Shown: in pieces, positions 1-64,000 of the stretch
Numbering within the stretch: the first letter of the stretch is position 1
Layout of the letters: the number at the start of each line of letters is the position of its first letter
The notes under the pieces: model-generated
What the model was told of the DNA's origin: nothing
What the model saw: the letters and a program-made list of their open reading frames with translations, nothing else
Database searches by the model: none
Translations under genes and position numbers: made by a program
Origin: Polyangium spumosum
GTDB lineage: Bacteria > Myxococcota_A > Polyangia > Polyangiales > Polyangiaceae
Reading direction: 5' to 3'
Length of the DNA stretch: 64,000 nt
Assembly (NCBI RefSeq): GCF_009649845.1
Contig: NZ_WJIE01000007.1
Location: 186,001 to 250,000, forward strand

Positions 1-171
1 GGCCCCGAGGGTGCTCTCGCCGCCGCCCGCGCCGCCTTCGCCTTCGCCTTCGCCCTCTCCCTCTGCCTCGGTCTGGCCGCGCGTGACATCAAACGACGGC
101 CGCGCGCACGCCGTGGCGACGACGCACACGGACGCGGCGAGAATGCGCCCCCAATTCATCCATTCCCTCAT
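1..171 (-). CDS. Partial lipoprotein, N-terminus only (runs off left edge)
   Basis: Only the first 57 codons lie in the window; the gene continues past position 1. The ATG at 171 has a GGAGGG ribosome binding site about 7 bases upstream. The N-terminus is a classic lipoprotein signal: a short charged segment, a hydrophobic core and the lipobox VATAC, with the acylated Cys near residue 22. After it comes a Glu-Gly repeat (EGEGEGEGEG) and then a Gly-rich linker, as in many myxobacterial surface lipoproteins. The protein is probably anchored in the outer membrane and exposed. The functional domain is not visible, so no function can be given. Confidence 0.72.
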   Translation of the reverse strand, partial: MREWMNWGRILAASVCVVATACARPSFDVTRGQTEAEGEGEGEGEGGAGGGESTLGA

Positions 172-575
172 CGTGGACCCTCCAAAGCGCCGCGGGGAGG
201 CCGGAGTCCTCGCCCGCGCGGCGCGACGACGCACCCTTGTCCGGAACGGCGCGCGTAGCCGCGACGCACCAGTTTTTCCAAATTGCACGTTGGTGATCGC
301 AATCAGACGTCGCCCGATTGCGATCCAGACCCCGTAAGGCCATCATTTCGGCCAATGCCGCTGGTTCGATGCCCTCGTCGAAACCCATCTTCCATTCGTG
401 GGTGCTTGCCGCGCACGTCCGTGCCGTATACATCGATCTCGCTCCGTCGTCGCCTCCCGAGCGCCTCGCGCCCTCTGAACTTCGCGGCCTCCGGAAGCGC
501 AAATCACCCCGATCGGTAATGGACACGAGGCACCGAGCGGATGGTCGTCATTCTCCAGATTCGCCAGGAGTAAAC
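172..575. other. 404-bp divergent intergenic region
   Basis: This gap separates the leftward partial lipoprotein from the rightward VWA lipoprotein, so it must hold both promoters. I see no convincing gene in it. Its main feature is a perfect 10-bp inverted repeat at 295-325, annotated separately. It contains AT-richer patches around 270-305 but no consensus promoter pair that I would defend. Confidence 0.5.
295..325. promoter_or_regulatory. Perfect 10-bp inverted repeat, possible operator
   Basis: GATCGCAATC at 295-304 is exactly repeated in inverted form as GATTGCGATC at 316-325, with an 11-base spacer. The arm-to-arm distance is 21 bases, two helical turns, which suits a dimeric DNA-binding protein. 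There is no T-tract, and the site lies between divergent genes, so an operator is more likely than a terminator. This is inference from symmetry only. Confidence 0.4.
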
Positions 576-1793
576 ATGTTTTTCCGCGCATCCCGCATCA
601 CGAGCACCACGCAGGTCGGACATCCGGGGCAGAGGGCCACCTCCGGCTTCCTCGGCCCCAGGACCCTCTGCGCCCTCGCGGCGCTCTGCGTCTCCTCGCT
701 CGGCCTCGCGTGCAGCGCCTCCGGCGACCGTGATGGCCGGGCTTTCGGCAACGTGGAAGAGACGAGCGGCGCGGGGGACGGCGGAGGAGGTTCGAATCAA
801 GGCGGCGCCCCCGGCACGGGCGGCGACATGTTCGATTTCGACGGCGGCATGCTGGGCACCGGCGGAGGCGGCGGCGAGGAGGCCTGCGCCCAGACCGGCG
901 GGAAAGCCGAGCCCGTCGAGCTCGATCTCATCATCCTGCTCGATCGTTCGGGCAGCATGTACGGCCAGAACTGGAACGGCGCGACCGCCGCGCTGAAGCA
1001 ATTCGTCGAGGATCCGGCCTCGGCGGGGATCAACGTGGGTATCCTCTATTTCCCCATCGATACCCCGCCGGACGGGCTCGTTTGTAACTTCAAACATTAC
1101 GACGACCTCTCCGTCCCGATCGGGGCCTTGCCCGCGAACACGAACGCCCTCGTGCAGTCCATCGACGCCGAGAGCCCGAACGGCGGCTCGACGCCCATGT
1201 ACGGCGCCCTCGAAGGCGCGCTCTTCGCCGCGACCGCCTACAAGGACGCGAACCCGAACCACAAGGTCATCCTGGTCTTCGCCAGCGACGGCGATCCCAA
1301 TAGCTGCCCCGGCAACCAGAACGACATCCCGAGCATCGCCGGCCTCGCGAAGAGCGCCCTCGACTACAACGGCGTCGAGACGTACGTCGTCGCCATCAAT
1401 GGCGCGAGCGTCCTCAACCTCGATCAGATCGCCGCCGCGGGCGGGACCCAGAAGTCATTCGACGTGACCGGCAACATCTCGCAGTTCGCGCAGAAGATGA
1501 ACGAGATCCGCTCGAAGGCCCTCGCCTGCGAGTTCCTCGTCCCCGAGCCCCAGGGCGGCCAGCCGCTCGAGCTCGACAAGGCCACCGTCAAGCACACGAG
1601 CGGCCAGGGTATCGCGAAGGAGATCCCGCAGGCCCAGGGCGCCGCCGACTGCGGCGTGGGCCCTGGCTGGTATTACGACGACCCGAAGGACCCGAAGAAG
1701 ATCATCCTCTGCCCCGGCTCGTGCCAGGTCGTCCAGAGCGATCCGGACGCGAAGCTCGACGTCTTCTTCGGGTGCAAGCCCGACATTCACTGA
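576..1793 (+). CDS. VWA-domain lipoprotein
   Basis: The protein is 405 residues. The ATG at 576 follows AGGAG with a 5-base spacer, which decides the start. The N-terminus has an unusually long leader ending in lipobox LGLAC (Cys46), then a low-complexity Gly/Asp linker to about residue 110, then a von Willebrand factor A domain. The metal-ion-dependent adhesion site is visible as DRSGS at residues 123-127, followed by later SDGDP and GGSTPMYGAL motifs. The region after the VWA domain is Cys-containing and ends in PGSC and FGCKP. Such proteins are lipid-anchored, probably on the outer surface, and may bind protein partners through a divalent metal. The partner is unknown. Its stop lies one base from that of the converging TPR lipoprotein gene. 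Confidence 0.87.
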   Translation: MFFRASRITSTTQVGHPGQRATSGFLGPRTLCALAALCVSSLGLACSASGDRDGRAFGNVEETSGAGDGGGGSNQGGAPGTGGDMFDFDGGMLGTGGGGGEEACAQTGGKAEPVELDLIILLDRSGSMYGQNWNGATAALKQFVEDPASAGINVGILYFPIDTPPDGLVCNFKHYDDLSVPIGALPANTNALVQSIDAESPNGGSTPMYGALEGALFAATAYKDANPNHKVILVFASDGDPNSCPGNQNDIPSIAGLAKSALDYNGVETYVVAINGASVLNLDQIAAAGGTQKSFDVTGNISQFAQKMNEIRSKALACEFLVPEPQGGQPLELDKATVKHTSGQGIAKEIPQAQGAADCGVGPGWYYDDPKDPKKIILCPGSCQVVQSDPDAKLDVFFGCKPDIH

Positions 1794-1794
1794 G

Positions 1795-2952
1795 CTACGG
1801 CTTCTTCTTCAACGCCTCCAGGGCCTCGCGCAGCTCCTCCTCGGTGAACGGGAGCCGCGCGAGCGCCGCCTTCTCGTCGGCGAGCGCGAGCTCGAGCGCG
1901 CGCTCGGCCTCGCGCGCCCGACCGATCCAGGCCGACGCTTCCCCCGTCCGATCCCCGAGCCGCGCCGTCCCCTTCATCATGTCGAGCCCCTTCTCGAGGA
2001 GCACGCGGTACCGCAGCCGCATCGCCCCCTCGAAGAGCTGCTTCTCGCGAAGCGTGTCCGCCGCCGCGGGCGGAGGCACCCGCATCACGTCGCGGTGGAG
2101 CTCCTGGTAGAGCTGCCCCACGCGGTAACCCGCCATCGCCGACCAGTGGGCGTCGAGGCTGCGCATCGCCTCGGTGTACGCCCCCTGCGCGTCGAGCAGG
2201 CCCTGGCAACGCTTCTCGAGCGTCTCGGCGAAGTTCGGCGGCACGGGCACGAACGTGATCGCCTCGCTGCGCTTGCGCCGCACCTCGCCCACCGCGAACC
2301 AGAGCTGCGCGAGCTCGATCGGAGGCTTGCCCGACACGCCGAGCCGCTCGCGCTCCACGAGGTCCCGCGCCACCGAGACCTCACGCGCCGCCTCGTCCAC
2401 GAGGTCCTGCTCGACGAGGCCGAGCGCCCGCGCCCCGCGCGCCTCGATCTGCTCGAGCACCACGAGGTCCTTCCGCGCGAGGAGCTTGTCCGCCACCACG
2501 ACGAGCTCGCTCCAGCGCTCGAGGTACGCGAGGACGCGACCGAGACGAAAGAGCGCGCTGCGCTCGAGCGCGTGGCCGGGGAAGCGACGCAGGAGCTCGC
2601 GATGCCGCGCGGCCGCAGTCTCGCGCTCCCCGAGCGCCTCGTAACCGACGGCCGCGTTGTAGAGGCTCGCGGCCCCGATCTCACCGTCCGGCGCGAACCG
2701 CTCGAGCTTGTCGAAGACCTCGGCGGCCTCGTGGTGTTTTCCGGCGAGGAGCAGCGCCTTCGCCCGCTCGAACTCCGCGACGAGCTCGGCTTCGCTGTAG
2801 GGCGAGACCACGACGGGCGAGACCTCGACCACGGGTCCGACCGCTGCCTTCGGCGCCGGGCGCTTCGCCTCGGGGCGAGGGCCGGACGAACCACAACCGG
2901 CGAGCAGGCCGACGAAAAGGAGCACGAGGACCGTACGGGGAGAATCCATCAT
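1795..2952 (-). CDS. TPR-like lipoprotein
   Basis: The protein is 385 residues. It starts at tandem ATG codons (2952 and 2949). The signal peptide is hydrophobic and ends in lipobox LAGC (Cys20), followed by a Pro/Ala/Lys linker. Residues from about 60 onward are helical and tetratricopeptide-like, with repeats such as LLLAGKHHEAAEVF and YNAAVGYEALGE. The C-terminal half is charged and predicted to be helical. This fits a periplasmic or outer-membrane scaffold lipoprotein. It converges on the VWA lipoprotein gene with a 1-base gap. Many myxobacterial envelope complexes contain such proteins, but nothing here identifies a particular one. Confidence 0.82.
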   Translation of the reverse strand: MMDSPRTVLVLLFVGLLAGCGSSGPRPEAKRPAPKAAVGPVVEVSPVVVSPYSEAELVAEFERAKALLLAGKHHEAAEVFDKLERFAPDGEIGAASLYNAAVGYEALGERETAAARHRELLRRFPGHALERSALFRLGRVLAYLERWSELVVVADKLLARKDLVVLEQIEARGARALGLVEQDLVDEAAREVSVARDLVERERLGVSGKPPIELAQLWFAVGEVRRKRSEAITFVPVPPNFAETLEKRCQGLLDAQGAYTEAMRSLDAHWSAMAGYRVGQLYQELHRDVMRVPPPAAADTLREKQLFEGAMRLRYRVLLEKGLDMMKGTARLGDRTGEASAWIGRAREAERALELALADEKAALARLPFTEEELREALEALKKKP

Positions 2953-3165
2953 AGGACGGCCGGGGGCATCGCGGACGAACTCGGCCCTGCGGAACGGCGG
3001 GCGAAGAAGCACATGAGCCGCGCGGAAAGGGGATCCGAGGCCCCTTGTCCTAGGGTACCTTGAAACCATCGCGTGCGGCTCCCCGACCTCGGGGGGCGGC
3101 TCGATGATGGACCAGCAAGCGGGGCTCCTCGAGATCAGGACGGGAGCCCTCACCTGGAGGTGGGC

Positions 3166-3372
3166 ATGATGAAGCGGGAGTACGGGACCGATTCCGATGC
3201 CGAGCGGCTGAACCATGCAGAGATGCGCCATCGGGAGCTCGACGCGCGTCTCGCCGAGCTCGGGCGACACGCGTACCTGACGCCCTCCGAGCAGCTCGAG
3301 ATGGCCGAGCTGAAGAAACAAAAGCTCAAAGCGAAGGACGAGATTCACGCCCTCCGCCGGGGAGCGTCCTGA
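3166..3372 (+). CDS. YdcH/DUF465-like small protein
   Basis: This is a 68-residue charged helical protein. The ATG at 3166 has GGAGG at 3156-3160, five bases upstream. The body matches the YdcH (DUF465) pattern: an N-terminal helix with HRELDARLAEL, a turn with LTPSEQLEMAELKKQKL, and a second helix of Lys-rich residues. YdcH proteins are short antiparallel helical hairpins of unknown role. It is followed by a strong hairpin terminator at 3416-3459. Confidence 0.75.
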   Translation: MMKREYGTDSDAERLNHAEMRHRELDARLAELGRHAYLTPSEQLEMAELKKQKLKAKDEIHALRRGAS

Positions 3373-3415
3373 CCCGAGGACGACCGGCCGCGGGGCGATC
3401 GCCCTTCGAACGAAC

Positions 3416-3459
3416 GAGAGCGCCGATCGGCGAGGCCGATGCGGCGCTCTCGGCGTTTT
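3416..3459. terminator. Bidirectional hairpin terminator
   Basis: A long stem-loop has arms GAGAGCGCCG (3416-3425) and CGGCGCTCTC (3442-3451), extended inward by ATCGGC pairing with GCCGAT with one bulged base. A TTTT run follows at 3456-3459. It sits between the converging YdcH-like gene and the Ala/Pro-rich lipoprotein gene, as expected for a shared terminator. Confidence 0.7.
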
Positions 3460-3466
3460 ACGAGCC

Positions 3467-4129
3467 CTACTTCGGCGACGCGGCAGGCGCGGGCGCGGCA
3501 GGCGCGGGCGCCGCAGGCCCGGGAGCCGCGGGAGCCGCAGGCCCGGGAGCCGCGGGCGCCGCAGGCCCGGGCGTCGCGGGAGCCGCGGGCGTCGGAGCGG
3601 CGGGCGGGGTCGCGCTGGGATCGTCCTTCTTCTCGACGCCCTCTTCGCCCTTCTTCTCGTCCTTCTTGTCGGAAGGCGCCGCGTCCTCGACGCTCTCGAT
3701 GCCGCCGTACACGTCCTTGTTGAGATCAGTCAGCGCGTCTTCGAGCCGCTTCTTCTCGTCGCCCGTGAGCCCGCCGGGCGTGTTCTTCTCGATGGCGGCG
3801 GCGACGGCGAGCCAGTGGCGCGCGTTGTCACGGAAGTTGCGGCGCGGATCGGCCACGCCGCCCGGCACGCTGGCCGCGAGCGCGAGCCCCGCGAGCCGGT
3901 AGTCGGTCATGCCGCGGAGGTAGGCGTACTTCGCTTGCTCGGCGTCCGAGAGCGAGTCGATGTCGGGCTCGAGCACGCGGAAGAGCGCGAGCGCCTTCTC
4001 GTACTGGTTCTCCTCGTAGTGCTTCTGCGCCCGCTCGAGGTCCTGACGGTACGTGGCGCAGCCGAACAGCACGCTGCCGCCGAGCGCCAGCGCAGTCGCG
4101 ATCGAGACGAGCGAGGAAAACCTACGCAT
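3467..4129 (-). CDS. TPR lipoprotein with Ala/Pro-rich tail
   Basis: The protein is 220 residues starting at ATG 4129. The signal peptide ends in lipobox LFGC (Cys24). Residues 28-130 are helical, with a TPR-like unit (HYEENQYEKALALFRVLEP) and a second helical pair. A Lys/Glu-rich segment follows, and the last 60 residues are Ala-Pro-Gly repeats that would be extended and flexible, a common way for lipoproteins to span the peptidoglycan. It lies 32 bases downstream of the metallophosphoesterase gene on the same strand and may be cotranscribed with it. Confidence 0.8.
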   Translation of the reverse strand: MRRFSSLVSIATALALGGSVLFGCATYRQDLERAQKHYEENQYEKALALFRVLEPDIDSLSDAEQAKYAYLRGMTDYRLAGLALAASVPGGVADPRRNFRDNARHWLAVAAAIEKNTPGGLTGDEKKRLEDALTDLNKDVYGGIESVEDAAPSDKKDEKKGEEGVEKKDDPSATPPAAPTPAAPATPGPAAPAAPGPAAPAAPGPAAPAPAAPAPAASPK

Positions 4130-4161
4130 GGCGGGACGATATCCCCGGGCTCGCCCGGTGA

Positions 4162-5514
4162 TCAAGTGTCTCCCGCGGACGAAACGCGGCGCCTCGCCCC
4201 GAGGGCCCCGAGCGCGGCGAGGGCGACGAGCGCCGCGACCCCGCCCCCGTCGCCGGCCGAGCTGCCCGGGGCAGCGCAGGCGCACGTGGTGCTCGCTTGT
4301 TGCGGCGGCGGCGTGGCCGTCGCGCCGGGCTTCTTGTCGGCGGATGTGCAGGACCAGCGCTCGGCCCCCCGGTAGCTGCATGGCTCGATCACGGTCCCGC
4401 TCGCGCGGCGGGCGAGGATCTTCACCTCGGGGCCGTCGATCGCGACCTCGAGGAAGTGGTGCACCGACTCGAAGAGCTGCGTCTCCGGGCCGCGGCGCTT
4501 CTGCTGGTAGAGCGGCGCGCCCGCGCCCCCCGACACGACGTACTTGAGCCCCTGCCCTTCGCCGCGCTCGTAGGCGTGATCGTGCCCCGACACGACGAGC
4601 TCGACCTTGTTGTCGCGCAGCATCGGGACGATGCCTTGTGACGCGAGGCGCGTGTTGCCTCCGTGAGGCCCGCTCGAGAACGGCCCGTGGTGCAACACGG
4701 CGATGCGGTGCTCGAGGCCCGGCTCGTCGAGCGCGCTCGCGAGCTCGGCCCGGAGCCACTCCTTCTCGTCGCCGGTCCACGTATCCATCGCGTTCAGCAG
4801 GAAGAACCGCGTGTTCGACCAGCGAAACGAGCCGTAGAGGTGCGGCCGCTCCCGCCCATCGGCCTCCGTCGGCGCGAAGTAGCGGAGGAAGTTCACCTGC
4901 CCCGTGGGGTCGGGCGCCGTCAGCTCGTGGTTGCCGACGGCGACGAACACGCTGCGGCTCGCGAGCAGGTCGCCTTCGATCTGGAAGAACTCCTGCCACT
5001 GCGCCTCGTTGTCGCCGTCCTGGACCATGTCGCCCGTGTGCACGAGGAAGTCGGCCGGCGCTCGCTCGATGGCGCGGATCACGGCCGCGTGCGAGGCCGC
5101 GTCCGAGCGGCTGTCGCCGTACACCACGAACTTGAAGGGGCGATTGTCGGCGGGCGCCGTGGTGAACTCCACGGGCTTGCTCTCGGCGTCGCCGATCTTC
5201 ACGCGGTAGGCGTAGGTGGTCGCGGGCGCGAGGCCCTCGACGCGGATCGCGTGGAAGCGCTTCTGCGTCTCCGAGGCCTTGGAAGCCTGGAAGCCCGAAG
5301 GCCCGGTCACGAGGACCGTCGCCGGCTCCGGCGTCGCGATCTCCAGCTTGATCGTGACGGCCGTCTGGCCGAGCGCTTGCAGGTACGGCCCCTTGCGGAT
5401 CGAGGCCGCCTCGGCGGAGCCCGCGATCACGAGCGAGGAGGCCGCGATGGCGAGCGCGAACCGGATCAAAAACGAGGGGGGCACGACGCTGCCTAGCATG
5501 GATCTTGCGCTCAT
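4162..5514 (-). CDS. Secreted purple-acid-phosphatase-like metallophosphoesterase with MYXO-CTERM tail
   Basis: The protein is 450 residues. A signal peptide ends near AEAA (residue 37). A fibronectin-like N-terminal domain (about 40-122) precedes a calcineurin-type metallophosphoesterase domain. Metal-ligand motifs are GDSR (133-136), GDMVQDGD (161-168), GNHE (194-197), HH (275-276) and GHDH (310-313), so the site looks complete. The C-terminus has CACAAPG, a hydrophobic helix rich in Ala/Leu/Gly, and ARRR, the MYXO-CTERM sorting layout used for surface retention in Myxococcota. The enzyme probably hydrolyses phosphoesters outside the cell. An alternative start is ATG at 5499. Substrate is unknown. 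Confidence 0.9.
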   Translation of the reverse strand: MSARSMLGSVVPPSFLIRFALAIAASSLVIAGSAEAASIRKGPYLQALGQTAVTIKLEIATPEPATVLVTGPSGFQASKASETQKRFHAIRVEGLAPATTYAYRVKIGDAESKPVEFTTAPADNRPFKFVVYGDSRSDAASHAAVIRAIERAPADFLVHTGDMVQDGDNEAQWQEFFQIEGDLLASRSVFVAVGNHELTAPDPTGQVNFLRYFAPTEADGRERPHLYGSFRWSNTRFFLLNAMDTWTGDEKEWLRAELASALDEPGLEHRIAVLHHGPFSSGPHGGNTRLASQGIVPMLRDNKVELVVSGHDHAYERGEGQGLKYVVSGGAGAPLYQQKRRGPETQLFESVHHFLEVAIDGPEVKILARRASGTVIEPCSYRGAERWSCTSADKKPGATATPPPQQASTTCACAAPGSSAGDGGGVAALVALAALGALGARRRVSSAGDT

Positions 5515-5642
5515 TTCCAGCCGGAGGGCGCGCGACCACGACGGAGGTGTGATGGGGTGCGCGGCTGGAAGAATCCGTCGACACAGGGAACCACCATGTC
5601 ATGATGCTGCGCCGTAGCCTTACGGACAGACGGGATTAGGGG

Positions 5643-7628
5643 ATGGTGCAGCGCGCGGGCGGAGAGCCACAGGACGACGCGGGGATCAACCTGGCCGCGT
5701 TCCCTGAAGAGAACCTGCCGCGCCAGTTCGGCAAGTACACGCTCCTGCGTCGGCTCGCGGCCGGCGGGATGGCGGAGATCTTCCTCGCCTTGCACCGCTC
5801 GGTGGCGGGCTTCGAGAAGCTCATCGTCATCAAGCGCATCCTGCCCTCGATGAACCACGACCAGGCGTTCATCGAGATGCTGCTGCACGAGGCGCGTGTC
5901 GCCGCGACGATGTCGCATCCGAACATCGTGCAGACCTTCGACGTCGGTCAGGTCGACGGGACGTACTTCATCGCCATGGAGCACATCCACGGCGAGGACA
6001 TCCGCTCCATCGTCCGCGCGATGCGCAAGAAGGGCCTGACCGAGTTCCCGCTCGAGCACGCCGTCGCGATCGGCCTCGGCACCTGCGCGGGCCTCGCCTA
6101 CGCGCACGAGAAGCGTGACCTCGAGGGCAACCTCCTGCACATCGTGCACCGCGACATCTCGCCGCAGAACATCGTCTGCACGTTCTCGGGCGACGTGAAG
6201 ATCGTCGACTTCGGCGTGGCCAAGTCGAGCTCGCAGGTCGGTGAAGACACGAAGGACGGCCAGCTCAAGGGCAAAGTCCCGTACATGTCGCCCGAGCAAG
6301 CGTCGGGCGGCGACGTCGACTGGCGCAGCGACATCTTCGCCGTGGGCGTGCTGCTCTTCGAGCTCACCACGGGCAAGCGGCTCTTCAAGGGCTCGAGCGA
6401 GTTCGAGACGCTGAAGCTCATCTGCGAGAAGGACTATCCGCGCCCGAGCCAGGTCAAGCCCGGCTACCCGCCCGCGCTCGAGCGCATCGTGATGAAGTCG
6501 CTCGAGAAGAAGCGCGAGGAGCGCTACCAGAGCGCGCGCGAGATGCAGAGCGACCTCGAGGCGTTCGTGCGCGAGGAGCGGATCCCGGTCTCGCAGATCA
6601 GCCTCACGCAGTGGATGCAGTCTCTCTTCCAGGACAAACTGGAGCAGCAGAAGGAGGCGCTGCAGGACGTCAAGCAGCTCGCCGACATCATCGCCATGCA
6701 GCACAGCCCCTCGATGTACGAGGGCACGGTGACGAGCGGCGGGGGGCTCTCGGCGAGCGGCGTGGGCAGCTCGCAGCCAAAACGTTCGAGCGTCGGGCTC
6801 TGGATCGCGCTCGCGACGGTGGTGCTCGTCGGCGTGGGTGGCTTCTTCTACATGCGCAAGCAGGCCGCGGACCGCGAGGCGCAGATGCGCGCCGAGGCCG
6901 AGAAGGCGCAGGCCGTGCGCGAGAAGGAGACGAAGGGCGCGGTCGACATGAAGTGCGGCGGCGACGAGGGCTGCTCGATCTGGATCAACGGCGAGCTGCA
7001 GAAGCAGGTGACGCCGGCGAAGCTCGAGGGGCTGCCGCTCGACAGCGAGATCAAGCTGAAGCTGACGAAGGAGGGCTTCGAGGCGCACAGCGAGTCGATC
7101 ACGCTGTCCGAAAAGGAGCCCACGCGCGCCGTGCACGTCGAGATGAAGACCGGCTCGGTCACGGTGGTCTTGAAGGTCGATCCCCCCGCGACGGTGTGGC
7201 TCGACAACAAGCCGCTGAAGGGCGTGGTCGACAAGATCGAGGGCCTCTCGGCGGGCGAGGAGCACAAGGTCGTGCTGCAGCTCTCGGGGTACGTGCCGAA
7301 GACGATCTCGTTCACCGCCGAGAAGGGCGAGACGAAGGTCATCCAGGAGCGGCTCGTGAAGGCCGACCCGACCGCGGCGGCGGCGGCGAACACGGGCAGC
7401 CCGAGCCCCGGCGGCGGCGGCAGCGGCAAGGTGCGCGTCACGTCGAAGGGCGGCTTCTGCAACGTGACGATCAACGGCGTCGGTTACGGGTCCACGCCGG
7501 TCGAGGCGCAGGTCAACGCGGGCACGGCGCGCGTGAACTGCAAGCCCGACGGCGGCGGTCCCTCGCAGTTCCAGGCCGTCCAGGTGAAGGCCGGCGAGGT
7601 CGCGCGCGCGGCGTTCAAGTTGAACTAG
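5643..7628 (+). CDS. Transmembrane Ser/Thr protein kinase with PEGA repeats
   Basis: The protein is 661 residues. The kinase domain spans about 31-312, with a Gly loop (LAAGGMAEIFLA), Lys64 in VIKRI, HRDISPQN (169-176), DFG (189-191) and SPEQA as the activation-loop end. All catalytic residues are present. A transmembrane helix is at about 384-404. Outside it are a charged coiled segment and two or three PEGA-like beta repeats (about 435-500, 505-575 and 605-660), each carrying a Trp/Asn-Gly or Asn-Gly turn. This is the typical myxobacterial membrane kinase layout: cytoplasmic kinase and periplasmic sensor or ligand-binding repeats. It converges on trmB across a perfect hairpin. Confidence 0.93.
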   Translation: MVQRAGGEPQDDAGINLAAFPEENLPRQFGKYTLLRRLAAGGMAEIFLALHRSVAGFEKLIVIKRILPSMNHDQAFIEMLLHEARVAATMSHPNIVQTFDVGQVDGTYFIAMEHIHGEDIRSIVRAMRKKGLTEFPLEHAVAIGLGTCAGLAYAHEKRDLEGNLLHIVHRDISPQNIVCTFSGDVKIVDFGVAKSSSQVGEDTKDGQLKGKVPYMSPEQASGGDVDWRSDIFAVGVLLFELTTGKRLFKGSSEFETLKLICEKDYPRPSQVKPGYPPALERIVMKSLEKKREERYQSAREMQSDLEAFVREERIPVSQISLTQWMQSLFQDKLEQQKEALQDVKQLADIIAMQHSPSMYEGTVTSGGGLSASGVGSSQPKRSSVGLWIALATVVLVGVGGFFYMRKQAADREAQMRAEAEKAQAVREKETKGAVDMKCGGDEGCSIWINGELQKQVTPAKLEGLPLDSEIKLKLTKEGFEAHSESITLSEKEPTRAVHVEMKTGSVTVVLKVDPPATVWLDNKPLKGVVDKIEGLSAGEEHKVVLQLSGYVPKTISFTAEKGETKVIQERLVKADPTAAAAANTGSPSPGGGGSGKVRVTSKGGFCNVTINGVGYGSTPVEAQVNAGTARVNCKPDGGGPSQFQAVQVKAGEVARAAFKLN

Positions 7629-7634
7629 TCGCGG

Positions 7635-7662
7635 TCGAGACGCGCCGAGACGCGTCTCGACG
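7635..7662. terminator. Hairpin between convergent kinase and trmB
   Basis: A perfect 11-bp stem, GTCGAGACGCG (7635-7645) pairing with CGCGTCTCGAC (7652-7662), encloses a 6-base loop. It fills the 37-base gap between the two converging stop codons. There is no U-tract, so if it terminates transcription it does so by another route, or it blocks read-through on either strand. Confidence 0.45.
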
Positions 7663-7665
7663 AAC

Positions 7666-8304
7666 TCAACGCGGCCGGCGTCGATACCGCAGCCGCGTCA
7701 CGGGCAACCCGTCCGCGATCGCGTGATGCTCGCGCGGGCTCCTCGCGCCGTACGGGTTCTCGGCCATCCGCGCCGAACCCGGCTCGTCTCCGCTCGGCTC
7801 GAAGGCCTCGTGCGCGCCGATCTGCGCCTCGTACATCTCCGCCCGCTCCGCCACGTCCGTCTGCACGTAGAACGCGCCGCCGTCACGCAAGAGCCGCGCG
7901 ATCGAGTCGAGCAGGCCCGGCCCCATGACGAGGCGCTTCGCGTGCTTCTTTTTCCACCAGGGATCGGGGAAATGCATGAAGAACGTGTCGATCGAGGCGT
8001 CCGGACCGAGCCGGGAGAGCGCCTCGCGCGCGTCCGCGTTGAGCACGCGCGCCCGCGCGCCGAGGCCCTGCTTCTTCAGACGCTCGTCCACGATCGACGA
8101 CCACTTCAGCCGGATCTCCAGGCCGAGGAGCCGGCGATCCGGCGCGGCCGCGGCGCGCTCGAACAGGAAGCCGCCGCGGCCCGGGCCGATCTCGATCTCG
8201 ACAGGAGAATCCCCCGGCAAGATCGAGGCGATGTCGACCGGACCCTCGTCGGGGAAGCGAGCAGCGTGAGCGTAGGGATGGTTGGGGCGCGGCCGGAACA
8301 CCAT
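7666..8304 (-). CDS. trmB: tRNA (guanine-N7-)-methyltransferase
   Basis: The protein is 212 residues, the usual TrmB size. It methylates N7 of G46 in the tRNA variable loop using S-adenosylmethionine. The SAM motif I EIGPGRG is at 38-44. The diagnostic TrmB segment HFPDPWWKKKHAKRL is at 111-125, with the conserved HFPDPW core. The ATG at 8304 matches the family's short N-terminal leader. The gene is divergent from the large membrane protein gene with a 60-base gap. Confidence 0.93.
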   Translation of the reverse strand: MVFRPRPNHPYAHAARFPDEGPVDIASILPGDSPVEIEIGPGRGGFLFERAAAAPDRRLLGLEIRLKWSSIVDERLKKQGLGARARVLNADAREALSRLGPDASIDTFFMHFPDPWWKKKHAKRLVMGPGLLDSIARLLRDGGAFYVQTDVAERAEMYEAQIGAHEAFEPSGDEPGSARMAENPYGARSPREHHAIADGLPVTRLRYRRRPR

Positions 8305-8364
8305 GACGGGCGCAAACAAGCACACACGCGGCCGGATGGGTAGCGGGCCTGTGGTTCGGCCGGT

Positions 8365-10428
8365 ATGGTCGCGCCCGTGACGCCTCGGGACGTGGGCAGA
8401 CGCCTGGCCCCTTACGCCTTCCCCCTCGCAGCGAGCCTCGTCCTCGGCGCCCTCGCCGTCCGCGGCATCCTCGAACGCGCAGGCCGCCCCGCGCTGCCGC
8501 TCGACGACGCCTTCATCCACCTGCAGTACGCGCGTCGCCTCGCCGAGGGTCACTTCTTCTCGTACATGCCCGGCGAGGGGTACACGACCGGCGCGACGAG
8601 CTTGCTCTGGCCGCTCGCCCTCGCGCCGCTCCACCTGCTCGGCCTGCGCGGGCTCTCCTTCGTCTGGGCCACGTGGCTGCTCGGCACGCTCGCGCACGCG
8701 GCCCTCGCCGTCGAAGCCGGGCGCCTCGCGCGTCGCCTCGCAGGCCGCGCCGCGGGCGTCGGCGCCACGCTCATGTGCCTCGGCTTCGGCGCGTTCGCCT
8801 GGTTCGCCTGGAGCGGCATGGAGACCATCCCCTTCGCGTGGATGCTCCTGCGCACGGCGCGCGTGTCGGCCGCGTATTGCGAGCCCGATCCGAGGGCGCC
8901 CGCGCCGGGCCGTCGCCACGCGATCGAGGTCGCCGCGTTCGGCTTGCTCACGCCCCTCGTTCGCCCCGAAGGCGCCGTCGCCTCGGCGCTCGCCGTCGCC
9001 GCGCTCGCCTCGCGCCCGAGCGGCGAGGGCAAACCGCGCAGGCTCGTCGCGCTCGTCCCCGCCATGGGCCCGCTCGTCGTGCCGCTCTTGCACCTCGTGA
9101 TCGCGGGGCACGCGGCCTCGTCGACCACGATGGTCAAGTGGCTCCCGGCGAACCCCGCCTACGACCGCGCCGGCGTGATCACCTTCGTCCAGTCGAACCT
9201 GCGCCTGCTCTGGCAGAGCGTGCTCGACGGCGGCGAGTGGAGCGCGGTGTTCGTGCCCGAGAACTTCCTCGTCCCCACGATCCTCGGCGTCGGCGCGCTC
9301 GTCTTCCGCGCGCACCGCGAGCGCCTCCCGTGGCATGGCGCGTTCGTCCTCGCGCTCGTCCTCGCCACGGCGCTGCCGTGCACGTACCTGAGCTTCCTCT
9401 GGAACCGCGTCCGTTACGTCTGGCCCTTCTACGGCGCGCACTTCGTGCTGCTCGCCTGCCTCGCCCGCGAGATCGGCGGACTCGCGCGTCGCTTCGGCAA
9501 GACGCAGGCGCCCGTCACGCCCATCGTCCTCGGCCTGTTCACCGGCGCCCTCGTCACCAAGCTCCCGTGGACGCTCTCGGACCTCGCGACGAGCGCGCGC
9601 GCGATCGATCACCAGCAGGTCACGCTCGGCTTCTGGGCGCGCGAGAACCTCCCGCGAGACGCGCGTATCGGCGTGAACGACACGGGCGCGATCGCCTACG
9701 TCTCCGAGCGCCGCACCTTCGACGTCGTCGGCCTGACGACCGAGGGCGAGTCGCGCTACTGGACGTTCGGCGCGGGCTCGCGCTTCGAGCACTACGAGAA
9801 GCTCTCCGCGGAGCGGAGGCCCACGCACTTCATCGTGTACCCGCAGTGGATGGCCTGTCCACCCGTGCTCGGGGAGGAGCTCCACCGCGAGACGGTCGTT
9901 GATCAATCGATCCTTGGAGGTCCAACGATGATCGCGCACGAGGCGCGCTGGGACCTGCTCGGCACGGGGGCGCTGCCGCGCGTGGCGACGCCGGAGGGCG
10001 CGCTCGCCGACGAGATCGACGTCTCCGACCTCGAGTCGGAGGAGACCCACGGCTACGCGCGGCTCGGCGCGTCGGACCAGGACAACGTCGCGGTGATGGC
10101 CGAAGCGCCCCGAGGAGAAGAAGAAGATACGCCCCCCGCGGAGATCGCCGACGGAGGGCGCATGCGCCGCTCGCTCGACCGCTTCAGCACGAACCTCGCG
10201 CAGGGCCGCGCCGCCGCGCTCGTCCTGCGCGTCTCGGCCGACACCGACGTCGAGCTCGTCGTGCGCGCCGGCGGCATCGAGGTCGGATCGGCGCGGATTC
10301 CGGCCGGACCGTGGGTCGAGCGTGTGGTCATGATCCCGCCGGATCGCGTCTGGGCCCGGACGGAGCTCGAGGTCACGCCGCGTGAAGGCGGCGTGTTCCA
10401 TGCGTTCCACTACTGGCTCTACCAGTGA
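8365..10428 (+). CDS. Polytopic membrane protein, GT-C glycosyltransferase-like
   Basis: The protein is 687 residues. The first 420 or so carry about nine to ten hydrophobic helices. The first loop contains LDDAFIHLQYARRLAEG, resembling the acidic loop-1 motif of GT-C enzymes that use polyprenyl-phosphate sugars, and HFFSYMPGEGYTTGATS follows, as in bacterial arabinofuranosyl/mannosyl transferase-like proteins. After a soluble stretch (RENLPRDARIGVNDTGAIAY), the last 250 residues form a soluble domain, presumably periplasmic and beta-rich at the end. It probably glycosylates an envelope component, but substrate and donor cannot be read from sequence. The gene converges on the minus-strand neighbour with an 18-base gap. 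Confidence 0.75.
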   Translation: MVAPVTPRDVGRRLAPYAFPLAASLVLGALAVRGILERAGRPALPLDDAFIHLQYARRLAEGHFFSYMPGEGYTTGATSLLWPLALAPLHLLGLRGLSFVWATWLLGTLAHAALAVEAGRLARRLAGRAAGVGATLMCLGFGAFAWFAWSGMETIPFAWMLLRTARVSAAYCEPDPRAPAPGRRHAIEVAAFGLLTPLVRPEGAVASALAVAALASRPSGEGKPRRLVALVPAMGPLVVPLLHLVIAGHAASSTTMVKWLPANPAYDRAGVITFVQSNLRLLWQSVLDGGEWSAVFVPENFLVPTILGVGALVFRAHRERLPWHGAFVLALVLATALPCTYLSFLWNRVRYVWPFYGAHFVLLACLAREIGGLARRFGKTQAPVTPIVLGLFTGALVTKLPWTLSDLATSARAIDHQQVTLGFWARENLPRDARIGVNDTGAIAYVSERRTFDVVGLTTEGESRYWTFGAGSRFEHYEKLSAERRPTHFIVYPQWMACPPVLGEELHRETVVDQSILGGPTMIAHEARWDLLGTGALPRVATPEGALADEIDVSDLESEETHGYARLGASDQDNVAVMAEAPRGEEEDTPPAEIADGGRMRRSLDRFSTNLAQGRAAALVLRVSADTDVELVVRAGGIEVGSARIPAGPWVERVVMIPPDRVWARTELEVTPREGGVFHAFHYWLYQ

Positions 10429-10446
10429 CGCGCTCGGCTCCGCGGA

Positions 10447-11076
10447 TCACGGTCCGTCCAGCCGATGCGTGGCGTTCACGCTCGCCAAGGTCTCCGTGAC
10501 CGTCGCGATCGCCCGCCGGATCGCGCCCTGTGGCAGCGGCTCCGGCCGCGCGGGCGCGATCGCCGCGCAGAGCGCCAGCGCCGTCACGTAGAGCGCGCCC
10601 ATCACCGTGAGCAGGCGGCGCGTCTCGCTCGGGATCCGCACCCGCTCCTTGCCCGTCGCCTCGATCGCCACGAGCCTCGCGCGGATCTGCACCGGCCCGA
10701 GCACGATCACCGCCCGATCGCCCTCCTCCACCTCGAGCGAAACCGGGCCCATCACGAGCCGGCCGAGCCCGTCTTTTCCGTGTGTTCGTCCTCGCGCGCG
10801 CGGCGGCACGTGGAGCGTGAATTGCCCCTCTCTCACCTCGGCCACGGCGATCGCCTGACCTCCGTACTCCGCCGTCGGGATCCGCGCGAGCGTGTCCGGG
10901 GCCTGCCCGATCCAGCACGCGCCGCCTTCGAGCACGTGGCGCACGCCGAGCACCTCGGTGCCACGCAGCGCGACGAGCTCGAGCGCCTTGTGTGCGCCCT
11001 CTGCCGCCTCCACATCCCGACCCGCGGAGGCCTTCTCCCCCTCCGTCCTCGACGCGAAAAACGGCTCCTTCGCCAT
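10447..11076 (-). CDS. Single-pass membrane protein with FHA-like domain
   Basis: The protein is 209 residues from ATG 11076, with GAGGG just upstream. After a charged N-terminus, residues 30-140 are beta-rich with TEVLGVRHVLEGGACWIG and later ARGRTHGKDGLGRLVMG. This pattern resembles the FHA-like N-terminal domains of the myxobacterial gliding proteins of the GltG/GltJ type, followed as there by a membrane helix (TVMGALYVTALALCAAI, about residues 160-180). The usual C-terminal periplasmic domain is missing or very short. The resemblance is by eye and moderate only, so an unrelated envelope protein is possible. Confidence 0.6.
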   Translation of the reverse strand: MAKEPFFASRTEGEKASAGRDVEAAEGAHKALELVALRGTEVLGVRHVLEGGACWIGQAPDTLARIPTAEYGGQAIAVAEVREGQFTLHVPPRARGRTHGKDGLGRLVMGPVSLEVEEGDRAVIVLGPVQIRARLVAIEATGKERVRIPSETRRLLTVMGALYVTALALCAAIAPARPEPLPQGAIRRAIATVTETLASVNATHRLDGP

Positions 11077-11180
11077 GGTTCCCTCGTAAACCTTCCTGGT
11101 TCCGGGGCGGCTCGATCGGGAGTGCGCGCGCGGCGCGTGATCTGCCATGCACGATGGACGGACACCTCCGTACGTTGTAA

Positions 11181-12131
11181 ATGCAGCCCGTGCGAAAGCG
11201 GCCTCTGGGCAAAACCTCCCTCGAAGTCTCCGAGCTCGGCCTCGGCACGTGGGGGCTCTCCGGCGACGGCTACGGGCCCGTCGTCTTGCCGGAGGTCGAT
11301 CGCGTCCTCGATCGCGCCGTCGCGTCCGGCGTGAACCTCTTCGACACCGCCGACGTCTACGGCCGCGGCGCGATGGAGAAGAAGCTCGGCGCGCGCCTGC
11401 CCAAGGACAAGACCTACGTCGTCACGAAGATCGGCACCGACCTCGAGGCCTCGCCCGCGCAGAAGCGCTTCGACCCGAGCTACCTGCGCGTCGCCTTCGA
11501 GCGCTCACGCGAGCGGCTCGATCGCAGCCCGCTCGACGTGGTCCTCCTCCACAACCCGACGGAACACGCGCTCGCGAAGACCGAGACCGTCGCGTTCATG
11601 AAGGAGCTCGAGGAGCGCGGCCTCGTGCGCGCGTGGGGCGTGAGCGTCGGATCGGTCGAGGTCGGGCGCGCCGCGATCCGCGCGGGCGCCAGGGTCATCG
11701 AGCTCGCCTACAACGTCTTCTTCGCCAAAGACCTGCACGCGCTCTCCGCGGACGTGAAGGAGCACGGCACGGGCGTCCTCGCGCGGAGCGTCCTCGCCCA
11801 CGGCCTGCTCACCGGCCACTGGAGCCCCGAGCGCGAGTTCTACGCGGGCGACCACCGCGCCGATCGTTGGAACTCCAAAGAACTCGCCCAGCGCATCCAG
11901 CAGCTCGACGCGCTCCGCCCCTTCGCCAAGGCCGAGGACGTGGGCACGTTGCGCAGCGTGGCGCTCCGGTTCGTCCTCGCGAACCAGCTCGTCTCCTCGG
12001 CGATCGTCGGGCCCCGCTCGGTCGCCCAGTTCGATCAGCTCGAGCGCGAGGCGGGCGAACCGCCGTACCTCAAGGACACCGTGATGGTCGAGCTCGCCGC
12101 GCGCCTCAAGGCGGTCGGCGTCGAGGTCTGA
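11181..12131 (+). CDS. Aldo/keto reductase
   Basis: The protein is 316 residues, typical of the family. It is an NADPH-dependent reductase of carbonyl compounds with a TIM-barrel fold. Visible motifs are LGLGTWGL near the N-terminus, FDTADVYGRGAMEKKLG with the catalytic Asp and Tyr (residues about 55-60), VVTKIG with the catalytic Lys, and LDVVLLHNP with the His. It starts the first of four same-strand genes spaced 21, 12 and 10 bases apart, so it is probably the first gene of an operon. The divergent promoter region upstream is 104 bases. Substrate is unknown. Confidence 0.9.
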   Translation: MQPVRKRPLGKTSLEVSELGLGTWGLSGDGYGPVVLPEVDRVLDRAVASGVNLFDTADVYGRGAMEKKLGARLPKDKTYVVTKIGTDLEASPAQKRFDPSYLRVAFERSRERLDRSPLDVVLLHNPTEHALAKTETVAFMKELEERGLVRAWGVSVGSVEVGRAAIRAGARVIELAYNVFFAKDLHALSADVKEHGTGVLARSVLAHGLLTGHWSPEREFYAGDHRADRWNSKELAQRIQQLDALRPFAKAEDVGTLRSVALRFVLANQLVSSAIVGPRSVAQFDQLEREAGEPPYLKDTVMVELAARLKAVGVEV

Positions 12132-12152
12132 CGGAGCGAGCGCCGAGGCACC

Positions 12153-12992
12153 ATGGAGAGCGCCAGCATGGATACCGATCTGGAGGCCGTGCTCTCCATC
12201 GCCCGCGAGGCGGCGGAGATCGTCCGCGCGGTCTACCGGACGCCCTTCGCCGTGGAGATGAAGGGCCCGAACGATCCGGTCACGCGCGCCGATCGCGAGG
12301 CGAACACGCTCATCTGCGCGCGCCTCGCCGAGGTGTTCCCGGGTGTCCCGATCATCGCCGAGGAGACGCCGCCGGAGAGCCTGGCCGAGGCGCGCGAGAT
12401 GGTCCGTCACGAGCGCGTCTTCTTCGTCGATCCCCTCGACGGCACGCGCGAGTTCGCCGATCGGAACCCCGAGTTCGCCGTGATGATCGGCCTCGCGATC
12501 GCGGGCCGCGCCGCGCTCGGCGTGGTCGTGATGCCCGAATCGGGCGAGGCGCTCTGCGGCCGCGTCTCTTCGTCCCCCGTGGCCTTCGTCGAGGGCCCGG
12601 ACGGCGCGCGCCGCCCGCTCTGCGTCACGGATCAGCGTGATCCCACGAAGGCCACGATGATGGTCTCGCGCTCGCACCGCCCGCGCCTGGTCGAGCCCGT
12701 GGCCGAGCGGCTCGGCGTCCGCCGCATCGTCCCGTGCGGATCGGTCGGCGTGAAGGTCGCGCGTGTCGCCACGGGAGAAGCCGAGATCTACGTACACGGC
12801 GGCAGCGGCGCGAAGCTCTGGGACACCTGCGCTCCCGAGGCGATCCTCGTCGCCGCGGGCGGCCGCTTCTCGGACCTCGACGGCGATCCGATCGACTACG
12901 CCTACGGCGGGCTCGCGCTGGAGAACGGCCTCGTCGCGACGAACGCCGCGCTGTTCGACACCGTGATCGAAGCCCTCACCGCTTTGCGCTAG
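12153..12992 (+). CDS. cysQ: Inositol monophosphatase-family phosphatase, CysQ-like
   Basis: The protein is 279 residues. It belongs to the Mg-dependent inositol monophosphatase/bisphosphate nucleotidase superfamily. Key motifs are GPNDPVTRADREAN (metal and substrate loop), IIAEE, DPLDGTREF (the core metal-binding motif) and WDTCAPEAIL near the C-terminus. DPLDGTREF with Thr-Arg-Glu-Phe is the form seen in 3'(2'),5'-bisphosphate nucleotidases (CysQ), which remove adenosine 3',5'-bisphosphate formed in sulfate assimilation. No other sulfur gene lies nearby, so an inositol- or sugar-phosphatase role is an alternative. It is the second gene in a tight four-gene operon. Confidence 0.85.
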   Translation: MESASMDTDLEAVLSIAREAAEIVRAVYRTPFAVEMKGPNDPVTRADREANTLICARLAEVFPGVPIIAEETPPESLAEAREMVRHERVFFVDPLDGTREFADRNPEFAVMIGLAIAGRAALGVVVMPESGEALCGRVSSSPVAFVEGPDGARRPLCVTDQRDPTKATMMVSRSHRPRLVEPVAERLGVRRIVPCGSVGVKVARVATGEAEIYVHGGSGAKLWDTCAPEAILVAAGGRFSDLDGDPIDYAYGGLALENGLVATNAALFDTVIEALTALR

Positions 12993-13004
12993 GCTCTGCG
13001 CAGC

Positions 13005-14153
13005 ATGCGCGAGCGAGCGAGCGTGGTGATCGTGGGGGGCGGGATCATGGGCCTTTCCGTCGCCTGGCACCTCGCGAAGAACCACGGCATCACGGACACG
13101 GTCGTCGTCGAGAAGGGCTACCTCTGCGGCGGGGCGAGCGGCCGCAACGGCGGCGGCGTGCGGGCCCAGTTCGGCAGCGAGGAGAACATCCGGCTCATGC
13201 AGGAGAGCATCCGCATGTGCCGCGACTTCGCGGCCGAGATGAAGATCAACGTCTGGTTCCGCCAGGGCGGCTACCTCTTCCTCGTCCGGAACGAGCGCGC
13301 GCGGAAGAACCTCGAGAAGAGCGTCGCCCTGCAGAACGAGTGTGGCCTCGCGACGCGCCTGCTCGAGCCGAAGGAGGCGCAGCGCATCGTGCCCGAGCTC
13401 GACATCGAGGGCGTCTTGCTCGCGAGCTACAACCCCGACGACGCCGTCGTCTTCCCGTGGCCGTTCGTCTGGGGGTACGCCGAGGGCGCGCAGCGGCTCG
13501 GCGTCGAGATCGAGACCTTCACCGAGGTGACGGGCTTCGAGACGCGTGGCTCGCGGATCGAGGGCGTCGTGACGAACAAGGGCACGATCCGCGCGCGCCG
13601 CGTGGTCAACGCCTGCGGCGCGTGGAGCCCGCTCGTCGCGGCCCTGCTCGACGTGAAGCTGCCGAACCGCCCGCACCGCCACGAGATCTGCTCGACCGAG
13701 CCGCTCAAGCCCTGGCTCAAGCCCCTCGTCGCGGACCTCTCGAACGGCCTGTACTTCTCGCAGTCGATGCGCGGCGAGATCGTCGGAGGCATCTCGAACG
13801 AGGACGTCCCCGAGGGCCTCGACATGGGATCGTCCCACAGGTTCCTCGCGCTCTACGCGCGCGCCCTCACGGCGGCGGTGCCCCTCCTCGGCAAGGTGAA
13901 GGTCTTGCGCCAGTGGGCGGGCTGCTACGACCTCACGCCGGACGCGAACCCCATCGTGGGCGAGGTCGACACGATCGAGGGGTTCTACCAGGCCTCCGGC
14001 TTCATGGGCCACGGCTTCATGATGGCGCCCGTGATGGGCAAGCTCCTCGCGCAGCACATCGCCGAGGGCACGAAGCTGCCCCTCTTCGACCGCTGGAACC
14101 TGCGCAGGTTCGCCGAAGGCAAGCTCCTCTCGGAGTCGATGATTATCGGGTAG
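13005..14153 (+). CDS. FAD-dependent oxidoreductase of the DAO family
   Basis: The protein is 382 residues. The N-terminus has the dinucleotide fold VVIVGGGIMGLSVAWHLA and the FAD ribose Glu (VVEKG). GGASGRNGGGVRAQ follows, as in sarcosine oxidase beta-type and related amine or amino-acid oxidases. The C-terminus has GGFMGH-like residues (SGFMGHGFMMAP), the second flavin contact. It probably oxidises a secondary amine or amino acid. It sits 12 bases after the cysQ-like gene and 10 bases before the SDR gene, so the operon brings together three redox enzymes and one phosphatase. Substrate is not determinable. Confidence 0.9.
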   Translation: MRERASVVIVGGGIMGLSVAWHLAKNHGITDTVVVEKGYLCGGASGRNGGGVRAQFGSEENIRLMQESIRMCRDFAAEMKINVWFRQGGYLFLVRNERARKNLEKSVALQNECGLATRLLEPKEAQRIVPELDIEGVLLASYNPDDAVVFPWPFVWGYAEGAQRLGVEIETFTEVTGFETRGSRIEGVVTNKGTIRARRVVNACGAWSPLVAALLDVKLPNRPHRHEICSTEPLKPWLKPLVADLSNGLYFSQSMRGEIVGGISNEDVPEGLDMGSSHRFLALYARALTAAVPLLGKVKVLRQWAGCYDLTPDANPIVGEVDTIEGFYQASGFMGHGFMMAPVMGKLLAQHIAEGTKLPLFDRWNLRRFAEGKLLSESMIIG

Positions 14154-14163
14154 ACTCGGGCCC

Positions 14164-15006
14164 GTGGGCGAGCTTGTCCTGATCACGGGGACGTCGAGCG
14201 GCATCGGTTTGTCCGCGGCGATCGAGTGCGCGGCGGCGGGGCACAAGGTCGTGGCGACGATGCGCGACATCGACCGGCGCGAGGCGCTCGAGCGGGCCGC
14301 GAGGGCGCGCGGCGTACGGGTGGACGTCGAGCAGCTCGACGTCGTCTCCGCGACCGCGGGCGACAAGATCCGCGAGCTCGTCCTGAAGTACGGGCCCTTC
14401 TTCGCGCTCGTCAACAACGCGGGGATCGCCATCGGCGGGCCGTTCGAGGAGCAATCCGAAGAGGACGTGCGCCTCCAGCTCGAGACCAACCTGCTCGGGC
14501 TCATGGCGACCACGCGCGCGATCCTCCCCTCGATGCGCGGCGCCGGCCGCGGCCGCATCATCAACGTGTCGAGCACCTCGGGCCGCGTGGCCATGCCTTG
14601 CCTCTCGATCTACGCGGCCTCGAAGCACGCCGTGGAGGGCTTCAGCGACGCGCTCCGCTGGGAGGTCGAGCCCTTCGGGATCGACGTGCTCGTCGTCGCG
14701 CCCGGCACCTTCCGCACGCCGATCTTCTTCGAGAACCTCAAGCGCGGCGCGCACGTCGCCGCCGAGGGCCCCTACGCCGCGCTCATCCGCAGGGTCGAGG
14801 CGCTCGCCCTCGATGGAGCGCGGCGCGCCCCGCCCCCCGACGAGGTGGGTCGGACCCTCTGCCGCCTCGTCGGAGAGCCCTCCCCCCCGTTCCGGACGAT
14901 CGTGGGTCGCGACGGTTTCGCGATGACGACCCTACGCGGTGTGATGCCTGACCGTTTATTCGCGCTGGGGCTCCGCCGAGCGCTCTCGCTTTCGCGGGTT
15001 CGTTGA
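14164..15006 (+). CDS. Short-chain dehydrogenase/reductase
   Basis: The protein is 280 residues, starting with GTG at 14164. The SDR cofactor motif TGTSSGIG is at 9-16, NNAG at 84-87, the catalytic Ser in NVSSTSG near 136, and YAASK with Tyr150 and Lys154. The glycine pattern and the following Arg (MRDIDRRE) suggest NADP(H). It is the last gene of the four-gene operon that starts at 11181. Substrate is unknown. Confidence 0.92.
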   Translation: MGELVLITGTSSGIGLSAAIECAAAGHKVVATMRDIDRREALERAARARGVRVDVEQLDVVSATAGDKIRELVLKYGPFFALVNNAGIAIGGPFEEQSEEDVRLQLETNLLGLMATTRAILPSMRGAGRGRIINVSSTSGRVAMPCLSIYAASKHAVEGFSDALRWEVEPFGIDVLVVAPGTFRTPIFFENLKRGAHVAAEGPYAALIRRVEALALDGARRAPPPDEVGRTLCRLVGEPSPPFRTIVGRDGFAMTTLRGVMPDRLFALGLRRALSLSRVR

Positions 15007-15247
15007 CACGTCGAGCGACCACGAATAGCGTGCTGCGCGAGATCGCAGGCTAGCTGGGTCGCTTTCTGCAGTCATCCGGGGGACTTGGCCTCCGGGGGAA
15101 TCGGCTCACTCGTCTTCGGCATCGCGCTGTCATTCGTTTCCGCTCTTGAGTGGCGCCGTGGTCGTCGTGATGCGGGGGGCATCTGGGGCCAGTCCAGCGC
15201 ACGCCCGCCGTGCCGAAGCCGCTTCTGAGGGAACGCCGGAGGAAGAC

Positions 15248-17023
15248 ATGTTCCGCAATGCACGCCGAATTTACCCCACCCTTCGCTCGCTCCTCTTGGG
15301 GGCCGTCGTCGCCTCGGGGGTGACCGTCGCGACGAGCGCCGTCGTTGGCTGTGGCGGGGACGAGAATGATCCCGCGACGCACGTCAAGAAGCTCTCGGAT
15401 CCGGCCACGCGCGTGCCTGCCGTGAGCCGCCTCGTCCAGTTCTTCGAAGACGCGATGACGAAGGACAACAAGGACAGGAACGGCCCGAACGTCAAGCCGC
15501 TGCTCGACAAGATCGTCGAGCCGATGTCGCAGCTCTGCGCGACCGGTGATCTCGACGAGAAGACGCAGTCGAAGGTCGTCAAGTTCCTCTCCGACGCGCG
15601 TGATGCCCGCGGCGCGCCGTGCCTCATCAAGACGCTGAAGGACTACAAGCCCGACAGCACGGAAGAAGACGTCCGCGCCGCGGCGCGTGGCGTCGGGCCG
15701 ATGAAGGCGAAGGAGGCGGCGGGCCCGCTCTTCGAGGCGTTCACGAAGCTCCGCCACTCGAAGCCGAAGGCGTCGCTCATCACGCGCGACGTGCACGACG
15801 CGCTGCTCGATCTCGCCGATCCCTCGTGGGAGAGCCAGTGCACCACGATCATCGGCAAGCCGATCGCCGACCGCAAGGACATCAACGTCCTCAAGGACGA
15901 GTTCTACCACCAGATCACCTGCGCCGAGATCCTCGGCCAGTTGAAGGCCGCGAGCGCGGTCAAGCCGCTCATCAAGATCGTGCTCTCGCCGGTGAAGGCG
16001 GACGCGCAGGCGACGGCGATCTACGCGCTCATCAAGATCGGCAAGCCCTCGATCGATCCGACGGTGAAGCTCCTCCAGGGCGGCGACAGCGAGCTCATGG
16101 ACTACGCCAAGGGCGAGTTCCTCAAGGCGAACACCGGCGCGGACGGCAAGGTGCAGGACGCCGCGAAGAAGATGGCGGACACCGCGTACGTCGCGCCCGC
16201 CGCGCTCATCCTCGGCAGCATCGGCCGCGAGGAGGCGGTGCAGCCCATGATCGACGCGATCGCGAAGGCCGACGACACCGGCAAGGTCGTCATCGCCCGC
16301 GAGCTGCTCAAGCTGCCGACCTCGGACACGGCCCTCAAGGCGGTGCAGGGCGTCTACGAGAAGACCTCGATCACGATGACGATCCCGCCCGGCGTCGGCG
16401 CGCGCGAGCAGCTCCTCGAGACGATGGGTTACCTCTTCGACGCGAGCCTCGTGCCGTGGATGGTCAAGAACGCGCTCGACGCGAAGGGCGAAGACGCCGA
16501 CCTCGAGCCGATGCGCGCCTCGACGCTCCTCGCGGTCACGAAGCTCATGAAGGCCGACCAGGTCGCCGAGGTCGACAAGCTCTTCAACTCGAAGACCACC
16601 GGCCCCGACAACAAGCCTTCCACGCTCGGCAAGGGCTTCGAGAAGGAATACAAGATGGCCACCGAGCTCCTGAAGGAGTGCGGTGACAAGCTCGACTGCT
16701 ACTTCGGCAAGCTCGCGGATCCGAACTCGCACGTCGGTGACAAGCAGTTCATCGGCATCAAGAGCGCGTACATGGTCGGCGTGCTCGGCGGCGACGCCGC
16801 GCGGCCGAAGCTCGTCGAGCTCCTGCCGAAGATCACGAACGCCGCCACGAAGTTCATCTCGGTCCAGGTGATCGACCGCCGCTCCGCGAAGGGCGACGCG
16901 ACGATCGCGGGCCAGCTCCAGAAGATGGTCGACGAGGCCGAGGCGACGAAGGACTCGAACAAGATCGCCGCGGTCAACCCCTTCAAGACGGTCATCTACC
17001 GCCTGAACGCGCGCGGCCAGTAA
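15248..17023 (+). CDS. HEAT-repeat lipoprotein
   Basis: The protein is 591 residues. The ATG at 15248 follows GGAGGAAG. The signal peptide ends in lipobox AVVGC (Cys35). The mature part is made of helical HEAT-like repeats, seen as units such as AASAVKPLIKIV, ATAIYALIKIGKPSIDP, AALILGSIGREEAVQPMIDAI and SAYMVGVLGGDAARPKLVELL. This would form a superhelical protein-binding scaffold anchored to the membrane. It is a monocistronic unit: a 241-base upstream gap and a strong intrinsic terminator directly downstream. Function beyond protein binding is unknown. Confidence 0.85.
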   Translation: MFRNARRIYPTLRSLLLGAVVASGVTVATSAVVGCGGDENDPATHVKKLSDPATRVPAVSRLVQFFEDAMTKDNKDRNGPNVKPLLDKIVEPMSQLCATGDLDEKTQSKVVKFLSDARDARGAPCLIKTLKDYKPDSTEEDVRAAARGVGPMKAKEAAGPLFEAFTKLRHSKPKASLITRDVHDALLDLADPSWESQCTTIIGKPIADRKDINVLKDEFYHQITCAEILGQLKAASAVKPLIKIVLSPVKADAQATAIYALIKIGKPSIDPTVKLLQGGDSELMDYAKGEFLKANTGADGKVQDAAKKMADTAYVAPAALILGSIGREEAVQPMIDAIAKADDTGKVVIARELLKLPTSDTALKAVQGVYEKTSITMTIPPGVGAREQLLETMGYLFDASLVPWMVKNALDAKGEDADLEPMRASTLLAVTKLMKADQVAEVDKLFNSKTTGPDNKPSTLGKGFEKEYKMATELLKECGDKLDCYFGKLADPNSHVGDKQFIGIKSAYMVGVLGGDAARPKLVELLPKITNAATKFISVQVIDRRSAKGDATIAGQLQKMVDEAEATKDSNKIAAVNPFKTVIYRLNARGQ

Positions 17024-17045
17024 CAAACGCGCGTCGGACGCCGGA

Positions 17046-17081
17046 CCCCCCTCTTCCACCGGAGAGGGGGGTTTTGTTTTT
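17046..17081 (+). terminator. Intrinsic terminator of the HEAT-repeat lipoprotein gene
   Basis: The arm CCCCCCTCT (17046-17054) pairs perfectly with AGAGGGGGG (17063-17071) across an 8-base loop, and is followed by TTTTGTTTTT. This is the clearest rho-independent terminator in the window. It lies 23 bases after the stop at 17023 and only about 40 bases before the next start codon. Confidence 0.9.
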
Positions 17082-17118
17082 CTGCACGGTGAATCCAGGC
17101 GTAGTATCCGGCCGCTTT

Positions 17119-19059
17119 ATGCTGGTGCTGGAGGTAACGCAGGGGGTCCTCGCGGGGCGGACGTTCGAGGTCGGCGAGGAGGTCGTTCGTATCGGACGCG
17201 CGCCCTCGAACGACGTCGTGCTCGAGGACCAGCACGTCTCCGGAGAACACGCGCGGATCGTCGTCGGTGCCGAGCGCGCGCTCCTGCACGACAACCGCTC
17301 GACGAACGGGACGACGCTCGTGCGCGGCGATGAGCGCAAGCGCGTGACGCCGGAGACCGGGCCCGTCGAGCTCGAGTCCGGCGACGTCGTCGAGCTCGGC
17401 TCCGGCGACAACGTGGCCGCGCTGCGCGTCAGCCTCGAAGGCGACGGCGACAAGGCCCGCGTCGTGCAGCTCAAGCCCATCGAGGAGATCGTCCCCGCCG
17501 CCGCCAAGCTCGAGCGGGATCCGAACCAGCTCGGCAAGCTCTACGCCGCGCAGAAGCGCATCGCCGCCGGCAGCGATCTCGATCAGGTCCTCATCGAGGT
17601 CGCAGACGCCGCGCTCTTCCTCGTCCCGAGCGCCACGCACGTCACCGTGATCCTGCGCGACGACGAGGACGGCGGTGATCGCGGCGCCGTCGCCTACGTG
17701 CCCGTCATGACCCGCGTGCGCCTCGCGAGCGGCGCGGGCGGCCCTCCGCGTGGCCCCGTGCCCGTCGCGCGCAGCGTCTACCGCAAGGTCGTCAAGGAGC
17801 GCGCCGCCGTGCTCGCCGCCGACGCGCCCACCGACGTCGGCCGCACCGAGTCCATCATGGGCGCCTCCATCCGCAGCACGATCGGCGTCCCCCTCTTCCG
17901 CGGCGAAGACATCATCGGCGTCCTCCAGATCGACAACCGCAGCGCGCCCGGCATGCTCCACGCGCACGACGTCGAGCTGCTCGGCGTCCTCGCGTACAAC
18001 GCCTCGCTCGCCGTGGCCAACGCGCGCCTCATCAAGCGCCTCGTCTCGGCCGAGGAGCGCCTGCAGAAGGAGAACACCTTCCTGAAGGGCCGCGAGGAGA
18101 AGCGCCGCGGCGGCAAGGACGTCGTCATCATCGGCCAGAGCGAGCCGATGCAGCGCGTCCTCGCGCAGCTCCAGAAGGTCGTGAACACGCGCGTCACCGT
18201 CCTGCTCGAGGGCGAGACCGGCACGGGCAAGGAGGTCATGGCGGCGCGTATCCACTACACCTCGAACCGCCGCGACAAACTCTTCGTCGCCCAGAACTGC
18301 GCCGCGCTCGCCGAGACGCTGCTCGAGAGCGAGCTCTTCGGCCACAAGAAGGGCTCGTTCACGGGCGCGACCGAGGACAAGAAGGGCCTCTTCGAGATCG
18401 CCGACGGCGGCACGCTCTTCCTCGACGAGATCACCGAGACGCCCCTCTCCTTGCAATCGAAGCTCCTGCGCGCATTGCAGGAGGGCGAGATCCGCCCCGT
18501 CGGCGCCACGAGCCCGAAGCACGTCAACGTCCGCATCGTGACCGCGACGAACAGGAACCTCGAAGAAGAGGTGAAGAAGGGCCGATTCCGCGAGGATCTC
18601 TACTACCGCCTGAACCAGTTCCCGATCCGCCTGCCGCCGCTCCGCGAGCGCCGCGAGGACATCCCGCTGCTCGCCTCGCACTTTTTGAAGCGGTACGCCG
18701 AGGAGCTCGGCAAGCACGTCGGCGGCTTCGCGCAGCAGGTGATGGAGCTGATGATGGCCTACGACTGGCCCGGCAACGTGCGCGAGCTCCAGAACGAGGT
18801 CCAGCGCATCGTGATCCAGCTCGATCCCGGCGCCTTCGCCACGCCCGACCTCCTCTCGCCGCGAATCCGTCAGGTCGAGGGCCTCGTCAACCGCGCCGGC
18901 GTCACCCGCGGCACGCTCAAGGACATGATGGACGTCGTCGAGAAATACCTCCTCCTCGAGGCCCTCCGCGATCACAACAACAACAAGACGAACGCCGCCA
19001 AGACCCTCGGCATCACCCGCGAGGGCCTGCACAAAAAGCTCCGCCAATACGGCATCTGA
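17119..19059 (+). CDS. Sigma54-dependent activator with FHA and GAF domains
   Basis: The protein is 646 residues. The ATG at 17119 begins right at the FHA fold. The FHA domain (about 1-105) keeps the phosphothreonine-binding residues RIGR (24-27), SGEH (41-44) and NRSTNGT (59-65). A GAF domain covers about 135-305. The AAA+ domain follows, with Walker A GETGTGKE (365-372), a GSFTGA sigma54-contact loop (412-417, Ser for the usual Ala) and Walker B LFLDE (433-437). A Fis-type helix-turn-helix closes the protein (NNKTNAAKTLGITREGLHKKL). The layout means it activates RNA polymerase-sigma54 in response to a phosphorylated partner, probably via a Ser/Thr kinase, and a GAF ligand. Target genes are unknown. 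Confidence 0.93.
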   Translation: MLVLEVTQGVLAGRTFEVGEEVVRIGRAPSNDVVLEDQHVSGEHARIVVGAERALLHDNRSTNGTTLVRGDERKRVTPETGPVELESGDVVELGSGDNVAALRVSLEGDGDKARVVQLKPIEEIVPAAAKLERDPNQLGKLYAAQKRIAAGSDLDQVLIEVADAALFLVPSATHVTVILRDDEDGGDRGAVAYVPVMTRVRLASGAGGPPRGPVPVARSVYRKVVKERAAVLAADAPTDVGRTESIMGASIRSTIGVPLFRGEDIIGVLQIDNRSAPGMLHAHDVELLGVLAYNASLAVANARLIKRLVSAEERLQKENTFLKGREEKRRGGKDVVIIGQSEPMQRVLAQLQKVVNTRVTVLLEGETGTGKEVMAARIHYTSNRRDKLFVAQNCAALAETLLESELFGHKKGSFTGATEDKKGLFEIADGGTLFLDEITETPLSLQSKLLRALQEGEIRPVGATSPKHVNVRIVTATNRNLEEEVKKGRFREDLYYRLNQFPIRLPPLRERREDIPLLASHFLKRYAEELGKHVGGFAQQVMELMMAYDWPGNVRELQNEVQRIVIQLDPGAFATPDLLSPRIRQVEGLVNRAGVTRGTLKDMMDVVEKYLLLEALRDHNNNKTNAAKTLGITREGLHKKLRQYGI

Positions 19060-19177
19060 GCCGAGCGTATTGCCAGGACAACCCCGCCGGTTTGTCCCTC
19101 CACGATCCGTCTCGGCCTCACCCCTCGGCCGCGCCCTCGGCCCGTTCGTCGAGGCCCGCCCGCGGCGCACGCCGGCC

Positions 19178-19206
19178 TTGAGGGGAAAGCGCAACTCGGT
19201 TACACT
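19178..19206 (+). promoter_or_regulatory. Sigma70-like promoter candidate
   Basis: TTGAGG at 19178-19183 and TACACT at 19201-19206 are 17 bases apart, the optimal spacing. The expected transcript would start about 5-6 bases before the ATG at 19218, which has no ribosome binding site, so the message would be nearly leaderless. Prediction from consensus only. Confidence 0.35.
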
Positions 19207-19217
19207 TCGTCCGAACG

Positions 19218-19790
19218 ATGTACAGCATCGAGAGCCACGTCGGCAGGCTGATCGAGGTCCGGTTCTGGTCCCCGGTCGGCGAGGGCGAAGCGATGAGCTG
19301 GCGGCGTGATCACGACGCGATGCTCCAGTCGGTGGTCGGCAACTACATCGTCCTCGTCGATATGACCGACGCCAACGTCTTCCCCCCGGACATGGTGGAG
19401 GCGTACGTCGCGACGATGCGCAACGAGCCACGCCTGCTACGCGCGGCGCTCGTCCTCAGCGCGAGCCCGACGCTCTCGCTCCAGATCCAGCGAATCCTCC
19501 GGGACGCCTTCCACCCGCATCGCCGCACCTTCCGCGACGTCCGCGAGGCCGAGCTCTTCCTCGGCGAGGTGGTGACGCTGCCCGAGCGCGCGCGGCTGCG
19601 GGAGATCATCGAGCGTCGCGCCGAGCAGGGGGCGCCGATCAGCGCGCAGCCGGCGAGCGTCGGAGCTCCTCCGAGCGCGGGGACGCCGCCGAGCTTTCGC
19701 GGGCCGCTCACCACGCGCACGCCCACGCCGGCCACCGTGCGAATCCCGGCCACCCCGCGTTCGTCGTCGAGCGGGCACGGCGAAGGGTAA
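19218..19790 (+). CDS. Uncharacterised protein, possible STAS/SpoIIAA-like fold
   Basis: The protein is 190 residues. I do not recognise the family with confidence. The first 120 residues alternate strands and helices (NYIVLVDMTDANVFPPDMVEAY, then a helix and LLRAALVLSAS), which looks like a small alpha/beta fold of the STAS or SpoIIAA-like kind. The last 60 residues are a disordered Pro/Thr/Ser-rich tail. There is no signal peptide, so it should be cytoplasmic. It follows the sigma54 activator gene by 158 bases and precedes the sulfatase-fold gene by 57 bases on the same strand. Confidence 0.7.
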   Translation: MYSIESHVGRLIEVRFWSPVGEGEAMSWRRDHDAMLQSVVGNYIVLVDMTDANVFPPDMVEAYVATMRNEPRLLRAALVLSASPTLSLQIQRILRDAFHPHRRTFRDVREAELFLGEVVTLPERARLREIIERRAEQGAPISAQPASVGAPPSAGTPPSFRGPLTTRTPTPATVRIPATPRSSSSGHGEG

Positions 19791-19847
19791 TCTGCGCCGC
19801 GGCAGCCTCGCTCCTCCGCTTCGCCTCGCTCCACGCGCCGACCCCTC

Positions 19848-21851
19848 ATGACGACCTCGCCCACGCCTGCCTCGCGGACGCTGCTCGCGGCGCTCGCCGT
19901 GGGGACCGCCGGGGGGCTCGGCGCGACGGCCGTCGACGCGGCGTTGCTCGTCCTCCGCTCCCGCACGCCGCCCGCGCCTTTGCGCGAGGTCGCGGGCGCG
20001 ATCGCCGCCGCGGGCGCCGTTCATCTCGGCGCGGGCCTGCTCGGCGGCCTCGGCTTCGCCCTCGCGGCCCTGCTCGCTCGGAAATTCGACCCCGCGTCCG
20101 CGGCCCTCGCCCCCGATTCCCCCGAGGGGCGCGCCCGGCGCGTCGATCGCGTGGCCGCGCTCCTCCTCCTGGCAGGTTTGTCCTTCGTGGTCATAACCTT
20201 GACAAACCGGGCGACCATGCTCCCGGCCACGCTCAAGCGGCATGCGTTCGTCGCGGCGGGCGTCGTCCTGGCAGCCGCGGCCGGCGCCCTCGTGTTCGGG
20301 CTCGCGCGGCGCGCCGTCGCGGTCGCCTGGTCCTTCCTCGCGCCCCGGCGCTGGGCCCTGCTCGCGCTCTGCGCCGCGGGCGAGCTCGCCGCGATCTTCG
20401 CCTTCCTGCGCGCCCCGCACGCGCAGCAGACCTACGTCGCGCTGCTCGCCGCCTCGTTTTCCCTCGCCGGCCTCGCCTGCCTCGCGACCGTCCGCCGCAT
20501 CCCCCGCGCCGCGCAGATGGGCGCGGCCGTCGGCGGGCTCGCCTGGGTCGTCACGATATCCATGCAAGGCACCTCGGCGCGGGCCTACCACCTGCTCCGC
20601 ATGGGCCGCACCTTGCCCGCGGCCGTCCTGCGCGAGCTCCCGAGCGTACGCCCCGAGCCCTTTGCCGACGACGTCGCGCACGCGGTCACGCTGGCCATGA
20701 CCCCGCCGCCCACGACCGCGTCGGCCGAGGACAAACCATTGCCGATCCCGACCGGCTCGACCGAGCGGACGAACCTCCCCGATATCGTCCTCGTCACCAT
20801 CGATACCCTGCGCGCCGATCGCCTCTTGGGCCCGGCCGGGCTCACCGATGTACACATGCCCGCCCTCGCCGCGTTCGCCGCCGAGGGCGTGGTGTTCCGC
20901 AATGCCTTCGCCGCCGCACCGGCCACGATTGGCGCCGTCACCCAGATCATGACGGGCAAGCACCAGCGCGACCTCGTCCACCTCAGCGTGCGCAGCAGCG
21001 TCGCGGCGCCCCTCTCCCCCGACACGGACACGCTCGCGCGCCGCCTCGGCGCCGTCGGCTACGAGACCCTCGCCCTCGTCGGCGGCCGGCTCGTCTCGTA
21101 TTACCCCTCCGTCGCGCTCGGCTTTTCCCGCGTCCTCGAGGACAGCGGCCCGGCCCGCGCCCCGCTCCGCGCCCCGGACATCGTCGACGCGTTCACCCGC
21201 ATCGCCTCCCGCCCCGACCGCCGCGCGCCCCTCTTCGCCTGGCTGCATTTCATGGAGCCGCACGACCACGCGATGCTCCCCGCCCCGATCCCCGCCGGAT
21301 ACGCCGCGGCCGTCCGCCTCGTCGACGCCGAGCTCGGCCGCCTCTTCGCCTTCCTGCGCGCCTCACCACGCTGGAGCGCGACCACGCTGCTCGTGCTCGC
21401 CGATCACGGCGAGGGGCTCGGCGAGCGAGGCCTCGTCCACCACGGCCTCGCGCATCCCCTCCACATCACCATTCCTTTCGTCGCGCGTTTCCCCGGGATC
21501 GCGCCGCATATCGAGCCCGCGGCCGTCTCGCACCTCGACGTCGCCCCCACGCTCCTCGCCGCCGCCGGCGCCTCCGCCCGCGATCTCCCCGGCCGCCCGC
21601 TGCAGCACGAGGGCCTCTCCTCCAGGCCGATATTCTTCGAGAACGTGGGTTATGCCGAGACCTCGATCCCCGTGGAGATGGGCGTCGTCGAGCTCCCCTG
21701 GTTTTATTCGTTCGACGTCCGCGCGCGCCGGAGCGTGCTCGTCGACCTCGACGCCGATCCCGCGGGCCTTTCGAACCTCGCGGACGAGCGGGCGGACGAG
21801 GCGGCGCGGCTCGCGAAGCTCCTCGCCGCGTCGCTCCGCGCGCGCGACTGA
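19848..21851 (+). CDS. Membrane-anchored sulfatase/alkaline-phosphatase-fold enzyme
   Basis: The protein is 667 residues. The first 290 or so hold about six transmembrane helices, followed by an alkaline-phosphatase-superfamily domain. Metal ligands look intact: VTIDTLRADR, LHFMEPHDHA and LADHGEGLGERG with a later His. The nucleophile region reads AAPATIGAVTQIMTGK and lacks the Cys/Ser-X-Pro-X-Arg motif needed for formylglycine. A Thr is at the equivalent place, as in phosphoglycerol transferases such as LtaS. It may therefore be a phospho-transferase or phosphodiesterase rather than a sulfatase. The active site would be periplasmic. A minus-strand stress protein gene ends 12 bases downstream. 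Confidence 0.85.
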   Translation: MTTSPTPASRTLLAALAVGTAGGLGATAVDAALLVLRSRTPPAPLREVAGAIAAAGAVHLGAGLLGGLGFALAALLARKFDPASAALAPDSPEGRARRVDRVAALLLLAGLSFVVITLTNRATMLPATLKRHAFVAAGVVLAAAAGALVFGLARRAVAVAWSFLAPRRWALLALCAAGELAAIFAFLRAPHAQQTYVALLAASFSLAGLACLATVRRIPRAAQMGAAVGGLAWVVTISMQGTSARAYHLLRMGRTLPAAVLRELPSVRPEPFADDVAHAVTLAMTPPPTTASAEDKPLPIPTGSTERTNLPDIVLVTIDTLRADRLLGPAGLTDVHMPALAAFAAEGVVFRNAFAAAPATIGAVTQIMTGKHQRDLVHLSVRSSVAAPLSPDTDTLARRLGAVGYETLALVGGRLVSYYPSVALGFSRVLEDSGPARAPLRAPDIVDAFTRIASRPDRRAPLFAWLHFMEPHDHAMLPAPIPAGYAAAVRLVDAELGRLFAFLRASPRWSATTLLVLADHGEGLGERGLVHHGLAHPLHITIPFVARFPGIAPHIEPAAVSHLDVAPTLLAAAGASARDLPGRPLQHEGLSSRPIFFENVGYAETSIPVEMGVVELPWFYSFDVRARRSVLVDLDADPAGLSNLADERADEAARLAKLLAASLRARD

Positions 21852-21863
21852 CGCCTCTGCTCG

Positions 21864-22592
21864 TCACGTGCCGGTCTTGCGGAGCGGTATCTCGGTCGCG
21901 TCCACATTTCCTTCCGAGACGACCTCCGCCACCTCCCGCCGGACCGTCGTGCTCACGGGCTGCTCCTCGAGCTCGGTCGCCTTCGACACCCGGATCTCCT
22001 CGGTCACCACCGGGCGCTTCGACACGTCGACCACCTCCTCGCGAATGGGCACCACGACCGCCTCCTCGCGGAATGCCGTCCCTCCGGCGGCCGACGCCTG
22101 GACGCCCTCGGCCGTGGCGGGCAGGCGCTCGACCGTCACCACCTCGCGCGATACGGGCACCGAGAGGTGCCGCTCCTCCGTCACCACCTCCTTGCGAATG
22201 CGGACCTCGCCGACCTGCTCGGTGTGCGTGGTCGCCTGCACCTCTTCCTCGTGCAGCGTCACGCGGGCCGCCTCGCTCGCCCGCTCGGCCTCCTCGAGCC
22301 GCAGCGCGCTCTGGAGCGGCTCGACCTGGGACTTCTGCCCGCCGCCGAGGCCCACCGACTCGAGGATCCCCTTCTCGATCCCGAGCTCCTCCCGCCGCTG
22401 CGAGAGCACGATCTTGCCTTCGCGGACCTCCGCGATGACATCGCAGGAAATCAGGTAATCCTTCGGGAAGAAAAAGCCCTTCTCCACGAGGAAGCTGTCC
22501 GCCTGGATCGACACCACCTTGCCGAGCTTGTGCCCATCCACGCTCCAGACTTCCATGCCCTCCCGGACCTGACCGACGAACGGGTTCGCCAT
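21864..22592 (-). CDS. PRC-barrel and DUF2382 stress-type protein
   Basis: The protein is 242 residues from ATG 22592, with AAAGG 8-12 bases upstream. Residues 1-75 form a PRC-barrel-like domain (VGQVREGMEVWSVDGHKLGKV and FLVEKGFFFPKDYLI). Residues 110-235 match DUF2382, with the repeated pattern of VRIRKEVVTEERHLSVPVSRE, IREEVVDVSKRPVVTEEIRV and TTVRREVAEV. Such YsnF-like proteins are linked to stress responses in other bacteria, but the biochemical role is unknown. It is divergent from the fad-like operon with a 202-base gap. Confidence 0.88.
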   Translation of the reverse strand: MANPFVGQVREGMEVWSVDGHKLGKVVSIQADSFLVEKGFFFPKDYLISCDVIAEVREGKIVLSQRREELGIEKGILESVGLGGGQKSQVEPLQSALRLEEAERASEAARVTLHEEEVQATTHTEQVGEVRIRKEVVTEERHLSVPVSREVVTVERLPATAEGVQASAAGGTAFREEAVVVPIREEVVDVSKRPVVTEEIRVSKATELEEQPVSTTVRREVAEVVSEGNVDATEIPLRKTGT

Positions 22593-22794
22593 GACGCGAC
22601 CTTTCATGCAAAGGGTTGCGACCGCCCGATCGCATTCGCGGGCGTGCCCCGCGGCGACCGTCGTCGGTGGAATTGCAATGGTTATGCCTCGACAGCGGCG
22701 CCACGCCTGGGGACGCGCGGCCGGGATGTTCCACGGCTGACCCCGGCGCCGTTCTGCCTTGGCGCCGCGGCCGTCCGGTGATAAGGCCCGCGCC

Positions 22795-24759
22795 ATGATC
22801 GTTGGCGTGATCGGCTCGGGATCGATCGGCCCGGATCTGGCGTATGGCTTCGTATCCGCCATCGCCAGAGAAGGTGGCCGCGTCTATTTGCACGACATCA
22901 AGCAGGAGGCGCTCGACGCGGGCATGGCTCGCATCGCGACCTACGTGACGAAGGCCCTCGCCCGCGGCAAGCTCTCGGAGAGCGCGGCGCGCGCCGTCAA
23001 AGAGGCCCTCGTCCCCACACTCTCCCTCTCGGATCTCGCCTCGTGTGATTACGTGCTCGAGGCCGCGACCGAGGACCTGCCCATCAAGCGCAAGATCATC
23101 GCCGCGCTGGAGTCCGTGGTCCGGCCCGACTGCCTGATCGGCTTCGCCACGAGCGGCATCCCCCGCGCCGAGATCGTGAAGGACACGAAGCACCCCGAGC
23201 GCTGCTTCGTCAACCACCCCTTCTATCCCGCGTGGCGCAGCTTGCCGGTCGAGGTCGTCCTCTCGGGCGACGACGCCTTCGGGGCGCGCATGATCCGCAC
23301 GCTGGAGAAGCTCGGCAAGGTCCCGATCATCACGGCCGACGCCGCGTGCTTCGCGGCCGACGACATCTTCTGCAATTACGTCTCCGAGGCCGCGCGGATC
23401 GTCGCGGAGGGCGTGGCCACGCCGGCGCAGGTCGACGCGATCGTGAACGACGCGATCGGCGGCGGCGGCCCGCTCAACGTGATGGACTTGACGCGCGGCA
23501 ACCTGCTCACGGTCCATTGCCAGGAGCTCATGCGTGACGCGCCCACGGGCAGCCCCTGGTTCGAGCCGCCCGCCATTCTGCGCGAAGTCGGCAATCGCCC
23601 GTGGCACGACCCGAAGAACCGCGGCGACGGCCGGTACGACGAGGCGCTCGGCAAGAAGGTGCTCGATCGTATCCTCGCCGTGCTCTTCGCGCGCACCTAT
23701 TTCGTCGCGGATGAGAACATCTGCGCGCCGTCGGACCTCGACTGGCTCACGCGTATGTCGCTCGGCTTCCGCAAGGGCCTGCTCTCGCTCGCCGAGGAGT
23801 ACGGCATCGACCGCGTGCACGCCGTCTGCGTGGCGTACGCGGCGGCGCACCCGGGCTTCCACGTGCCGAAGAGCATCACGCAGAAGAGCCTGCCGCGCTT
23901 CCGCAAGAACGTGGTCGTCACGCGGGACGCCGATCTCGCGATCGTCTCGGTGCGCAGGCCCGAGGTGCGCAACGCCTTGAACCGCGAGACGCTCGCCGAG
24001 ATTGAATCGGCGATGAAGGAGCTCGCGGCGGACGATTCGGTCTCCGGCGTGATCTTCACGAGCCAGGACGGCGCGCTCGCGGGCGCGGACATCGGCGAGC
24101 TCGCCTCGCTGAAGACGCCGGCCGATTGCGAGGGCATCTGCCATTTCGGGCACGCGGTGCTCGAGACCATCGCGTCGATGAAGAAGCCCGTCGTGGCGGC
24201 CTTGAACGGGCCCGTGCTCGGCGGCGGCGCGGAGATCTCGATGTCGTGCCACGGCCGCGTCGTCGGCCCGGAGCTCGTCCTCGGCCAGCCCGAGGTGAAC
24301 CTCGGCATCATCCCCGGTTATGGCGGCACGCAACGATTGCCGCGGCTCATCGGCTTCGAGCGCGCGCTCGACCTGCTCCGCACGGGCCGCTCGGTGGGCG
24401 CCAAGGACGCGCACGCCTTCGGCTGGGCGACGGTCGCGCCGACGAAGGATTTCCTCGGCGAGGCGAAGGCGCTCGTCCGGAGGCACCTCGCGGGCGAGGT
24501 GAAGCTCGGCCCCGTCGATCCGGCGCCGCTCTCGGTCCCGGAGAAACTCCCTGCGGTCGACCTCGGCCATCATTCGCGGGCGATCGACGCGATCCTGGTC
24601 TCCGTGGTTCGTCGTGGCAATGCCTTGCCGCTCGCCGAGGGCCTCGCGCTCGAAGCGAAGGGCTTCGGGCAATGCAAGGAGACGGTGGACCTCGACATCG
24701 GCATGAAGAACTTCATCCAGAATGGTCCGCGTGTACCTGCGGCCTTCCTCCACGAATGA
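22795..24759 (+). CDS. 3-hydroxyacyl-CoA dehydrogenase / enoyl-CoA hydratase fusion
   Basis: The protein is 654 residues from ATG 22795, which lies directly before the nucleotide fold MIVGVIGSGSIG (GSGSIG at 7-12). Domain order is dehydrogenase first (NAD-binding about 1-185 and C-terminal helical domain about 185-370), then enoyl-CoA hydratase/crotonase (about 380-640). The catalytic His is seen in FVNHPFYPA. The crotonase part keeps the oxyanion and Glu motifs, LGGGAEISMSC and EVNLGIIPGYGGTQRLPR. It performs the middle two steps of beta-oxidation or their reverse. The order is the opposite of classical FadB. A thiolase gene follows after 14 bases. Confidence 0.92.
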   Translation: MIVGVIGSGSIGPDLAYGFVSAIAREGGRVYLHDIKQEALDAGMARIATYVTKALARGKLSESAARAVKEALVPTLSLSDLASCDYVLEAATEDLPIKRKIIAALESVVRPDCLIGFATSGIPRAEIVKDTKHPERCFVNHPFYPAWRSLPVEVVLSGDDAFGARMIRTLEKLGKVPIITADAACFAADDIFCNYVSEAARIVAEGVATPAQVDAIVNDAIGGGGPLNVMDLTRGNLLTVHCQELMRDAPTGSPWFEPPAILREVGNRPWHDPKNRGDGRYDEALGKKVLDRILAVLFARTYFVADENICAPSDLDWLTRMSLGFRKGLLSLAEEYGIDRVHAVCVAYAAAHPGFHVPKSITQKSLPRFRKNVVVTRDADLAIVSVRRPEVRNALNRETLAEIESAMKELAADDSVSGVIFTSQDGALAGADIGELASLKTPADCEGICHFGHAVLETIASMKKPVVAALNGPVLGGGAEISMSCHGRVVGPELVLGQPEVNLGIIPGYGGTQRLPRLIGFERALDLLRTGRSVGAKDAHAFGWATVAPTKDFLGEAKALVRRHLAGEVKLGPVDPAPLSVPEKLPAVDLGHHSRAIDAILVSVVRRGNALPLAEGLALEAKGFGQCKETVDLDIGMKNFIQNGPRVPAAFLHE

Positions 24760-24773
24760 GATCGGAGCGATCG

Positions 24774-26057
<1,284 letters not shown>

Positions 26058-26067
26058 ATCGCCCTCG

Positions 26068-26105
26068 TTCGCGGCAGGCCGCGCAGCACGCGCGGCCGCC
26101 GCGAA
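26068..26105. terminator. Long hairpin between convergent genes
   Basis: TTCGCGGC (26068-26075) pairs with GCCGCGAA (26098-26105), and inside it GGCCGCGC (26077-26084) pairs with GCGCGGCC (26090-26097) around an AGCAC loop. The stem is 16 bp with one bulge. It fills the 52-base gap between the converging thiolase gene and the paralogous-pair gene. No U-tract on either strand. Confidence 0.5.
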
Positions 26106-26109
26106 TCCT

Positions 26110-26934
26110 TCAAAGCTCGTCCTTCCCCCCCGTCAGCATCGCCTCCAGCCGATCCGCCTGCTCGGCGATGGCCATCGCGATCGCCACGAACCTCGCTCGA
26201 TCCAGCACCCGCAGCGGGTATCGCGCCACGATCGTGTAATGCTCGGCTCGCTCGCAGAGCGCGCCCACGTCGAGCGATCGGCTCCGGCGCAGCGCCTCCT
26301 CCGGCGTCAGGCGGTTCTTGGGACAAACCGGGCTCTCCAGCGTCACCCACGTCGCCTCGCCCCCGTTCTCCTCCTCGAATCGCGGCGTGTGCGCGTGCGC
26401 CAGCAGGCCCTGCGTCCGCCCCACCGGCTTTTGCCAGGCGATTGTCACGCCAAACGCCGTCTCTCCGCGCCCGTCCAGCGAGAACAGGTGGCGCGCTCGT
26501 CGCGCGAGATCGTCGAACGACTCCGGCTTGCTCCACGGATCCGCGTCGATTTCGAACTCCTCTTCCTCGGCGTCCTCCCCCGCGGCCACGGCGGCGAGGT
26601 CTCGCACGCTCGCGAGCATCGTCTCGGCGATCGCGAAGATCGCCGGCAAGACGGCGCTCGAATCACGTGGGTCCACGACAAGCGACACCGCCTGACCGTC
26701 GAATCGCACCGAGAGCGTCCCCGTGCGGGGCGCGTCACCTGCGGCGTCGGGCAGGAGCGAGGGGCCGAGCTCGATATCGACGTCGAGCCCCTGCGGAGCC
26801 TCCTGCTCCATATCGACGATGGCACGCGCGATTCGCGCGTCTGGAAAGGCGGCCATGGCCTCCTCCAGGCTCGCGAGCGCGTGGGCCGGGGAGAACCGAG
26901 CGTAGGGCAACGTGAAGCAGAACGGGCGCGGCAT
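26110..26934 (-). CDS. Uncharacterised cytoplasmic protein, first of a paralogous pair
   Basis: The protein is 274 residues. I do not recognise the family. It has no signal peptide or membrane helix. The N-terminal region (FTLPYARFSPAHALASLEEA) and C-terminal region (YPLRVLDRARFVAIAMAIAE) align with the same regions of the upstream neighbour, and both share a CP motif (SPVCPKNRL and CEVCPLSAL). The middle has a short acidic run (EDAEEEEFEID). The two genes are 9 bases apart on the same strand, so this one is cotranscribed as the downstream copy. They look like an ancient tandem duplication. Function unknown. Confidence 0.75.
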   Translation of the reverse strand: MPRPFCFTLPYARFSPAHALASLEEAMAAFPDARIARAIVDMEQEAPQGLDVDIELGPSLLPDAAGDAPRTGTLSVRFDGQAVSLVVDPRDSSAVLPAIFAIAETMLASVRDLAAVAAGEDAEEEEFEIDADPWSKPESFDDLARRARHLFSLDGRGETAFGVTIAWQKPVGRTQGLLAHAHTPRFEEENGGEATWVTLESPVCPKNRLTPEEALRRSRSLDVGALCERAEHYTIVARYPLRVLDRARFVAIAMAIAEQADRLEAMLTGGKDEL

Positions 26935-26943
26935 GTTTTTCTC

Positions 26944-27903
26944 TCAGGAACGGGCGAGCTTGCCCTCTTCGATGGCGAGGCCGAGGATGTCCGCCTGCTC
27001 GGCGAGCGCCAGCGTGATCTCCAGAAACAGGGACGCGTCGAGCGCGCGCACGGGATAACTCGTGGACAGGAGGTACGTCTCGCCGTCGAGCGAGATGTGG
27101 AAATCGGCGGCCGTGTTGATGCCGACCGCCTCTTTCGGGGCGAGCGCCGACAGCGGGCAGACCTCGCATTCGAGCGCCACCCACGAAGCCCCCGCGCCCT
27201 CCCCCGCGGCGAACGCAGGCTCGAATGCGCGCACCCGCACGGCCTTCTTTCGCGGCGGCTCCTCCCAGGCGACCGAAAACGAGAATGTATCGCCGTCGCC
27301 TTCGACGGCCCCGAACGTGCGCTCGGCGACGACACGTAGCGATTCGAAGAATTCTCCGACCTCGTCCTCGATTTCGCCTTCGTCCTCGTCCTCTTCGTCC
27401 TCGTCCTCGCCCTCGTCGAGCTCGTCTTCGTCTTCCTCTTCGTCGAGCTCCTCGTCCTCGTCGTCGTCGAATTCCTCGTCCTCGTCGAGATCGTCCTCTT
27501 CGTCTTCCTCGTCCTCTTCGTCCTCGTCCTCATCGATCACGTCGAGCCGGCGCAGGACGTCCTCGACGATCTTGACGAGTACGGGCATCACGTACGCGTT
27601 TCGCTCGAGATCCACGGCGAGCGTCGTCTCTTCGCCTTCCGCCGAGAGCGTGATCTCGGCGGTGGGCAACTCCTCGCCTTCCGGCAATTCGGGATCTTCC
27701 GGCGCGCGGTGGCGCTCCACGAGCGGCCGCGGGAGCACGATCTCGATGCCGCAGAGCGGTTCGTCGGGATCGTCTTCGGCGTCGAGCTCGACGAACGTGA
27801 CGCGGGCGCCGGGGAACGAGGCGAGCGACTGCTCCAGCGTCAGGAGGAATCGCGGCAGCTCGAGGCCTTCGAAGGGCAGGGTGAAGGTCGACCAGTTCGA
27901 CAT
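26944..27903 (-). CDS. Uncharacterised protein with long Asp/Glu tract, second of a paralogous pair
   Basis: The protein is 319 residues from ATG 27903. Its ends align with the downstream neighbour at 26110-26934 (FTLPFEGLELPRFLLTLEQS at the start and YPVRALDASLFLEITLALAE near the end). It differs by about 65 nearly pure Asp/Glu residues at about 180-245, encoded by GAC/GAG triplets (about 27365-27540). Acidic tracts of this sort can bind basic proteins or metal ions or act as spacers, but the role here is unknown. The repetitive DNA is prone to length change. Confidence 0.78.
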   Translation of the reverse strand: MSNWSTFTLPFEGLELPRFLLTLEQSLASFPGARVTFVELDAEDDPDEPLCGIEIVLPRPLVERHRAPEDPELPEGEELPTAEITLSAEGEETTLAVDLERNAYVMPVLVKIVEDVLRRLDVIDEDEDEEDEEDEEDDLDEDEEFDDDEDEELDEEEDEDELDEGEDEDEEDEDEGEIEDEVGEFFESLRVVAERTFGAVEGDGDTFSFSVAWEEPPRKKAVRVRAFEPAFAAGEGAGASWVALECEVCPLSALAPKEAVGINTAADFHISLDGETYLLSTSYPVRALDASLFLEITLALAEQADILGLAIEEGKLARS

Positions 27904-27938
27904 GAGCGGCGCGGAGGATACACCTTCGCAGCCCGACG

Positions 27939-29357
27939 TCACGCGCGAACGGCCCGAACCGCGCGGTGAAGCGCGCCGGCGATGGTGAGGCGCGCATCCG
28001 AATCCCGTACCAGGTGGATTAGCAAACCGACCTGCCCCCCGGGTCGCAATGTTATGTTGCCCTCGGGCACGTGCCACGCTCGCAGGAGCTCTCGCCCGAG
28101 CGCGGCCGGGAGAAACGGGTCCGCGAGGCCGAGCACCGCGTGAATACGCTCCGGCGCAATGCCAGGTTCGCTCGGGGGATCGAAGAGGTCACGCAGGCAA
28201 GCGAGCGCCTCGCGGGTCCAGCCGGCTTCGAGGATCGCTCGGGACAGACCCATTCGTTCGGCGAGCGGCGCGTCGAGGATCACCTCGTCGAGCCTCAGGG
28301 CCGCGCCGGCGAGGAAGGCGGCGTCCGGGCGCATGCCGCGTGGAAAGCTCCGCGCGCGGCCACAAAGCGCCTGCGCCACGAGCGCCCCGATGCTCGCGCC
28401 CCCGACGCCGACGACGGACGAGCCGAGCTCGCGGGCCCACGCAATGAGCACCGCCATTTCCTGCGCTCCGGCCGCGCAGAGACGAAAGAGCCCCTCGGGC
28501 CCCGTCGAGAGGATCACCTCGCCGCTCGCCTTTCCAGGAGGCGCGCGCCGGCCGTGCCCGGGCAACGCCAGCAGCACCACGCGGTGCCCCCGCGCAGCGA
28601 GCCCTCGCCCCATCGCCTCCTCCTCGGGCCAATACACGACGTCGTCGCAAGCCGAGAAGAGGCCACCCGCGTAGATGAACGTCGCCGGGATGTCCTCCTT
28701 TCGCTCGGGCTCGAAGACGCGGGCGTGGACCACGTCGCCGATCCGCGAGGGCGAACGAAATCGAAGGAGGTATTCGGGGCCGGCGGGGCCGGGGAGCGAG
28801 CGGGATCGCTCGATGGCGGGCAGCTCCGCGGGCAAACCATACAGGAGCTCCGGGTGGGCCAGCTCCTGCGCCCATTTCGACGCGACCTCGCCCGGCGAGG
28901 GGACGCCGTAGGCGATGGGCTCAAAAGGGACCTTGGACGCGAAAAACCCCAGCGTGGCGCGGGGGAAGAGGCAGCGCCGCGCGCGGATGCGGCGCTCGAG
29001 CTCGAGCTCGACGAGCGCCTTGCGATCGGGCGGCGGCCAGGGTTCGCCCCAGAACACCCGCTCCCAGCGACGCATGACGTCCTCCCGCGCGGCGCGGGCC
29101 CGGGCGAACCGCGCGAGCCCCCGGGCGAGGCGCCGCCGCATTTTCGACGAAACCTCGCCCCGCGCCCCGAGGCGCGTGATCAATTCGTCCGCGTCGGAGG
29201 AGCCGAGGGCCGAGGCCATCGCGCCGAGGCGGAGGAGCCGCAGCTCGAACGGCAAACGTTCGAGCTTGAATCGTTCGTACGTGGGCGTATCGAGCAGGGC
29301 CCCGAGAGGCGAGCTGATCAGCCGGTGCACGGTCGAGGTCGGGAGCCGCGCTCGCAT
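27939..29357 (-). CDS. Alpha/beta hydrolase
   Basis: The protein is 472 residues from ATG 29357, with GGAG about 9 bases upstream. The first 200 residues are helical and Arg-rich, without a recognised domain. The hydrolase core follows, with FIYAGGLFSACDD, VLLALPGHGRRAPP and the nucleophile elbow GGASIGALVAQAL (Ser in GASIG). A late acid/base pair is plausible (LGLADPF and GLLIHLV). The long N-terminal helical extension and lack of a signal peptide suggest a cytoplasmic esterase or lipase-like enzyme. Substrate unknown. It is divergent from the CAP lipoprotein gene with a 160-base gap. Confidence 0.83.
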   Translation of the reverse strand: MRARLPTSTVHRLISSPLGALLDTPTYERFKLERLPFELRLLRLGAMASALGSSDADELITRLGARGEVSSKMRRRLARGLARFARARAAREDVMRRWERVFWGEPWPPPDRKALVELELERRIRARRCLFPRATLGFFASKVPFEPIAYGVPSPGEVASKWAQELAHPELLYGLPAELPAIERSRSLPGPAGPEYLLRFRSPSRIGDVVHARVFEPERKEDIPATFIYAGGLFSACDDVVYWPEEEAMGRGLAARGHRVVLLALPGHGRRAPPGKASGEVILSTGPEGLFRLCAAGAQEMAVLIAWARELGSSVVGVGGASIGALVAQALCGRARSFPRGMRPDAAFLAGAALRLDEVILDAPLAERMGLSRAILEAGWTREALACLRDLFDPPSEPGIAPERIHAVLGLADPFLPAALGRELLRAWHVPEGNITLRPGGQVGLLIHLVRDSDARLTIAGALHRAVRAVRA

Positions 29358-29517
29358 GAGACAGGTCTCCCCACCATGCACGTCGCTTGCCGCCGCGGCT
29401 CCCGGCAGGCCCCTGCCAGAAAAATGCGCCGGCGGCAAACCGTCACCGCGCCGACATGCTCCCCTCGTGCTCTTTCGCGGTAGAGGAGCGCGCCACATCC
29501 GGCGTAGAATCGCCGCC

Positions 29518-30423
29518 ATGAAAACGCGCTCGGCTCTTGCATCGGCTTCCCTCGCGCTTTTTTCTTTCGTCGCGCTCGGCGCTTGCACCGGCGTCATCGG
29601 CGGGACCGACGGCGCGGGCCCCGCCGACGGCGACGGAGGCTCGGCGGGCGCGGGCAGCGGCCCTGCGACGAACGGGGCCGGCAGCGGGCCCGGCGCGAGC
29701 GTGGGCGTAGGCGGCGCAGGCGCGGGCGGCGCGGGCATGGGCGGCGCGGGCATGGGCGGCGCGGGCGTCGGCGGCGCAGGGCAAGCGAGCTCGTCCGCCT
29801 CGACCACGGCGAGCTCCGGCGGCGGCGTGAGCTGCGGCGACGGGGCTTGCAACGGGAGCGAGAGCTGCGCGACGTGCCCGATGGATTGCGGCTCGTGCTG
29901 CGGCAATGGGGTTTGCAGCGCTCCCGAGACGTGCATGAATTGCCCCGCCGATTGTGGTATGTGCGAGACGTGCGCGGGCGCGGGCCCCGAGACGACGCCG
30001 CTCGACGCCGAGGAGCAGGCGTTCCTCGCGATGCTGAACGATTACCGCGCGCAGAACGGGCGCGGCCCGCTCACGGCGTGCACCTCGCTGAGCCGCGCGG
30101 CGCAGGGGCACAGCGAGGACATGCGCGACCAGAATTACTTCTCGCACACGGGGAAAAACGGTTCGAGCTTCAGCAAGCGCGCGTGTGACTCCTGCTACGA
30201 CAACGCGTGCCCCCTGCAGACCGCCATGGCCGAGAACATCGCCGCGGGCAACTCCTCCGGGAGCGCGACGTTCACGCAATGGAAGAACTCCTCCGGGCAC
30301 AACGCGAACATGCTCGGGAGCGCGTACACCGTGATCGGCATCGGCCGCGCCACCGGCGGAGGCGATTACGGCGTGTACTGGACGACGGTCTTCGGCGGGG
30401 CGGACGAGCCGAGCTGCAATTGA
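29518..30423 (+). CDS. CAP/SCP-domain lipoprotein
   Basis: The protein is 301 residues from ATG 29518. The lipobox is ALGAC (Cys23). A long Gly/Ala linker with GAG repeats spans about 28-100, then a Cys-rich segment (CGDGACNGSESCATCPMDCG and a second CGNGVC copy) that looks like a small disulfide-bonded repeat. The last 145 residues are a cysteine-rich secretory protein (CAP) domain: FLAMLNDYRAQNG, HSEDMRDQNYFSHTG, MAENIAAG and WKNSSGHNANML. CAP domains occur in secreted and surface proteins with varied roles, including lipid binding and defence against eukaryotes. Function here is unknown. Confidence 0.87.
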   Translation: MKTRSALASASLALFSFVALGACTGVIGGTDGAGPADGDGGSAGAGSGPATNGAGSGPGASVGVGGAGAGGAGMGGAGMGGAGVGGAGQASSSASTTASSGGGVSCGDGACNGSESCATCPMDCGSCCGNGVCSAPETCMNCPADCGMCETCAGAGPETTPLDAEEQAFLAMLNDYRAQNGRGPLTACTSLSRAAQGHSEDMRDQNYFSHTGKNGSSFSKRACDSCYDNACPLQTAMAENIAAGNSSGSATFTQWKNSSGHNANMLGSAYTVIGIGRATGGGDYGVYWTTVFGGADEPSCN

Positions 30424-30442
30424 GAGCGTAGCCGCCAGACGA

Positions 30443-32275
30443 TCACGTGACGACGCGGAGGCGCGTCCGCGGCTGGAACGAGGCATGGCTGCCCGTCTGG
30501 GGCGTGCGCATCTCGGGGCTCTCGGCGCGCGGCGCGGGCGCGCTCCAGGCGGCGTAATCGGGCGGGAGCGGCCCCGGGAGCATGGGCTGCGCGGTCCGCT
30601 CGAGGAGCTGGAACTCGTTATGCGCCTCGAGCTCGAGCGGCGTTCCGCGCAGCGGCCCCGCCTGATCGAGCCACGCCTTCACCTTCTGCACGTTCCGGAC
30701 GAGCACCCAGTGCTGCGGATCTCGGCGCCAGGCCTCGGTGAAGAGGTCCTGCATCTTCTTCCACGCCGCGCGCCGGGCCGCGATCACCGCGAGCATGTTC
30801 AGGCAGAGCCCGGGCAAGGGGTGACCGAGCTCGAGCGCCCGCGCCGCGTGCCGCTCGGCCTCGTCCAGGTTGTTTTCCCGGTAATGAGCGCTCGCGCAAT
30901 CGAGGTGCGCCGCGTGGTGCTCCCCGAGCCGCGCGAGGATCGCCTCGCATTCGGCCGCGCTCTCTCGGTAATGGTCGCGCAGGCCGCTGTTCTCGCGGAA
31001 CCAGTCGCTCATGAGCCTCGTGTCCTCCTCCGAGGCGTCGAAGGGGACCTTGAGCTCCTGGAAATCGCCCGTGAAGTACACCTCGGGATCGAGCCATCCG
31101 GCCGCCGTCGCCTCCTCGTAATCGCGGGTGCCGGGGTAAATCGAGAGGCACGAGAAGATGTACTGGTGGGGTCGCGCGCGGTCGAGGAAGGCGAGGGTCT
31201 CCCGGAACGTCTCGGCCGTCTCGCCGCGGTTGCCGAGCATCATGTAGAAACGCACCTTGATTCCGTATTTCTTCGCGAGCTCGGTCGAATCGATGATCTT
31301 CTGGACCGTGATCTTCTTGTCGACCGCCTTCAAGATCCGCGGCGATCCGCTCTCCACGCCGAGCGAGAGCCGCTCGCAGCCCGCGAGGCGCATCTCGTGA
31401 AGGAGCTCCTCGCCGAGCACGTCGACGCGCGTGTCGCAGCTCCACAAGAATCGGAGGTTCCGCTCCCGGATGCCGCGGCACAGCTCGAGGACACGCTTTC
31501 GGTTCGTGGTGAACGTGTCGTCCTTGACCAGGATCATCTTGACCGGCAAACGCGCCACCGTCTTTTCGAGCACGTCGAGCACGTACGGCACCGAATGCCC
31601 GCGGAACCCTCGTCCCCAGGTGTTCTCCGCCCCGCAGAACGTGCACGCCCACGGGCAGCCGCGGGACGTCATCAGGATGTGCGTGTCGAAATGTTCGTGC
31701 GGCGAGGCCAGGGTGTCGAGATCCTCGATGGAGGCTCGGCTCGGCCCCATCTCGACCCGGCCTTCGAATCGATACGCCGCGCCCGGGATCCCGCGCAAGC
31801 TGCGGCCCGCACCCAATCGATCCACGATCTCCAGGAACGTGATTTCACTCTCGCCGATCGTCGCGACGTCGACCTCGGGCCAGTGTTCGAGGATCTCCCT
31901 GGCGAAGGGGCTCGCGTGGGGCCCTCCGACGACGATGGGCGCCCCGGGGCGCCGCGCGCGGATCGCCTTCGCGACGAGCGCGACGCCCCGACGGTTCGCG
32001 GTCCAGCACGACATCGCGTAGAGATCGGCGTCGAGCGCCGAGAGCACCTCCTCGACCTTCGCCCACGTCATCGCCGAGAGGTTCAAGACCTTCACCTGAT
32101 GACCGGCGCGAATGGCCTGCGCCGCGATCGAGAGCAGGCCGTAAGGCATCTGGTAGAAATCCGCGTCGAGGTCCCCCTCGCGGTACTCGGCCGGCGGCCC
32201 GTCGCCGCGCGTATCGTGCGGCTCGCCGCGAGCCGGGATCTTCCAGGGCGGGGGATACAGGAGCGCAATACGCAT
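30443..32275 (-). CDS. B12-binding-type radical SAM protein with C-terminal TPR-like region
   Basis: The protein is 610 residues from ATG 32275, with GAGAGG upstream. Residues 1-155 form a cobalamin-binding-like domain (ALLYPPP, AGHQVKVLNLS, IVVGGPHASPF, VATIGESEITFLEIV). The radical SAM core follows with the cluster ligands C207-x3-C211-x2-C214 in TSRGCPWACTFCGAEN. Residues about 460-560 are helical and TPR-like (AHYRENNLDEAERHAARALELG). The B12 domain lacks a His-X-X-Gly cobalamin-ligating motif, as is common in this group. It may methylate or rearrange an unidentified substrate. The next gene upstream, on the same strand, is a broken radical SAM gene. Confidence 0.88.
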   Translation of the reverse strand: MRIALLYPPPWKIPARGEPHDTRGDGPPAEYREGDLDADFYQMPYGLLSIAAQAIRAGHQVKVLNLSAMTWAKVEEVLSALDADLYAMSCWTANRRGVALVAKAIRARRPGAPIVVGGPHASPFAREILEHWPEVDVATIGESEITFLEIVDRLGAGRSLRGIPGAAYRFEGRVEMGPSRASIEDLDTLASPHEHFDTHILMTSRGCPWACTFCGAENTWGRGFRGHSVPYVLDVLEKTVARLPVKMILVKDDTFTTNRKRVLELCRGIRERNLRFLWSCDTRVDVLGEELLHEMRLAGCERLSLGVESGSPRILKAVDKKITVQKIIDSTELAKKYGIKVRFYMMLGNRGETAETFRETLAFLDRARPHQYIFSCLSIYPGTRDYEEATAAGWLDPEVYFTGDFQELKVPFDASEEDTRLMSDWFRENSGLRDHYRESAAECEAILARLGEHHAAHLDCASAHYRENNLDEAERHAARALELGHPLPGLCLNMLAVIAARRAAWKKMQDLFTEAWRRDPQHWVLVRNVQKVKAWLDQAGPLRGTPLELEAHNEFQLLERTAQPMLPGPLPPDYAAWSAPAPRAESPEMRTPQTGSHASFQPRTRLRVVT

Positions 32276-32481
32276 CGGTGCCTCTCGACGGACCGATTGT
32301 AACGGTTCGTGGACCCCGCGCGCGCAAAAATCGCCCCGCTCGGCCGCCGAGCCCTGAACGGGCGCAAAAGAAAACGCGCCGCGTGGACCTCGGGGGGGGA
32401 CAGGTCGACACGCAGCGCGCCCGGACTTGATAGCAGGGGGGCAGAAGGCGTGCAAGAGGGACGAACGGCGCGCCCCCGATT

Positions 32482-33359
32482 TCATTCCGTGGTCATGCCG
32501 GGCGGCAGCTCCCCGCTCCACACGGGGATCCCGCGCGCCAAGAGCTCACGTGCGAGCTCTTCCGCGCGGGCCGCTTGCCACGCAGGGTCGCGTGTCCGGG
32601 CAAACCGTGGAGGCCTCGGGGAGCGCGGCGAAGACCGATAGATCCTGCTCCACGAGGCGACAGCGCGTGAGCACGAGGACGGGGCGCGGCGAGCGAGCGG
32701 CCCCGATGGTCTCGAGGCACGCGCGGGTGAGCCCGGGTGAGCCCATAACGGCGCTCGATCGGATGGTAGGGATCACTGACGATCGGGCAGAACTTGATCG
32801 GCCATCGCGGGAGGCGCTCGAGCTCGTCCGCGAGCACCTCGGGCGCATTGATGCGCACGTCGACGTACGAGCCCCAGGGGACCTCGGGCAAACGAGCGAG
32901 GCGTCGCGACTCGACCACGCGCGACTGTGCGTAGCAGAAGCGGCACCCCACGAGGCAGCCGACGTACGGGCTCAAGGTATGGTGCCGCTCGCCCGGCGCG
33001 CCGGCCGTCGTGAGCAGACACGAGACACGCACCTCGCGCACGCGCGCGCCCGCCTCGTCGAGCTCGCGCGCCGACGCGCGCGCGGCGAGGGCCTTGCAAA
33101 GCGCGAGGCCGAGCGCGGGATCGACGTCGCCGCGACCCGCGCCGTCGCGGTACCGGAAGAGCAGCCGCTCGGTCCGGGCGGCGAAGCGGCCTCCATCCTC
33201 GACGCGGGCGATCTCGAGGTGTACGTCGCGCCCGCCGACGTCCACGGTGACGCGCAGGCCGAGCTCGGTCGAGAGCGACGTGATACGCGCGCCTTTCATG
33301 AGCTCGTCCCCGGGCGCGAGGGGCGCGAGCAGCGCGGCGAGGTGACGATCGAGATCCAT
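32482..33359 (-). pseudogene. Broken radical SAM gene, SPL-like (10-bp duplication frameshift)
   Basis: From ATG 33359 the frame gives a protein with the radical SAM cluster motif C135-x3-C139-x2-C142 in YVGCLVGCRFCYAQSR, as in spore-photoproduct-lyase-like proteins. The frame breaks at a tandem 10-bp duplication GGGTGAGCCC (copies at 32725-32734 and 32735-32744). Removing one copy joins RYGLTRACLETIGAARS and VLVLTRCRLVEQDL in frame. A second frame change lies near 32600. The third frame then reads RDPAWQAARAEELAREL and ends at TGA 32482. The radical SAM barrel between the two parts looks too short, so there may also be a deletion. It is a degraded gene unless the sequence is in error. Confidence 0.6.
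32725..32744. repeat. 10-bp perfect tandem duplication
   Basis: GGGTGAGCCC occurs twice in direct succession inside the broken radical SAM gene. Ten bases is not a multiple of three, so the duplication itself shifts the reading frame by one base. Confidence 0.9.
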
Positions 33360-33457
33360 GCGCGGCGGCGCACGATAACGTACCGATGGGGCGAACGAAG
33401 CCAGGAAGCTCGCGTCGCTTCCGGAAGAGGCGCGAGCTCTGGTAGCATCGGAAACCG

Positions 33458-33895
33458 ATGGAATGCCCTCGTTGCAAGATCGAGCTGACGAACGACCCCT
33501 ACCGCGGCACCGAAGAGCGCCACCGCCGGCGCGTGCGGCTCCAAGTCGTCGCCCACGAGGCCGGCGTGGAGATCGACCGCTGCAGCGGGTGCGGCGGCGT
33601 CTTCCTCGACCACGGCGAACTCGCGAAGATCCAGAACGCCGCGTCGCAGGGCGACACGAAGCAGACGGTCGCGCCCACGACGACGATCCAGCGTGTCTAC
33701 GCCCGCGGCCGGGAGCGCGGCGCGGAGACCGATCCCGAGGCCGCGGTCGCGCTCGTTTGCCCGGCCTGCGGGGGCGAGATGGCCGGGCGCAACTGGGGCT
33801 TCGGCTCCGAGGTGATGGTCGACACGTGTATCGAGTGCCGCGGCGTATGGCTCGATTTCGGCGAGCTCGAGGCGCTCGAGGGACTGTTTCGTTAG
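33458..33895 (+). CDS. TFIIB-type zinc-ribbon protein, two motifs
   Basis: The protein is 145 residues from ATG 33458. It has two copies of the zf-TFIIB-type motif: CPRC with CSGCGGVFLDHGEL (residues 3-6 and about 42-55), and CPAC with CIECRGVWLDFGEL (about 105-138). Each copy has two CxxC pairs that would bind zinc. A linker of about 45 residues joins them. These zinc ribbons are widespread in bacteria, often as unstudied proteins, and are not general transcription factors. It ends in a 4-base convergent overlap with the barrel-like gene. Confidence 0.87.
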   Translation: MECPRCKIELTNDPYRGTEERHRRRVRLQVVAHEAGVEIDRCSGCGGVFLDHGELAKIQNAASQGDTKQTVAPTTTIQRVYARGRERGAETDPEAAVALVCPACGGEMAGRNWGFGSEVMVDTCIECRGVWLDFGELEALEGLFR

Positions 33896-34419
33896 AAGCC
33901 GAGCCCCGCGTGCATGCCGAGCTCGACCCAGTTGAGCGGCGTGTAGACCGAATAAACGCCTCGATCGAGCGTGCTCTGCACGGCCACGTACCCCGCATGC
34001 ACGCCGACCTTGACGATCGACGCGCTGAAATCGACCGCTCCGCCCAGGTCGTACGTGGGCCCACCGACGTCCCGTTGCACGATGGCGAGCCCGTAATGGG
34101 CGAAGATCGAGGGCTGCACCACGCCGCGCAGGGCCACGCGCGCCCCCACGACCCCGCGCATCGGCGTCTCCACCTGGTTCAGGCGCAGGTACGATCCCCC
34201 GAGCTCCGGGGTGATCGAGAAGACCCCCACGTTCGCGCGATACCCGATCCGCCCGCCGATACCGCTGCCGACGTCGCCGAGGGGTCCGCCGCCGCTGGTC
34301 ACGACCCCCACGTTCATATCGGCGTTGAGCGACAGGCCAGCCTCTGCCGTGGAGGGCAGGGCCCCGACCACGGCAATGCTGACCATCACGAAAAACAGCA
34401 ATTTGGGGTTTCGGCGCAT
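33892..34419 (-). CDS. Small secreted beta-barrel-like protein
   Basis: The protein is 175 residues from ATG 34419, with GGAGG 5-6 bases upstream. A signal peptide ends at AEAG (about residue 28). The mature part alternates short strands with Gly and aromatic residues (SGIGGRIGYRANVGVFSITP, YDLGGAVDFSASIVKVGVHAGY) and ends in GLGF with a C-terminal Phe, typical of outer-membrane beta-barrels. I cannot place it in a named family. It follows the VWA protein gene by 53 bases on the same strand. Confidence 0.78.
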   Translation of the reverse strand: MRRNPKLLFFVMVSIAVVGALPSTAEAGLSLNADMNVGVVTSGGGPLGDVGSGIGGRIGYRANVGVFSITPELGGSYLRLNQVETPMRGVVGARVALRGVVQPSIFAHYGLAIVQRDVGGPTYDLGGAVDFSASIVKVGVHAGYVAVQSTLDRGVYSVYTPLNWVELGMHAGLGF

Positions 34420-34472
34420 GCTTACCTCCAGGAGCGTCCCTGCAGTCGTAAGCACGTCCGGCGCCGCCCGGC

Positions 34473-35549
34473 TCAGGCGGCCTCGGCCCTGGCCCAATCC
34501 TCGACTTCGTAGAGGAAACGCGTGCCGCCGATGAGCTTGCGGTTGTACGAGGTGCTCTGGACGAACACCATGTATTTCTCCAGGCTCGCGGGCTTGATAC
34601 GCACGGTCGAGCCGGGCGGCAGGCCGAGCATCTCGCGGGCGCGCTCGCCGCTGTAGAGGTCGCCCGTCTTGCGGTCCATGAGCACCACCTCCTTGTGCCC
34701 CTGGATCGTCTCGGTCTTCGTGAACTCGTAGAAGCCGCGGCCCGCCTTGAAGGTCAGGCCATTCTCCAGGACGAACTGCTTGATGGGCATGTCGCGGTCC
34801 ACCTCGAGCGCCTGGAATCGCCCGGGCGGCACGGCGCGGAGGTCCGTATCGCCGTACTCGACGGAGGCCTCGCGCTTCATCATGGTGCCGAACATCTTGT
34901 CGAGGCCGCGGTTCATGCGGCCCTGCTTCTTCACCTCGCGCTCGTAATCCTGGAGCTTCTCGTCGGACGATTGCTTGTAACAGACCGCGAGGATCATGTC
35001 CGTCACGTAGGCGAACTGGTCGAGGCCGATGTGGAAGCCGCCGCTCTTCCGCGCGAGCTCCGCGTAAAACGGCGTCGCGTGGCGGCGGCCGAGGCATTGC
35101 ACGCCGTAGACGGGGATCCCCGCCGCGCCGAGCGCGTCGACCTCCGCGCGCCAGTCGAGCTTCTTCGGGTTCTGGTTCGGCCCGTGCGGCACGTCGTCGC
35201 CGATGAGCACGAAGACCTTGGTATAATCACGGGTCCAGGACATCGACCGCGCCTCGTGCAGGACGAGCTCGTAACACTCGGGCGCGTCGCCGCCGCCCGT
35301 GGGGCCGACCTTCTCCACGAAGCGCACGATCGCGTCGCCGTCGTCGGTCAGGTCGAGGGCCTTCGTCACGTACGACGAGCCGGCGTCGCAATAATCGCCG
35401 TGGGCGATGATGCCGATCCGGATCCCCGGGATCTCCTTCATCAATCGCTTCACGGTATCGCCGACCTTGCGCCGGACCTGCGTCAAGCAGGGGTACATGC
35501 TGCCGGTGGTGTCGAAAGAGAAGACGACCTCGATCCTGTTGTCGATCAT
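34473..35549 (-). CDS. Cytoplasmic VWA-domain protein
   Basis: The protein is 358 residues from ATG 35549, with GGAGGG about 7-8 bases upstream. The VWA domain occupies residues 1-205, starting IDNRIEVVFSFDTTGSMYPC, with DTTGS the metal site and the later GDAPECYEL and VFVLIGDDVPHG as additional ligands. It has no signal peptide. The C-terminal 150 residues carry KQFVLENGLTFKAGRGFYEF and a region with repeated charged strands of unknown fold. It probably works as a protein-interaction module. The 338-base divergent gap upstream contains palindromic sites. Confidence 0.83.
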   Translation of the reverse strand: MIDNRIEVVFSFDTTGSMYPCLTQVRRKVGDTVKRLMKEIPGIRIGIIAHGDYCDAGSSYVTKALDLTDDGDAIVRFVEKVGPTGGGDAPECYELVLHEARSMSWTRDYTKVFVLIGDDVPHGPNQNPKKLDWRAEVDALGAAGIPVYGVQCLGRRHATPFYAELARKSGGFHIGLDQFAYVTDMILAVCYKQSSDEKLQDYEREVKKQGRMNRGLDKMFGTMMKREASVEYGDTDLRAVPPGRFQALEVDRDMPIKQFVLENGLTFKAGRGFYEFTKTETIQGHKEVVLMDRKTGDLYSGERAREMLGLPPGSTVRIKPASLEKYMVFVQSTSYNRKLIGGTRFLYEVEDWARAEAA

Positions 35550-35643
35550 GCCCAAGCCCTCCGATTGTCGCGACCGCGTCGCGATTGGTTCGTCCAATGT
35601 GCGACCCTTCGACGCGATTGTCCATTGACGATTCACGATGGTC

Positions 35644-35654
35644 GGACATTGTCC
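35644..35654. promoter_or_regulatory. Palindrome GGACATTGTCC, possible operator
   Basis: GGACA-T-TGTCC is perfectly symmetric around one base. It lies about 95 bases upstream of the divergent VWA start and about 235 bases upstream of the ABC gene. A related GGGACATTGTTCGTCCC occurs at 35722-35738. Confidence 0.35.
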
Positions 35655-35721
35655 GTCACTCGATCGGGCAGCGGCGAACGGCGCCCCGCGATTGCCGCGA
35701 AAAGTGCGGCAGAATCGTTAT

Positions 35722-35738
35722 GGGACATTGTTCGTCCC
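35722..35738. promoter_or_regulatory. Second symmetric site, GGGACATTGTTCGTCCC
   Basis: GGGAC pairs with GTCCC around a 7-base centre. It shares the core GGACATTGT with the palindrome at 35644-35654, 78 bases away. A shared regulator for the two flanking transcription units is possible. Confidence 0.35.
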
Positions 35739-35887
35739 ACCCGAGGGACAACCGGGCGCGCCTCCGCTTTACGAGCGGGCGCCCCTCCGGTAACGTCGCG
35801 CGCCCCGGGCGCACCACGCGCGCCGCCCTTGCGGCCCTCGGCTTGCAGGGCGTATGAAGACGGCCCCCTCCGGCCGATCCGCGCACG

Positions 35888-36865
35888 ATGAGCCCCTCCC
35901 CCGCGATCGAGGTCCGCGACCTCTCGAAGCGCTTCGGCGACGTCGAGGCCGTCCGCGGCGTGAGCTTCACCGTGAACGAAGGCGAGATCTTCGGCTTCCT
36001 CGGGCCAAACGGCGCCGGCAAGACCACGACCATCAAGATGCTCTGCACGCTGCTCGCCCCGACGAGCGGCGTCCTCCGCCTCGCCGGCCACGACGTCACG
36101 AAGAGCCCCGCGGACGTGCGGCGCGCCATCGGCGTCATCTTCCAGGATCCGTCCCTCGACGATCGCCTCACCGCCGAGGAGAACCTCGAGCTCCACGCCG
36201 TCGTCTACGGCGTCCCCCGCGCCGAGCGCCGCGCCCGCCTGGACGAGGCCCTCGCGTTCGTGGACCTCTCGGACCGGAAGAGAGACCTCGTCCGCACGTT
36301 CTCGGGCGGAATGAAGCGCAGGCTGGAGATCGCCCGCGGCCTCGTCCACCGCCCCCGCGTCCTCTTCCTGGACGAACCGACGACCGGCCTCGATCCCCAG
36401 ACACGGAAGGCCACCTGGGAAGTCTTGCGAGACCTGCGAGCCCGGAGCGGCCTGACGTTGTTCCTGACGACCCATTACATGGACGAAGCGGAGCACTGCG
36501 ATCGCATCGCGATCATCGACCACGGGCGCATCGTGGCCGAGGACAGCCCCGAGGCGCTCAAGCGGGCCGTGGGCAAGGACGTGGTGTTCGTCCGGACGAA
36601 CGAGCCCGCGGCGCTCTGCGAGATCCTCGCCGAACGTTACGGCCTCTCGCCCGATCGGACCGACGAGGGGCTCTGCTTCCGCGTGGAGGACGGCGAGGCC
36701 TTCGTCGTGCGGCTCATCTCCGAGGCGCGCGCCCCGCTCACGGGCATCGCCGTGCGACGCCCGACGCTCGACGACGTGTTCCTCGCCCTCACGGGCCGTC
36801 AGATCCGAAACGGGAACGGCGAGGCGGGGCGCCTCGCGATGCGCGCCATGGCGCGGCGGAGATGA
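35888..36865 (+). CDS. ABC-2 type transporter ATPase
   Basis: The protein is 325 residues. Walker A GPNGAGKT is at 39-46, then the Q-loop VIFQDPSL, the signature TFSGGMKRRLEI and Walker B VLFLDEPTTGLD, followed by the H-loop TTHYMDEAEHC. It belongs to the DrrA/NatA group that powers export of drugs, antibiotics or polysaccharides. A C-terminal extension of about 100 residues is typical of that group. Its stop overlaps the permease start as ATGA, so the two are translationally coupled. Confidence 0.93.
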   Translation: MSPSPAIEVRDLSKRFGDVEAVRGVSFTVNEGEIFGFLGPNGAGKTTTIKMLCTLLAPTSGVLRLAGHDVTKSPADVRRAIGVIFQDPSLDDRLTAEENLELHAVVYGVPRAERRARLDEALAFVDLSDRKRDLVRTFSGGMKRRLEIARGLVHRPRVLFLDEPTTGLDPQTRKATWEVLRDLRARSGLTLFLTTHYMDEAEHCDRIAIIDHGRIVAEDSPEALKRAVGKDVVFVRTNEPAALCEILAERYGLSPDRTDEGLCFRVEDGEAFVVRLISEARAPLTGIAVRRPTLDDVFLALTGRQIRNGNGEAGRLAMRAMARRR

Positions 36866-37620
36866 GCATGCACGCGGAGGTCGTCTACCACCTCGCCCGC
36901 CGCGACGTCGTGAAGTTCCTGCGCGATCGGCAGAACGTCGCCGCCACGCTCGTGCGCCCGCTGCTCTGGATCCTCGCCGTGGGCTTCGGCCTGCGGCGCG
37001 CGTTCGACCCGGGCGCGACCGGCGTCGATTTCGTCTCCTTCCTCGTGCCCGGCGTGGCCACGATGGCCGTGCTCTTCTCCAGCATGTTCTCCGCGATCTC
37101 GATCGTGTGGGACCGTGAGTTCGGGTTCCTGAAGGAGCTGCTCGTCGCGCCGGTCCCGCGCGCGACGCTGGTCTTCGCCAAGATGATCGCGGCAAGCGTG
37201 ACGGCGCTCTTCGAGGTCTCGGTCGTGCTCCTCGTCTCGCCGCTGCTCGGCGCGCGGATCGACCCGCTCGGCGCGTTGCTCTCCATCCCCGTGCTCGTCG
37301 CCTTCGGCATGGCCGTGAGCGCGCTCGGCATCACCGTGGCCTCGCGCATGAAGACGTTCGAGGGCTTCGGCGGGATCGTGAACTTCCTGATCCAGCCGGT
37401 GTTCTTCTTCTCGGGCGCGCTCTACCCGCTCGAAGGCCTGCCGCCCGCGCTCTCCGCCGTCGTGCGGCTGAACCCGATGTCGTACGCGGTCGACGCGACG
37501 CGAGGCCTCTGCGTCGGCGTGCACCATTTCCCGATCGCGCTCGACGCGGCCGTGGTACTCGGGACGCTCGTGGTGCTCGGTGCGCTCGCGGTGCGGTCGT
37601 TCTCACGGATGCAGGCGTGA
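36862..37620 (+). CDS. ABC-2 type transporter permease
   Basis: The protein is 252 residues, starting at ATG 36862 within the ATGA overlap with the ATPase gene. It has about six hydrophobic helices and the ABC-2 family features: WDREFGFLKELLVAPVPRATLVFAKM in the first cytoplasmic loop, and FSGALYPLEGLPPALSAVVRLNPMSYAVDATRG before the last helix. With the ATPase it would form an exporter of the DrrAB type. The substrate is unknown and no biosynthetic genes are adjacent. Confidence 0.92.
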   Translation: MSMHAEVVYHLARRDVVKFLRDRQNVAATLVRPLLWILAVGFGLRRAFDPGATGVDFVSFLVPGVATMAVLFSSMFSAISIVWDREFGFLKELLVAPVPRATLVFAKMIAASVTALFEVSVVLLVSPLLGARIDPLGALLSIPVLVAFGMAVSALGITVASRMKTFEGFGGIVNFLIQPVFFFSGALYPLEGLPPALSAVVRLNPMSYAVDATRGLCVGVHHFPIALDAAVVLGTLVVLGALAVRSFSRMQA

Positions 37621-37751
37621 CTCGAGGGCACGACACATCGAGCGCGGTTCCAGCGAGACAAACGGTGCGCTTGAAACACCAGAAAACGAGCGCGGCGCGA
37701 GCTTGCCCGCGCCGGGGGGGCGGGTGTACGCTTGCATGGAGGACAGCGAGC

Positions 37752-38576
37752 ATGACCCTTGCGCTCCCGCCCGGCTGGGCTCTGCCAGCAGCGATCGAGG
37801 CTTACAAGCGACGGCAGGACATCGCGTCCGCTTGGCGCTCCGTGCTGAACGTGATCGCGGGCAAGAAGCGGCACGTGGTGGTCACAGGAATGTCTGGGGC
37901 GGGCAAGACGATGTTGCTCTCTGCGCTGACAGGAGCGGCGGAGCGACGGGGGTTCAGGCCGCCGGAGCGATCGCTCGGGGTCGAACGAGCGCGGGTGCAG
38001 GCGAAGGAGCCGCGAAGGAGGATCGCGCTTGCCGTGGTCCCGGGGCAACCGGGCTACCATCGCGTGGCAGCGCAGGATGACCTCCTGCTCTCGAAGAAGC
38101 CGGTGGATGGCGTCGTGCACGTGGTGTGCAACGGCTACGCCGCCTTCCACGCCGAGGCCGTGGCGATGCTGCGACGCCAGGGCGCATCGAGCCTCGAGAG
38201 CTTGCGGACGTACTATCACGACCGAGAGGCCGAAGACTTCAAGGAGACTCTCGATCTGCTCCGGAGAAGCTGGAAGAAGCACCACAAGCCGTTTTGGATG
38301 ATGGTGGCGGTCGCAAAGGCGGATCTGTACCAGGAGGGGCTCCCAGAAGCAGCCGCGCGATATGCTCCCGGCGGCGACGGTCCCTTCATCGACCTGCTGC
38401 GGGAGTTCCAGGGACGGATCGGCTCCGACAATTTCCAGTGGGACGCGCAGCCGGTGTGTTCGTGGTTGGAAACGTTCACGTACGGCGATGTGACGATTAG
38501 CCCGCAGATTGATATGATGAAGCGGGACCACTCACTGGCGATGTTCGCATCGACCCTGGAGCGTCACTGTGTCTAG
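37752..38576 (+). CDS. GTPase-like P-loop protein of a low-GC gene pair
   Basis: The protein is 274 residues from ATG 37752, preceded by GGAGGACAGCGAGC. Walker A is GMSGAGKT (46-53). A VVPGQPGY segment sits where small GTPases carry DTPGQ, and AKAD in MMVAVAKADLY corresponds to the NKxD specificity motif. The nucleotide could be GTP or ATP, and I do not recognise a named family. No membrane helix is present. Codon use has many A/T third bases (CTT, GCT, ACA, GGA, TCT), unlike its neighbours. It overlaps the next gene by 8 bases, so the two proteins probably act together. Confidence 0.72.
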   Translation: MTLALPPGWALPAAIEAYKRRQDIASAWRSVLNVIAGKKRHVVVTGMSGAGKTMLLSALTGAAERRGFRPPERSLGVERARVQAKEPRRRIALAVVPGQPGYHRVAAQDDLLLSKKPVDGVVHVVCNGYAAFHAEAVAMLRRQGASSLESLRTYYHDREAEDFKETLDLLRRSWKKHHKPFWMMVAVAKADLYQEGLPEAAARYAPGGDGPFIDLLREFQGRIGSDNFQWDAQPVCSWLETFTYGDVTISPQIDMMKRDHSLAMFASTLERHCV

Positions 38577-39174
38577 CGCGCAAGGTCCCAAGAAAGCGGA
38601 GCCGGAGAAGGACGAACTGTCGCCCGTCCCTGCGGGTCCCGTCTCGGCGACGGTGCCGTCGTCTCACAGCCACAGCACGGAGGAACCGAAGGAGAAGCCT
38701 GTTTCTTTCGACGAGCTGCAGGCACTCCTCACGCTCGCGGAGCGGCTACAGGAAAGTGTCGACGCAAAGCGGCTCAGATTGACGATCTTATGGGGATGCA
38801 TCTTCCTGCTACCGCCCTCCGCTATATTTTTATCCGTTTCTGGAGCGCTGCTGGCAGACAAAATCATCCCTGACGCACGCACTACCATTGCGTACGCTGC
38901 CGTATTTACCGCCATAATTGCAACCGGACTAGGCGCATTACATTGGATAATCCTACTGAGCCGCACGAGAGCGTTGCTGGACCGCGACAACCGCGCCCTC
39001 GCCGACGTCGCTGACATGCTGCGCGAAGCCGGAGGTGCCCTCGGCAAGGATCTGTCATCCGTCGGCCGCTTCATCATGCGCGTCCAAACCTGGCGACTCG
39101 ACATTGGCGTGAACCCCGACCCCAACGCTCCCCGCCCTCCCGGCGGCCGCGCCTCGCACCTCCCCCGAGCGTAG
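38569..39174 (+). CDS. Two-helix membrane protein partner of the GTPase-like protein
   Basis: The protein is 201 residues, starting with GTG at 38569 inside the end of the upstream gene. The first 50 residues are charged and Pro/Ser-rich. A helix with AERLQESVDAKRLR precedes two membrane segments at about 71-92 and 104-126. A third amphipathic helix and a Pro-rich tail follow. The membrane part is encoded by distinctly AT-richer DNA (CTA, TTA, ATA, TTT codons), rare in this genome. The overlap with the GTPase-like gene and the shared base composition suggest that the pair was acquired together. Function unknown. Confidence 0.7.
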   Translation: MSSAQGPKKAEPEKDELSPVPAGPVSATVPSSHSHSTEEPKEKPVSFDELQALLTLAERLQESVDAKRLRLTILWGCIFLLPPSAIFLSVSGALLADKIIPDARTTIAYAAVFTAIIATGLGALHWIILLSRTRALLDRDNRALADVADMLREAGGALGKDLSSVGRFIMRVQTWRLDIGVNPDPNAPRPPGGRASHLPRA

Positions 39175-39266
39175 GTCCTTCCGCGCTACCCCTTCGCGCC
39201 CCCCTCCGCCGGCACTTGACGCCGGGCGCGTGAATCCCGTACGCCTTGAAACGTCGTTCGATCGAA

Positions 39267-40994
39267 ATGCGAAAGGCTCGCCGACTCTCCGCCCTCGTCC
39301 TCGCCCTCTCCCTCGGACTCGCCGCGGCGGGCTGCGGGCGCTCGTTCAAGCTCGCCATGCAGCGCGGCGACGCCTTCGCGCGCGCCGGCGACTGGGACGC
39401 GGCGGCCGCGCAGTACGAGCGCGCCACGCGTATCGATCCGGACGAGGTCGAGGCGCAGCGCAGGCTCGCGAACGCGCGGCGCAAGCAGTCCGAGGCGCGC
39501 GCGACCGCGAGCCGCGAGGCGCTCGCGCGCGGCGAGCTCGACAAGGCCCTCTTCCTCGCCCGTGACGCCGCCCTGTTCGACCCCACGAACCAGGACGCGC
39601 GCCGCGCGTACGTCGAGGCGCGCGCCGCCGTCTTCGCCAAGGCCGAGGCGCTGCTCGCGAGCGGCCACGACGACGCGGCCCTCGCCCTCGCGCGCGCGGC
39701 GCGGAAGTGCGATCCGCGCGATCAAGCGGCCGTCGCCCTCGAAGGCCGCATCCTCGACCGCATGGCGACACGCGCCTACGACCGCGCCCTCGCGCACCTC
39801 GCCAAGGGCAAACGCGGCAACGCTCTGCTCGCGCTGCGTGACGTCGAGGCCGCTCGCCCGGGCTTTCGTGACGCGAAGCAACGCGCCGAGGAGCTCCGCC
39901 GCGCGCTCGAGGACGAGCTCCGGTTCGTCCTGGTGATCGAGAAACCCGCGGAGACGAAGGCGAGCGGCGTCTCCTCTCGTGTCGAGGCCGAGCTCTTGCG
40001 ATGGTCGCCCGACGCGCGCGCGCGGCTCGTCGCCACGACCGAAAACGCGCCTCCGCCGAACGCGCACGGCGTGCGGATCCAGGCTGCCTTCGACACGATC
40101 GCGCGGGGCCACGACGTCACGACGCAAGCGCGCACCTGCGATTACGTGTGCGGCCAGGATCGCCTCCCGAACCCCGCCTACGACGCGGCCTCCCGCGAGG
40201 TCGACGAGGCCGAGCGACGCGCGCGCGCCTCCGAGGGCGCCGCCCGCCGCGCGAGGAAGCTCGTCGAGACCACGCGCCGCGCGCTCTCCATGGCGACGAA
40301 CGCCCGCGAGCGCGCCAAGGCGCAGAACAAGCGCACGTCCGACGAGCTCCATCAGTGCCGCCTGACGGAGAAGGACTTCGCCAAATGCAAAGCCGCGGAA
40401 GATCGCGACGACGAGGCGCGTCGTGCCCGCAGAGCCGCGGAGGAACGCGAAGACGAGGCGAAGCGGGAGCTCGACCGCAAGGAGCAGGAGCTCTCGGACG
40501 CCGAGCAGGACGTGAGGCGGCAGCGGAGCGACTGGGAGAGCGCCGTCTCGCTTCTCCGCAGGACGCCCACGACGATCCTCGTCGATCGCATCTGCGCGCA
40601 CAACTACGGCGTCGAGCTGCACGCGTGGAGCGCCGCCACCTCGCTCTCGCTCCGCGCCCACGTGCTCGGCGACGCCGACGCCGTGACGCTCCCGCCGGAT
40701 CCCATCCGCACGAGCACGACGGACGAGACCTTCCGCGCCGAGTCCGGGCGTTGCCTGGAGATCGCCGCGGGTGATCCCTTGCGGATCCCCTCCGACGCGG
40801 ACATCGAGGCCGCGCTCGCCACGCGCGCGGTCGAGAAGATCCGCGCGCAGGTCTTCGTCTGGTACGAAGGGTACGTCCAGAGCTACGCGGACGACCACGC
40901 GCGGGAGAAGGCGGCCGGCCGGCTCGAAGAGGCGAACGAGGCCTGGGTCCGCCACAAGCTCACGGGCTCGGGTCTGCCTCCGCTCCCTCGCTGA
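39267..40994 (+). CDS. Coiled-coil lipoprotein with TPR-like repeats
   Basis: The protein is 575 residues from ATG 39267; a TTG at 39246 is an alternative. The lipobox is AAAGC (Cys23). Residues 25-180 are TPR-like helical pairs (GDAFARAGDWDAAAAQYERAT and HLAKGKRGNALLALRDVEA). A soluble beta-like stretch carries a CDYVCGQ motif, then a long charged coiled coil (about 310-430) of Arg/Glu/Ala repeats, then a C-terminal domain. This suggests an outer-membrane or periplasmic scaffold. The 3' end overlaps that of purK by 35 bases in convergent orientation. Confidence 0.82.
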   Translation: MRKARRLSALVLALSLGLAAAGCGRSFKLAMQRGDAFARAGDWDAAAAQYERATRIDPDEVEAQRRLANARRKQSEARATASREALARGELDKALFLARDAALFDPTNQDARRAYVEARAAVFAKAEALLASGHDDAALALARAARKCDPRDQAAVALEGRILDRMATRAYDRALAHLAKGKRGNALLALRDVEAARPGFRDAKQRAEELRRALEDELRFVLVIEKPAETKASGVSSRVEAELLRWSPDARARLVATTENAPPPNAHGVRIQAAFDTIARGHDVTTQARTCDYVCGQDRLPNPAYDAASREVDEAERRARASEGAARRARKLVETTRRALSMATNARERAKAQNKRTSDELHQCRLTEKDFAKCKAAEDRDDEARRARRAAEEREDEAKRELDRKEQELSDAEQDVRRQRSDWESAVSLLRRTPTTILVDRICAHNYGVELHAWSAATSLSLRAHVLGDADAVTLPPDPIRTSTTDETFRAESGRCLEIAAGDPLRIPSDADIEAALATRAVEKIRAQVFVWYEGYVQSYADDHAREKAAGRLEEANEAWVRHKLTGSGLPPLPR

Positions 40995-42129
40995 CGAGCG
41001 CGCGCCGCGCCGCGAGCACCCGCTCTGCGGCCTCCTCCGCCGTCTCCGCCATCGCCACGAGGTGCCCCATCTTTCGCCCCGGGCGCGCCTCGGTCTTTCC
41101 GTACAGGTGAATCTTCACGTCGGGGAACGCCGCGGCCCGCTCCCAGCGCGGCTCGCCGTGCTCCCACAGATCGCCGAGCAGGTTCGCCATCGCCGCGGGC
41201 CGCAGCAGCGTCGGCTCGCCGAGGGGCAGACCGCAGACGGCGCGCAACTGTTGCTCGAACTGGCTCGTCACGCAGGCGTCGAACGTGTAATGCCCCGAGT
41301 TGTGCGGCCGCGGGGCGAGCTCGTTGACCACGATGTCGCCGTTTGGCAGGTAAAACATCTCCACGCCGAGCACGCCCACGAGCTCGATCGCCTCCGCGAT
41401 CTCGCGCGCGAGCTCCGTGGCGCGGGCCCGCGCCTTCGCGGAGACGGTCGCGGGGGCGAGCGAGACGTCGAGGATGTGCCGCGCGTGCCGGTTCTCGGCG
41501 ACCTCGAAGGGCACGATGTCTCCCGCCTGCGAGCGCGCGACGACCACGGAGAGCTCGCACGCGAACGGGACAAACGCCTCGAGCACGCCGAGCTTGCCGG
41601 AGAGCGCCGCGAACGCGCGGCCCGCGGCCTCGGGCGCGTCGATCCGGACCTGGCCCTTGCCGTCGTATCCAAACTCCGCCGTCTTCAGGATCGCCGGTGT
41701 GCCGAGACGAACGAGCGCATCGCGCAGATCATCCTCCGTCCGTATCTCGGCGAAGCCCGCGACCGGAAAACCCCCCTTCGCGAGGAAACGTTTTTCGTGG
41801 AGCCTGTGCCGGCACGTATCGAGGACGGCGGGCGAAGGGTGCACGGGCCGGAGCTCCGCCACGGCGGCGAGCGTCTCGGAGGGGACGTTTTCGAACTCGA
41901 ACGTCACGACGTCGACCGCCTCGGCGAAGCGCCGCGCGGCGTCCACGTCCTCGTACGGCGCGACGACCTCGACGTCCGCGACCTGCCCCGCGGGTCCGTC
42001 CTGCGAGGGATCGAGCGCGTGCACGCGATACCCCATGCGCCGGGCGGCGATCGCGAACATACGGCCGAGCTGGCCGCCGCCCAGGATACCCACCGTGCGT
42101 CCGGGGAGAATGGGCCCGCGTGAGGTCAC
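40960..42129 (-). CDS. purK: N5-carboxyaminoimidazole ribonucleotide synthase
   Basis: The protein is 389 residues. It belongs to the ATP-grasp family and makes N5-carboxyaminoimidazole ribonucleotide from AIR, bicarbonate and ATP in purine biosynthesis. Motifs: GILGGGQLGRM at the N-terminus, FEFENV, AILKTAEFGYDGKGQ and the metal/ATP site VNELAPRPHNSGHYT. It follows purE by 4 bases on the same strand. The 3' end overlaps the convergent coiled-coil lipoprotein gene. Confidence 0.95.
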   Translation of the reverse strand: MTSRGPILPGRTVGILGGGQLGRMFAIAARRMGYRVHALDPSQDGPAGQVADVEVVAPYEDVDAARRFAEAVDVVTFEFENVPSETLAAVAELRPVHPSPAVLDTCRHRLHEKRFLAKGGFPVAGFAEIRTEDDLRDALVRLGTPAILKTAEFGYDGKGQVRIDAPEAAGRAFAALSGKLGVLEAFVPFACELSVVVARSQAGDIVPFEVAENRHARHILDVSLAPATVSAKARARATELAREIAEAIELVGVLGVEMFYLPNGDIVVNELAPRPHNSGHYTFDACVTSQFEQQLRAVCGLPLGEPTLLRPAAMANLLGDLWEHGEPRWERAAAFPDVKIHLYGKTEARPGRKMGHLVAMAETAEEAAERVLAARRALVSEGAEADPSP

Positions 42130-42133
42130 GGCG

Positions 42134-42622
42134 TCAAACCTCGCTCTCGAGCGCGGCCCGGGTCTGCTCCGCGCGGAACGCCTTGATTCGATCCCGGAGC
42201 GCCGGCTCGCGCAGCGCGAGGATGGAAGCGGCGAGCAGCGCGGCGTTTTTGGCGCCCGCGTCGCCGATCGCCAGGGTCCCGACGGGAATGCCGCCGGGCA
42301 TCTGCACGATGGAGAGCAGCGAGTCGAGCCCGTGCAGGGCGTGCGACAGGATCGGCACCCCGAGCACGGGCAGGACGGTCTTCGACGCCACCATGCCGGG
42401 CAGGTGCGCGGCGCCGCCGGCGCCTGCGATGATCACCTCGAGGCCCCGCGCCTCGGCCTCCTCCGCGTAGCGGAACAGGAGGTCCGGCGTGCGGTGGGCG
42501 CTGACCACCCGCATCTCGTACGGCACCTCCAGGCGATCGAGCATCTCGGCCGCCTTGCGCATGGTCGGCGCGTCGCTCGTGCTGCCCATGATGATCCCCA
42601 CGCGGGGGGCGCGCTGCGTCAT
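42134..42622 (-). CDS. purE: N5-carboxyaminoimidazole ribonucleotide mutase
   Basis: The protein is 162 residues from ATG 42622, the usual class I PurE size. It converts N5-CAIR to CAIR in purine synthesis. Visible motifs are [13 protein letters not shown] (phosphate and ribose loop), VVSAHRTPD with the catalytic His, and [14 protein letters not shown]. It is the first gene of a purE-purK pair. Confidence 0.95.
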
Positions 42623-42727
42623 GGCGGGTGTTCTAGTCGGTTTTGACGCGCACGTCACCGGACTCGAGGCTCGGGCACGACCGCCCGGTGAAACGAGCGG
42701 ACGAACCCGGGCCTCGAGCGCTACCCT

Positions 42728-42760
42728 GGGACCCCGAGCCCGGCGTGAGCTCGGGGTCCC
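42728..42760. terminator. 12-bp perfect hairpin
   Basis: GGGACCCCGAGC (42728-42739) pairs perfectly with GCTCGGGGTCCC (42749-42760). It lies between the end of the Gly/Tyr-rich gene (42777) and the start of purE on the minus strand, so it could end transcription of the former. There is no U-tract on the minus strand. Confidence 0.45.
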
Positions 42761-42776
42761 CGCGGTTCGCCCTGGA

Positions 42777-43535
42777 TCAGTCGCAGGGGCCGATGTCGTT
42801 GAACGCGAACTCGCGGCCGGCGATGTAGAGCCTCATGCGGGTGAAATCGAGGCCGCCCGCGTAGGCGCCGCCGCCATCGCAGAAATCGCCGTAGTAGTCG
42901 CCGAGCCCGATCTGGCCCTGCCAGATGTTGCCGTTCAGCGGCTGCGCGTAATAGGCATCGGTGACGACGTCGCTGAACGGCGCGTACCCGCCGTACCAGC
43001 CGCCGCCCCCGCCGCCGCAGGTCGCGCCGCCCGTGAGGAACGCGTACATCTCGAGCTGGTTCACGCTGCAATCGTCGACCGCGAACGTGCAGTAGATCGT
43101 GCCGCCGTCGAGGCAGACGTCGACGTCGCCGAACACGAGATCGTCGTCGTAGCCGTAGCCGGGGCCGTAGCCGTAGCCGGGGCCGTAGCCGGGGCCGTAG
43201 CCCGGGCCGTAGCCGCCGCCGTAGCCCGGGCCGTAGCCGCCGCCGTAGTAGCCGCCGCCGGGGCCGCCGTAGCCGCCGCCGTAATAACCGCCGCCCCAGC
43301 CGCCGCCGTAGTCACCGAACCGGCCCTTGCCGTAACCGCCGCGGTACCCGTGGCCGTATCCGCCGCTGAATCCAATGCCGCCCTTTCCAAACCCGCCGCG
43401 GTATCCGTGCCCGCCGTAGTATCCCTGCCCGAACAGGTCATCGTCGCCCCAATCACCAGCGACCGCCTGACCGGAGGCGGCGAGGAGCATGGCAGAAGCG
43501 AACGCAGCGGAAAGGACGCGGAGCGACTTCTTCAT
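42777..43535 (-). CDS. Secreted Gly/Tyr-rich protein
   Basis: The protein is 252 residues with a signal peptide ending near AVAG (about residue 27). Residues 35-130 are almost only Gly, Tyr and Pro in short repeats such as [15 protein letters not shown], then a Cys-containing, Asp-rich domain follows ([24 protein letters not shown]). The repeat region resembles structural or adhesive surface proteins of low complexity. The C-terminal domain may be a folded, disulfide-stabilised unit. Family not recognised. The DNA of the repeats is a near-periodic 12-bp tract. An A-rich and G-rich stretch precedes the ATG, with GGGGG as probable ribosome binding site. Confidence 0.78.
43144..43345. repeat. 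Near-periodic repeat encoding the Gly/Tyr/Pro tract
   Basis: On the plus strand the words GGGCCGTAGCC and GCCGCCGTAG recur with about 9-12-base spacing across this interval, giving the GPGY and GGGY repeats in the minus-strand protein. Such tracts change length easily. Confidence 0.6.
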
Positions 43536-43920
43536 GAAAACCCCCTTTTCGGTTCTCTGCCTCTTCTCGCTACAAACATCGACGCGAGAAGGGCCGGCGT
43601 CTCATTACAACCAAGCTGCGGCTCGCCGGCCGTGCCGCGCGCCACACCGCATTGCAAGGTCGTGGCCGCGACGGCAGCGCGCCATGGTCGTTCAGGAGCG
43701 TGCGATATGGGCTCGCACGCCGGCTACGCAGCGGGTCCGCGAACGTATTTCGGTCCGCGGACGTACGTGGGCCGTGCAATGAAAAACCATACCGCCCGCG
43801 ATGCGCGTCGCCCCGGGATCGAGGACGGAGCCTCGCGCCCCGCGCGAACCTCCGGGGCGGCCGGGACGCCGCGGGCGGCGCGCCCGATCGTCACGAACGT
43901 CCGCTCGATCGGCCGAGCGC
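43536..43920. other. 385-bp intergenic region
   Basis: It lies between the starts of the Gly/Tyr-rich protein gene (minus) and the end of the cupin-like gene (minus), so it contains the promoter of the former. I see no gene, no T-tract terminator and no strong symmetry. Small inverted words around 43750-43770 (GGTCCGCGG and neighbours) are not convincing. Confidence 0.4.
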
Positions 43921-44739
43921 CTACCCGAACCTTTCGAGCGCCTCTCCGACCGTGGGGAGGCGCGGCGCGCGCAGCAGGCCACCTTCGAGGGCCTCGGCGC
44001 GGACCGGATCGAGCAGGTGCGTGTCCGTCGGCCGGCCTTCGAGGTCGACGCAGAGCACGTCGAGCAGGACGCCGTCGGTCTCGGCCACGTGCCAGTGCAC
44101 GTTGTCCCGCTCGTCGGAGATACTCGTCGCCTCGCCCGGGCCGAGGATCCTGTCGATCGTGGGCCGCAGGACGATACCGCCGGGCTCGTCGCGCACGCGA
44201 TCGTAATGGCGCACGCGGAATCGACCCCGGAGCACGTAATGCATCGAGACCATGTTGTCGTGCGCGTGCGGCGGGTTCGCCCGCCCGGCGCGCAGGACGA
44301 AGAGCTTCGTCACGATCCGCGGCCCCTCGCCGCCGGGGAACGAGAGCGCGAAGGGGACCACCGCGGCGCCGCGGGCCGCCGCGCGCGCGCGGGTGAGGAG
44401 GGATTCGACGTCGATGGCCCGGGCGATTTCCTCGACGGAGGCGCCGCGGAAGGCCCGCTCCACGAGCTCCTGCCACGTCGTGGGCGAAAGTCGCCCCTCG
44501 GCGAGGGCCCGAGACGCCTCGCGGGCCGCCTGAAAGACGTTCTCCGCGGCGCGGCGCTCGGCGGGCGCGGCCGAACCCGCGGAGAGCGTGTATCTGGCCA
44601 GCGCGCCGAGGGCCGCGGTCAGGCAAGCCCCCATCACGACGCGGCGCCCGACGTGGCCCTCGGCGCGCGGAGCCCCCGCGGCCGTGGGTCGGTCCCGGAG
44701 CACGAACGTGCGTGGTTCGCTGGGCATCTCCGCGCGCAT
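43921..44739 (-). CDS. Cupin-like protein with N-terminal membrane segment
   Basis: The protein is 272 residues. ATG 44739 and ATG 44727 are both possible starts. A hydrophobic segment (VVMGACLTAALGALARYTL, about 35-53) may be a signal anchor. The last 130 residues resemble a cupin: PPHAHDNMVSMHYVLRGRFRVRHYD with a His pair as possible metal ligands, then beta strands (GIVLRPTID, VHWHVAETDG). Its location and ligand are unknown. It has no close same-strand partner; a 277-base gap separates its start from the divergent EF-hand protein gene. Confidence 0.7.
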   Translation of the reverse strand: MRAEMPSEPRTFVLRDRPTAAGAPRAEGHVGRRVVMGACLTAALGALARYTLSAGSAAPAERRAAENVFQAAREASRALAEGRLSPTTWQELVERAFRGASVEEIARAIDVESLLTRARAAARGAAVVPFALSFPGGEGPRIVTKLFVLRAGRANPPHAHDNMVSMHYVLRGRFRVRHYDRVRDEPGGIVLRPTIDRILGPGEATSISDERDNVHWHVAETDGVLLDVLCVDLEGRPTDTHLLDPVRAEALEGGLLRAPRLPTVGEALERFG

Positions 44740-45016
44740 TACGAGATTCCGGGGCGAGAGTCAAGAAACCCCACGATCACGGCGCTGCTTTCCGTCTCAA
44801 TGCGGGAAAGTTCCAGCCGGGAGGTCCCTCCGGCGGACGAACGCAACAAGGACGGCCCGCAAAGCCCCGGCGGCCCCGCGGCGCGCGAGGCCCGTTGGAC
44901 ACGCGAGTTACCACCCGCGGGCCTTTCCAGGTTGACCCGCCCTCCCGGGTGAAAGCGCCCGCGTTCCTCGCAAGGCCATTGCCAGCGCCGCAGCGCCGTG
45001 GCAAGAGCGCGGTATC

Positions 45017-47230
45017 GTGACAAACGCTCCCCTCATTTTCGGCGATTATCGCGGCCTCGTGCAGTACGAGATCGGCTCGGCGGAGGATCTCGCGCGGATG
45101 CAAGCGGTCCCGCCCGCCCGCTGGTCCTCGACGAGCGTGCCCGTCGAGCAGCTCCTCTGCGACGAGGCGCTGCTCCGTTACATCGACACCGACGAAAACG
45201 GGCGCATTCGCGTGCAGGAGCTGCTCGACGCATACGACTGGCTGAAGGCGCGCCTCCGGAACACCAGCCGCATCGCCGCGCGGACCGATACGGTCCACCT
45301 CGACGACCTCGACGCCTCGCAGCCCGACGCGGCGCGCCTCCGCTCCCTCGCGCGCAAACGTATCAAAGCGACGACCGGGCAAGCGGCCGGAGCCGGCGCG
45401 ACGATCTCCCTCGCCGACATCCGCGCCTTCCGCGACGGATACGCGAAAAAAGCGCCAAACGGCGACGGTATCGTGGCCCCCGCGCAGATCGGGGACGCGG
45501 CCCTCTCGCGCCTCGCGGCCCTGATCGTCGAGGTGACGGGCGGGGTGGCGGATCTCTCGGGTGACCTCGGGGTGGACGAGGCGAAGCTCGACGCGTTCCT
45601 CGCGCTCGGCCGCGCGCGCCTCGCGTGGGAGGCGGAGGGCGCGCTCTCCGCGGGCGCCGAGACGAGCGACGTCTTGCCGTTCGGCGCCGGGACCGCGGCG
45701 GCGTCCGAGGTCGTCGACAAGCTCGCCGGCAAGCTCGATCAATTCTTCGCGCAATGTGATCTCCTCGGGCAAGGCCCGGTCGCGGAGGAGCGGCTCGCCG
45801 TCAAGCCGGAGAGCCTCGCGGCGCTCGACGTGAACGATCCCGCGGCGATCCAGAAGTTTCTGCGAGAGGCCCCGCTCGCGCGGCCGAGCCGGGCGGGCGT
45901 GCTCGATCTCGACGCGTGGATCAATCCACTCTTCGTGGACGAGGCGCGGCGGCTGTCGGTCGAGGTATTGCCACGCGCGCTCGGCGAGGCGGGCCCCGTG
46001 CGGAAGCTCGACCCCAAGGGCTGGGAGAAGGTCCGCGCGCTCTTCGGGCCCTACCGGGCGTGGCAATCGAAGAAGCCGGCGGCGATGCCCGGGGATCTCG
46101 CGGGCGCCGAGCTCTGCGCCCTGATCGAGGGCCCCGCGCCCGAGGCGCTGCGGGCGCTGGTGCAGGAAGATCAGCAGGCCTCGGCCGAGCTCGTGGGGCT
46201 CTCGGATCTGGAGAAGCTCGCGCTCCTGCAGCGGTGGATCCTCGACCTCGCGAACAACATGGTCAGCTTCCCCGCGCTCTTCTCGGCGAAGGAGCGGTGC
46301 TTGTTCGAGGTCGGCACGCTCGTGCTCGACGGCCGCGAGATCAACCTCTGCCTCCGCGTCGTCGACAAGGCCGAGCACAAGCCGATCGCCGAGACGAGCA
46401 ACGTGTTCGTCGCGTACGTGGATCTGGAGCGCAAGGAGGGCGACGCGACGCGGAAGATGCACGTCGCGGCGGGCGTGACGTCGGGCACGCGGCGCGGCAT
46501 CGGCGTGGGCAAACGCGGCGTATTTTACGACCGCGAGGGCAAGGAATGGGACGCGAAGGTCACGGACGTGATCGTCAAGCCCATTTCCATCCTGGAGGCG
46601 GCGCTCGCGCCCTTCGTGAAGCTGCGCGAGCTCGTCGTCGACAAGATGACGAAGCTCTTCGGCTCGAAGCTCGAGGCCGCCGAAAAGACCATGACCGACG
46701 ACGTGAACAAGACCCTCGTCGCCGCGCCCGCCGCGCCCGCCGCGCCTGCCGCGCCTGCCCCGGCGCCGCCCGCGGGTGGCCTCGGAGGCACGCTCGTCGG
46801 CGGCGGCATTGCGTTCGCGGCGATCGGCTCCGCGGCGGCGTTCGCGCTCCAGACGCTCGCGAGCATCAACCCGCTGGACGCGATGCTCGCCGTCGGCGGC
46901 GTCGCGCTCGTGGTGATGACATTCTCGGGTTTCCTCGGCTGGCTCAAGCTCCGCAAGCGCGACGTCTCCACGCTGCTCGAGGCCTCGGGCTGGGCGTTCA
47001 ACGTCCGCATTTACCTCCGGCGCAACCTGAGCCTCCGGTTCACGCGCGTGCCGCCGCTGCCGCGCGGCAGCATCCGCAAGCCCCGCGTCACCCCGCTCTT
47101 CGTCTCGGGCGAGGAGCCCGCGCCCGTGGGCCGTATCGTCCTCGCCGCAGCGCTGCTCTCGCTCGGCGCCGCGGCCGGGTGGTATTACCGCGAGGTGATC
47201 GTGACCTGGGTCCGGCAACTCTTCGGCTGA
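45017..47230 (+). CDS. Large membrane protein with an EF-hand
   Basis: The protein is 737 residues, starting with GTG at 45017. Residues 57-68 (DTDENGRIRVQE) form a full EF-hand loop, with D, D, N, G, I and E at the canonical positions. A degenerate second loop may sit near 146-157 (APNGDGIVAPAQ). The long middle is helical and soluble. The C-terminal 170 residues hold an Ala/Pro-rich linker, three membrane helices, and a short soluble segment (RRNLSLRFTRVPPLPRG) between helices 2 and 3. I do not know the family. A calcium-responsive membrane protein is a reasonable but unproven idea. Confidence 0.8.
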   Translation: MTNAPLIFGDYRGLVQYEIGSAEDLARMQAVPPARWSSTSVPVEQLLCDEALLRYIDTDENGRIRVQELLDAYDWLKARLRNTSRIAARTDTVHLDDLDASQPDAARLRSLARKRIKATTGQAAGAGATISLADIRAFRDGYAKKAPNGDGIVAPAQIGDAALSRLAALIVEVTGGVADLSGDLGVDEAKLDAFLALGRARLAWEAEGALSAGAETSDVLPFGAGTAAASEVVDKLAGKLDQFFAQCDLLGQGPVAEERLAVKPESLAALDVNDPAAIQKFLREAPLARPSRAGVLDLDAWINPLFVDEARRLSVEVLPRALGEAGPVRKLDPKGWEKVRALFGPYRAWQSKKPAAMPGDLAGAELCALIEGPAPEALRALVQEDQQASAELVGLSDLEKLALLQRWILDLANNMVSFPALFSAKERCLFEVGTLVLDGREINLCLRVVDKAEHKPIAETSNVFVAYVDLERKEGDATRKMHVAAGVTSGTRRGIGVGKRGVFYDREGKEWDAKVTDVIVKPISILEAALAPFVKLRELVVDKMTKLFGSKLEAAEKTMTDDVNKTLVAAPAAPAAPAAPAPAPPAGGLGGTLVGGGIAFAAIGSAAAFALQTLASINPLDAMLAVGGVALVVMTFSGFLGWLKLRKRDVSTLLEASGWAFNVRIYLRRNLSLRFTRVPPLPRGSIRKPRVTPLFVSGEEPAPVGRIVLAAALLSLGAAAGWYYREVIVTWVRQLFG

Positions 47231-47242
47231 CGGACCCCCCTC

Positions 47243-47809
47243 TCAGTTCTTCGCCGCCGCGATCACCGTCGAGGCGTGCTCCTTCGGATCCACCTCGAGC
47301 CATACCTGCTTGATCTTGCCGTCCTTGCCGATCAGGAACGATTGCCGCGCGGCGAACGAGAGGCGCATCGGCACGCGGAACGCCTTGGCCACGGCGCCGT
47401 CCTCGTCCACGACGAGCGGGAACGGCAGCTTGTGTTTCTCGATGAACGCCTTGTGGCTCTCCGCGTCCTGCGTCGAGACGCCATAAACCTCGAGCCCGGC
47501 GGCCTGGATATCGGTCCAGCCATCTCGCAGGCCCTGCGCCTGGGCGGTGCAGCCGGGCGTGTCGTCCTTCGGATAAAAATAGACGAGCACCTGCTTGCCC
47601 GCGAGGCTCGACAGCTTGACCTCTTTGCCGTCCGTGAGCTTGAACGTGATGTCGGGCGCGGGATCTCCCGACTCGAGCGGCTTCGTCTCGTCGACGGCGT
47701 GGGGATTCGCCGGATCGGGTTTCGCCGACGCGGGCTTGTCGTCCTTGCAGGCGGCGAGGCCGAGCGCGGCGATCACGAGGAGCGGGAGGAGGCGGGGCAA
47801 ACCGTTCAT
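47243..47809 (-). CDS. Peroxiredoxin (Bcp-like) lipoprotein
   Basis: The protein is 188 residues from ATG 47809. The lipobox is LAAC (Cys21). The peroxiredoxin motif FYPKDDTPGCTAQAQGLRD carries the peroxidatic Cys, and VVDEDGAVAKAFRVP is typical of the Bcp (PrxQ) group. It would reduce peroxides outside the cytoplasm. Unlike cytoplasmic Bcp it is lipid-anchored. It lies 32 bases downstream of the CBM9/DOMON-like lipoprotein gene on the same strand. Confidence 0.88.
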   Translation of the reverse strand: MNGLPRLLPLLVIAALGLAACKDDKPASAKPDPANPHAVDETKPLESGDPAPDITFKLTDGKEVKLSSLAGKQVLVYFYPKDDTPGCTAQAQGLRDGWTDIQAAGLEVYGVSTQDAESHKAFIEKHKLPFPLVVDEDGAVAKAFRVPMRLSFAARQSFLIGKDGKIKQVWLEVDPKEHASTVIAAAKN

Positions 47810-47841
47810 GGCCGGGAGGATGGCGTAGGAGCGCCGGGTGA

Positions 47842-49161
47842 TCAAGGCTTCTTCTTGCGAGGCCGCGGGGGCGGCAGCGTGGTGAGCGGCCGCGTCGTCG
47901 GCATGTAGCCGCCGAACGGCTTGTCGAAGCGCCAGAGGATCTCGATCGGCCGCGGCGTCTCCTCGTCGGCATACTCGAGGGGCACGCCGCGCATGCCGAA
48001 CCAATCCAGTTTGTCCGAATGGATCTCGTAGACTTTTTCCCAGCGGCTGACGCCCGTCTCCGCGTTGAAGGGATACGAAATCGACCCGTCCTCGGCCACG
48101 GCGATGACCAACCACCCTGCCTCGAAGCCCGGCGGCCGCTCGTTCATCTGCGCGTAGCTGAAGACGTGGATTTGCTTGTTTCGTTCGACGCTGCCCATCA
48201 GCTCGTCCTCGAGGTCGACGAGCTCCAGGAGCTTGCCCGCCTTGAAGACGGCGAGGGCGGGCACACCGAAGAACGTATAACCAACCTCGACGTCGCCGAG
48301 CCTCCGCTCGGGCACGTAAAGGGGGCGCTCCGAGGTCGCGACGGCGGCGCCGTCCTTGCCCAGGTGACCGGTGATCTCGATGTGGCCGGGGTCCGCAGGC
48401 GAATACGAGATGCCGAGCGGTCGAAGCAAGGTGAGGTTCTGCCGGTAGACCTCGGCGCGGAGCTCGGCGTGGGGCTCGAAATGGACGGGCTCGGGGACGC
48501 CGATACGAATCCAGCTCTCGCGGGCGAGCTTCGGGGGCGCGGCGGCCTCCGCGGCGACGGCGTGGACGAGGACCTCGGTGATCGGGGCCGCCGCGGCGCG
48601 GGGATACGCCGCGACAGGGATGCGGGCCTCGAGGGTCGTGCCTCGCTCCGTGAATCGCATGTCCACGACCGAGCCCACGACCGGGACGAGCGCGCCGCTC
48701 TCGCTCACCTGGGAGAGGCCCCGTTTGTCGAGCCGGAACACCCTTTCGAATCGTGTATCGTCGGCCCGCGCCCCTCCAGTCCCTCCAAGACCAAACACGA
48801 GCCAGATCCCGTCCTTCGCGCGCTCGACGAGCTCCGCCGCGACGAACGCGCCGTCCTTCGTGAGCGCGAAGCTGAGGCGCGAGGGCGCGTCGGGCTGCTT
48901 CGGATCGGGCGGCGGCGCGAGCGAGCCCCACTCGGAGACGTCGCCGTCGATCGAGAGGTTCGCCGGGAGCTTCTCCGGCGCCGTCACGCGGACGAGCGGC
49001 GAGGGCTCGCGCGGCGTCGCGAGCGTGGGCGCGGACGCGGATGCGACCTGGAGCGCCGGTTTCACGGGTTTTCCCGCGTCCTCGGGGGCCTTCGTGGGCG
49101 CGCAGGAGGCCACGAGCATGGCGAACGAGGAGGCGAGCGCGGCGAGACGAGCGCGGTCCAT
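47842..49161 (-). CDS. CBM9/DOMON-like lipoprotein
   Basis: The protein is 439 residues from ATG 49161, which follows GGAAGAC. The lipobox is VASC (Cys20). LSIDGDVSEWGSL near residue 70 is the signature start of a family 9 carbohydrate-binding or DOMON-type beta-sandwich. Another beta-rich region follows, and the last 110 residues have a separate set of conserved aromatic residues. It may bind carbohydrate or heme outside the cell, but no ligand can be assigned. It is divergent from the aryl-CoA monooxygenase gene with a 78-base gap. Confidence 0.82.
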   Translation of the reverse strand: MDRARLAALASSFAMLVASCAPTKAPEDAGKPVKPALQVASASAPTLATPREPSPLVRVTAPEKLPANLSIDGDVSEWGSLAPPPDPKQPDAPSRLSFALTKDGAFVAAELVERAKDGIWLVFGLGGTGGARADDTRFERVFRLDKRGLSQVSESGALVPVVGSVVDMRFTERGTTLEARIPVAAYPRAAAAPITEVLVHAVAAEAAAPPKLARESWIRIGVPEPVHFEPHAELRAEVYRQNLTLLRPLGISYSPADPGHIEITGHLGKDGAAVATSERPLYVPERRLGDVEVGYTFFGVPALAVFKAGKLLELVDLEDELMGSVERNKQIHVFSYAQMNERPPGFEAGWLVIAVAEDGSISYPFNAETGVSRWEKVYEIHSDKLDWFGMRGVPLEYADEETPRPIEILWRFDKPFGGYMPTTRPLTTLPPPRPRKKKP

Positions 49162-49239
49162 GTCTTCCGCGTCTAGCATACCTCTTGACGTCTTCGCCGT
49201 CGTGATCTCCCCTCCGCGAGTGCAACCGGAGGATCGACG

Positions 49240-51501
49240 TTGAAGATCACGTGTATCGGCGGCGGACCCAGCGGCCTCTACCTCGCCATCCTGGCCAAGA
49301 AGCGTGATCCCTCGCGCGAGGTCGTGGTGCTCGAGCGCAACCGGCCCGACGACACGTTCGGCTTCGGCGTCGTCTTCTCCGACGCGACGCTCGACGGCCT
49401 GGAGAGCGTCGATCGGCCCGTGTACGACGCGATCCGGAGGAGCCTCGCGCACTGGGACGACATCCACACGTTCGTCCGCGGCGAGCGCCTCGTGTCGACC
49501 GGGCACGGCTTCAGCGGGCTCTCGCGCCAGCGCATGCTGACGATCTTGCAGGCGCGCGCGGAGGAGCTCGGCGTGGTCTTGCGCTTCGAGCACGAGGCCA
49601 CGGACTTCGAGGCGATCCGGCGCGAGAGTGACCTCGTCGTCGCGGCCGACGGCGTGAACAGCGCGGCGCGCAGCCGCTACCAGCCGCACTTCGGCACGCG
49701 TATCGACGGGCGGCCGAACCGGTTCGTCTGGCTCGGCACGACGTTCCCGTTCGACGCGTTCACGTTCTACTTCGACGAGAACGAGCACGGCCTCTTCCGC
49801 GTACACGCCTACCGTTACGAGCCCGAACGATCGACGTTCATCGTCGAGTGCCGCGAGGAGACGTGGCGCCGCGCCGGGCTCGATCGGGCGAGCGAGGACG
49901 AGACACTCGTGTACTGCGAGGAGCTCTTCGCGCCGCGCCTCGCGGGCCACCGCCTGCTCAAGAACAGGAGCGTCTGGCGGAGCTTTCCCACGGTGACGAA
50001 CGAGCGCTTCTCCTTCGAGAACGTGGTCCTCTTGGGGGACGCCGTGCACACGGCGCATTTCTCCATCGGCTCGGGGACGAAGCTCGCGCTGGAGGACGCG
50101 ATCAGCCTGGCGGACGCGCTGGACGCGCACCCGCGCTTGCAAGACGCGCTCGCCGCATACGAGGTCGACCGGCGGCCGAAGGTCGAGGCGCTCCAGCGCG
50201 CGGCGCAGGTGAGCCTCGAATGGTTCGAGAACACCGAGAGGTACATGCAGCTCGAGCCGCTCCAGTTCGAGTTCAGCATGCTCACGCGTAGCCTGCGCGT
50301 GACCCACGAGAACCTGAAGGTGCGGGATCCGGCGCTCGTGCGAAGCGTGGACGCGTGGGTCGCCGAGAAGGCCGAGGCGCAATCGGGCGCGCGTATCGAG
50401 GGCAAGAGCAAGGAGCCACCTCCGCCGATGTTCACGCCGTACCGGCTCGGCAACTTGCTGCTCGACAATCGCGTCGTGGTCTCGCCGATGTGCCAGTATT
50501 CGGCGGAGGACGGCGAGCCGAATGACTGGCACCTCGTGCACCTCGGCAGCCGCGCGATCGGCGGCGCGGGCCTCGTGATCGCCGAGATGACGGACGTGAG
50601 CCCCGAGGGCCGCATCACGCCCGGATGCACGGGCCTCTACCGGCCGAGCCACGCGCCGGCCTGGCGCCGGGTGACCGATTTCGTGCACCAGCATTCGACG
50701 GCGAAGATCGGCGTGCAGATCGCCCACGCGGGCCGGAAGGGTTCCACGAAGCGATTGTGGGAGGGCATGGATCAGCCACTCGAAGAGGGCGGCTGGCCGC
50801 TCGTCGCCGCGTCCGCGATCCCCTACCTGCCGCACAGCCCCGTGCCTCGCGAGATGGATCGGGAGGACATGGACCGGGTGAAGGCCGATTTCGTGACGGC
50901 CACGAAGATGGCCGACGAGGCGGGGTTCGACCTCGTCGAGGTGCACATGGCCCACGGGTATCTGCTCGCGAGTTTCCTCTCGCCGATCACGAACCGCAGG
51001 ACCGACGAATACGGCGGCTCGATCGAGGACCGGATGCGATTCCCGCTCGAGGTCTTCGACGCGGTGCGGGCGGCCTGGCCAAAGGACAAACCGACGAGCG
51101 TGCGTATCTCGGCGACGGACTGGGCGCCGGGCGGGATCACGCCGGAGGACGTGATCAGGCTCGCCGTGGCGCTGCGGGAGCACGGGGTCGATATCGTCGA
51201 TGTATCGGCGGGGCAAACCGATCCGTCGTCGCGGCCGGTGTACGGGCGGCTCTTCCAGACGCCGTTCAGCGAGCTCGTGCGGCTCGAGGCGAAGGTGCCG
51301 ACGATGACGGTGGGCAACATCCAGAGTTACGCCGACGTGAACAGCATCATCGCCGCGGGCAGGGCCGATCTCTGCGTGCTGGCGCGCGCGCACCTCTTCG
51401 ATCCGTACTGGACGCGGCACGCGGCGGCGGAGCAGGGATACGTGATGAAATGGCCGAACCAGTACGTGTCGGTGGAGCGTTACGTGCCGCGCATGAAATG
51501 A
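49240..51501 (+). CDS. Aryl-CoA monooxygenase / OYE-type reductase fusion
   Basis: The protein is 753 residues. The TTG start at 49240 has GGAGG 7 bases upstream. The N-terminal half (about 1-375) is a flavoprotein hydroxylase with [10 protein letters not shown] and [22 protein letters not shown]. The C-terminal half (about 390-753) is an old yellow enzyme-type reductase with [32 protein letters not shown] and the FMN-binding end. This is the layout of salicylyl-CoA 5-hydroxylase fusions and 2-aminobenzoyl-CoA monooxygenase/reductase, enzymes of aromatic CoA-thioester breakdown. The substrate choice cannot be made. No ring-cleavage genes are nearby. Confidence 0.88.
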
Positions 51502-51504
51502 CGG

Positions 51505-52293
51505 TCAGCCGCGGCGGCGCACGAGCGCGAAATAACTCGGCAGCGCTTCGATCTCGTCGCGTGTCCGGAGCGGCAGCGTGTACATGACCGTGGGTCCGCT
51601 CGAGAGGATCTCCCACGCGGCGCCGGGGAAGTATTCACGCACCTCGGCGTCGCCGAAGCGGGAGGGCGGCCGGACCCCGGCGGCGATGACCTTGCGCACC
51701 GGCTCGGGCAGGTAGGTCGGCGTCGCGCCCTGCAGGACCATGTGATCGAGCGGATCGCCGTGGATGCTGCTCTCCGAGAGATAAAACACGCCACGCGGCC
51801 CGAGCGCGGCGCGGATGTTCTCGATCGCGACGGCGCGGCGCTTCGGGTCGAGGACGTGCAAGACGCCACGCATGAAGACGTTCGCCTCGCCGAGCTCGTC
51901 CGTGAGCCAGCGCAGCGCGTAGGGCACGCTGACGTCGGCGACGTGAAACGATACCTTCGTGACCCCGCGCGACTCCTGCCGCGCCTTCTCGACGGCGTGG
52001 CTCGAGACGTCGACGCCGACGACCCTCGGGAACAACGCGGCGAGCCTCCGCGTGAATCGCCCATTGCCGCAGCCGACGTCGATCACGGGGAGGTCGGGCG
52101 CAAAAAAAGCCGACACGCGCGCGTCGACCTCCCCGAACTCACGCGGCTCCTCCGGGTCCCAGAGCACCTCGCCGCCTCGACCCGTGCGGCGGACGCCGTT
52201 CCAGAAGCGGTCCCACGCCTTCGCGGGTTCACGGGGCGCGCGGACGGCATAAGCGAAGAGCTGCGGGAGGAGGAGGTATTTCTGGAAGGACAT
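51505..52293 (-). CDS. SAM-dependent methyltransferase
   Basis: The protein is 262 residues from ATG 52293. The class I methyltransferase motifs are VIDVGCGNGRFTRRL (motif I), VVGVDVSSHAVEKA and LHVLDPKRRA. Residues near the C-terminus do not identify a substrate. It is 8 bases downstream of the LysR gene on the same strand, so the two are probably cotranscribed. The stop lies 3 bases from the end of the converging aryl-CoA monooxygenase gene. Confidence 0.87.
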   Translation of the reverse strand: MSFQKYLLLPQLFAYAVRAPREPAKAWDRFWNGVRRTGRGGEVLWDPEEPREFGEVDARVSAFFAPDLPVIDVGCGNGRFTRRLAALFPRVVGVDVSSHAVEKARQESRGVTKVSFHVADVSVPYALRWLTDELGEANVFMRGVLHVLDPKRRAVAIENIRAALGPRGVFYLSESSIHGDPLDHMVLQGATPTYLPEPVRKVIAAGVRPPSRFGDAEVREYFPGAAWEILSSGPTVMYTLPLRTRDEIEALPSYFALVRRRG

Positions 52294-52301
52294 GGCTCGA
52301 T

Positions 52302-53207
52302 TCAGACGTCGCTCGCGCTGCGGAAGCGCTGGACCACGTAATCGACGAAGGCGCGCACCTTCGTGGGCATGTGGCGCCGGTACGGGTGCACGACGAAGAC
52401 GTTCGTCTCGCCGAGCGCGTGCTCGGGCAGGACGCGGCGGAGCCGGCCCGCCTCGATGTCGGCCGCGACGAAGGAGCGCGGCAGCCGCGCGACGCCGATC
52501 CCGTCGAGCGTCGCCTGGCGGAGCACGGCGATGTTGTCGGCGATCAGGCTGCCGGAGACGGGGACGAGCTGCGTGCGGCGGCCACATCGAAAGGCCCACT
52601 CGCGCCGGACCGGCGAGAGGCGCAGGCAATTGTGGTGCACGAGATCCTGCGGCGTCTCCGGCGTCCCGCGGCGCGTGAGGTAATCGGGCGACGCGCAGAC
52701 GATCATCCGCACGGCCCCGATGCGGCGCGCGACCAGGGCCGAGTCTTCCAGCGTATCGGCGACACGAACGGCGACGTCGAAGCCCTCCGCGACGATGTCG
52801 ACGCGGCGCTCGGACAAGGAGAGGTCGACGACGAGCCGCGGGTATCGCTCGTGGAGCTCGCGCAGGATGCTGGGGAATTGCAGGATCCCAATGCCCACCG
52901 GCACGGTGACGCGCACGACGCCCTCGGGCTCCGCCGAGGCGCTCGCGAGCACGCCCTCGGCCTCGTCGGCCGCAGAGACGAGCCGCGCGCACGTCTCGTA
53001 GAGCCGCGCGCCCTCCTCGGTGAGCGAGAGCCGCCGCGTCGTGCGATGCAAGAGCCTGACGCCGAGCCGCTCTTCCAGCGCCGAGATCCGCGCGCTCACG
53101 ACCGACTTCGAGAGGCCGAGCAGGGCCGCCGCGCCCGTGAAGGAGCGCGCCTCCACGACCCGCGCGAAGACCGCCATCGAGACCACATCGTCGAGCGCCG
53201 CCGTCAT
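52302..53207 (-). CDS. LysR-family transcriptional regulator
   Basis: The protein is 301 residues, the usual LysR length. The N-terminal winged helix-turn-helix is FARVVEARSFTGAAALLGLSKSVVSARISALEERLGVRLLHRTTRRLSLT. The C-terminal substrate-binding domain begins near residue 90 and contains VRVTVPVGIG. It belongs to the common group with an AFxxVVE-type N-terminus. The effector is unknown. Candidates for control are the methyltransferase behind it and the YceI lipoprotein gene divergent from it across 107 bases. Confidence 0.94.
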   Translation of the reverse strand: MTAALDDVVSMAVFARVVEARSFTGAAALLGLSKSVVSARISALEERLGVRLLHRTTRRLSLTEEGARLYETCARLVSAADEAEGVLASASAEPEGVVRVTVPVGIGILQFPSILRELHERYPRLVVDLSLSERRVDIVAEGFDVAVRVADTLEDSALVARRIGAVRMIVCASPDYLTRRGTPETPQDLVHHNCLRLSPVRREWAFRCGRRTQLVPVSGSLIADNIAVLRQATLDGIGVARLPRSFVAADIEAGRLRRVLPEHALGETNVFVVHPYRRHMPTKVRAFVDYVVQRFRSASDV

Positions 53208-53314
53208 CGATTGTTCGACCTGCCGAACAGTGTGGACCGAGCCGCCCCCCTAATCAAGCAGGCGCTCCGGGCGCATGCTGCGCGCTCGAAACCACCCCGA
53301 AGGGACGCTCCGAC

Positions 53315-53977
53315 ATGCAAACGATTCGTACGGTCCTCCTCGCCGCCGCTGCCGTCTCCCTCCTGTCGCTGACGGCTTGCGAGGACCCGGCCAAGGACAA
53401 ACCCAAGGCGACGGTCGCGCCGGCCTCGTCGGCGCAGCCGGCCGCAGACAAACCCGCGAGCGCGGCGGCCACGGAGGCGCTCGACGTCGACGCGGCGGGC
53501 TCGACGATCGGCTTCATCGGCTCGAAGGTGACGGGCAAACACGAGGGCAAGTTCGAGAAGCTCTCCGGCAAGATCACGCTCGCGGACGGCAAGGCCGAGG
53601 GCGGCAAGGTCACGTTCGAGGTCGAGACGGCTTCGGTGAAGACCGACGCGGCGGACCTCGACAAACACCTGAAGAACGCCGATTTCTTCGACGTCGAGAA
53701 GTTCCCCAAGGCGACGTTCACGTCGACGGAGATCAAGGCCGGCGGCACGAACGGCGCGACACACACGATCACGGGCGACCTCGATCTGCACGGCGTGAAG
53801 AAGTCGATCACGTTCCCCGTGACGATCACGATCACGCCCGAAGCCGCCACGGGCACCGCGGAGTTCTCCATCAACCGGAAGGACTTCGGGATCGTGATCG
53901 CCGGCAAGCCCGACGACCTCATCCGCGACGACGTGCTGCTCAAGCTCTCGCTGAAGGCGCCACGCAAGAAGGGCTGA
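53315..53977 (+). CDS. YceI-family lipoprotein
   Basis: The protein is 220 residues. The lipobox is LTAC (Cys22), followed by an Ala/Pro/Lys linker. The mature domain starts near residue 60 and has the YceI pattern: IGFIGSKVTGKHEGKF, TADLDKHLKNADFFDVEKFPKATFTS-like residues, and DLDLHGVKKSITFPVTI. YceI proteins are small lipocalin-like barrels that bind isoprenoid or amphiphilic ligands. The ligand here is unknown. It is divergent from the LysR gene. Confidence 0.91.
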   Translation: MQTIRTVLLAAAAVSLLSLTACEDPAKDKPKATVAPASSAQPAADKPASAAATEALDVDAAGSTIGFIGSKVTGKHEGKFEKLSGKITLADGKAEGGKVTFEVETASVKTDAADLDKHLKNADFFDVEKFPKATFTSTEIKAGGTNGATHTITGDLDLHGVKKSITFPVTITITPEAATGTAEFSINRKDFGIVIAGKPDDLIRDDVLLKLSLKAPRKKG

Positions 53978-54298
53978 TTGCCCGCGCGCCTCGTGCGCTT
54001 GCCGCCGAGCCGCCCGCGCTTGCCTTCACGGCAGCGACGTTTGCAGCTTCACTCCCCGCCTCTGCACACACGCCGCCCGCGCTTGCCTTCAAGCCGCCAA
54101 CGTTTGCAGCTTCACCCCCCGCCTCTGCAAACACGCCGCCCGCGCTTGCCTTTGCGGCGCCGACGTTTGCCGTCTCACCCCCCGCCTCTGCAAACACGCC
54201 GCCCGCGCTTGCCTTTGCGGCGCCAACGTTTGCCGTCTCACGCCATGCCCTTGCATTTGTGTCGCCCGCGCTTGCCGTGACGCGCGCGTGTCCTGCCG
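53978..54298. repeat. 63-bp tandem repeat, about 4.5 copies
   Basis: The word CGCCCGCGCT starts at 54011, 54074, 54137 and 54200, each 63 bases apart, with a shortened copy at 54263. The unit includes GCTTGCCTT, ACGTTTGC and CCCGCCTCTGCAAACACGCC. It lies between the YceI gene and the DUF58 gene. A period of 63 is divisible by 3, so both strands have open frames through it. On the minus strand a GTG at 54302 overlaps the DUF58 stop as GTGA and would encode a 120-residue protein with 21-residue repeats (KASAGGVFAEAGGETANVGAA). Its third-codon-position GC is too low for this genome, so coding is doubtful. Confidence 0.85.
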
Positions 54299-55618
54299 TC
54301 ACAGCAGGTGGCGTGCCTTGATCTCGAGGTACCGATTGATCAGCGCCGGGGTGAGCTCCCCCGGCGCGACGTCGAGGACGAGGGCGCCGTGTTGCTTCAA
54401 ACGGCGCACGAGCTTGTCGCGAAACGAGAGGATCTCGGCCGCCGCGCCGCGCAGGTAGGGGCCGACGCCGGAGAGCGCGCGGGTTTCGCCCGCGTGGCCG
54501 AGCGCGAGGGCGTCGACGTCGACGTCACGCAGGAGCACGAGGAGCGGCAAATGGCGCGGCAAGAGGCCACGCATGAGCTTCTCGAGCTCGGCGGCGGCGA
54601 CCTCGTCGACGACCTGCGTGAAGAGCACGACGAGCGTCCGCTTCTTCACGCGCACGGCGAGCGCCTCGAAGGCGGCCCGGTAATTCGTGGGGGCGAGGTC
54701 GGGCTCGATGTCATAACCGGCCTGCACGATCTTGCGCGTCGCGCGGGCGCCGCCCGTGAGCGGGGCATACGCGAGGACCTCCTCGGCGAAGGCCATCATG
54801 GAGACCTTGTCGCCGCCGCGCGACGCGACGTGCGAGAGCATGAGCGTCGCATTCAGGGCATGATCGAAGAGGGATAGATTCGCGAACTCGGCCGTCATGA
54901 GGCGGCCGGCGTCGATGAGGAAGACGACGTTCTGATCACTCTCGAGCTGGTATTCGCGGGCGATGAGCTTCTTGCGGCGCGCCGTGGCCCGCCAGTCGAT
55001 GCTGCGGTATTCGTCCTCGCGTCGATACTCGCGGAGGCGCGCGAACTCGCTCTCGCCGCCGAGCCTGCGCGAGGCGCGCACGCCGGCCGGGTCGCGGTCC
55101 TGCCGCGCGAGGAGCTCGTAGCCGCGGACGGCCTCGAGGTCGGGATACACCTTCACCGGGGAGCGCGCGGCGATGGTGTATTGCCGGATCCAGAGGCCGA
55201 GGGGCGAAGGATAACGGACGTGATGGTCGCCGAGGACGTGCGCGCCGCGGCGGGAGGGCGTGACGCGGTATTTGAGGGTGGCGTGGCCACGCGGCGGGAG
55301 GTCGACCTCGAGGGGAAGCTCGTCGCTCTCGGCCGAGGGGAAGAGATCCTCCTGCACGCGGACCTCGAGCTTGCGGCGGGCGAGGGAGCGGACGTCGAGG
55401 GAGACGACGTTTGGCCGGCCAATCGAGAGGACGGCCGGCGCGCGGCGGACGACGGTGACGAGGCGGCGGCGCGCGAGCAGGGCGTCCGTGAGCGCGAGCA
55501 GGGCGATCGCGGCGTCCGTGAGGAGCATGGGGACGAGCAATCCCCGGTCGAGCAGCGTAAAAAAGGAGAGGACGAGCGGACCCGCGAACAGGAGGACGAG
55601 CGCGCGCGAGGGGACCAT
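54299..55618 (-). CDS. DUF58 protein (VWA-like)
   Basis: The protein is 439 residues. Two N-terminal membrane helices (about 8-45) precede a beta-rich region, then the conserved DUF58 core: REYRREDEYRSIDWRATARRKKLIAREYQLE followed by VVFLIDAGRLM, a VWA-like fold with a shortened metal site. It is 8 bases downstream of the moxR gene, as in many bacteria where MoxR AAA+ proteins and DUF58 proteins form a chaperone pair. The role is likely in envelope or protein-complex assembly. Confidence 0.92.
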   Translation of the reverse strand: MVPSRALVLLFAGPLVLSFFTLLDRGLLVPMLLTDAAIALLALTDALLARRRLVTVVRRAPAVLSIGRPNVVSLDVRSLARRKLEVRVQEDLFPSAESDELPLEVDLPPRGHATLKYRVTPSRRGAHVLGDHHVRYPSPLGLWIRQYTIAARSPVKVYPDLEAVRGYELLARQDRDPAGVRASRRLGGESEFARLREYRREDEYRSIDWRATARRKKLIAREYQLESDQNVVFLIDAGRLMTAEFANLSLFDHALNATLMLSHVASRGGDKVSMMAFAEEVLAYAPLTGGARATRKIVQAGYDIEPDLAPTNYRAAFEALAVRVKKRTLVVLFTQVVDEVAAAELEKLMRGLLPRHLPLLVLLRDVDVDALALGHAGETRALSGVGPYLRGAAAEILSFRDKLVRRLKQHGALVLDVAPGELTPALINRYLEIKARHLL

Positions 55619-55626
55619 GATCGAAA

Positions 55627-56592
55627 TCAGGCCGCGGTGCGCGGGACCTTCGCCTCGCGCAGGATGTCCTCGACGCAGTCGTCGGCGCTCGTGCCTTCGA
55701 TCTCGGCGTCGGGGTGGAGGATCAACCGGTGGCGCAGGACGGCGGGGGCGAGCGCCTTGACGTCGTCGGGCGTGACGAAATCGCGGCCCTCGCTGGCGGC
55801 GCGCGCGCGGGAGGAGCCGAGCAGGCCAATCGATCCACGCGGGGAGGAGCCGAGGTAGACGGCGCGGTGCGCGCGGGTGCGCGAGACGATATCGGTGATG
55901 TATTCGATGATGCCCTCGTCGACGCGGACCTCCCCGAGGGCGCGGCGCATGGCGAGGATGTCGTCGGCCGAGGCGATCGGCTCGAGGCCGGCGCGGTCGA
56001 GCCGGGCGGCGGAGAAGCCCTCGACGTGGTGGCGGAGGATCTGCTTCTCGACGGCGGGGCCGGGGTAACGGACGTGCAATTTGACGAGGAACCTGTCGAG
56101 CTGGGCCTCGGGCAAGGGATAGGTGCCCTGCGATTCGACGGGGTTTTGCGTGGCGATGACGAGGAAGGGCTCGGGCAGGGGGCGCGTGACGCCGTCGGTG
56201 GTGACGGCGAGGTCCTGCATCGCCTCGAGCAGCGCGGATTGCGTCTTCGCGGGGGCGCGGTTGATCTCGTCGGCGAGAAGGAGCTGCGTGAAGACCGGGC
56301 CCTCGTGGAAGACGAAGCGGTCCTCTTTCTGGTCGAAGACGTTGCCGCCGGTGACGTCGCTCGGCATGAGGTCGGGGGTGAATTGAATGCGGCGGAAGCT
56401 CGCGCCGAAGACGTGGGCGAGGGTGCGGACGAGCAGGGTCTTGCCGAGGCCGGGGACGCCCTCGATGAGGACGTGGCCGCCGCTCAGGATCGCGAGGAGC
56501 GTGGCCTCGATGATGTCGTCCTGGCCGAGGAGGACCTTGCCCGCCTCGCGGCGGATGCGATCGAAGGTTTCGCGGAAGAGGGACAGGTTCAT
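55627..56592 (-). CDS. MoxR-type AAA+ ATPase
   Basis: The protein is 321 residues from ATG 56592, which overlaps the upstream stop as ATGA. Walker A is GVPGLGKT (about 44-51), Walker B is LLADEINRAP (about 106-115), with ATQNPVESQGTYPLPEAQLDRF containing the sensor and Arg finger typical of MoxR. It probably remodels or activates VWA-type proteins, here the adjacent DUF58 protein. It sits in the middle of a long minus-strand membrane operon. Confidence 0.95.
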   Translation of the reverse strand: MNLSLFRETFDRIRREAGKVLLGQDDIIEATLLAILSGGHVLIEGVPGLGKTLLVRTLAHVFGASFRRIQFTPDLMPSDVTGGNVFDQKEDRFVFHEGPVFTQLLLADEINRAPAKTQSALLEAMQDLAVTTDGVTRPLPEPFLVIATQNPVESQGTYPLPEAQLDRFLVKLHVRYPGPAVEKQILRHHVEGFSAARLDRAGLEPIASADDILAMRRALGEVRVDEGIIEYITDIVSRTRAHRAVYLGSSPRGSIGLLGSSRARAASEGRDFVTPDDVKALAPAVLRHRLILHPDAEIEGTSADDCVEDILREAKVPRTAA

Positions 56593-58910
56593 GCTTTTCG
56601 GGTCTTCTTGCGGGAGCGCTCGCGGGAGGTCTGGGCGAGGAAATGGTCGAGGGCGCGCATGACGGCGAAATCGGCCGCGGCCTGGGCTCGGTCCTTGCCC
56701 CGCGCGCGTCCGGGGGGCGCGGCGCCGCCGGAGCGGAGGGACGCGGGGGCCGCCTCTTTTTGCGCCTCGGTGGCCTCGACGAGCACGGTCATGACCTCGC
56801 CGGTGCTCTTGCCGGCGCGGACGGCCACGGCCTCCGCGAGCCCGGACAACCCATGGCGGCCCTCGCGCGGGACACGCTCGCGGAGGCGCTCGATGGCCCA
56901 CGCGGCATAAAGGCCGAGGGCATGGCGCGAGGCGCCGGCGCGAGCAAACGCGAGGCCGAGGGCGCGGACGTGGTCGGAGAACGCGCGCCTCCGATTCGCG
57001 GGCGGATCCCGCAAGACGCCGAAGGCGCGGCCCTGCCAGAGGAAATAGAGGCCGAGGAGCAAGAAGAGCTGGAGCAGAATGGGCAAGAGGCGCGCGCGGC
57101 CGAGGGTGTCGAGCGGCGTGTCGGCGCCGAGGGAGGTCCAGCCGTCGCAGAGCTCGACCTCACGGTGGAGCGGGCGGAAGAGGGAGATCAAGAAGGCCGC
57201 GTTGTCGCCGGCCGTCAAGGCGACGTTCGTGAAGAGTTTGTCGTCGGCGAGGACGATGACGCGGCCGTCGCCGAGCTGCTTGAAGGAGGCATACGCGCCC
57301 TCCCCGCGGACGAGCATGCGCTGGGCGTCCGTCAGCGTGAGCGTGGGCCCGGGCGGGAGGGAGAGGAGAATCGCGCCGAACTGGTATTCGTACCGCGTCG
57401 TCGGGGCGATGTCGTCGGCGACGACGGGATCTGGTTCGAGGGACGCGCCGGTCCAGGCAGGGAGGTCGGCCGCGCCCGCGATGACGAGGTCGCCGCCCGC
57501 CTCGACCCAGCTTTGTAAGCGGCGGAGATCGGAGGCCGAGAGGTCGAGGTCGGGCAAGAGGACAAGCGTCGCGTCGTCCTCGTCGGGCAGTTTGTCGAGG
57601 GGATCGCGGCGGTGGCGGAGGTCGATGCCATACGCCCCGAGCACGGCGCCGAGGGCGTGCGTGCCCGAGGGGGATGTGTCGCCGCGGAAGGCGCCGTCGG
57701 ATTCGTCGAGCGCGGCGACGCGGCCGCAGGAGAGGGTCGCGGAGAGGCCGAGGAGCACGGCGAGCGCAGAGAGGGCGCGCGAGACGAGCGGGACGACGCG
57801 GTCGTGGATACGAGCGAAGGCCTCGGCCGAGGGCGCGCGGGATCCGAACTGGACACTCTCCACGTCGGCGACGATCGTGCGCACGTCGGAGGCGATCTCG
57901 GGCCGATCGCGGCGGAGGGTCCGCACGTAATCACCATTCGTGCGCGACGCGTGGATCTCGATGAGGCCGTCGCCGTCGAGGCGCCGGAGGAGCGCGGCAT
58001 ACACGTCGTCGATGGCGGGCCCGAACGCGCCACGCTGGGCCGCCACGCGGGCGCGGGCGAGCAGGCGCGCGACGTCGGTCTCGACAGGCCCGCGTGGCCC
58101 CGGGCGGCGTGCGCCCGAGGCATTTTCGGGCAAATCCTCGGGCGGCGCCTCGTCCTCGGGCGCGTCACGCTCGGAGAGGACGTTTTTCAGGACCATCCAC
58201 GCGATAAAAGCCCCGAAGCCGCCGAGCAGGATAAAAAAGAGGACCCGGGCGAAGCCACTCGCGGCGCTGGCCACGGCAGGATCCGCAGGCGCGGGCGGCG
58301 GCGGCTTCGCGGCTCCGGGTTCGGCCTGCCCCTTCCCTTCCCCCGCGCCGGGGTCCTTGCCGGGCCCGTCACCACTTTTGCCCGAGCCCGCCTCGCCGCC
58401 GCCGGGTTTGCCCGGGCCAGACGCGTCTCCGCTCCCGTTCGGGCCCGCCTCGCCGCCGGATTTGTCCTGCCCGGGTTCCCCGGTGCCGGGGCTCTTTCCC
58501 TCGCCGCCGGGGCCCGCCTGGCCTTTCCCGTCCCCGCCCGGCGCTCCGTCCCCCGGGGCGCCGCCGCCCGCAGCATTCTCGAATCGACGCACGGCGACGC
58601 GGTCGTCGCGGCCGGACGATCGTCCCGCCAAACAGCGGGAGCCGGCCTTGCATTGCGGGGCGATGCCGGACGGCGGGCCGCCCTTCTCGATGGGCGCGGG
58701 CTCCTTGCGGCAGGCGGCAGGCAACGAGGGACATACCTCGCTCGTCTCCCCGACCAGCGAGCAAAAGGCGCGCTCGTCGCCGCCGAGGGGATAATCGTCC
58801 TCGTGGCAGAAGCGGTATCGATCGTCGGCGAGGACCTCGCGGACGCGCTCGTCGGCGTTGTAAACCGGGCTCGCGCCGAGGGCCGAGAGGAGCAGGACGA
58901 ACTTGATCAC
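56589..58910 (-). CDS. Membrane protein with DUF4129-like and DUF4350-like regions
   Basis: The protein is 773 residues. A short N-terminal hydrophobic segment leads into a Cys-containing soluble region, a long Gly/Pro/Lys/Asp linker (about 105-215) and a membrane helix (about 225-245). Then comes a helical cytoplasmic part resembling DUF4129 (ARLLARARVAAQRGAFGPAIDDVYAALLRRLDGDG). A second part resembling DUF4350 (VLLPDLDLSASDLRRLQSWVEAGGDLVIAG) is followed by more helices. Usually these domains are on separate proteins, so this looks like a fusion. It overlaps the moxR start by ATGA and fits this conserved cluster. Confidence 0.83.
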   Translation of the reverse strand: MIKFVLLLSALGASPVYNADERVREVLADDRYRFCHEDDYPLGGDERAFCSLVGETSEVCPSLPAACRKEPAPIEKGGPPSGIAPQCKAGSRCLAGRSSGRDDRVAVRRFENAAGGGAPGDGAPGGDGKGQAGPGGEGKSPGTGEPGQDKSGGEAGPNGSGDASGPGKPGGGEAGSGKSGDGPGKDPGAGEGKGQAEPGAAKPPPPAPADPAVASAASGFARVLFFILLGGFGAFIAWMVLKNVLSERDAPEDEAPPEDLPENASGARRPGPRGPVETDVARLLARARVAAQRGAFGPAIDDVYAALLRRLDGDGLIEIHASRTNGDYVRTLRRDRPEIASDVRTIVADVESVQFGSRAPSAEAFARIHDRVVPLVSRALSALAVLLGLSATLSCGRVAALDESDGAFRGDTSPSGTHALGAVLGAYGIDLRHRRDPLDKLPDEDDATLVLLPDLDLSASDLRRLQSWVEAGGDLVIAGAADLPAWTGASLEPDPVVADDIAPTTRYEYQFGAILLSLPPGPTLTLTDAQRMLVRGEGAYASFKQLGDGRVIVLADDKLFTNVALTAGDNAAFLISLFRPLHREVELCDGWTSLGADTPLDTLGRARLLPILLQLFLLLGLYFLWQGRAFGVLRDPPANRRRAFSDHVRALGLAFARAGASRHALGLYAAWAIERLRERVPREGRHGLSGLAEAVAVRAGKSTGEVMTVLVEATEAQKEAAPASLRSGGAAPPGRARGKDRAQAAADFAVMRALDHFLAQTSRERSRKKTRKA

Positions 58911-59707
58911 GCAGCCCTCCTGCGCTCCTGCTCGGCCCGAGCGCGGATCGAGGTGAAGCGGAGCTGGATGTCCCAGCCGTCCTCACGGGTGCGGGTGTCG
59001 ATGTAATAGAGGAACCGCGCCGTGGAGACGAAAGGAACGGCGAGGAAAAACCCTACGAGGGCCGCAGGAGAGCCGCCGTCCTCGAAGAGCCAGCCGAAGG
59101 GACGGCCGAACTGGAGGAGGTCGTTCACGAGCCCGTCGAAGAGCAGCTCGGCCGTGAGGACCCCGCCGAAACGCGCGCCGAGGAGCATGAGGAGGACGAG
59201 GAACGCGTCGCCCGTGCGCAAGGAGACGAGCCGCTTGGCCCGCTCGTGCGCGCGCGTGCCGGAGAGGCCCTCGAGCAAACAAGCCTCGTCGAGGAGCAGG
59301 AGGCGAATGCCAACGAATGGCAGGAGGAGGAAAAACGTGAGCGCGGCGATCACGAGGCCCACGCCCCGGATGACGAACGAGCCGAGGAGCGCGCCGAGGC
59401 GCTTGCGAAAGAGGGAAAAAACCGCGCGCGGGGTGATGGTCGGCGAGAAGATGATCTGGCTGATGGCAATCGTGAAGAGGGCCTCGACGAAGGGCACGGT
59501 GAGGAGAGCCGCGAGCCAGACGAGGAGCCAGGAGGCGTCGAACGCATACCGGAGGGCGAGGATGCCCGCGAGCAGCGGGGCGACGACGTAAAGGGTGAGG
59601 CGCGTGTAGAGGGAAAACGCGAGGGAGAAGCAGAGGCGGAACGCGAGGTCCATGACCTCGGTGAGGCTCCGGGGGCGCAGGACGATCGCGGAGTCGCCGA
59701 GGTTCAA
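58907..59707 (-). CDS. Polytopic membrane protein of the MoxR cluster
   Basis: The protein is 266 residues, starting with TTG at 59707, which overlaps the SpoIIM stop as TTGA. The N-terminus LGDSAIVLRPRSLTEVMDLAFRL is typical of multi-helix membrane proteins that begin with RPRS. It has about six hydrophobic helices and a Cys/Asp-containing loop (LLLDEACLLEGLSG). No known domain is visible. It lies between SpoIIM and the DUF4129/DUF4350 fusion in the operon. Confidence 0.8.
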   Translation of the reverse strand: MNLGDSAIVLRPRSLTEVMDLAFRLCFSLAFSLYTRLTLYVVAPLLAGILALRYAFDASWLLVWLAALLTVPFVEALFTIAISQIIFSPTITPRAVFSLFRKRLGALLGSFVIRGVGLVIAALTFFLLLPFVGIRLLLLDEACLLEGLSGTRAHERAKRLVSLRTGDAFLVLLMLLGARFGGVLTAELLFDGLVNDLLQFGRPFGWLFEDGGSPAALVGFFLAVPFVSTARFLYYIDTRTREDGWDIQLRFTSIRARAEQERRRAA

Positions 59708-60669
59708 GTCGAGGCCCTCCGCTCGCGGCCGGCGAAGAGCAAATAAGCCGCGACGAGCACGGTGAGGAGGGCGGAGGTGGCCCATTTGACGGGCGCCGGC
59801 GCGGCCGAGGGGGACCAGAAACCCTCGATGGCCGCGGCGATGAGGAGCATGACGGCGGCGCCGACGACGAGGCGGACGATGTCGGGCGCGCTCTCGCGCA
59901 GGGAGCCGAGGCGGGTGCGGCCGCGGGTGACGACGAGGGAATGGCCCATGCGGAGGCCCGCGGCGCCCGCGATGACGATGGCCGTGAGCTCGAAGGGCCC
60001 GTGGCCACACATGAACGTGCCGATATTCCGGCCAAACCCGGCCGCCGTGACCCAGCCGGTCACCATGCCGATGTTGAGGCCGTTGTAGACGAGGAAAAAG
60101 ACGCTGCCGAGGCCGAAGAAGATGCCGGTGGCGAAGCAACGAAACGCGATGCCGACGTTGTTGTTCACGTAAAACCCGGCCATCGCGGAGTCGGCCCCCT
60201 CGCCGCGGCCCGCGTCGAAGCCCTTCGAATACATGTCGGCCATGCCGTCGAGCATGCTGCGCGGAAGGACCTGGGAGGCGGCGTCGGGGACGAAGAGGGC
60301 GAGGACGATGCCGATGGCGCAGGGGACGAGGAAGAGCGCGGAGGAGAGCGCGAAAAACGAGGCGTTCTTGCGGAGGGCGCGGGGGAAGTCGCGGGCGAGC
60401 AGGGCCCCGAAGGCCGGGACGCGGAAAGGCTCGGCGCCATAAAGCGCGCTGTGCGCGCGGCCGGCGAGGTTGTCGAGGTACGCGACGAGATCGGGGGTGC
60501 AGCGGGCGCGGCAGAGGACGAGGTCGCCGGAGAGGGCACGATAAAGCGCGGCCGCGCGGGAGATCGAAGCGCCGTCGAGGTGATGGAGGGCCTCGGCGCG
60601 CGAGACGAGGTTCTCGAGCTCGCGCCAATCGGCCGAGCGGGCCGCGAGGATCTCGTCCTGGCTCCTCAA
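59704..60669 (-). CDS. Stage II sporulation protein M-like membrane protein
   Basis: The protein is 321 residues, starting with TTG at 60669, which overlaps the RDD stop as TTGA. Residues 1-95 are helical and soluble. About six membrane helices follow, with the SpoIIM features FFALSSALFLVPCAIGIVLA, NNVGIAFRCFATGIFFGLGSVFFLVYNG and GHGPFELTAIVIAGAAGLRMG. In Bacillus SpoIIM is part of the peptidoglycan-degrading engulfment complex. Here, as often in Gram-negative MoxR clusters, the role is not sporulation-specific. The start and operon order support the call. Confidence 0.9.
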   Translation of the reverse strand: MRSQDEILAARSADWRELENLVSRAEALHHLDGASISRAAALYRALSGDLVLCRARCTPDLVAYLDNLAGRAHSALYGAEPFRVPAFGALLARDFPRALRKNASFFALSSALFLVPCAIGIVLALFVPDAASQVLPRSMLDGMADMYSKGFDAGRGEGADSAMAGFYVNNNVGIAFRCFATGIFFGLGSVFFLVYNGLNIGMVTGWVTAAGFGRNIGTFMCGHGPFELTAIVIAGAAGLRMGHSLVVTRGRTRLGSLRESAPDIVRLVVGAAVMLLIAAAIEGFWSPSAAPAPVKWATSALLTVLVAAYLLFAGRERRAST

Positions 60670-61442
60670 GCCGGCCTCCTGCGCTCACGGGAGCGCGCGT
60701 GGATCAAGGCGAGGAGGCGCGCCGCGTCCTTGTTCCGGATGCCCATGCGGCTCGCGAAGAGGGGCGCGACCATGGCCGCGAGCTCCTCTTCCCGCGCGGG
60801 GCCGAGGCCATCCTTGCGGCGGAGAAAGAGCTCGATGGCCTCGAGCTCGTCGCCCGAGAGCGGGAGGCGCTGCGGGAGGTTCGCGAGCTCCTTCGGGGTG
60901 GGCGGAGGGTCGATGCGGATCGCAGAGGCCACGGCGCGGCGCTCCTCGACGATGACCATGGTGCCCGCGACCATGTCGCCGAGGCGCCGAAAGCGGCCGT
61001 CTCGCGCCATGGCGACGAGGCCGAAGGCATAACCGAAGGGGAGGAAGTCCGCGGCGCGGAGGAGGTTGCGGAGGAAGCTGTCGCCGATCCGCAAGGGATG
61101 GCCAAAGGCGGTGACGACACGGAGATCGAGCGCGCGTTTGCCCGGGGTGCGGCCATTCCAGGCGACCTCCCAGAGCGTGTAATAGACCCACTCGAGGAGG
61201 AAATGAATGACGAGCAGGAAGCCGGTGGAGAGGCCGGAGACGGCGTCCCCGACCGCGAGGCCGCCCAGGAGGGCGAGGATGGCGAAGACGACGAGGATGG
61301 CGCCCCGGATGAGGAGGTCGATCAGATAAGCGACGACGCGGCGCGCAGGGCCAGCGACGGGGTAATGAAACCGCACGTGCTCGGGGGTCTCGATCTCCGC
61401 GGTGGTGTCGATCGGCTGGAGGCGTCGGGCAGGCTCCGCCAT
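60666..61442 (-). CDS. RDD-family membrane protein
   Basis: The protein is 258 residues from ATG 61442. The RDD domain has RRVVAYLIDLLIRGAILV (first helix with Arg-Arg, Asp), two more helices and the loop NGRTPGKRALDLRVV. A charged helical C-terminal extension of about 90 residues follows. RDD proteins are three-helix membrane proteins, some with ion-exchange activity. It starts the MoxR cluster on the minus strand. A 59-base gap separates it from the upstream kinase gene. Confidence 0.92.
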   Translation of the reverse strand: MAEPARRLQPIDTTAEIETPEHVRFHYPVAGPARRVVAYLIDLLIRGAILVVFAILALLGGLAVGDAVSGLSTGFLLVIHFLLEWVYYTLWEVAWNGRTPGKRALDLRVVTAFGHPLRIGDSFLRNLLRAADFLPFGYAFGLVAMARDGRFRRLGDMVAGTMVIVEERRAVASAIRIDPPPTPKELANLPQRLPLSGDELEAIELFLRRKDGLGPAREEELAAMVAPLFASRMGIRNKDAARLLALIHARSRERRRPA

Positions 61443-61501
61443 GGGGCGGAGGGCATCACATCACGAGGGAGGGGTGGGGGTCAAAGGAGAACGCCGGGGG
61501 A

Positions 61502-62521
61502 TCAGCCCCCCGCGGCGTACAGCACGAGCGCGATCAACACGACGAGGACGAGCGCGCCGAGCCCGGCCGCGACGTACAAGAGAATGGCGCGTGACCCCGC
61601 CGGCATGGCGCCCGGGGCGACGACGGCGCCGGGCACCGGGGCCCCGAGGGGCGCCCGCGGCGGGGCGGGAACACCACGCTTCTGGAGCCAGGCGAGCAGC
61701 ACGTCGTGCATCTCGCCGGCGGTCTGGAAGCGCGCCGCGGGGTCACGCGCCATCGCGCGGCGGATGATCATCGAGAGCTCGGGATCGAGCGTGGGCACGT
61801 GCGTCTCGGGAGGGGGCGGGTCCTGCGAGACGACGCGGAACGCGAGCTCGACCGCGTTTTTCACGGCGAACGGGACGTTGCCGGTGACGCATTCGTAGAG
61901 GATGACGCCCGCGGCATACACGTCGGCCCGCGCGTCGACCTTGTCGGAGCTCCTGATCTGCTCGGGCGACATGTACATCGGCGTGCCGACCATGGCCCCG
62001 GTGCGGGTGAGGCCCTGGCCCATGTTCGTGAGCTTCGAGGCGCCGAAATCGAGGATCTTCAAGAAATCGCCGCCGCCCGCGCCACGCACGAGGAAGAGGT
62101 TCGCCGGCTTCAAATCGCGGTGCACGATGCCGAGCGCGTGCGCCATGGAGAGGCCCGCGAGGAGCTGGAGGAGCAGCGACGCAGCCTCCTCGGGCGGGAG
62201 CGGGCGGCGGCCCCGCAGGCGATCGGCGAGCGTCGCGCCGTCGAGGTATTCGAGGACGATGAATCGTCCCTCGGGGGCGCTGCCGGCGCCATGGACGAGG
62301 ACGATGTGCTCGGAGCCGATGCGGCTCGCCGCCTCCGCCTCGCGCTCGAACCGCTGGACGATCTCATTGTTCTGGGAGAGCTCGCGGTGGAGGAGCTTCA
62401 CCGCGACGCGATGGCCCCGCACGTCGTCGGTGGCCTCGTACACGGCGCTGACCGCGCCCTCGCCGAGGAACCGTACGACCCGGAAGCGCCCCGCGATGAG
62501 ATGGCCAGGCTGGAGCTCCAT
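61502..62521 (-). CDS. Ser/Thr protein kinase with C-terminal anchor
   Basis: The protein is 339 residues. The kinase domain spans about 12-275, with GEGAVSAVYEA (glycine loop), VAVKLL (catalytic Lys), HRDLKPAN (catalytic loop), DFGASK and SPEQ. All residues needed for activity are present. A Pro/Ala-rich linker leads to a C-terminal membrane helix (ILLYVAAGLGALVLVVLIALVLY, about 315-336), so it is tail-anchored. It sits 6 bases downstream of the potA gene, which hints at a link to that transporter or to the membrane cluster that follows. Confidence 0.93.
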   Translation of the reverse strand: MELQPGHLIAGRFRVVRFLGEGAVSAVYEATDDVRGHRVAVKLLHRELSQNNEIVQRFEREAEAASRIGSEHIVLVHGAGSAPEGRFIVLEYLDGATLADRLRGRRPLPPEEAASLLLQLLAGLSMAHALGIVHRDLKPANLFLVRGAGGGDFLKILDFGASKLTNMGQGLTRTGAMVGTPMYMSPEQIRSSDKVDARADVYAAGVILYECVTGNVPFAVKNAVELAFRVVSQDPPPPETHVPTLDPELSMIIRRAMARDPAARFQTAGEMHDVLLAWLQKRGVPAPPRAPLGAPVPGAVVAPGAMPAGSRAILLYVAAGLGALVLVVLIALVLYAAGG

Positions 62522-62527
62522 CGTCCA

Positions 62528-63598
62528 TCAAGCCTCGAGCACGACGGCGCTCTTGGGCTCCCAGCCGACGACGACCTGCGTGCCCGTCTCGATATGGCCA
62601 TGCGAGGCGGGAGGCTCGGTCGCGACGACACGCTCGCCGCTCGAGAGGCGCACGACGGTCTTCCAGACGGAGCCGATGAAGACGGTCTCCTCGACCGTCC
62701 CGGGGAGCGATACGCCGAGCGATTCGCCGCCCTCCGCCTTGCGAACCGTGACCATTTCGGGCCGCACGCTCAAGGAGACGCCGCGGCCGGCCTCGAGGAC
62801 GGCGTCGGGCTCGATCGGGATCCGCGCATCGCCGAGGGAAAACACGTGGGCGGCGCCGTCGCGCCGGACCTCGCCCGCGAGCAGGTTGGTCTCGCCGATG
62901 AAATCGGCGACGAACCGGGTCTTCGGGCGGTTGTAAATGGCGACGGGCGCGTCGATCTGCTCGATCCTCCCGCCGTTCATGACCGCGACGCGATCACTCA
63001 TCGTGAGCGCCTCCTCCTGGTCGTGCGTGACGTAGACGAACGTCATGCCGAGCTTGCGCTGGAGGCTCTTCAGCTCGAATTGCATCTCCTTGCGGAGCTT
63101 GAGGTCGAGGGCGCCGAGGGGCTCGTCGAGCAAGAGCACGGAGGGGCCGTTCACGATGGCGCGGGCCACGGCGACGCGCTGCTGCTGGCCGCCGGAGAGC
63201 TCGCGTGGCTTGCGCGCGGCGAGGCCGTCCATGCGCACCATGGCGAGCACGTCCGAGACCTTGCGCTCGATCTCGGCCTTGGGCAGGCGCTTCTGCTCGA
63301 GGCCATACGCGACGTTCTCGCGCACGGTCATGTGGGGGAAGAGGGCGTAGCTCTGGAAGACCGTGTTGACGTCGCGCTTGTAGGGCGGGAGCGCGCTGAC
63401 CTCACGGCCGCTCAGGAAAATCTCGCCCGAGGTGGGCATCTCGAAGCCGCCGATCATGCGGAGCGTGGTGGTCTTGCCGCAGCCGCTCGGGCCGAGGAAG
63501 GTGAGGAACTCCCCTTTCTCGATGGATAAATCGAGCGATTTGACGACCTCGACGTCGCCGAAGCGCTTCACGACCTTGCGTAGCTCGACGATCCTCAA
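62528..63598 (-). CDS. potA: Spermidine/putrescine ABC transporter ATPase
   Basis: The protein is 356 residues, starting with TTG at 63598, which overlaps the potC stop as TTGA. Walker A is GPSGCGKTT, the signature is LSGGQQQRVAVARAI and Walker B is VLLLDEPLGALD. The C-terminal TOBE-like region (about 285-356) is typical of PotA and related polyamine or phosphonate-type importers. It would power import of polyamines or a similar small cation. The kinase gene follows 6 bases later. Confidence 0.92.
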   Translation of the reverse strand: MRIVELRKVVKRFGDVEVVKSLDLSIEKGEFLTFLGPSGCGKTTTLRMIGGFEMPTSGEIFLSGREVSALPPYKRDVNTVFQSYALFPHMTVRENVAYGLEQKRLPKAEIERKVSDVLAMVRMDGLAARKPRELSGGQQQRVAVARAIVNGPSVLLLDEPLGALDLKLRKEMQFELKSLQRKLGMTFVYVTHDQEEALTMSDRVAVMNGGRIEQIDAPVAIYNRPKTRFVADFIGETNLLAGEVRRDGAAHVFSLGDARIPIEPDAVLEAGRGVSLSVRPEMVTVRKAEGGESLGVSLPGTVEETVFIGSVWKTVVRLSSGERVVATEPPASHGHIETGTQVVVGWEPKSAVVLEA

Positions 63599-64000
63599 TG
63601 TAATGACTCCTTGTCGCGGCCGCCGAGCGCGGTGCCGAGCAGGATGAGGGCGATGGATCCGGCGAAGACGAGGGTCGAGATGGCGTTGACCTCGGGAGAA
63701 ATGCCCCGGCGCATCATGGCCCAGATCTGGATGGGCAACGTGTTGTCGCCCGCGATGAGGAAAAACGTGACCGGAATCTCGTCGAGCGAGAGGGTGAACG
63801 AGAGGAGCGCCGAGCCGATGATCGCCGTCTTGATGTTTGGCAGGACGACCCGCCGGAACGTGGTGAGCGGCGGCGCGCCGAGGTCCGCCGAGGCCTCCTC
63901 GAGCGAAGGATCGAGGCGCTTCAACCGGGCATAGACCTGCGTGAGGGTGATGGCGATGAGGAAGGTGCCGTGGCCGATGAGCACGGCGAGCAGCGAGACG
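63595..64000 (-). CDS. potC: Spermidine/putrescine ABC permease, partial at right edge
   Basis: Only the last 134 codons are in the window; the gene continues past position 64000. The frame is open to the edge. It has the EAA loop of binding-protein-dependent permeases (EEASADLGAPPLTTFRRVVLPNIKTAI), followed by two hydrophobic helices and FFLIAGDNTLPIQIWAMMRRGISPEVNA, typical of PotC. Its stop overlaps the potA start. Confidence 0.92.
   Translation of the reverse strand, partial: VSLLAVLIGHGTFLIAITLTQVYARLKRLDPSLEEASADLGAPPLTTFRRVVLPNIKTAIIGSALLSFTLSLDEIPVTFFLIAGDNTLPIQIWAMMRRGISPEVNAISTLVFAGSIALILLGTALGGRDKESLH

Follow-up and report, generated by a model that had tools for sequence, protein, structure and literature searches.

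The pair of genes analyzed here lies on the forward strand of a 64,000-nucleotide stretch of Polyangium spumosum DNA (the window, in whose coordinates all positions are given). Gene A encodes a putative P-loop GTPase and gene B a predicted small membrane protein, and both fall within a segment that is delimited by comparison with other members of the genus. The features of the locus are as follows:

37621..39200, no strand assigned: inserted segment; left edge approximately at the permease stop codon, right edge approximate (same-genus comparison)
37752..38576, + strand: gene A, 274 aa, predicted P-loop GTPase of an uncurated family (ORF translation, full-length relatives, all-against-all BLASTP)
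37887..37910, + strand: Walker A/G1 motif GMSGAGKT, gene A residues 46-53; G46, G51 and K52 invariant in a nine-sequence alignment
38034..38048, + strand: G3-like motif VVPGQ, gene A residues 95-99; usual Asp absent, Gln kept
38313..38324, + strand: G4 motif AKAD, gene A residues 188-191
38569..38576, + strand: overlap of genes A and B, 8 bases (ORF coordinates)
38569..39174, + strand: gene B, 201 aa, GTG start, membrane protein with a two-helix hairpin predicted from hydropathy
38797..38853, + strand: gene B predicted membrane helix 1, residues 77-95 (Kyte-Doolittle scan)
38902..38958, + strand: gene B predicted membrane helix 2, residues 112-130 (Kyte-Doolittle scan)

A preliminary description of this DNA, made from the letters alone, had reported the 8-base overlap, which is exact, and had read GMSGAGKT, a PGQ segment and AKAD in the first protein and two membrane helices in the second; each motif is present, and protein B has the two hydrophobic segments listed above. 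A promoter scan returned a single weak site, located inside gene A. Single-sequence structure predictions (mean pLDDT 41.3 and 47.9) were too poor for a fold search.

The same description held that both genes use codons that are rare in their surroundings. GC3 is 0.803 in gene A, 0.701 in gene B and 0.516 in the helix region of gene B, against a mean of 0.918 (sd 0.024, minimum 0.893) for 11 neighboring genes, which were chosen by eye within the window and form a local rather than a genome-wide reference. The lowest 62-codon stretch of these neighbors never falls below 0.73. Membrane helices alone do not account for the low value of gene B, since the adjoining ABC permease, also a membrane protein, has a GC3 of 0.96. 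The claim thus stands for the composition of both genes but was too broad as to codons: CTA (four occurrences), TTA (three) and ATA (three) are all in gene B, with none in gene A, where the deviation is mild, and the strongest codon signal comes from gene B alone. Gene B is itself a mosaic in composition, with a GC3 of 0.78-0.80 at both ends and of about 0.5 in the helix core.

The locus was compared with five same-genus genomes (G001-G005). Homologues of the flanking ABC ATPase, permease, TPR-like lipoprotein and purK genes (names assigned by eye, without a family search) occur in the same order in all five, and none of the five contains a match to gene A or gene B. The gap between the permease and lipoprotein genes, measured between tblastn matches, is 72-88 bases in every congener and approximately 1.6 kb in the window. 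The empty site in five of five congeners identifies the pair as a precise, strain-specific insertion. In G036, from another genus, the lipoprotein match is only 35% and no permease was found within the 9 kb examined. A search of its edges showed no repeats flanking the segment, and its ORFs, read by eye, include no integrase-like gene. The proposal of the preliminary description that the pair was acquired recently and as a unit is well supported by the empty site, the foreign codon use and the recurrence of the arrangement elsewhere (other phyla, plasmids and a Mu-like phage contig); in the five congeners examined it does not occupy this position, as an old core pair would be expected to.

Protein A belongs to a divergent family of putative GTPases, of which 11 members, including that of the window, were collected. 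With the Era/Der/Ras-like TRAFAC GTPases (Pfam MMR_HSR1), the family has in common the G1 motif (GxxxxGK[ST]), present in the window protein, and the G4 motif ([NT]KxD), in which Lys and Asp are kept in 11 of 11 members and the first residue is Ala in the window protein. Unlike these GTPases, eight of the 11 members lack the Asp of G3 (DxxG), which is present in the proteins of Rhodococcus, G413 and G1137 and is Val in the window protein; eight of 11 keep the Gln that follows PG. The window protein also scores below the MMR_HSR1 cut-off (17.3 bits vs 21.9), and three of the 11 lie above it (Rhodococcus, 28.4; G477, 27.5; G1137, 28.9). A search of solved structures with the family profile retrieved Der (4.3e-8) and HRas (2.8e-6); the four Midasin entries that rank above them score through many weak AAA domains. 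A PADLOC match of gene A to Mad8 of the MADS system (E 2.9e-6, 25 bits) was rejected as an identification because it covers just the P-loop region (residues 38-172) rather than the full length, and this model is unspecific, matching 105 places in the P. spumosum genome with scores of up to 141.8 bits. Neither protein of the window pair has a PADLOC match that extends beyond the P-loop.

Members of the family are found on plasmids of Bacteroidota and Actinomycetota, in genomes of Pseudomonadota and of the window's own phylum, and on a Mu-like phage contig. Searches of plasmids with tblastn yielded relatives from Hymenobacter (E 3e-26), Georgenia (3e-18) and Streptomyces (1e-9). A second plasmid round added a Rhodococcus GTPase; the three plasmid records that carry it are equally long and were counted as one member, one of them being examined. 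Profile searches contributed G096, G400, G477, G413 and G1137, and a scan of viral contigs with the G477 protein led to the phage copy, L086 (40% identity, E 6e-62). In all-against-all BLASTP, the window GTPase is linked at E ≤ 1e-3 to eight of the nine others compared (E 9e-36 to 5e-4); G413 joins through the Rhodococcus and Hymenobacter GTPases, and the G1137 GTPase by profile only (E 2e-21). The family is rare and patchy: with six or eight candidates scored per genome, so that all counts are lower bounds, it occurs in at least four of 289 genomes of the window's class (the window included), at least one of 48 in the class of G477 (G477 itself) and at least one of 385 in the class of G420, and at least one strong match was found among 398 genomes of the phylum of Phaeospirillum (Pseudomonadota). 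Further viral-contig scans with P0001, P0002 and the Hymenobacter and Rhodococcus GTPases gave nothing new, a scan with the phage GTPase found only itself, and annotated phages contained no match to either the window or the phage GTPase. Matches confined to the P-loop were dropped, although some could be distant relatives; these comprised weak matches in three genomes of one genome search, seven weak loci (24 to 98 residues matched) and, in the profile searches, 40 of 43 genomes at E ≤ 1e-4 and 11 of 12 at E ≤ 1e-6.

Directly downstream of ten of the 11 GTPase genes, on the same strand, lies a gene for a short membrane protein in which hydropathy predicts a two-helix hairpin (the window, L014, L016, L026, L027, L071, L072, L086, L091 and L104). 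Because only the GTPase was used to find the members, the partner constitutes independent evidence; in a control set of 40 other annotated genes from three plasmid loci, two encode proteins of 90-215 aa with exactly two such segments. The spacing between GTPase and partner ranges from an overlap of 14 bases to a separation of 6 bases, with the partner start codons of L016 and L071 chosen by us, and the longest partner ORF of G1137 would overlap its GTPase by 43 bases. In the phage copy, the overlap is again 8 bases. The Georgenia GTPase is the member that has no partner gene, and in the Rhodococcus partner a third helix is predicted at the C-terminal end. At G1137, two different membrane genes, each encoding two helices, follow the GTPase in tandem (L105:3397-5216, - strand). 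An extra small membrane protein, of which a shorter stretch has no Pfam match, is encoded directly downstream of the Streptomyces pair (L016:10111-10500, + strand).

Sequence similarity ties together a subset of the partners: those of Hymenobacter, G477, phage L086 and Streptomyces are mutually homologous (BLASTP E 4e-10, 7e-7 and 7e-4). Gene B of the window has no BLASTP match to the other partners at E ≤ 1, and its alignment to the partner profile (hhalign E 0.076, vs 0.29 for a control protein) did not suffice to join it; the control value falls within the range given by the partners of G400 (0.55), Rhodococcus (0.25) and G096 (0.70). In the absence of significant similarity, the pairing of gene B rests on position and architecture. 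Gene B has no Pfam match at all. The helical ends of the partners may lie in the cytoplasm.

The pair has moved among genomes, plasmids and a phage, and, as the preliminary description had suggested looking for, it recurs beside different genes in other phyla, on plasmids and in a phage contig. Copies reside on Hymenobacter, Streptomyces and Rhodococcus plasmids, the last between conjugation genes for a TraM-recognition protein and a MobF relaxase. When ten neighboring proteins were searched with PADLOC, eight had no match; the others were, on the Hymenobacter plasmid, a GmrSD/SspE-like protein and, in G400, a BrxHI/Lhr-type helicase, both lying approximately 6 kb from their respective pairs. 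Several chromosomal copies stand alone among ordinary-looking genes, and no clear defence island was seen around the chromosomal copies. Beside the G477 pair, a 231-aa protein without a Pfam or PADLOC match is encoded (L072:7050-7745, + strand). Each of two similar proteins of the P. spumosum genome (L095:1159-2430, + strand; L097:1234-2325, - strand) combines a membrane helix at the N-terminus with a coiled-coil-like stretch and an atypical G domain (GKT/S, DWGGEH, NKSD); they appear to be membrane-anchored GTPases unrelated to the pair.

The one phage copy found lies on L086, a 7,251-base IMG/VR contig. Its genes gave above-cut-off matches to Portal_Mu, Phage_Mu_F, Phage_tail_S and Mu-like_Pro, and its protease shares 89.2% identity with the protease of Pseudoalteromonas phage HS6. 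The pair sits between the gpG-like (Phage_tail_S) gene and the protease gene. The same slot also holds a gene for a channel-like membrane protein (L086:3635-4384, + strand; Ion_trans_2, 38.7 bits), which is possibly a third component or else a separate moron. We inspected the gpG-to-protease slot in six hand-chosen phages of the 166 with a related protease. It contains a type I-E anti-CRISPR gene (AcrIE) and a winged-helix gene in DMS3, AcrF3 in MP48, and, in Shewanella phage MuM16-1 (L099:1627-4453), a reverse transcriptase with a match to the model of type VI retrons (RT_VI, E 3.2e-96), a regulator and an opposite-strand two-helix protein. In HS6 the slot is occupied by a GDSL hydrolase gene and small genes but not by the pair, and in Mu and a Vibrio phage it is empty. 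Passages of earlier work locate anti-CRISPR genes in the interval bounded by the head protease/scaffold and gpG homologues (PMC4704812) and describe a low GC content for the accessory region of this slot (PMC4378225, which in its passages also mentions Rex). The slot supports a role in phage conflict in general, which could equally mean counter-defence. The suggestion in the preliminary description that the pair may be a defence or signalling system gains from the phage copy in an anti-CRISPR and retron slot and is held back by chromosomal copies that are not in clear defence islands.

We propose, at about an even chance of being correct, that the pair is a mobile two-gene module of phage conflict in which a GTPase switch gates a membrane effector. 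Protein A would be a cytoplasmic GTPase switch and protein B a small hairpin membrane protein with its helical ends in the cytoplasm, to which A would bind and which it would control. We infer that a signal from an infecting phage alters the nucleotide state of A, and that the changed A releases or reshapes B such that the membrane is breached or depolarized, which would protect against phage by abortive infection. Alternatively, released or reshaped B could block the entry of phage DNA, resulting in superinfection exclusion. A bolder version, which we put forward only tentatively and consider somewhat less than evenly probable, is that the pair is an immune module with a GTPase-gated membrane effector, simpler than any other known so far, in which a Ras-like switch whose Mg-binding motif is degenerate restrains a two-helix pore former and phages and plasmids carry the pair to exclude competitors.

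Other functions would be compatible with parts of these data. An MglA-like switch brought to the membrane by B could regulate secretion, surface or stress responses, as a host signalling or polarity module spread by transfer and not for phage conflict. The VxPGQ form of G3 without Asp does resemble the TVPGQ of MglA (passages of PMC4316618, and an MglA-like protein of the P. spumosum genome, L094), and chromosomal copies lie among ordinary genes; however, that MglA-like protein reaches just 5.5 bits against the family profile, a constant signalling role would not predict a phage cargo slot, and the sparse distribution in the classes of the window and of G420 fits it poorly, so that we regard this explanation as unlikely, if with some real weight. 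Small hairpin membrane proteins can be toxic, and B might be a membrane toxin that A restrains, in which case mobile elements would retain the pair as a toxin-antitoxin or addiction module. Such a module would suit the overlapping two-gene order and the carriage on plasmids and a phage, but a large conserved enzyme such as A would be an unusual antitoxin, Georgenia retains A without B, and G1137 has two B-like genes in tandem; we consider it quite unlikely.

A function in the life cycle of the plasmid or phage itself, such as entry exclusion in conjugation or control of lysis or entry, with no part in host defence, would explain the position of the Rhodococcus copy between a TraM-recognition protein and a relaxase and that of the phage copy in a structural module adjoining a channel-like gene. 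The chromosomal copies have no such neighbors, however, and the closely related phage HS6 does without the pair, leaving this reading a small chance. Finally, the lack of significant similarity between gene B and the other partners would be expected if the window's B were an unrelated membrane gene that lies behind A by chance. This is very improbable, as its position, 8-base overlap and hairpin architecture are all those of the phage partner, and both genes lie within one inserted segment.

If the proposal of a GTPase-gated module of phage conflict is correct, a minimal two-gene combination of GTPase and membrane protein, far simpler than the DO-GTPase systems, joins the repertoire of phage conflict and is compact enough to be studied directly by genetics and structural methods, and the gpG-to-protease slot of Mu-like phages becomes a place to seek more such modules. 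As the preliminary description supposed, the pair appears to be undescribed: no model in Pfam, NCBIfam, PADLOC 2.0.0 or PHROGs describes it, and we recognized no description in the literature, with subscription journals mostly outside coverage and absence from them thus unproven. The GTPase family, with members from at least four phyla and one phage, is likewise missing from the curated models used.

Among known systems, lambda RexB is a small membrane effector of abortive infection or exclusion. The pair resembles it as a phage-borne small membrane protein with a cytoplasmic sensor, the sensor here being a GTPase. The phage copy occupies the slot known for anti-CRISPR genes, but the window copy is chromosomal and outside any phage, and the pair is not one of the anti-CRISPR families named in the passages of PMC4704812 and PMC4378225. 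With the MglA small GTPases (passages of PMC4316618), protein A has in common a PGQ without the G3 Asp (TVPGQ vs VVPGQ). Unlike MglA, gene A is longer, mobile and rare, and its partner is a membrane hairpin rather than MglB; their resemblance stops at the motif, with a profile score of just 5.5 bits (E 5, search space of 10000 sequences). The 2TM SLATT effectors have the two-helix hairpin in common with the partners by hydropathy, but no SLATT model in Pfam matched any partner searched (E limits from 10 down to 0.001). DO-GTPase models gave only a P-loop match in the Streptomyces member (9.9 bits vs 27) and were not among the best 25 of 29 families for the window protein, and the gene that follows A encodes the 201-aa membrane protein, with no downstream GAP1 gene found. 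Although it consists of two genes only, with one single-domain GTPase, no zinc ribbons and no GAP1, the pair finds its nearest described idea in the DO-GTPase/GAP1 conflict systems with 2TM SLATT effectors, which, in passages of Kaur et al. (2020; PMC7159879), likewise join a TRAFAC-type GTPase as the presumed switch to a 2TM protein as the presumed effector.
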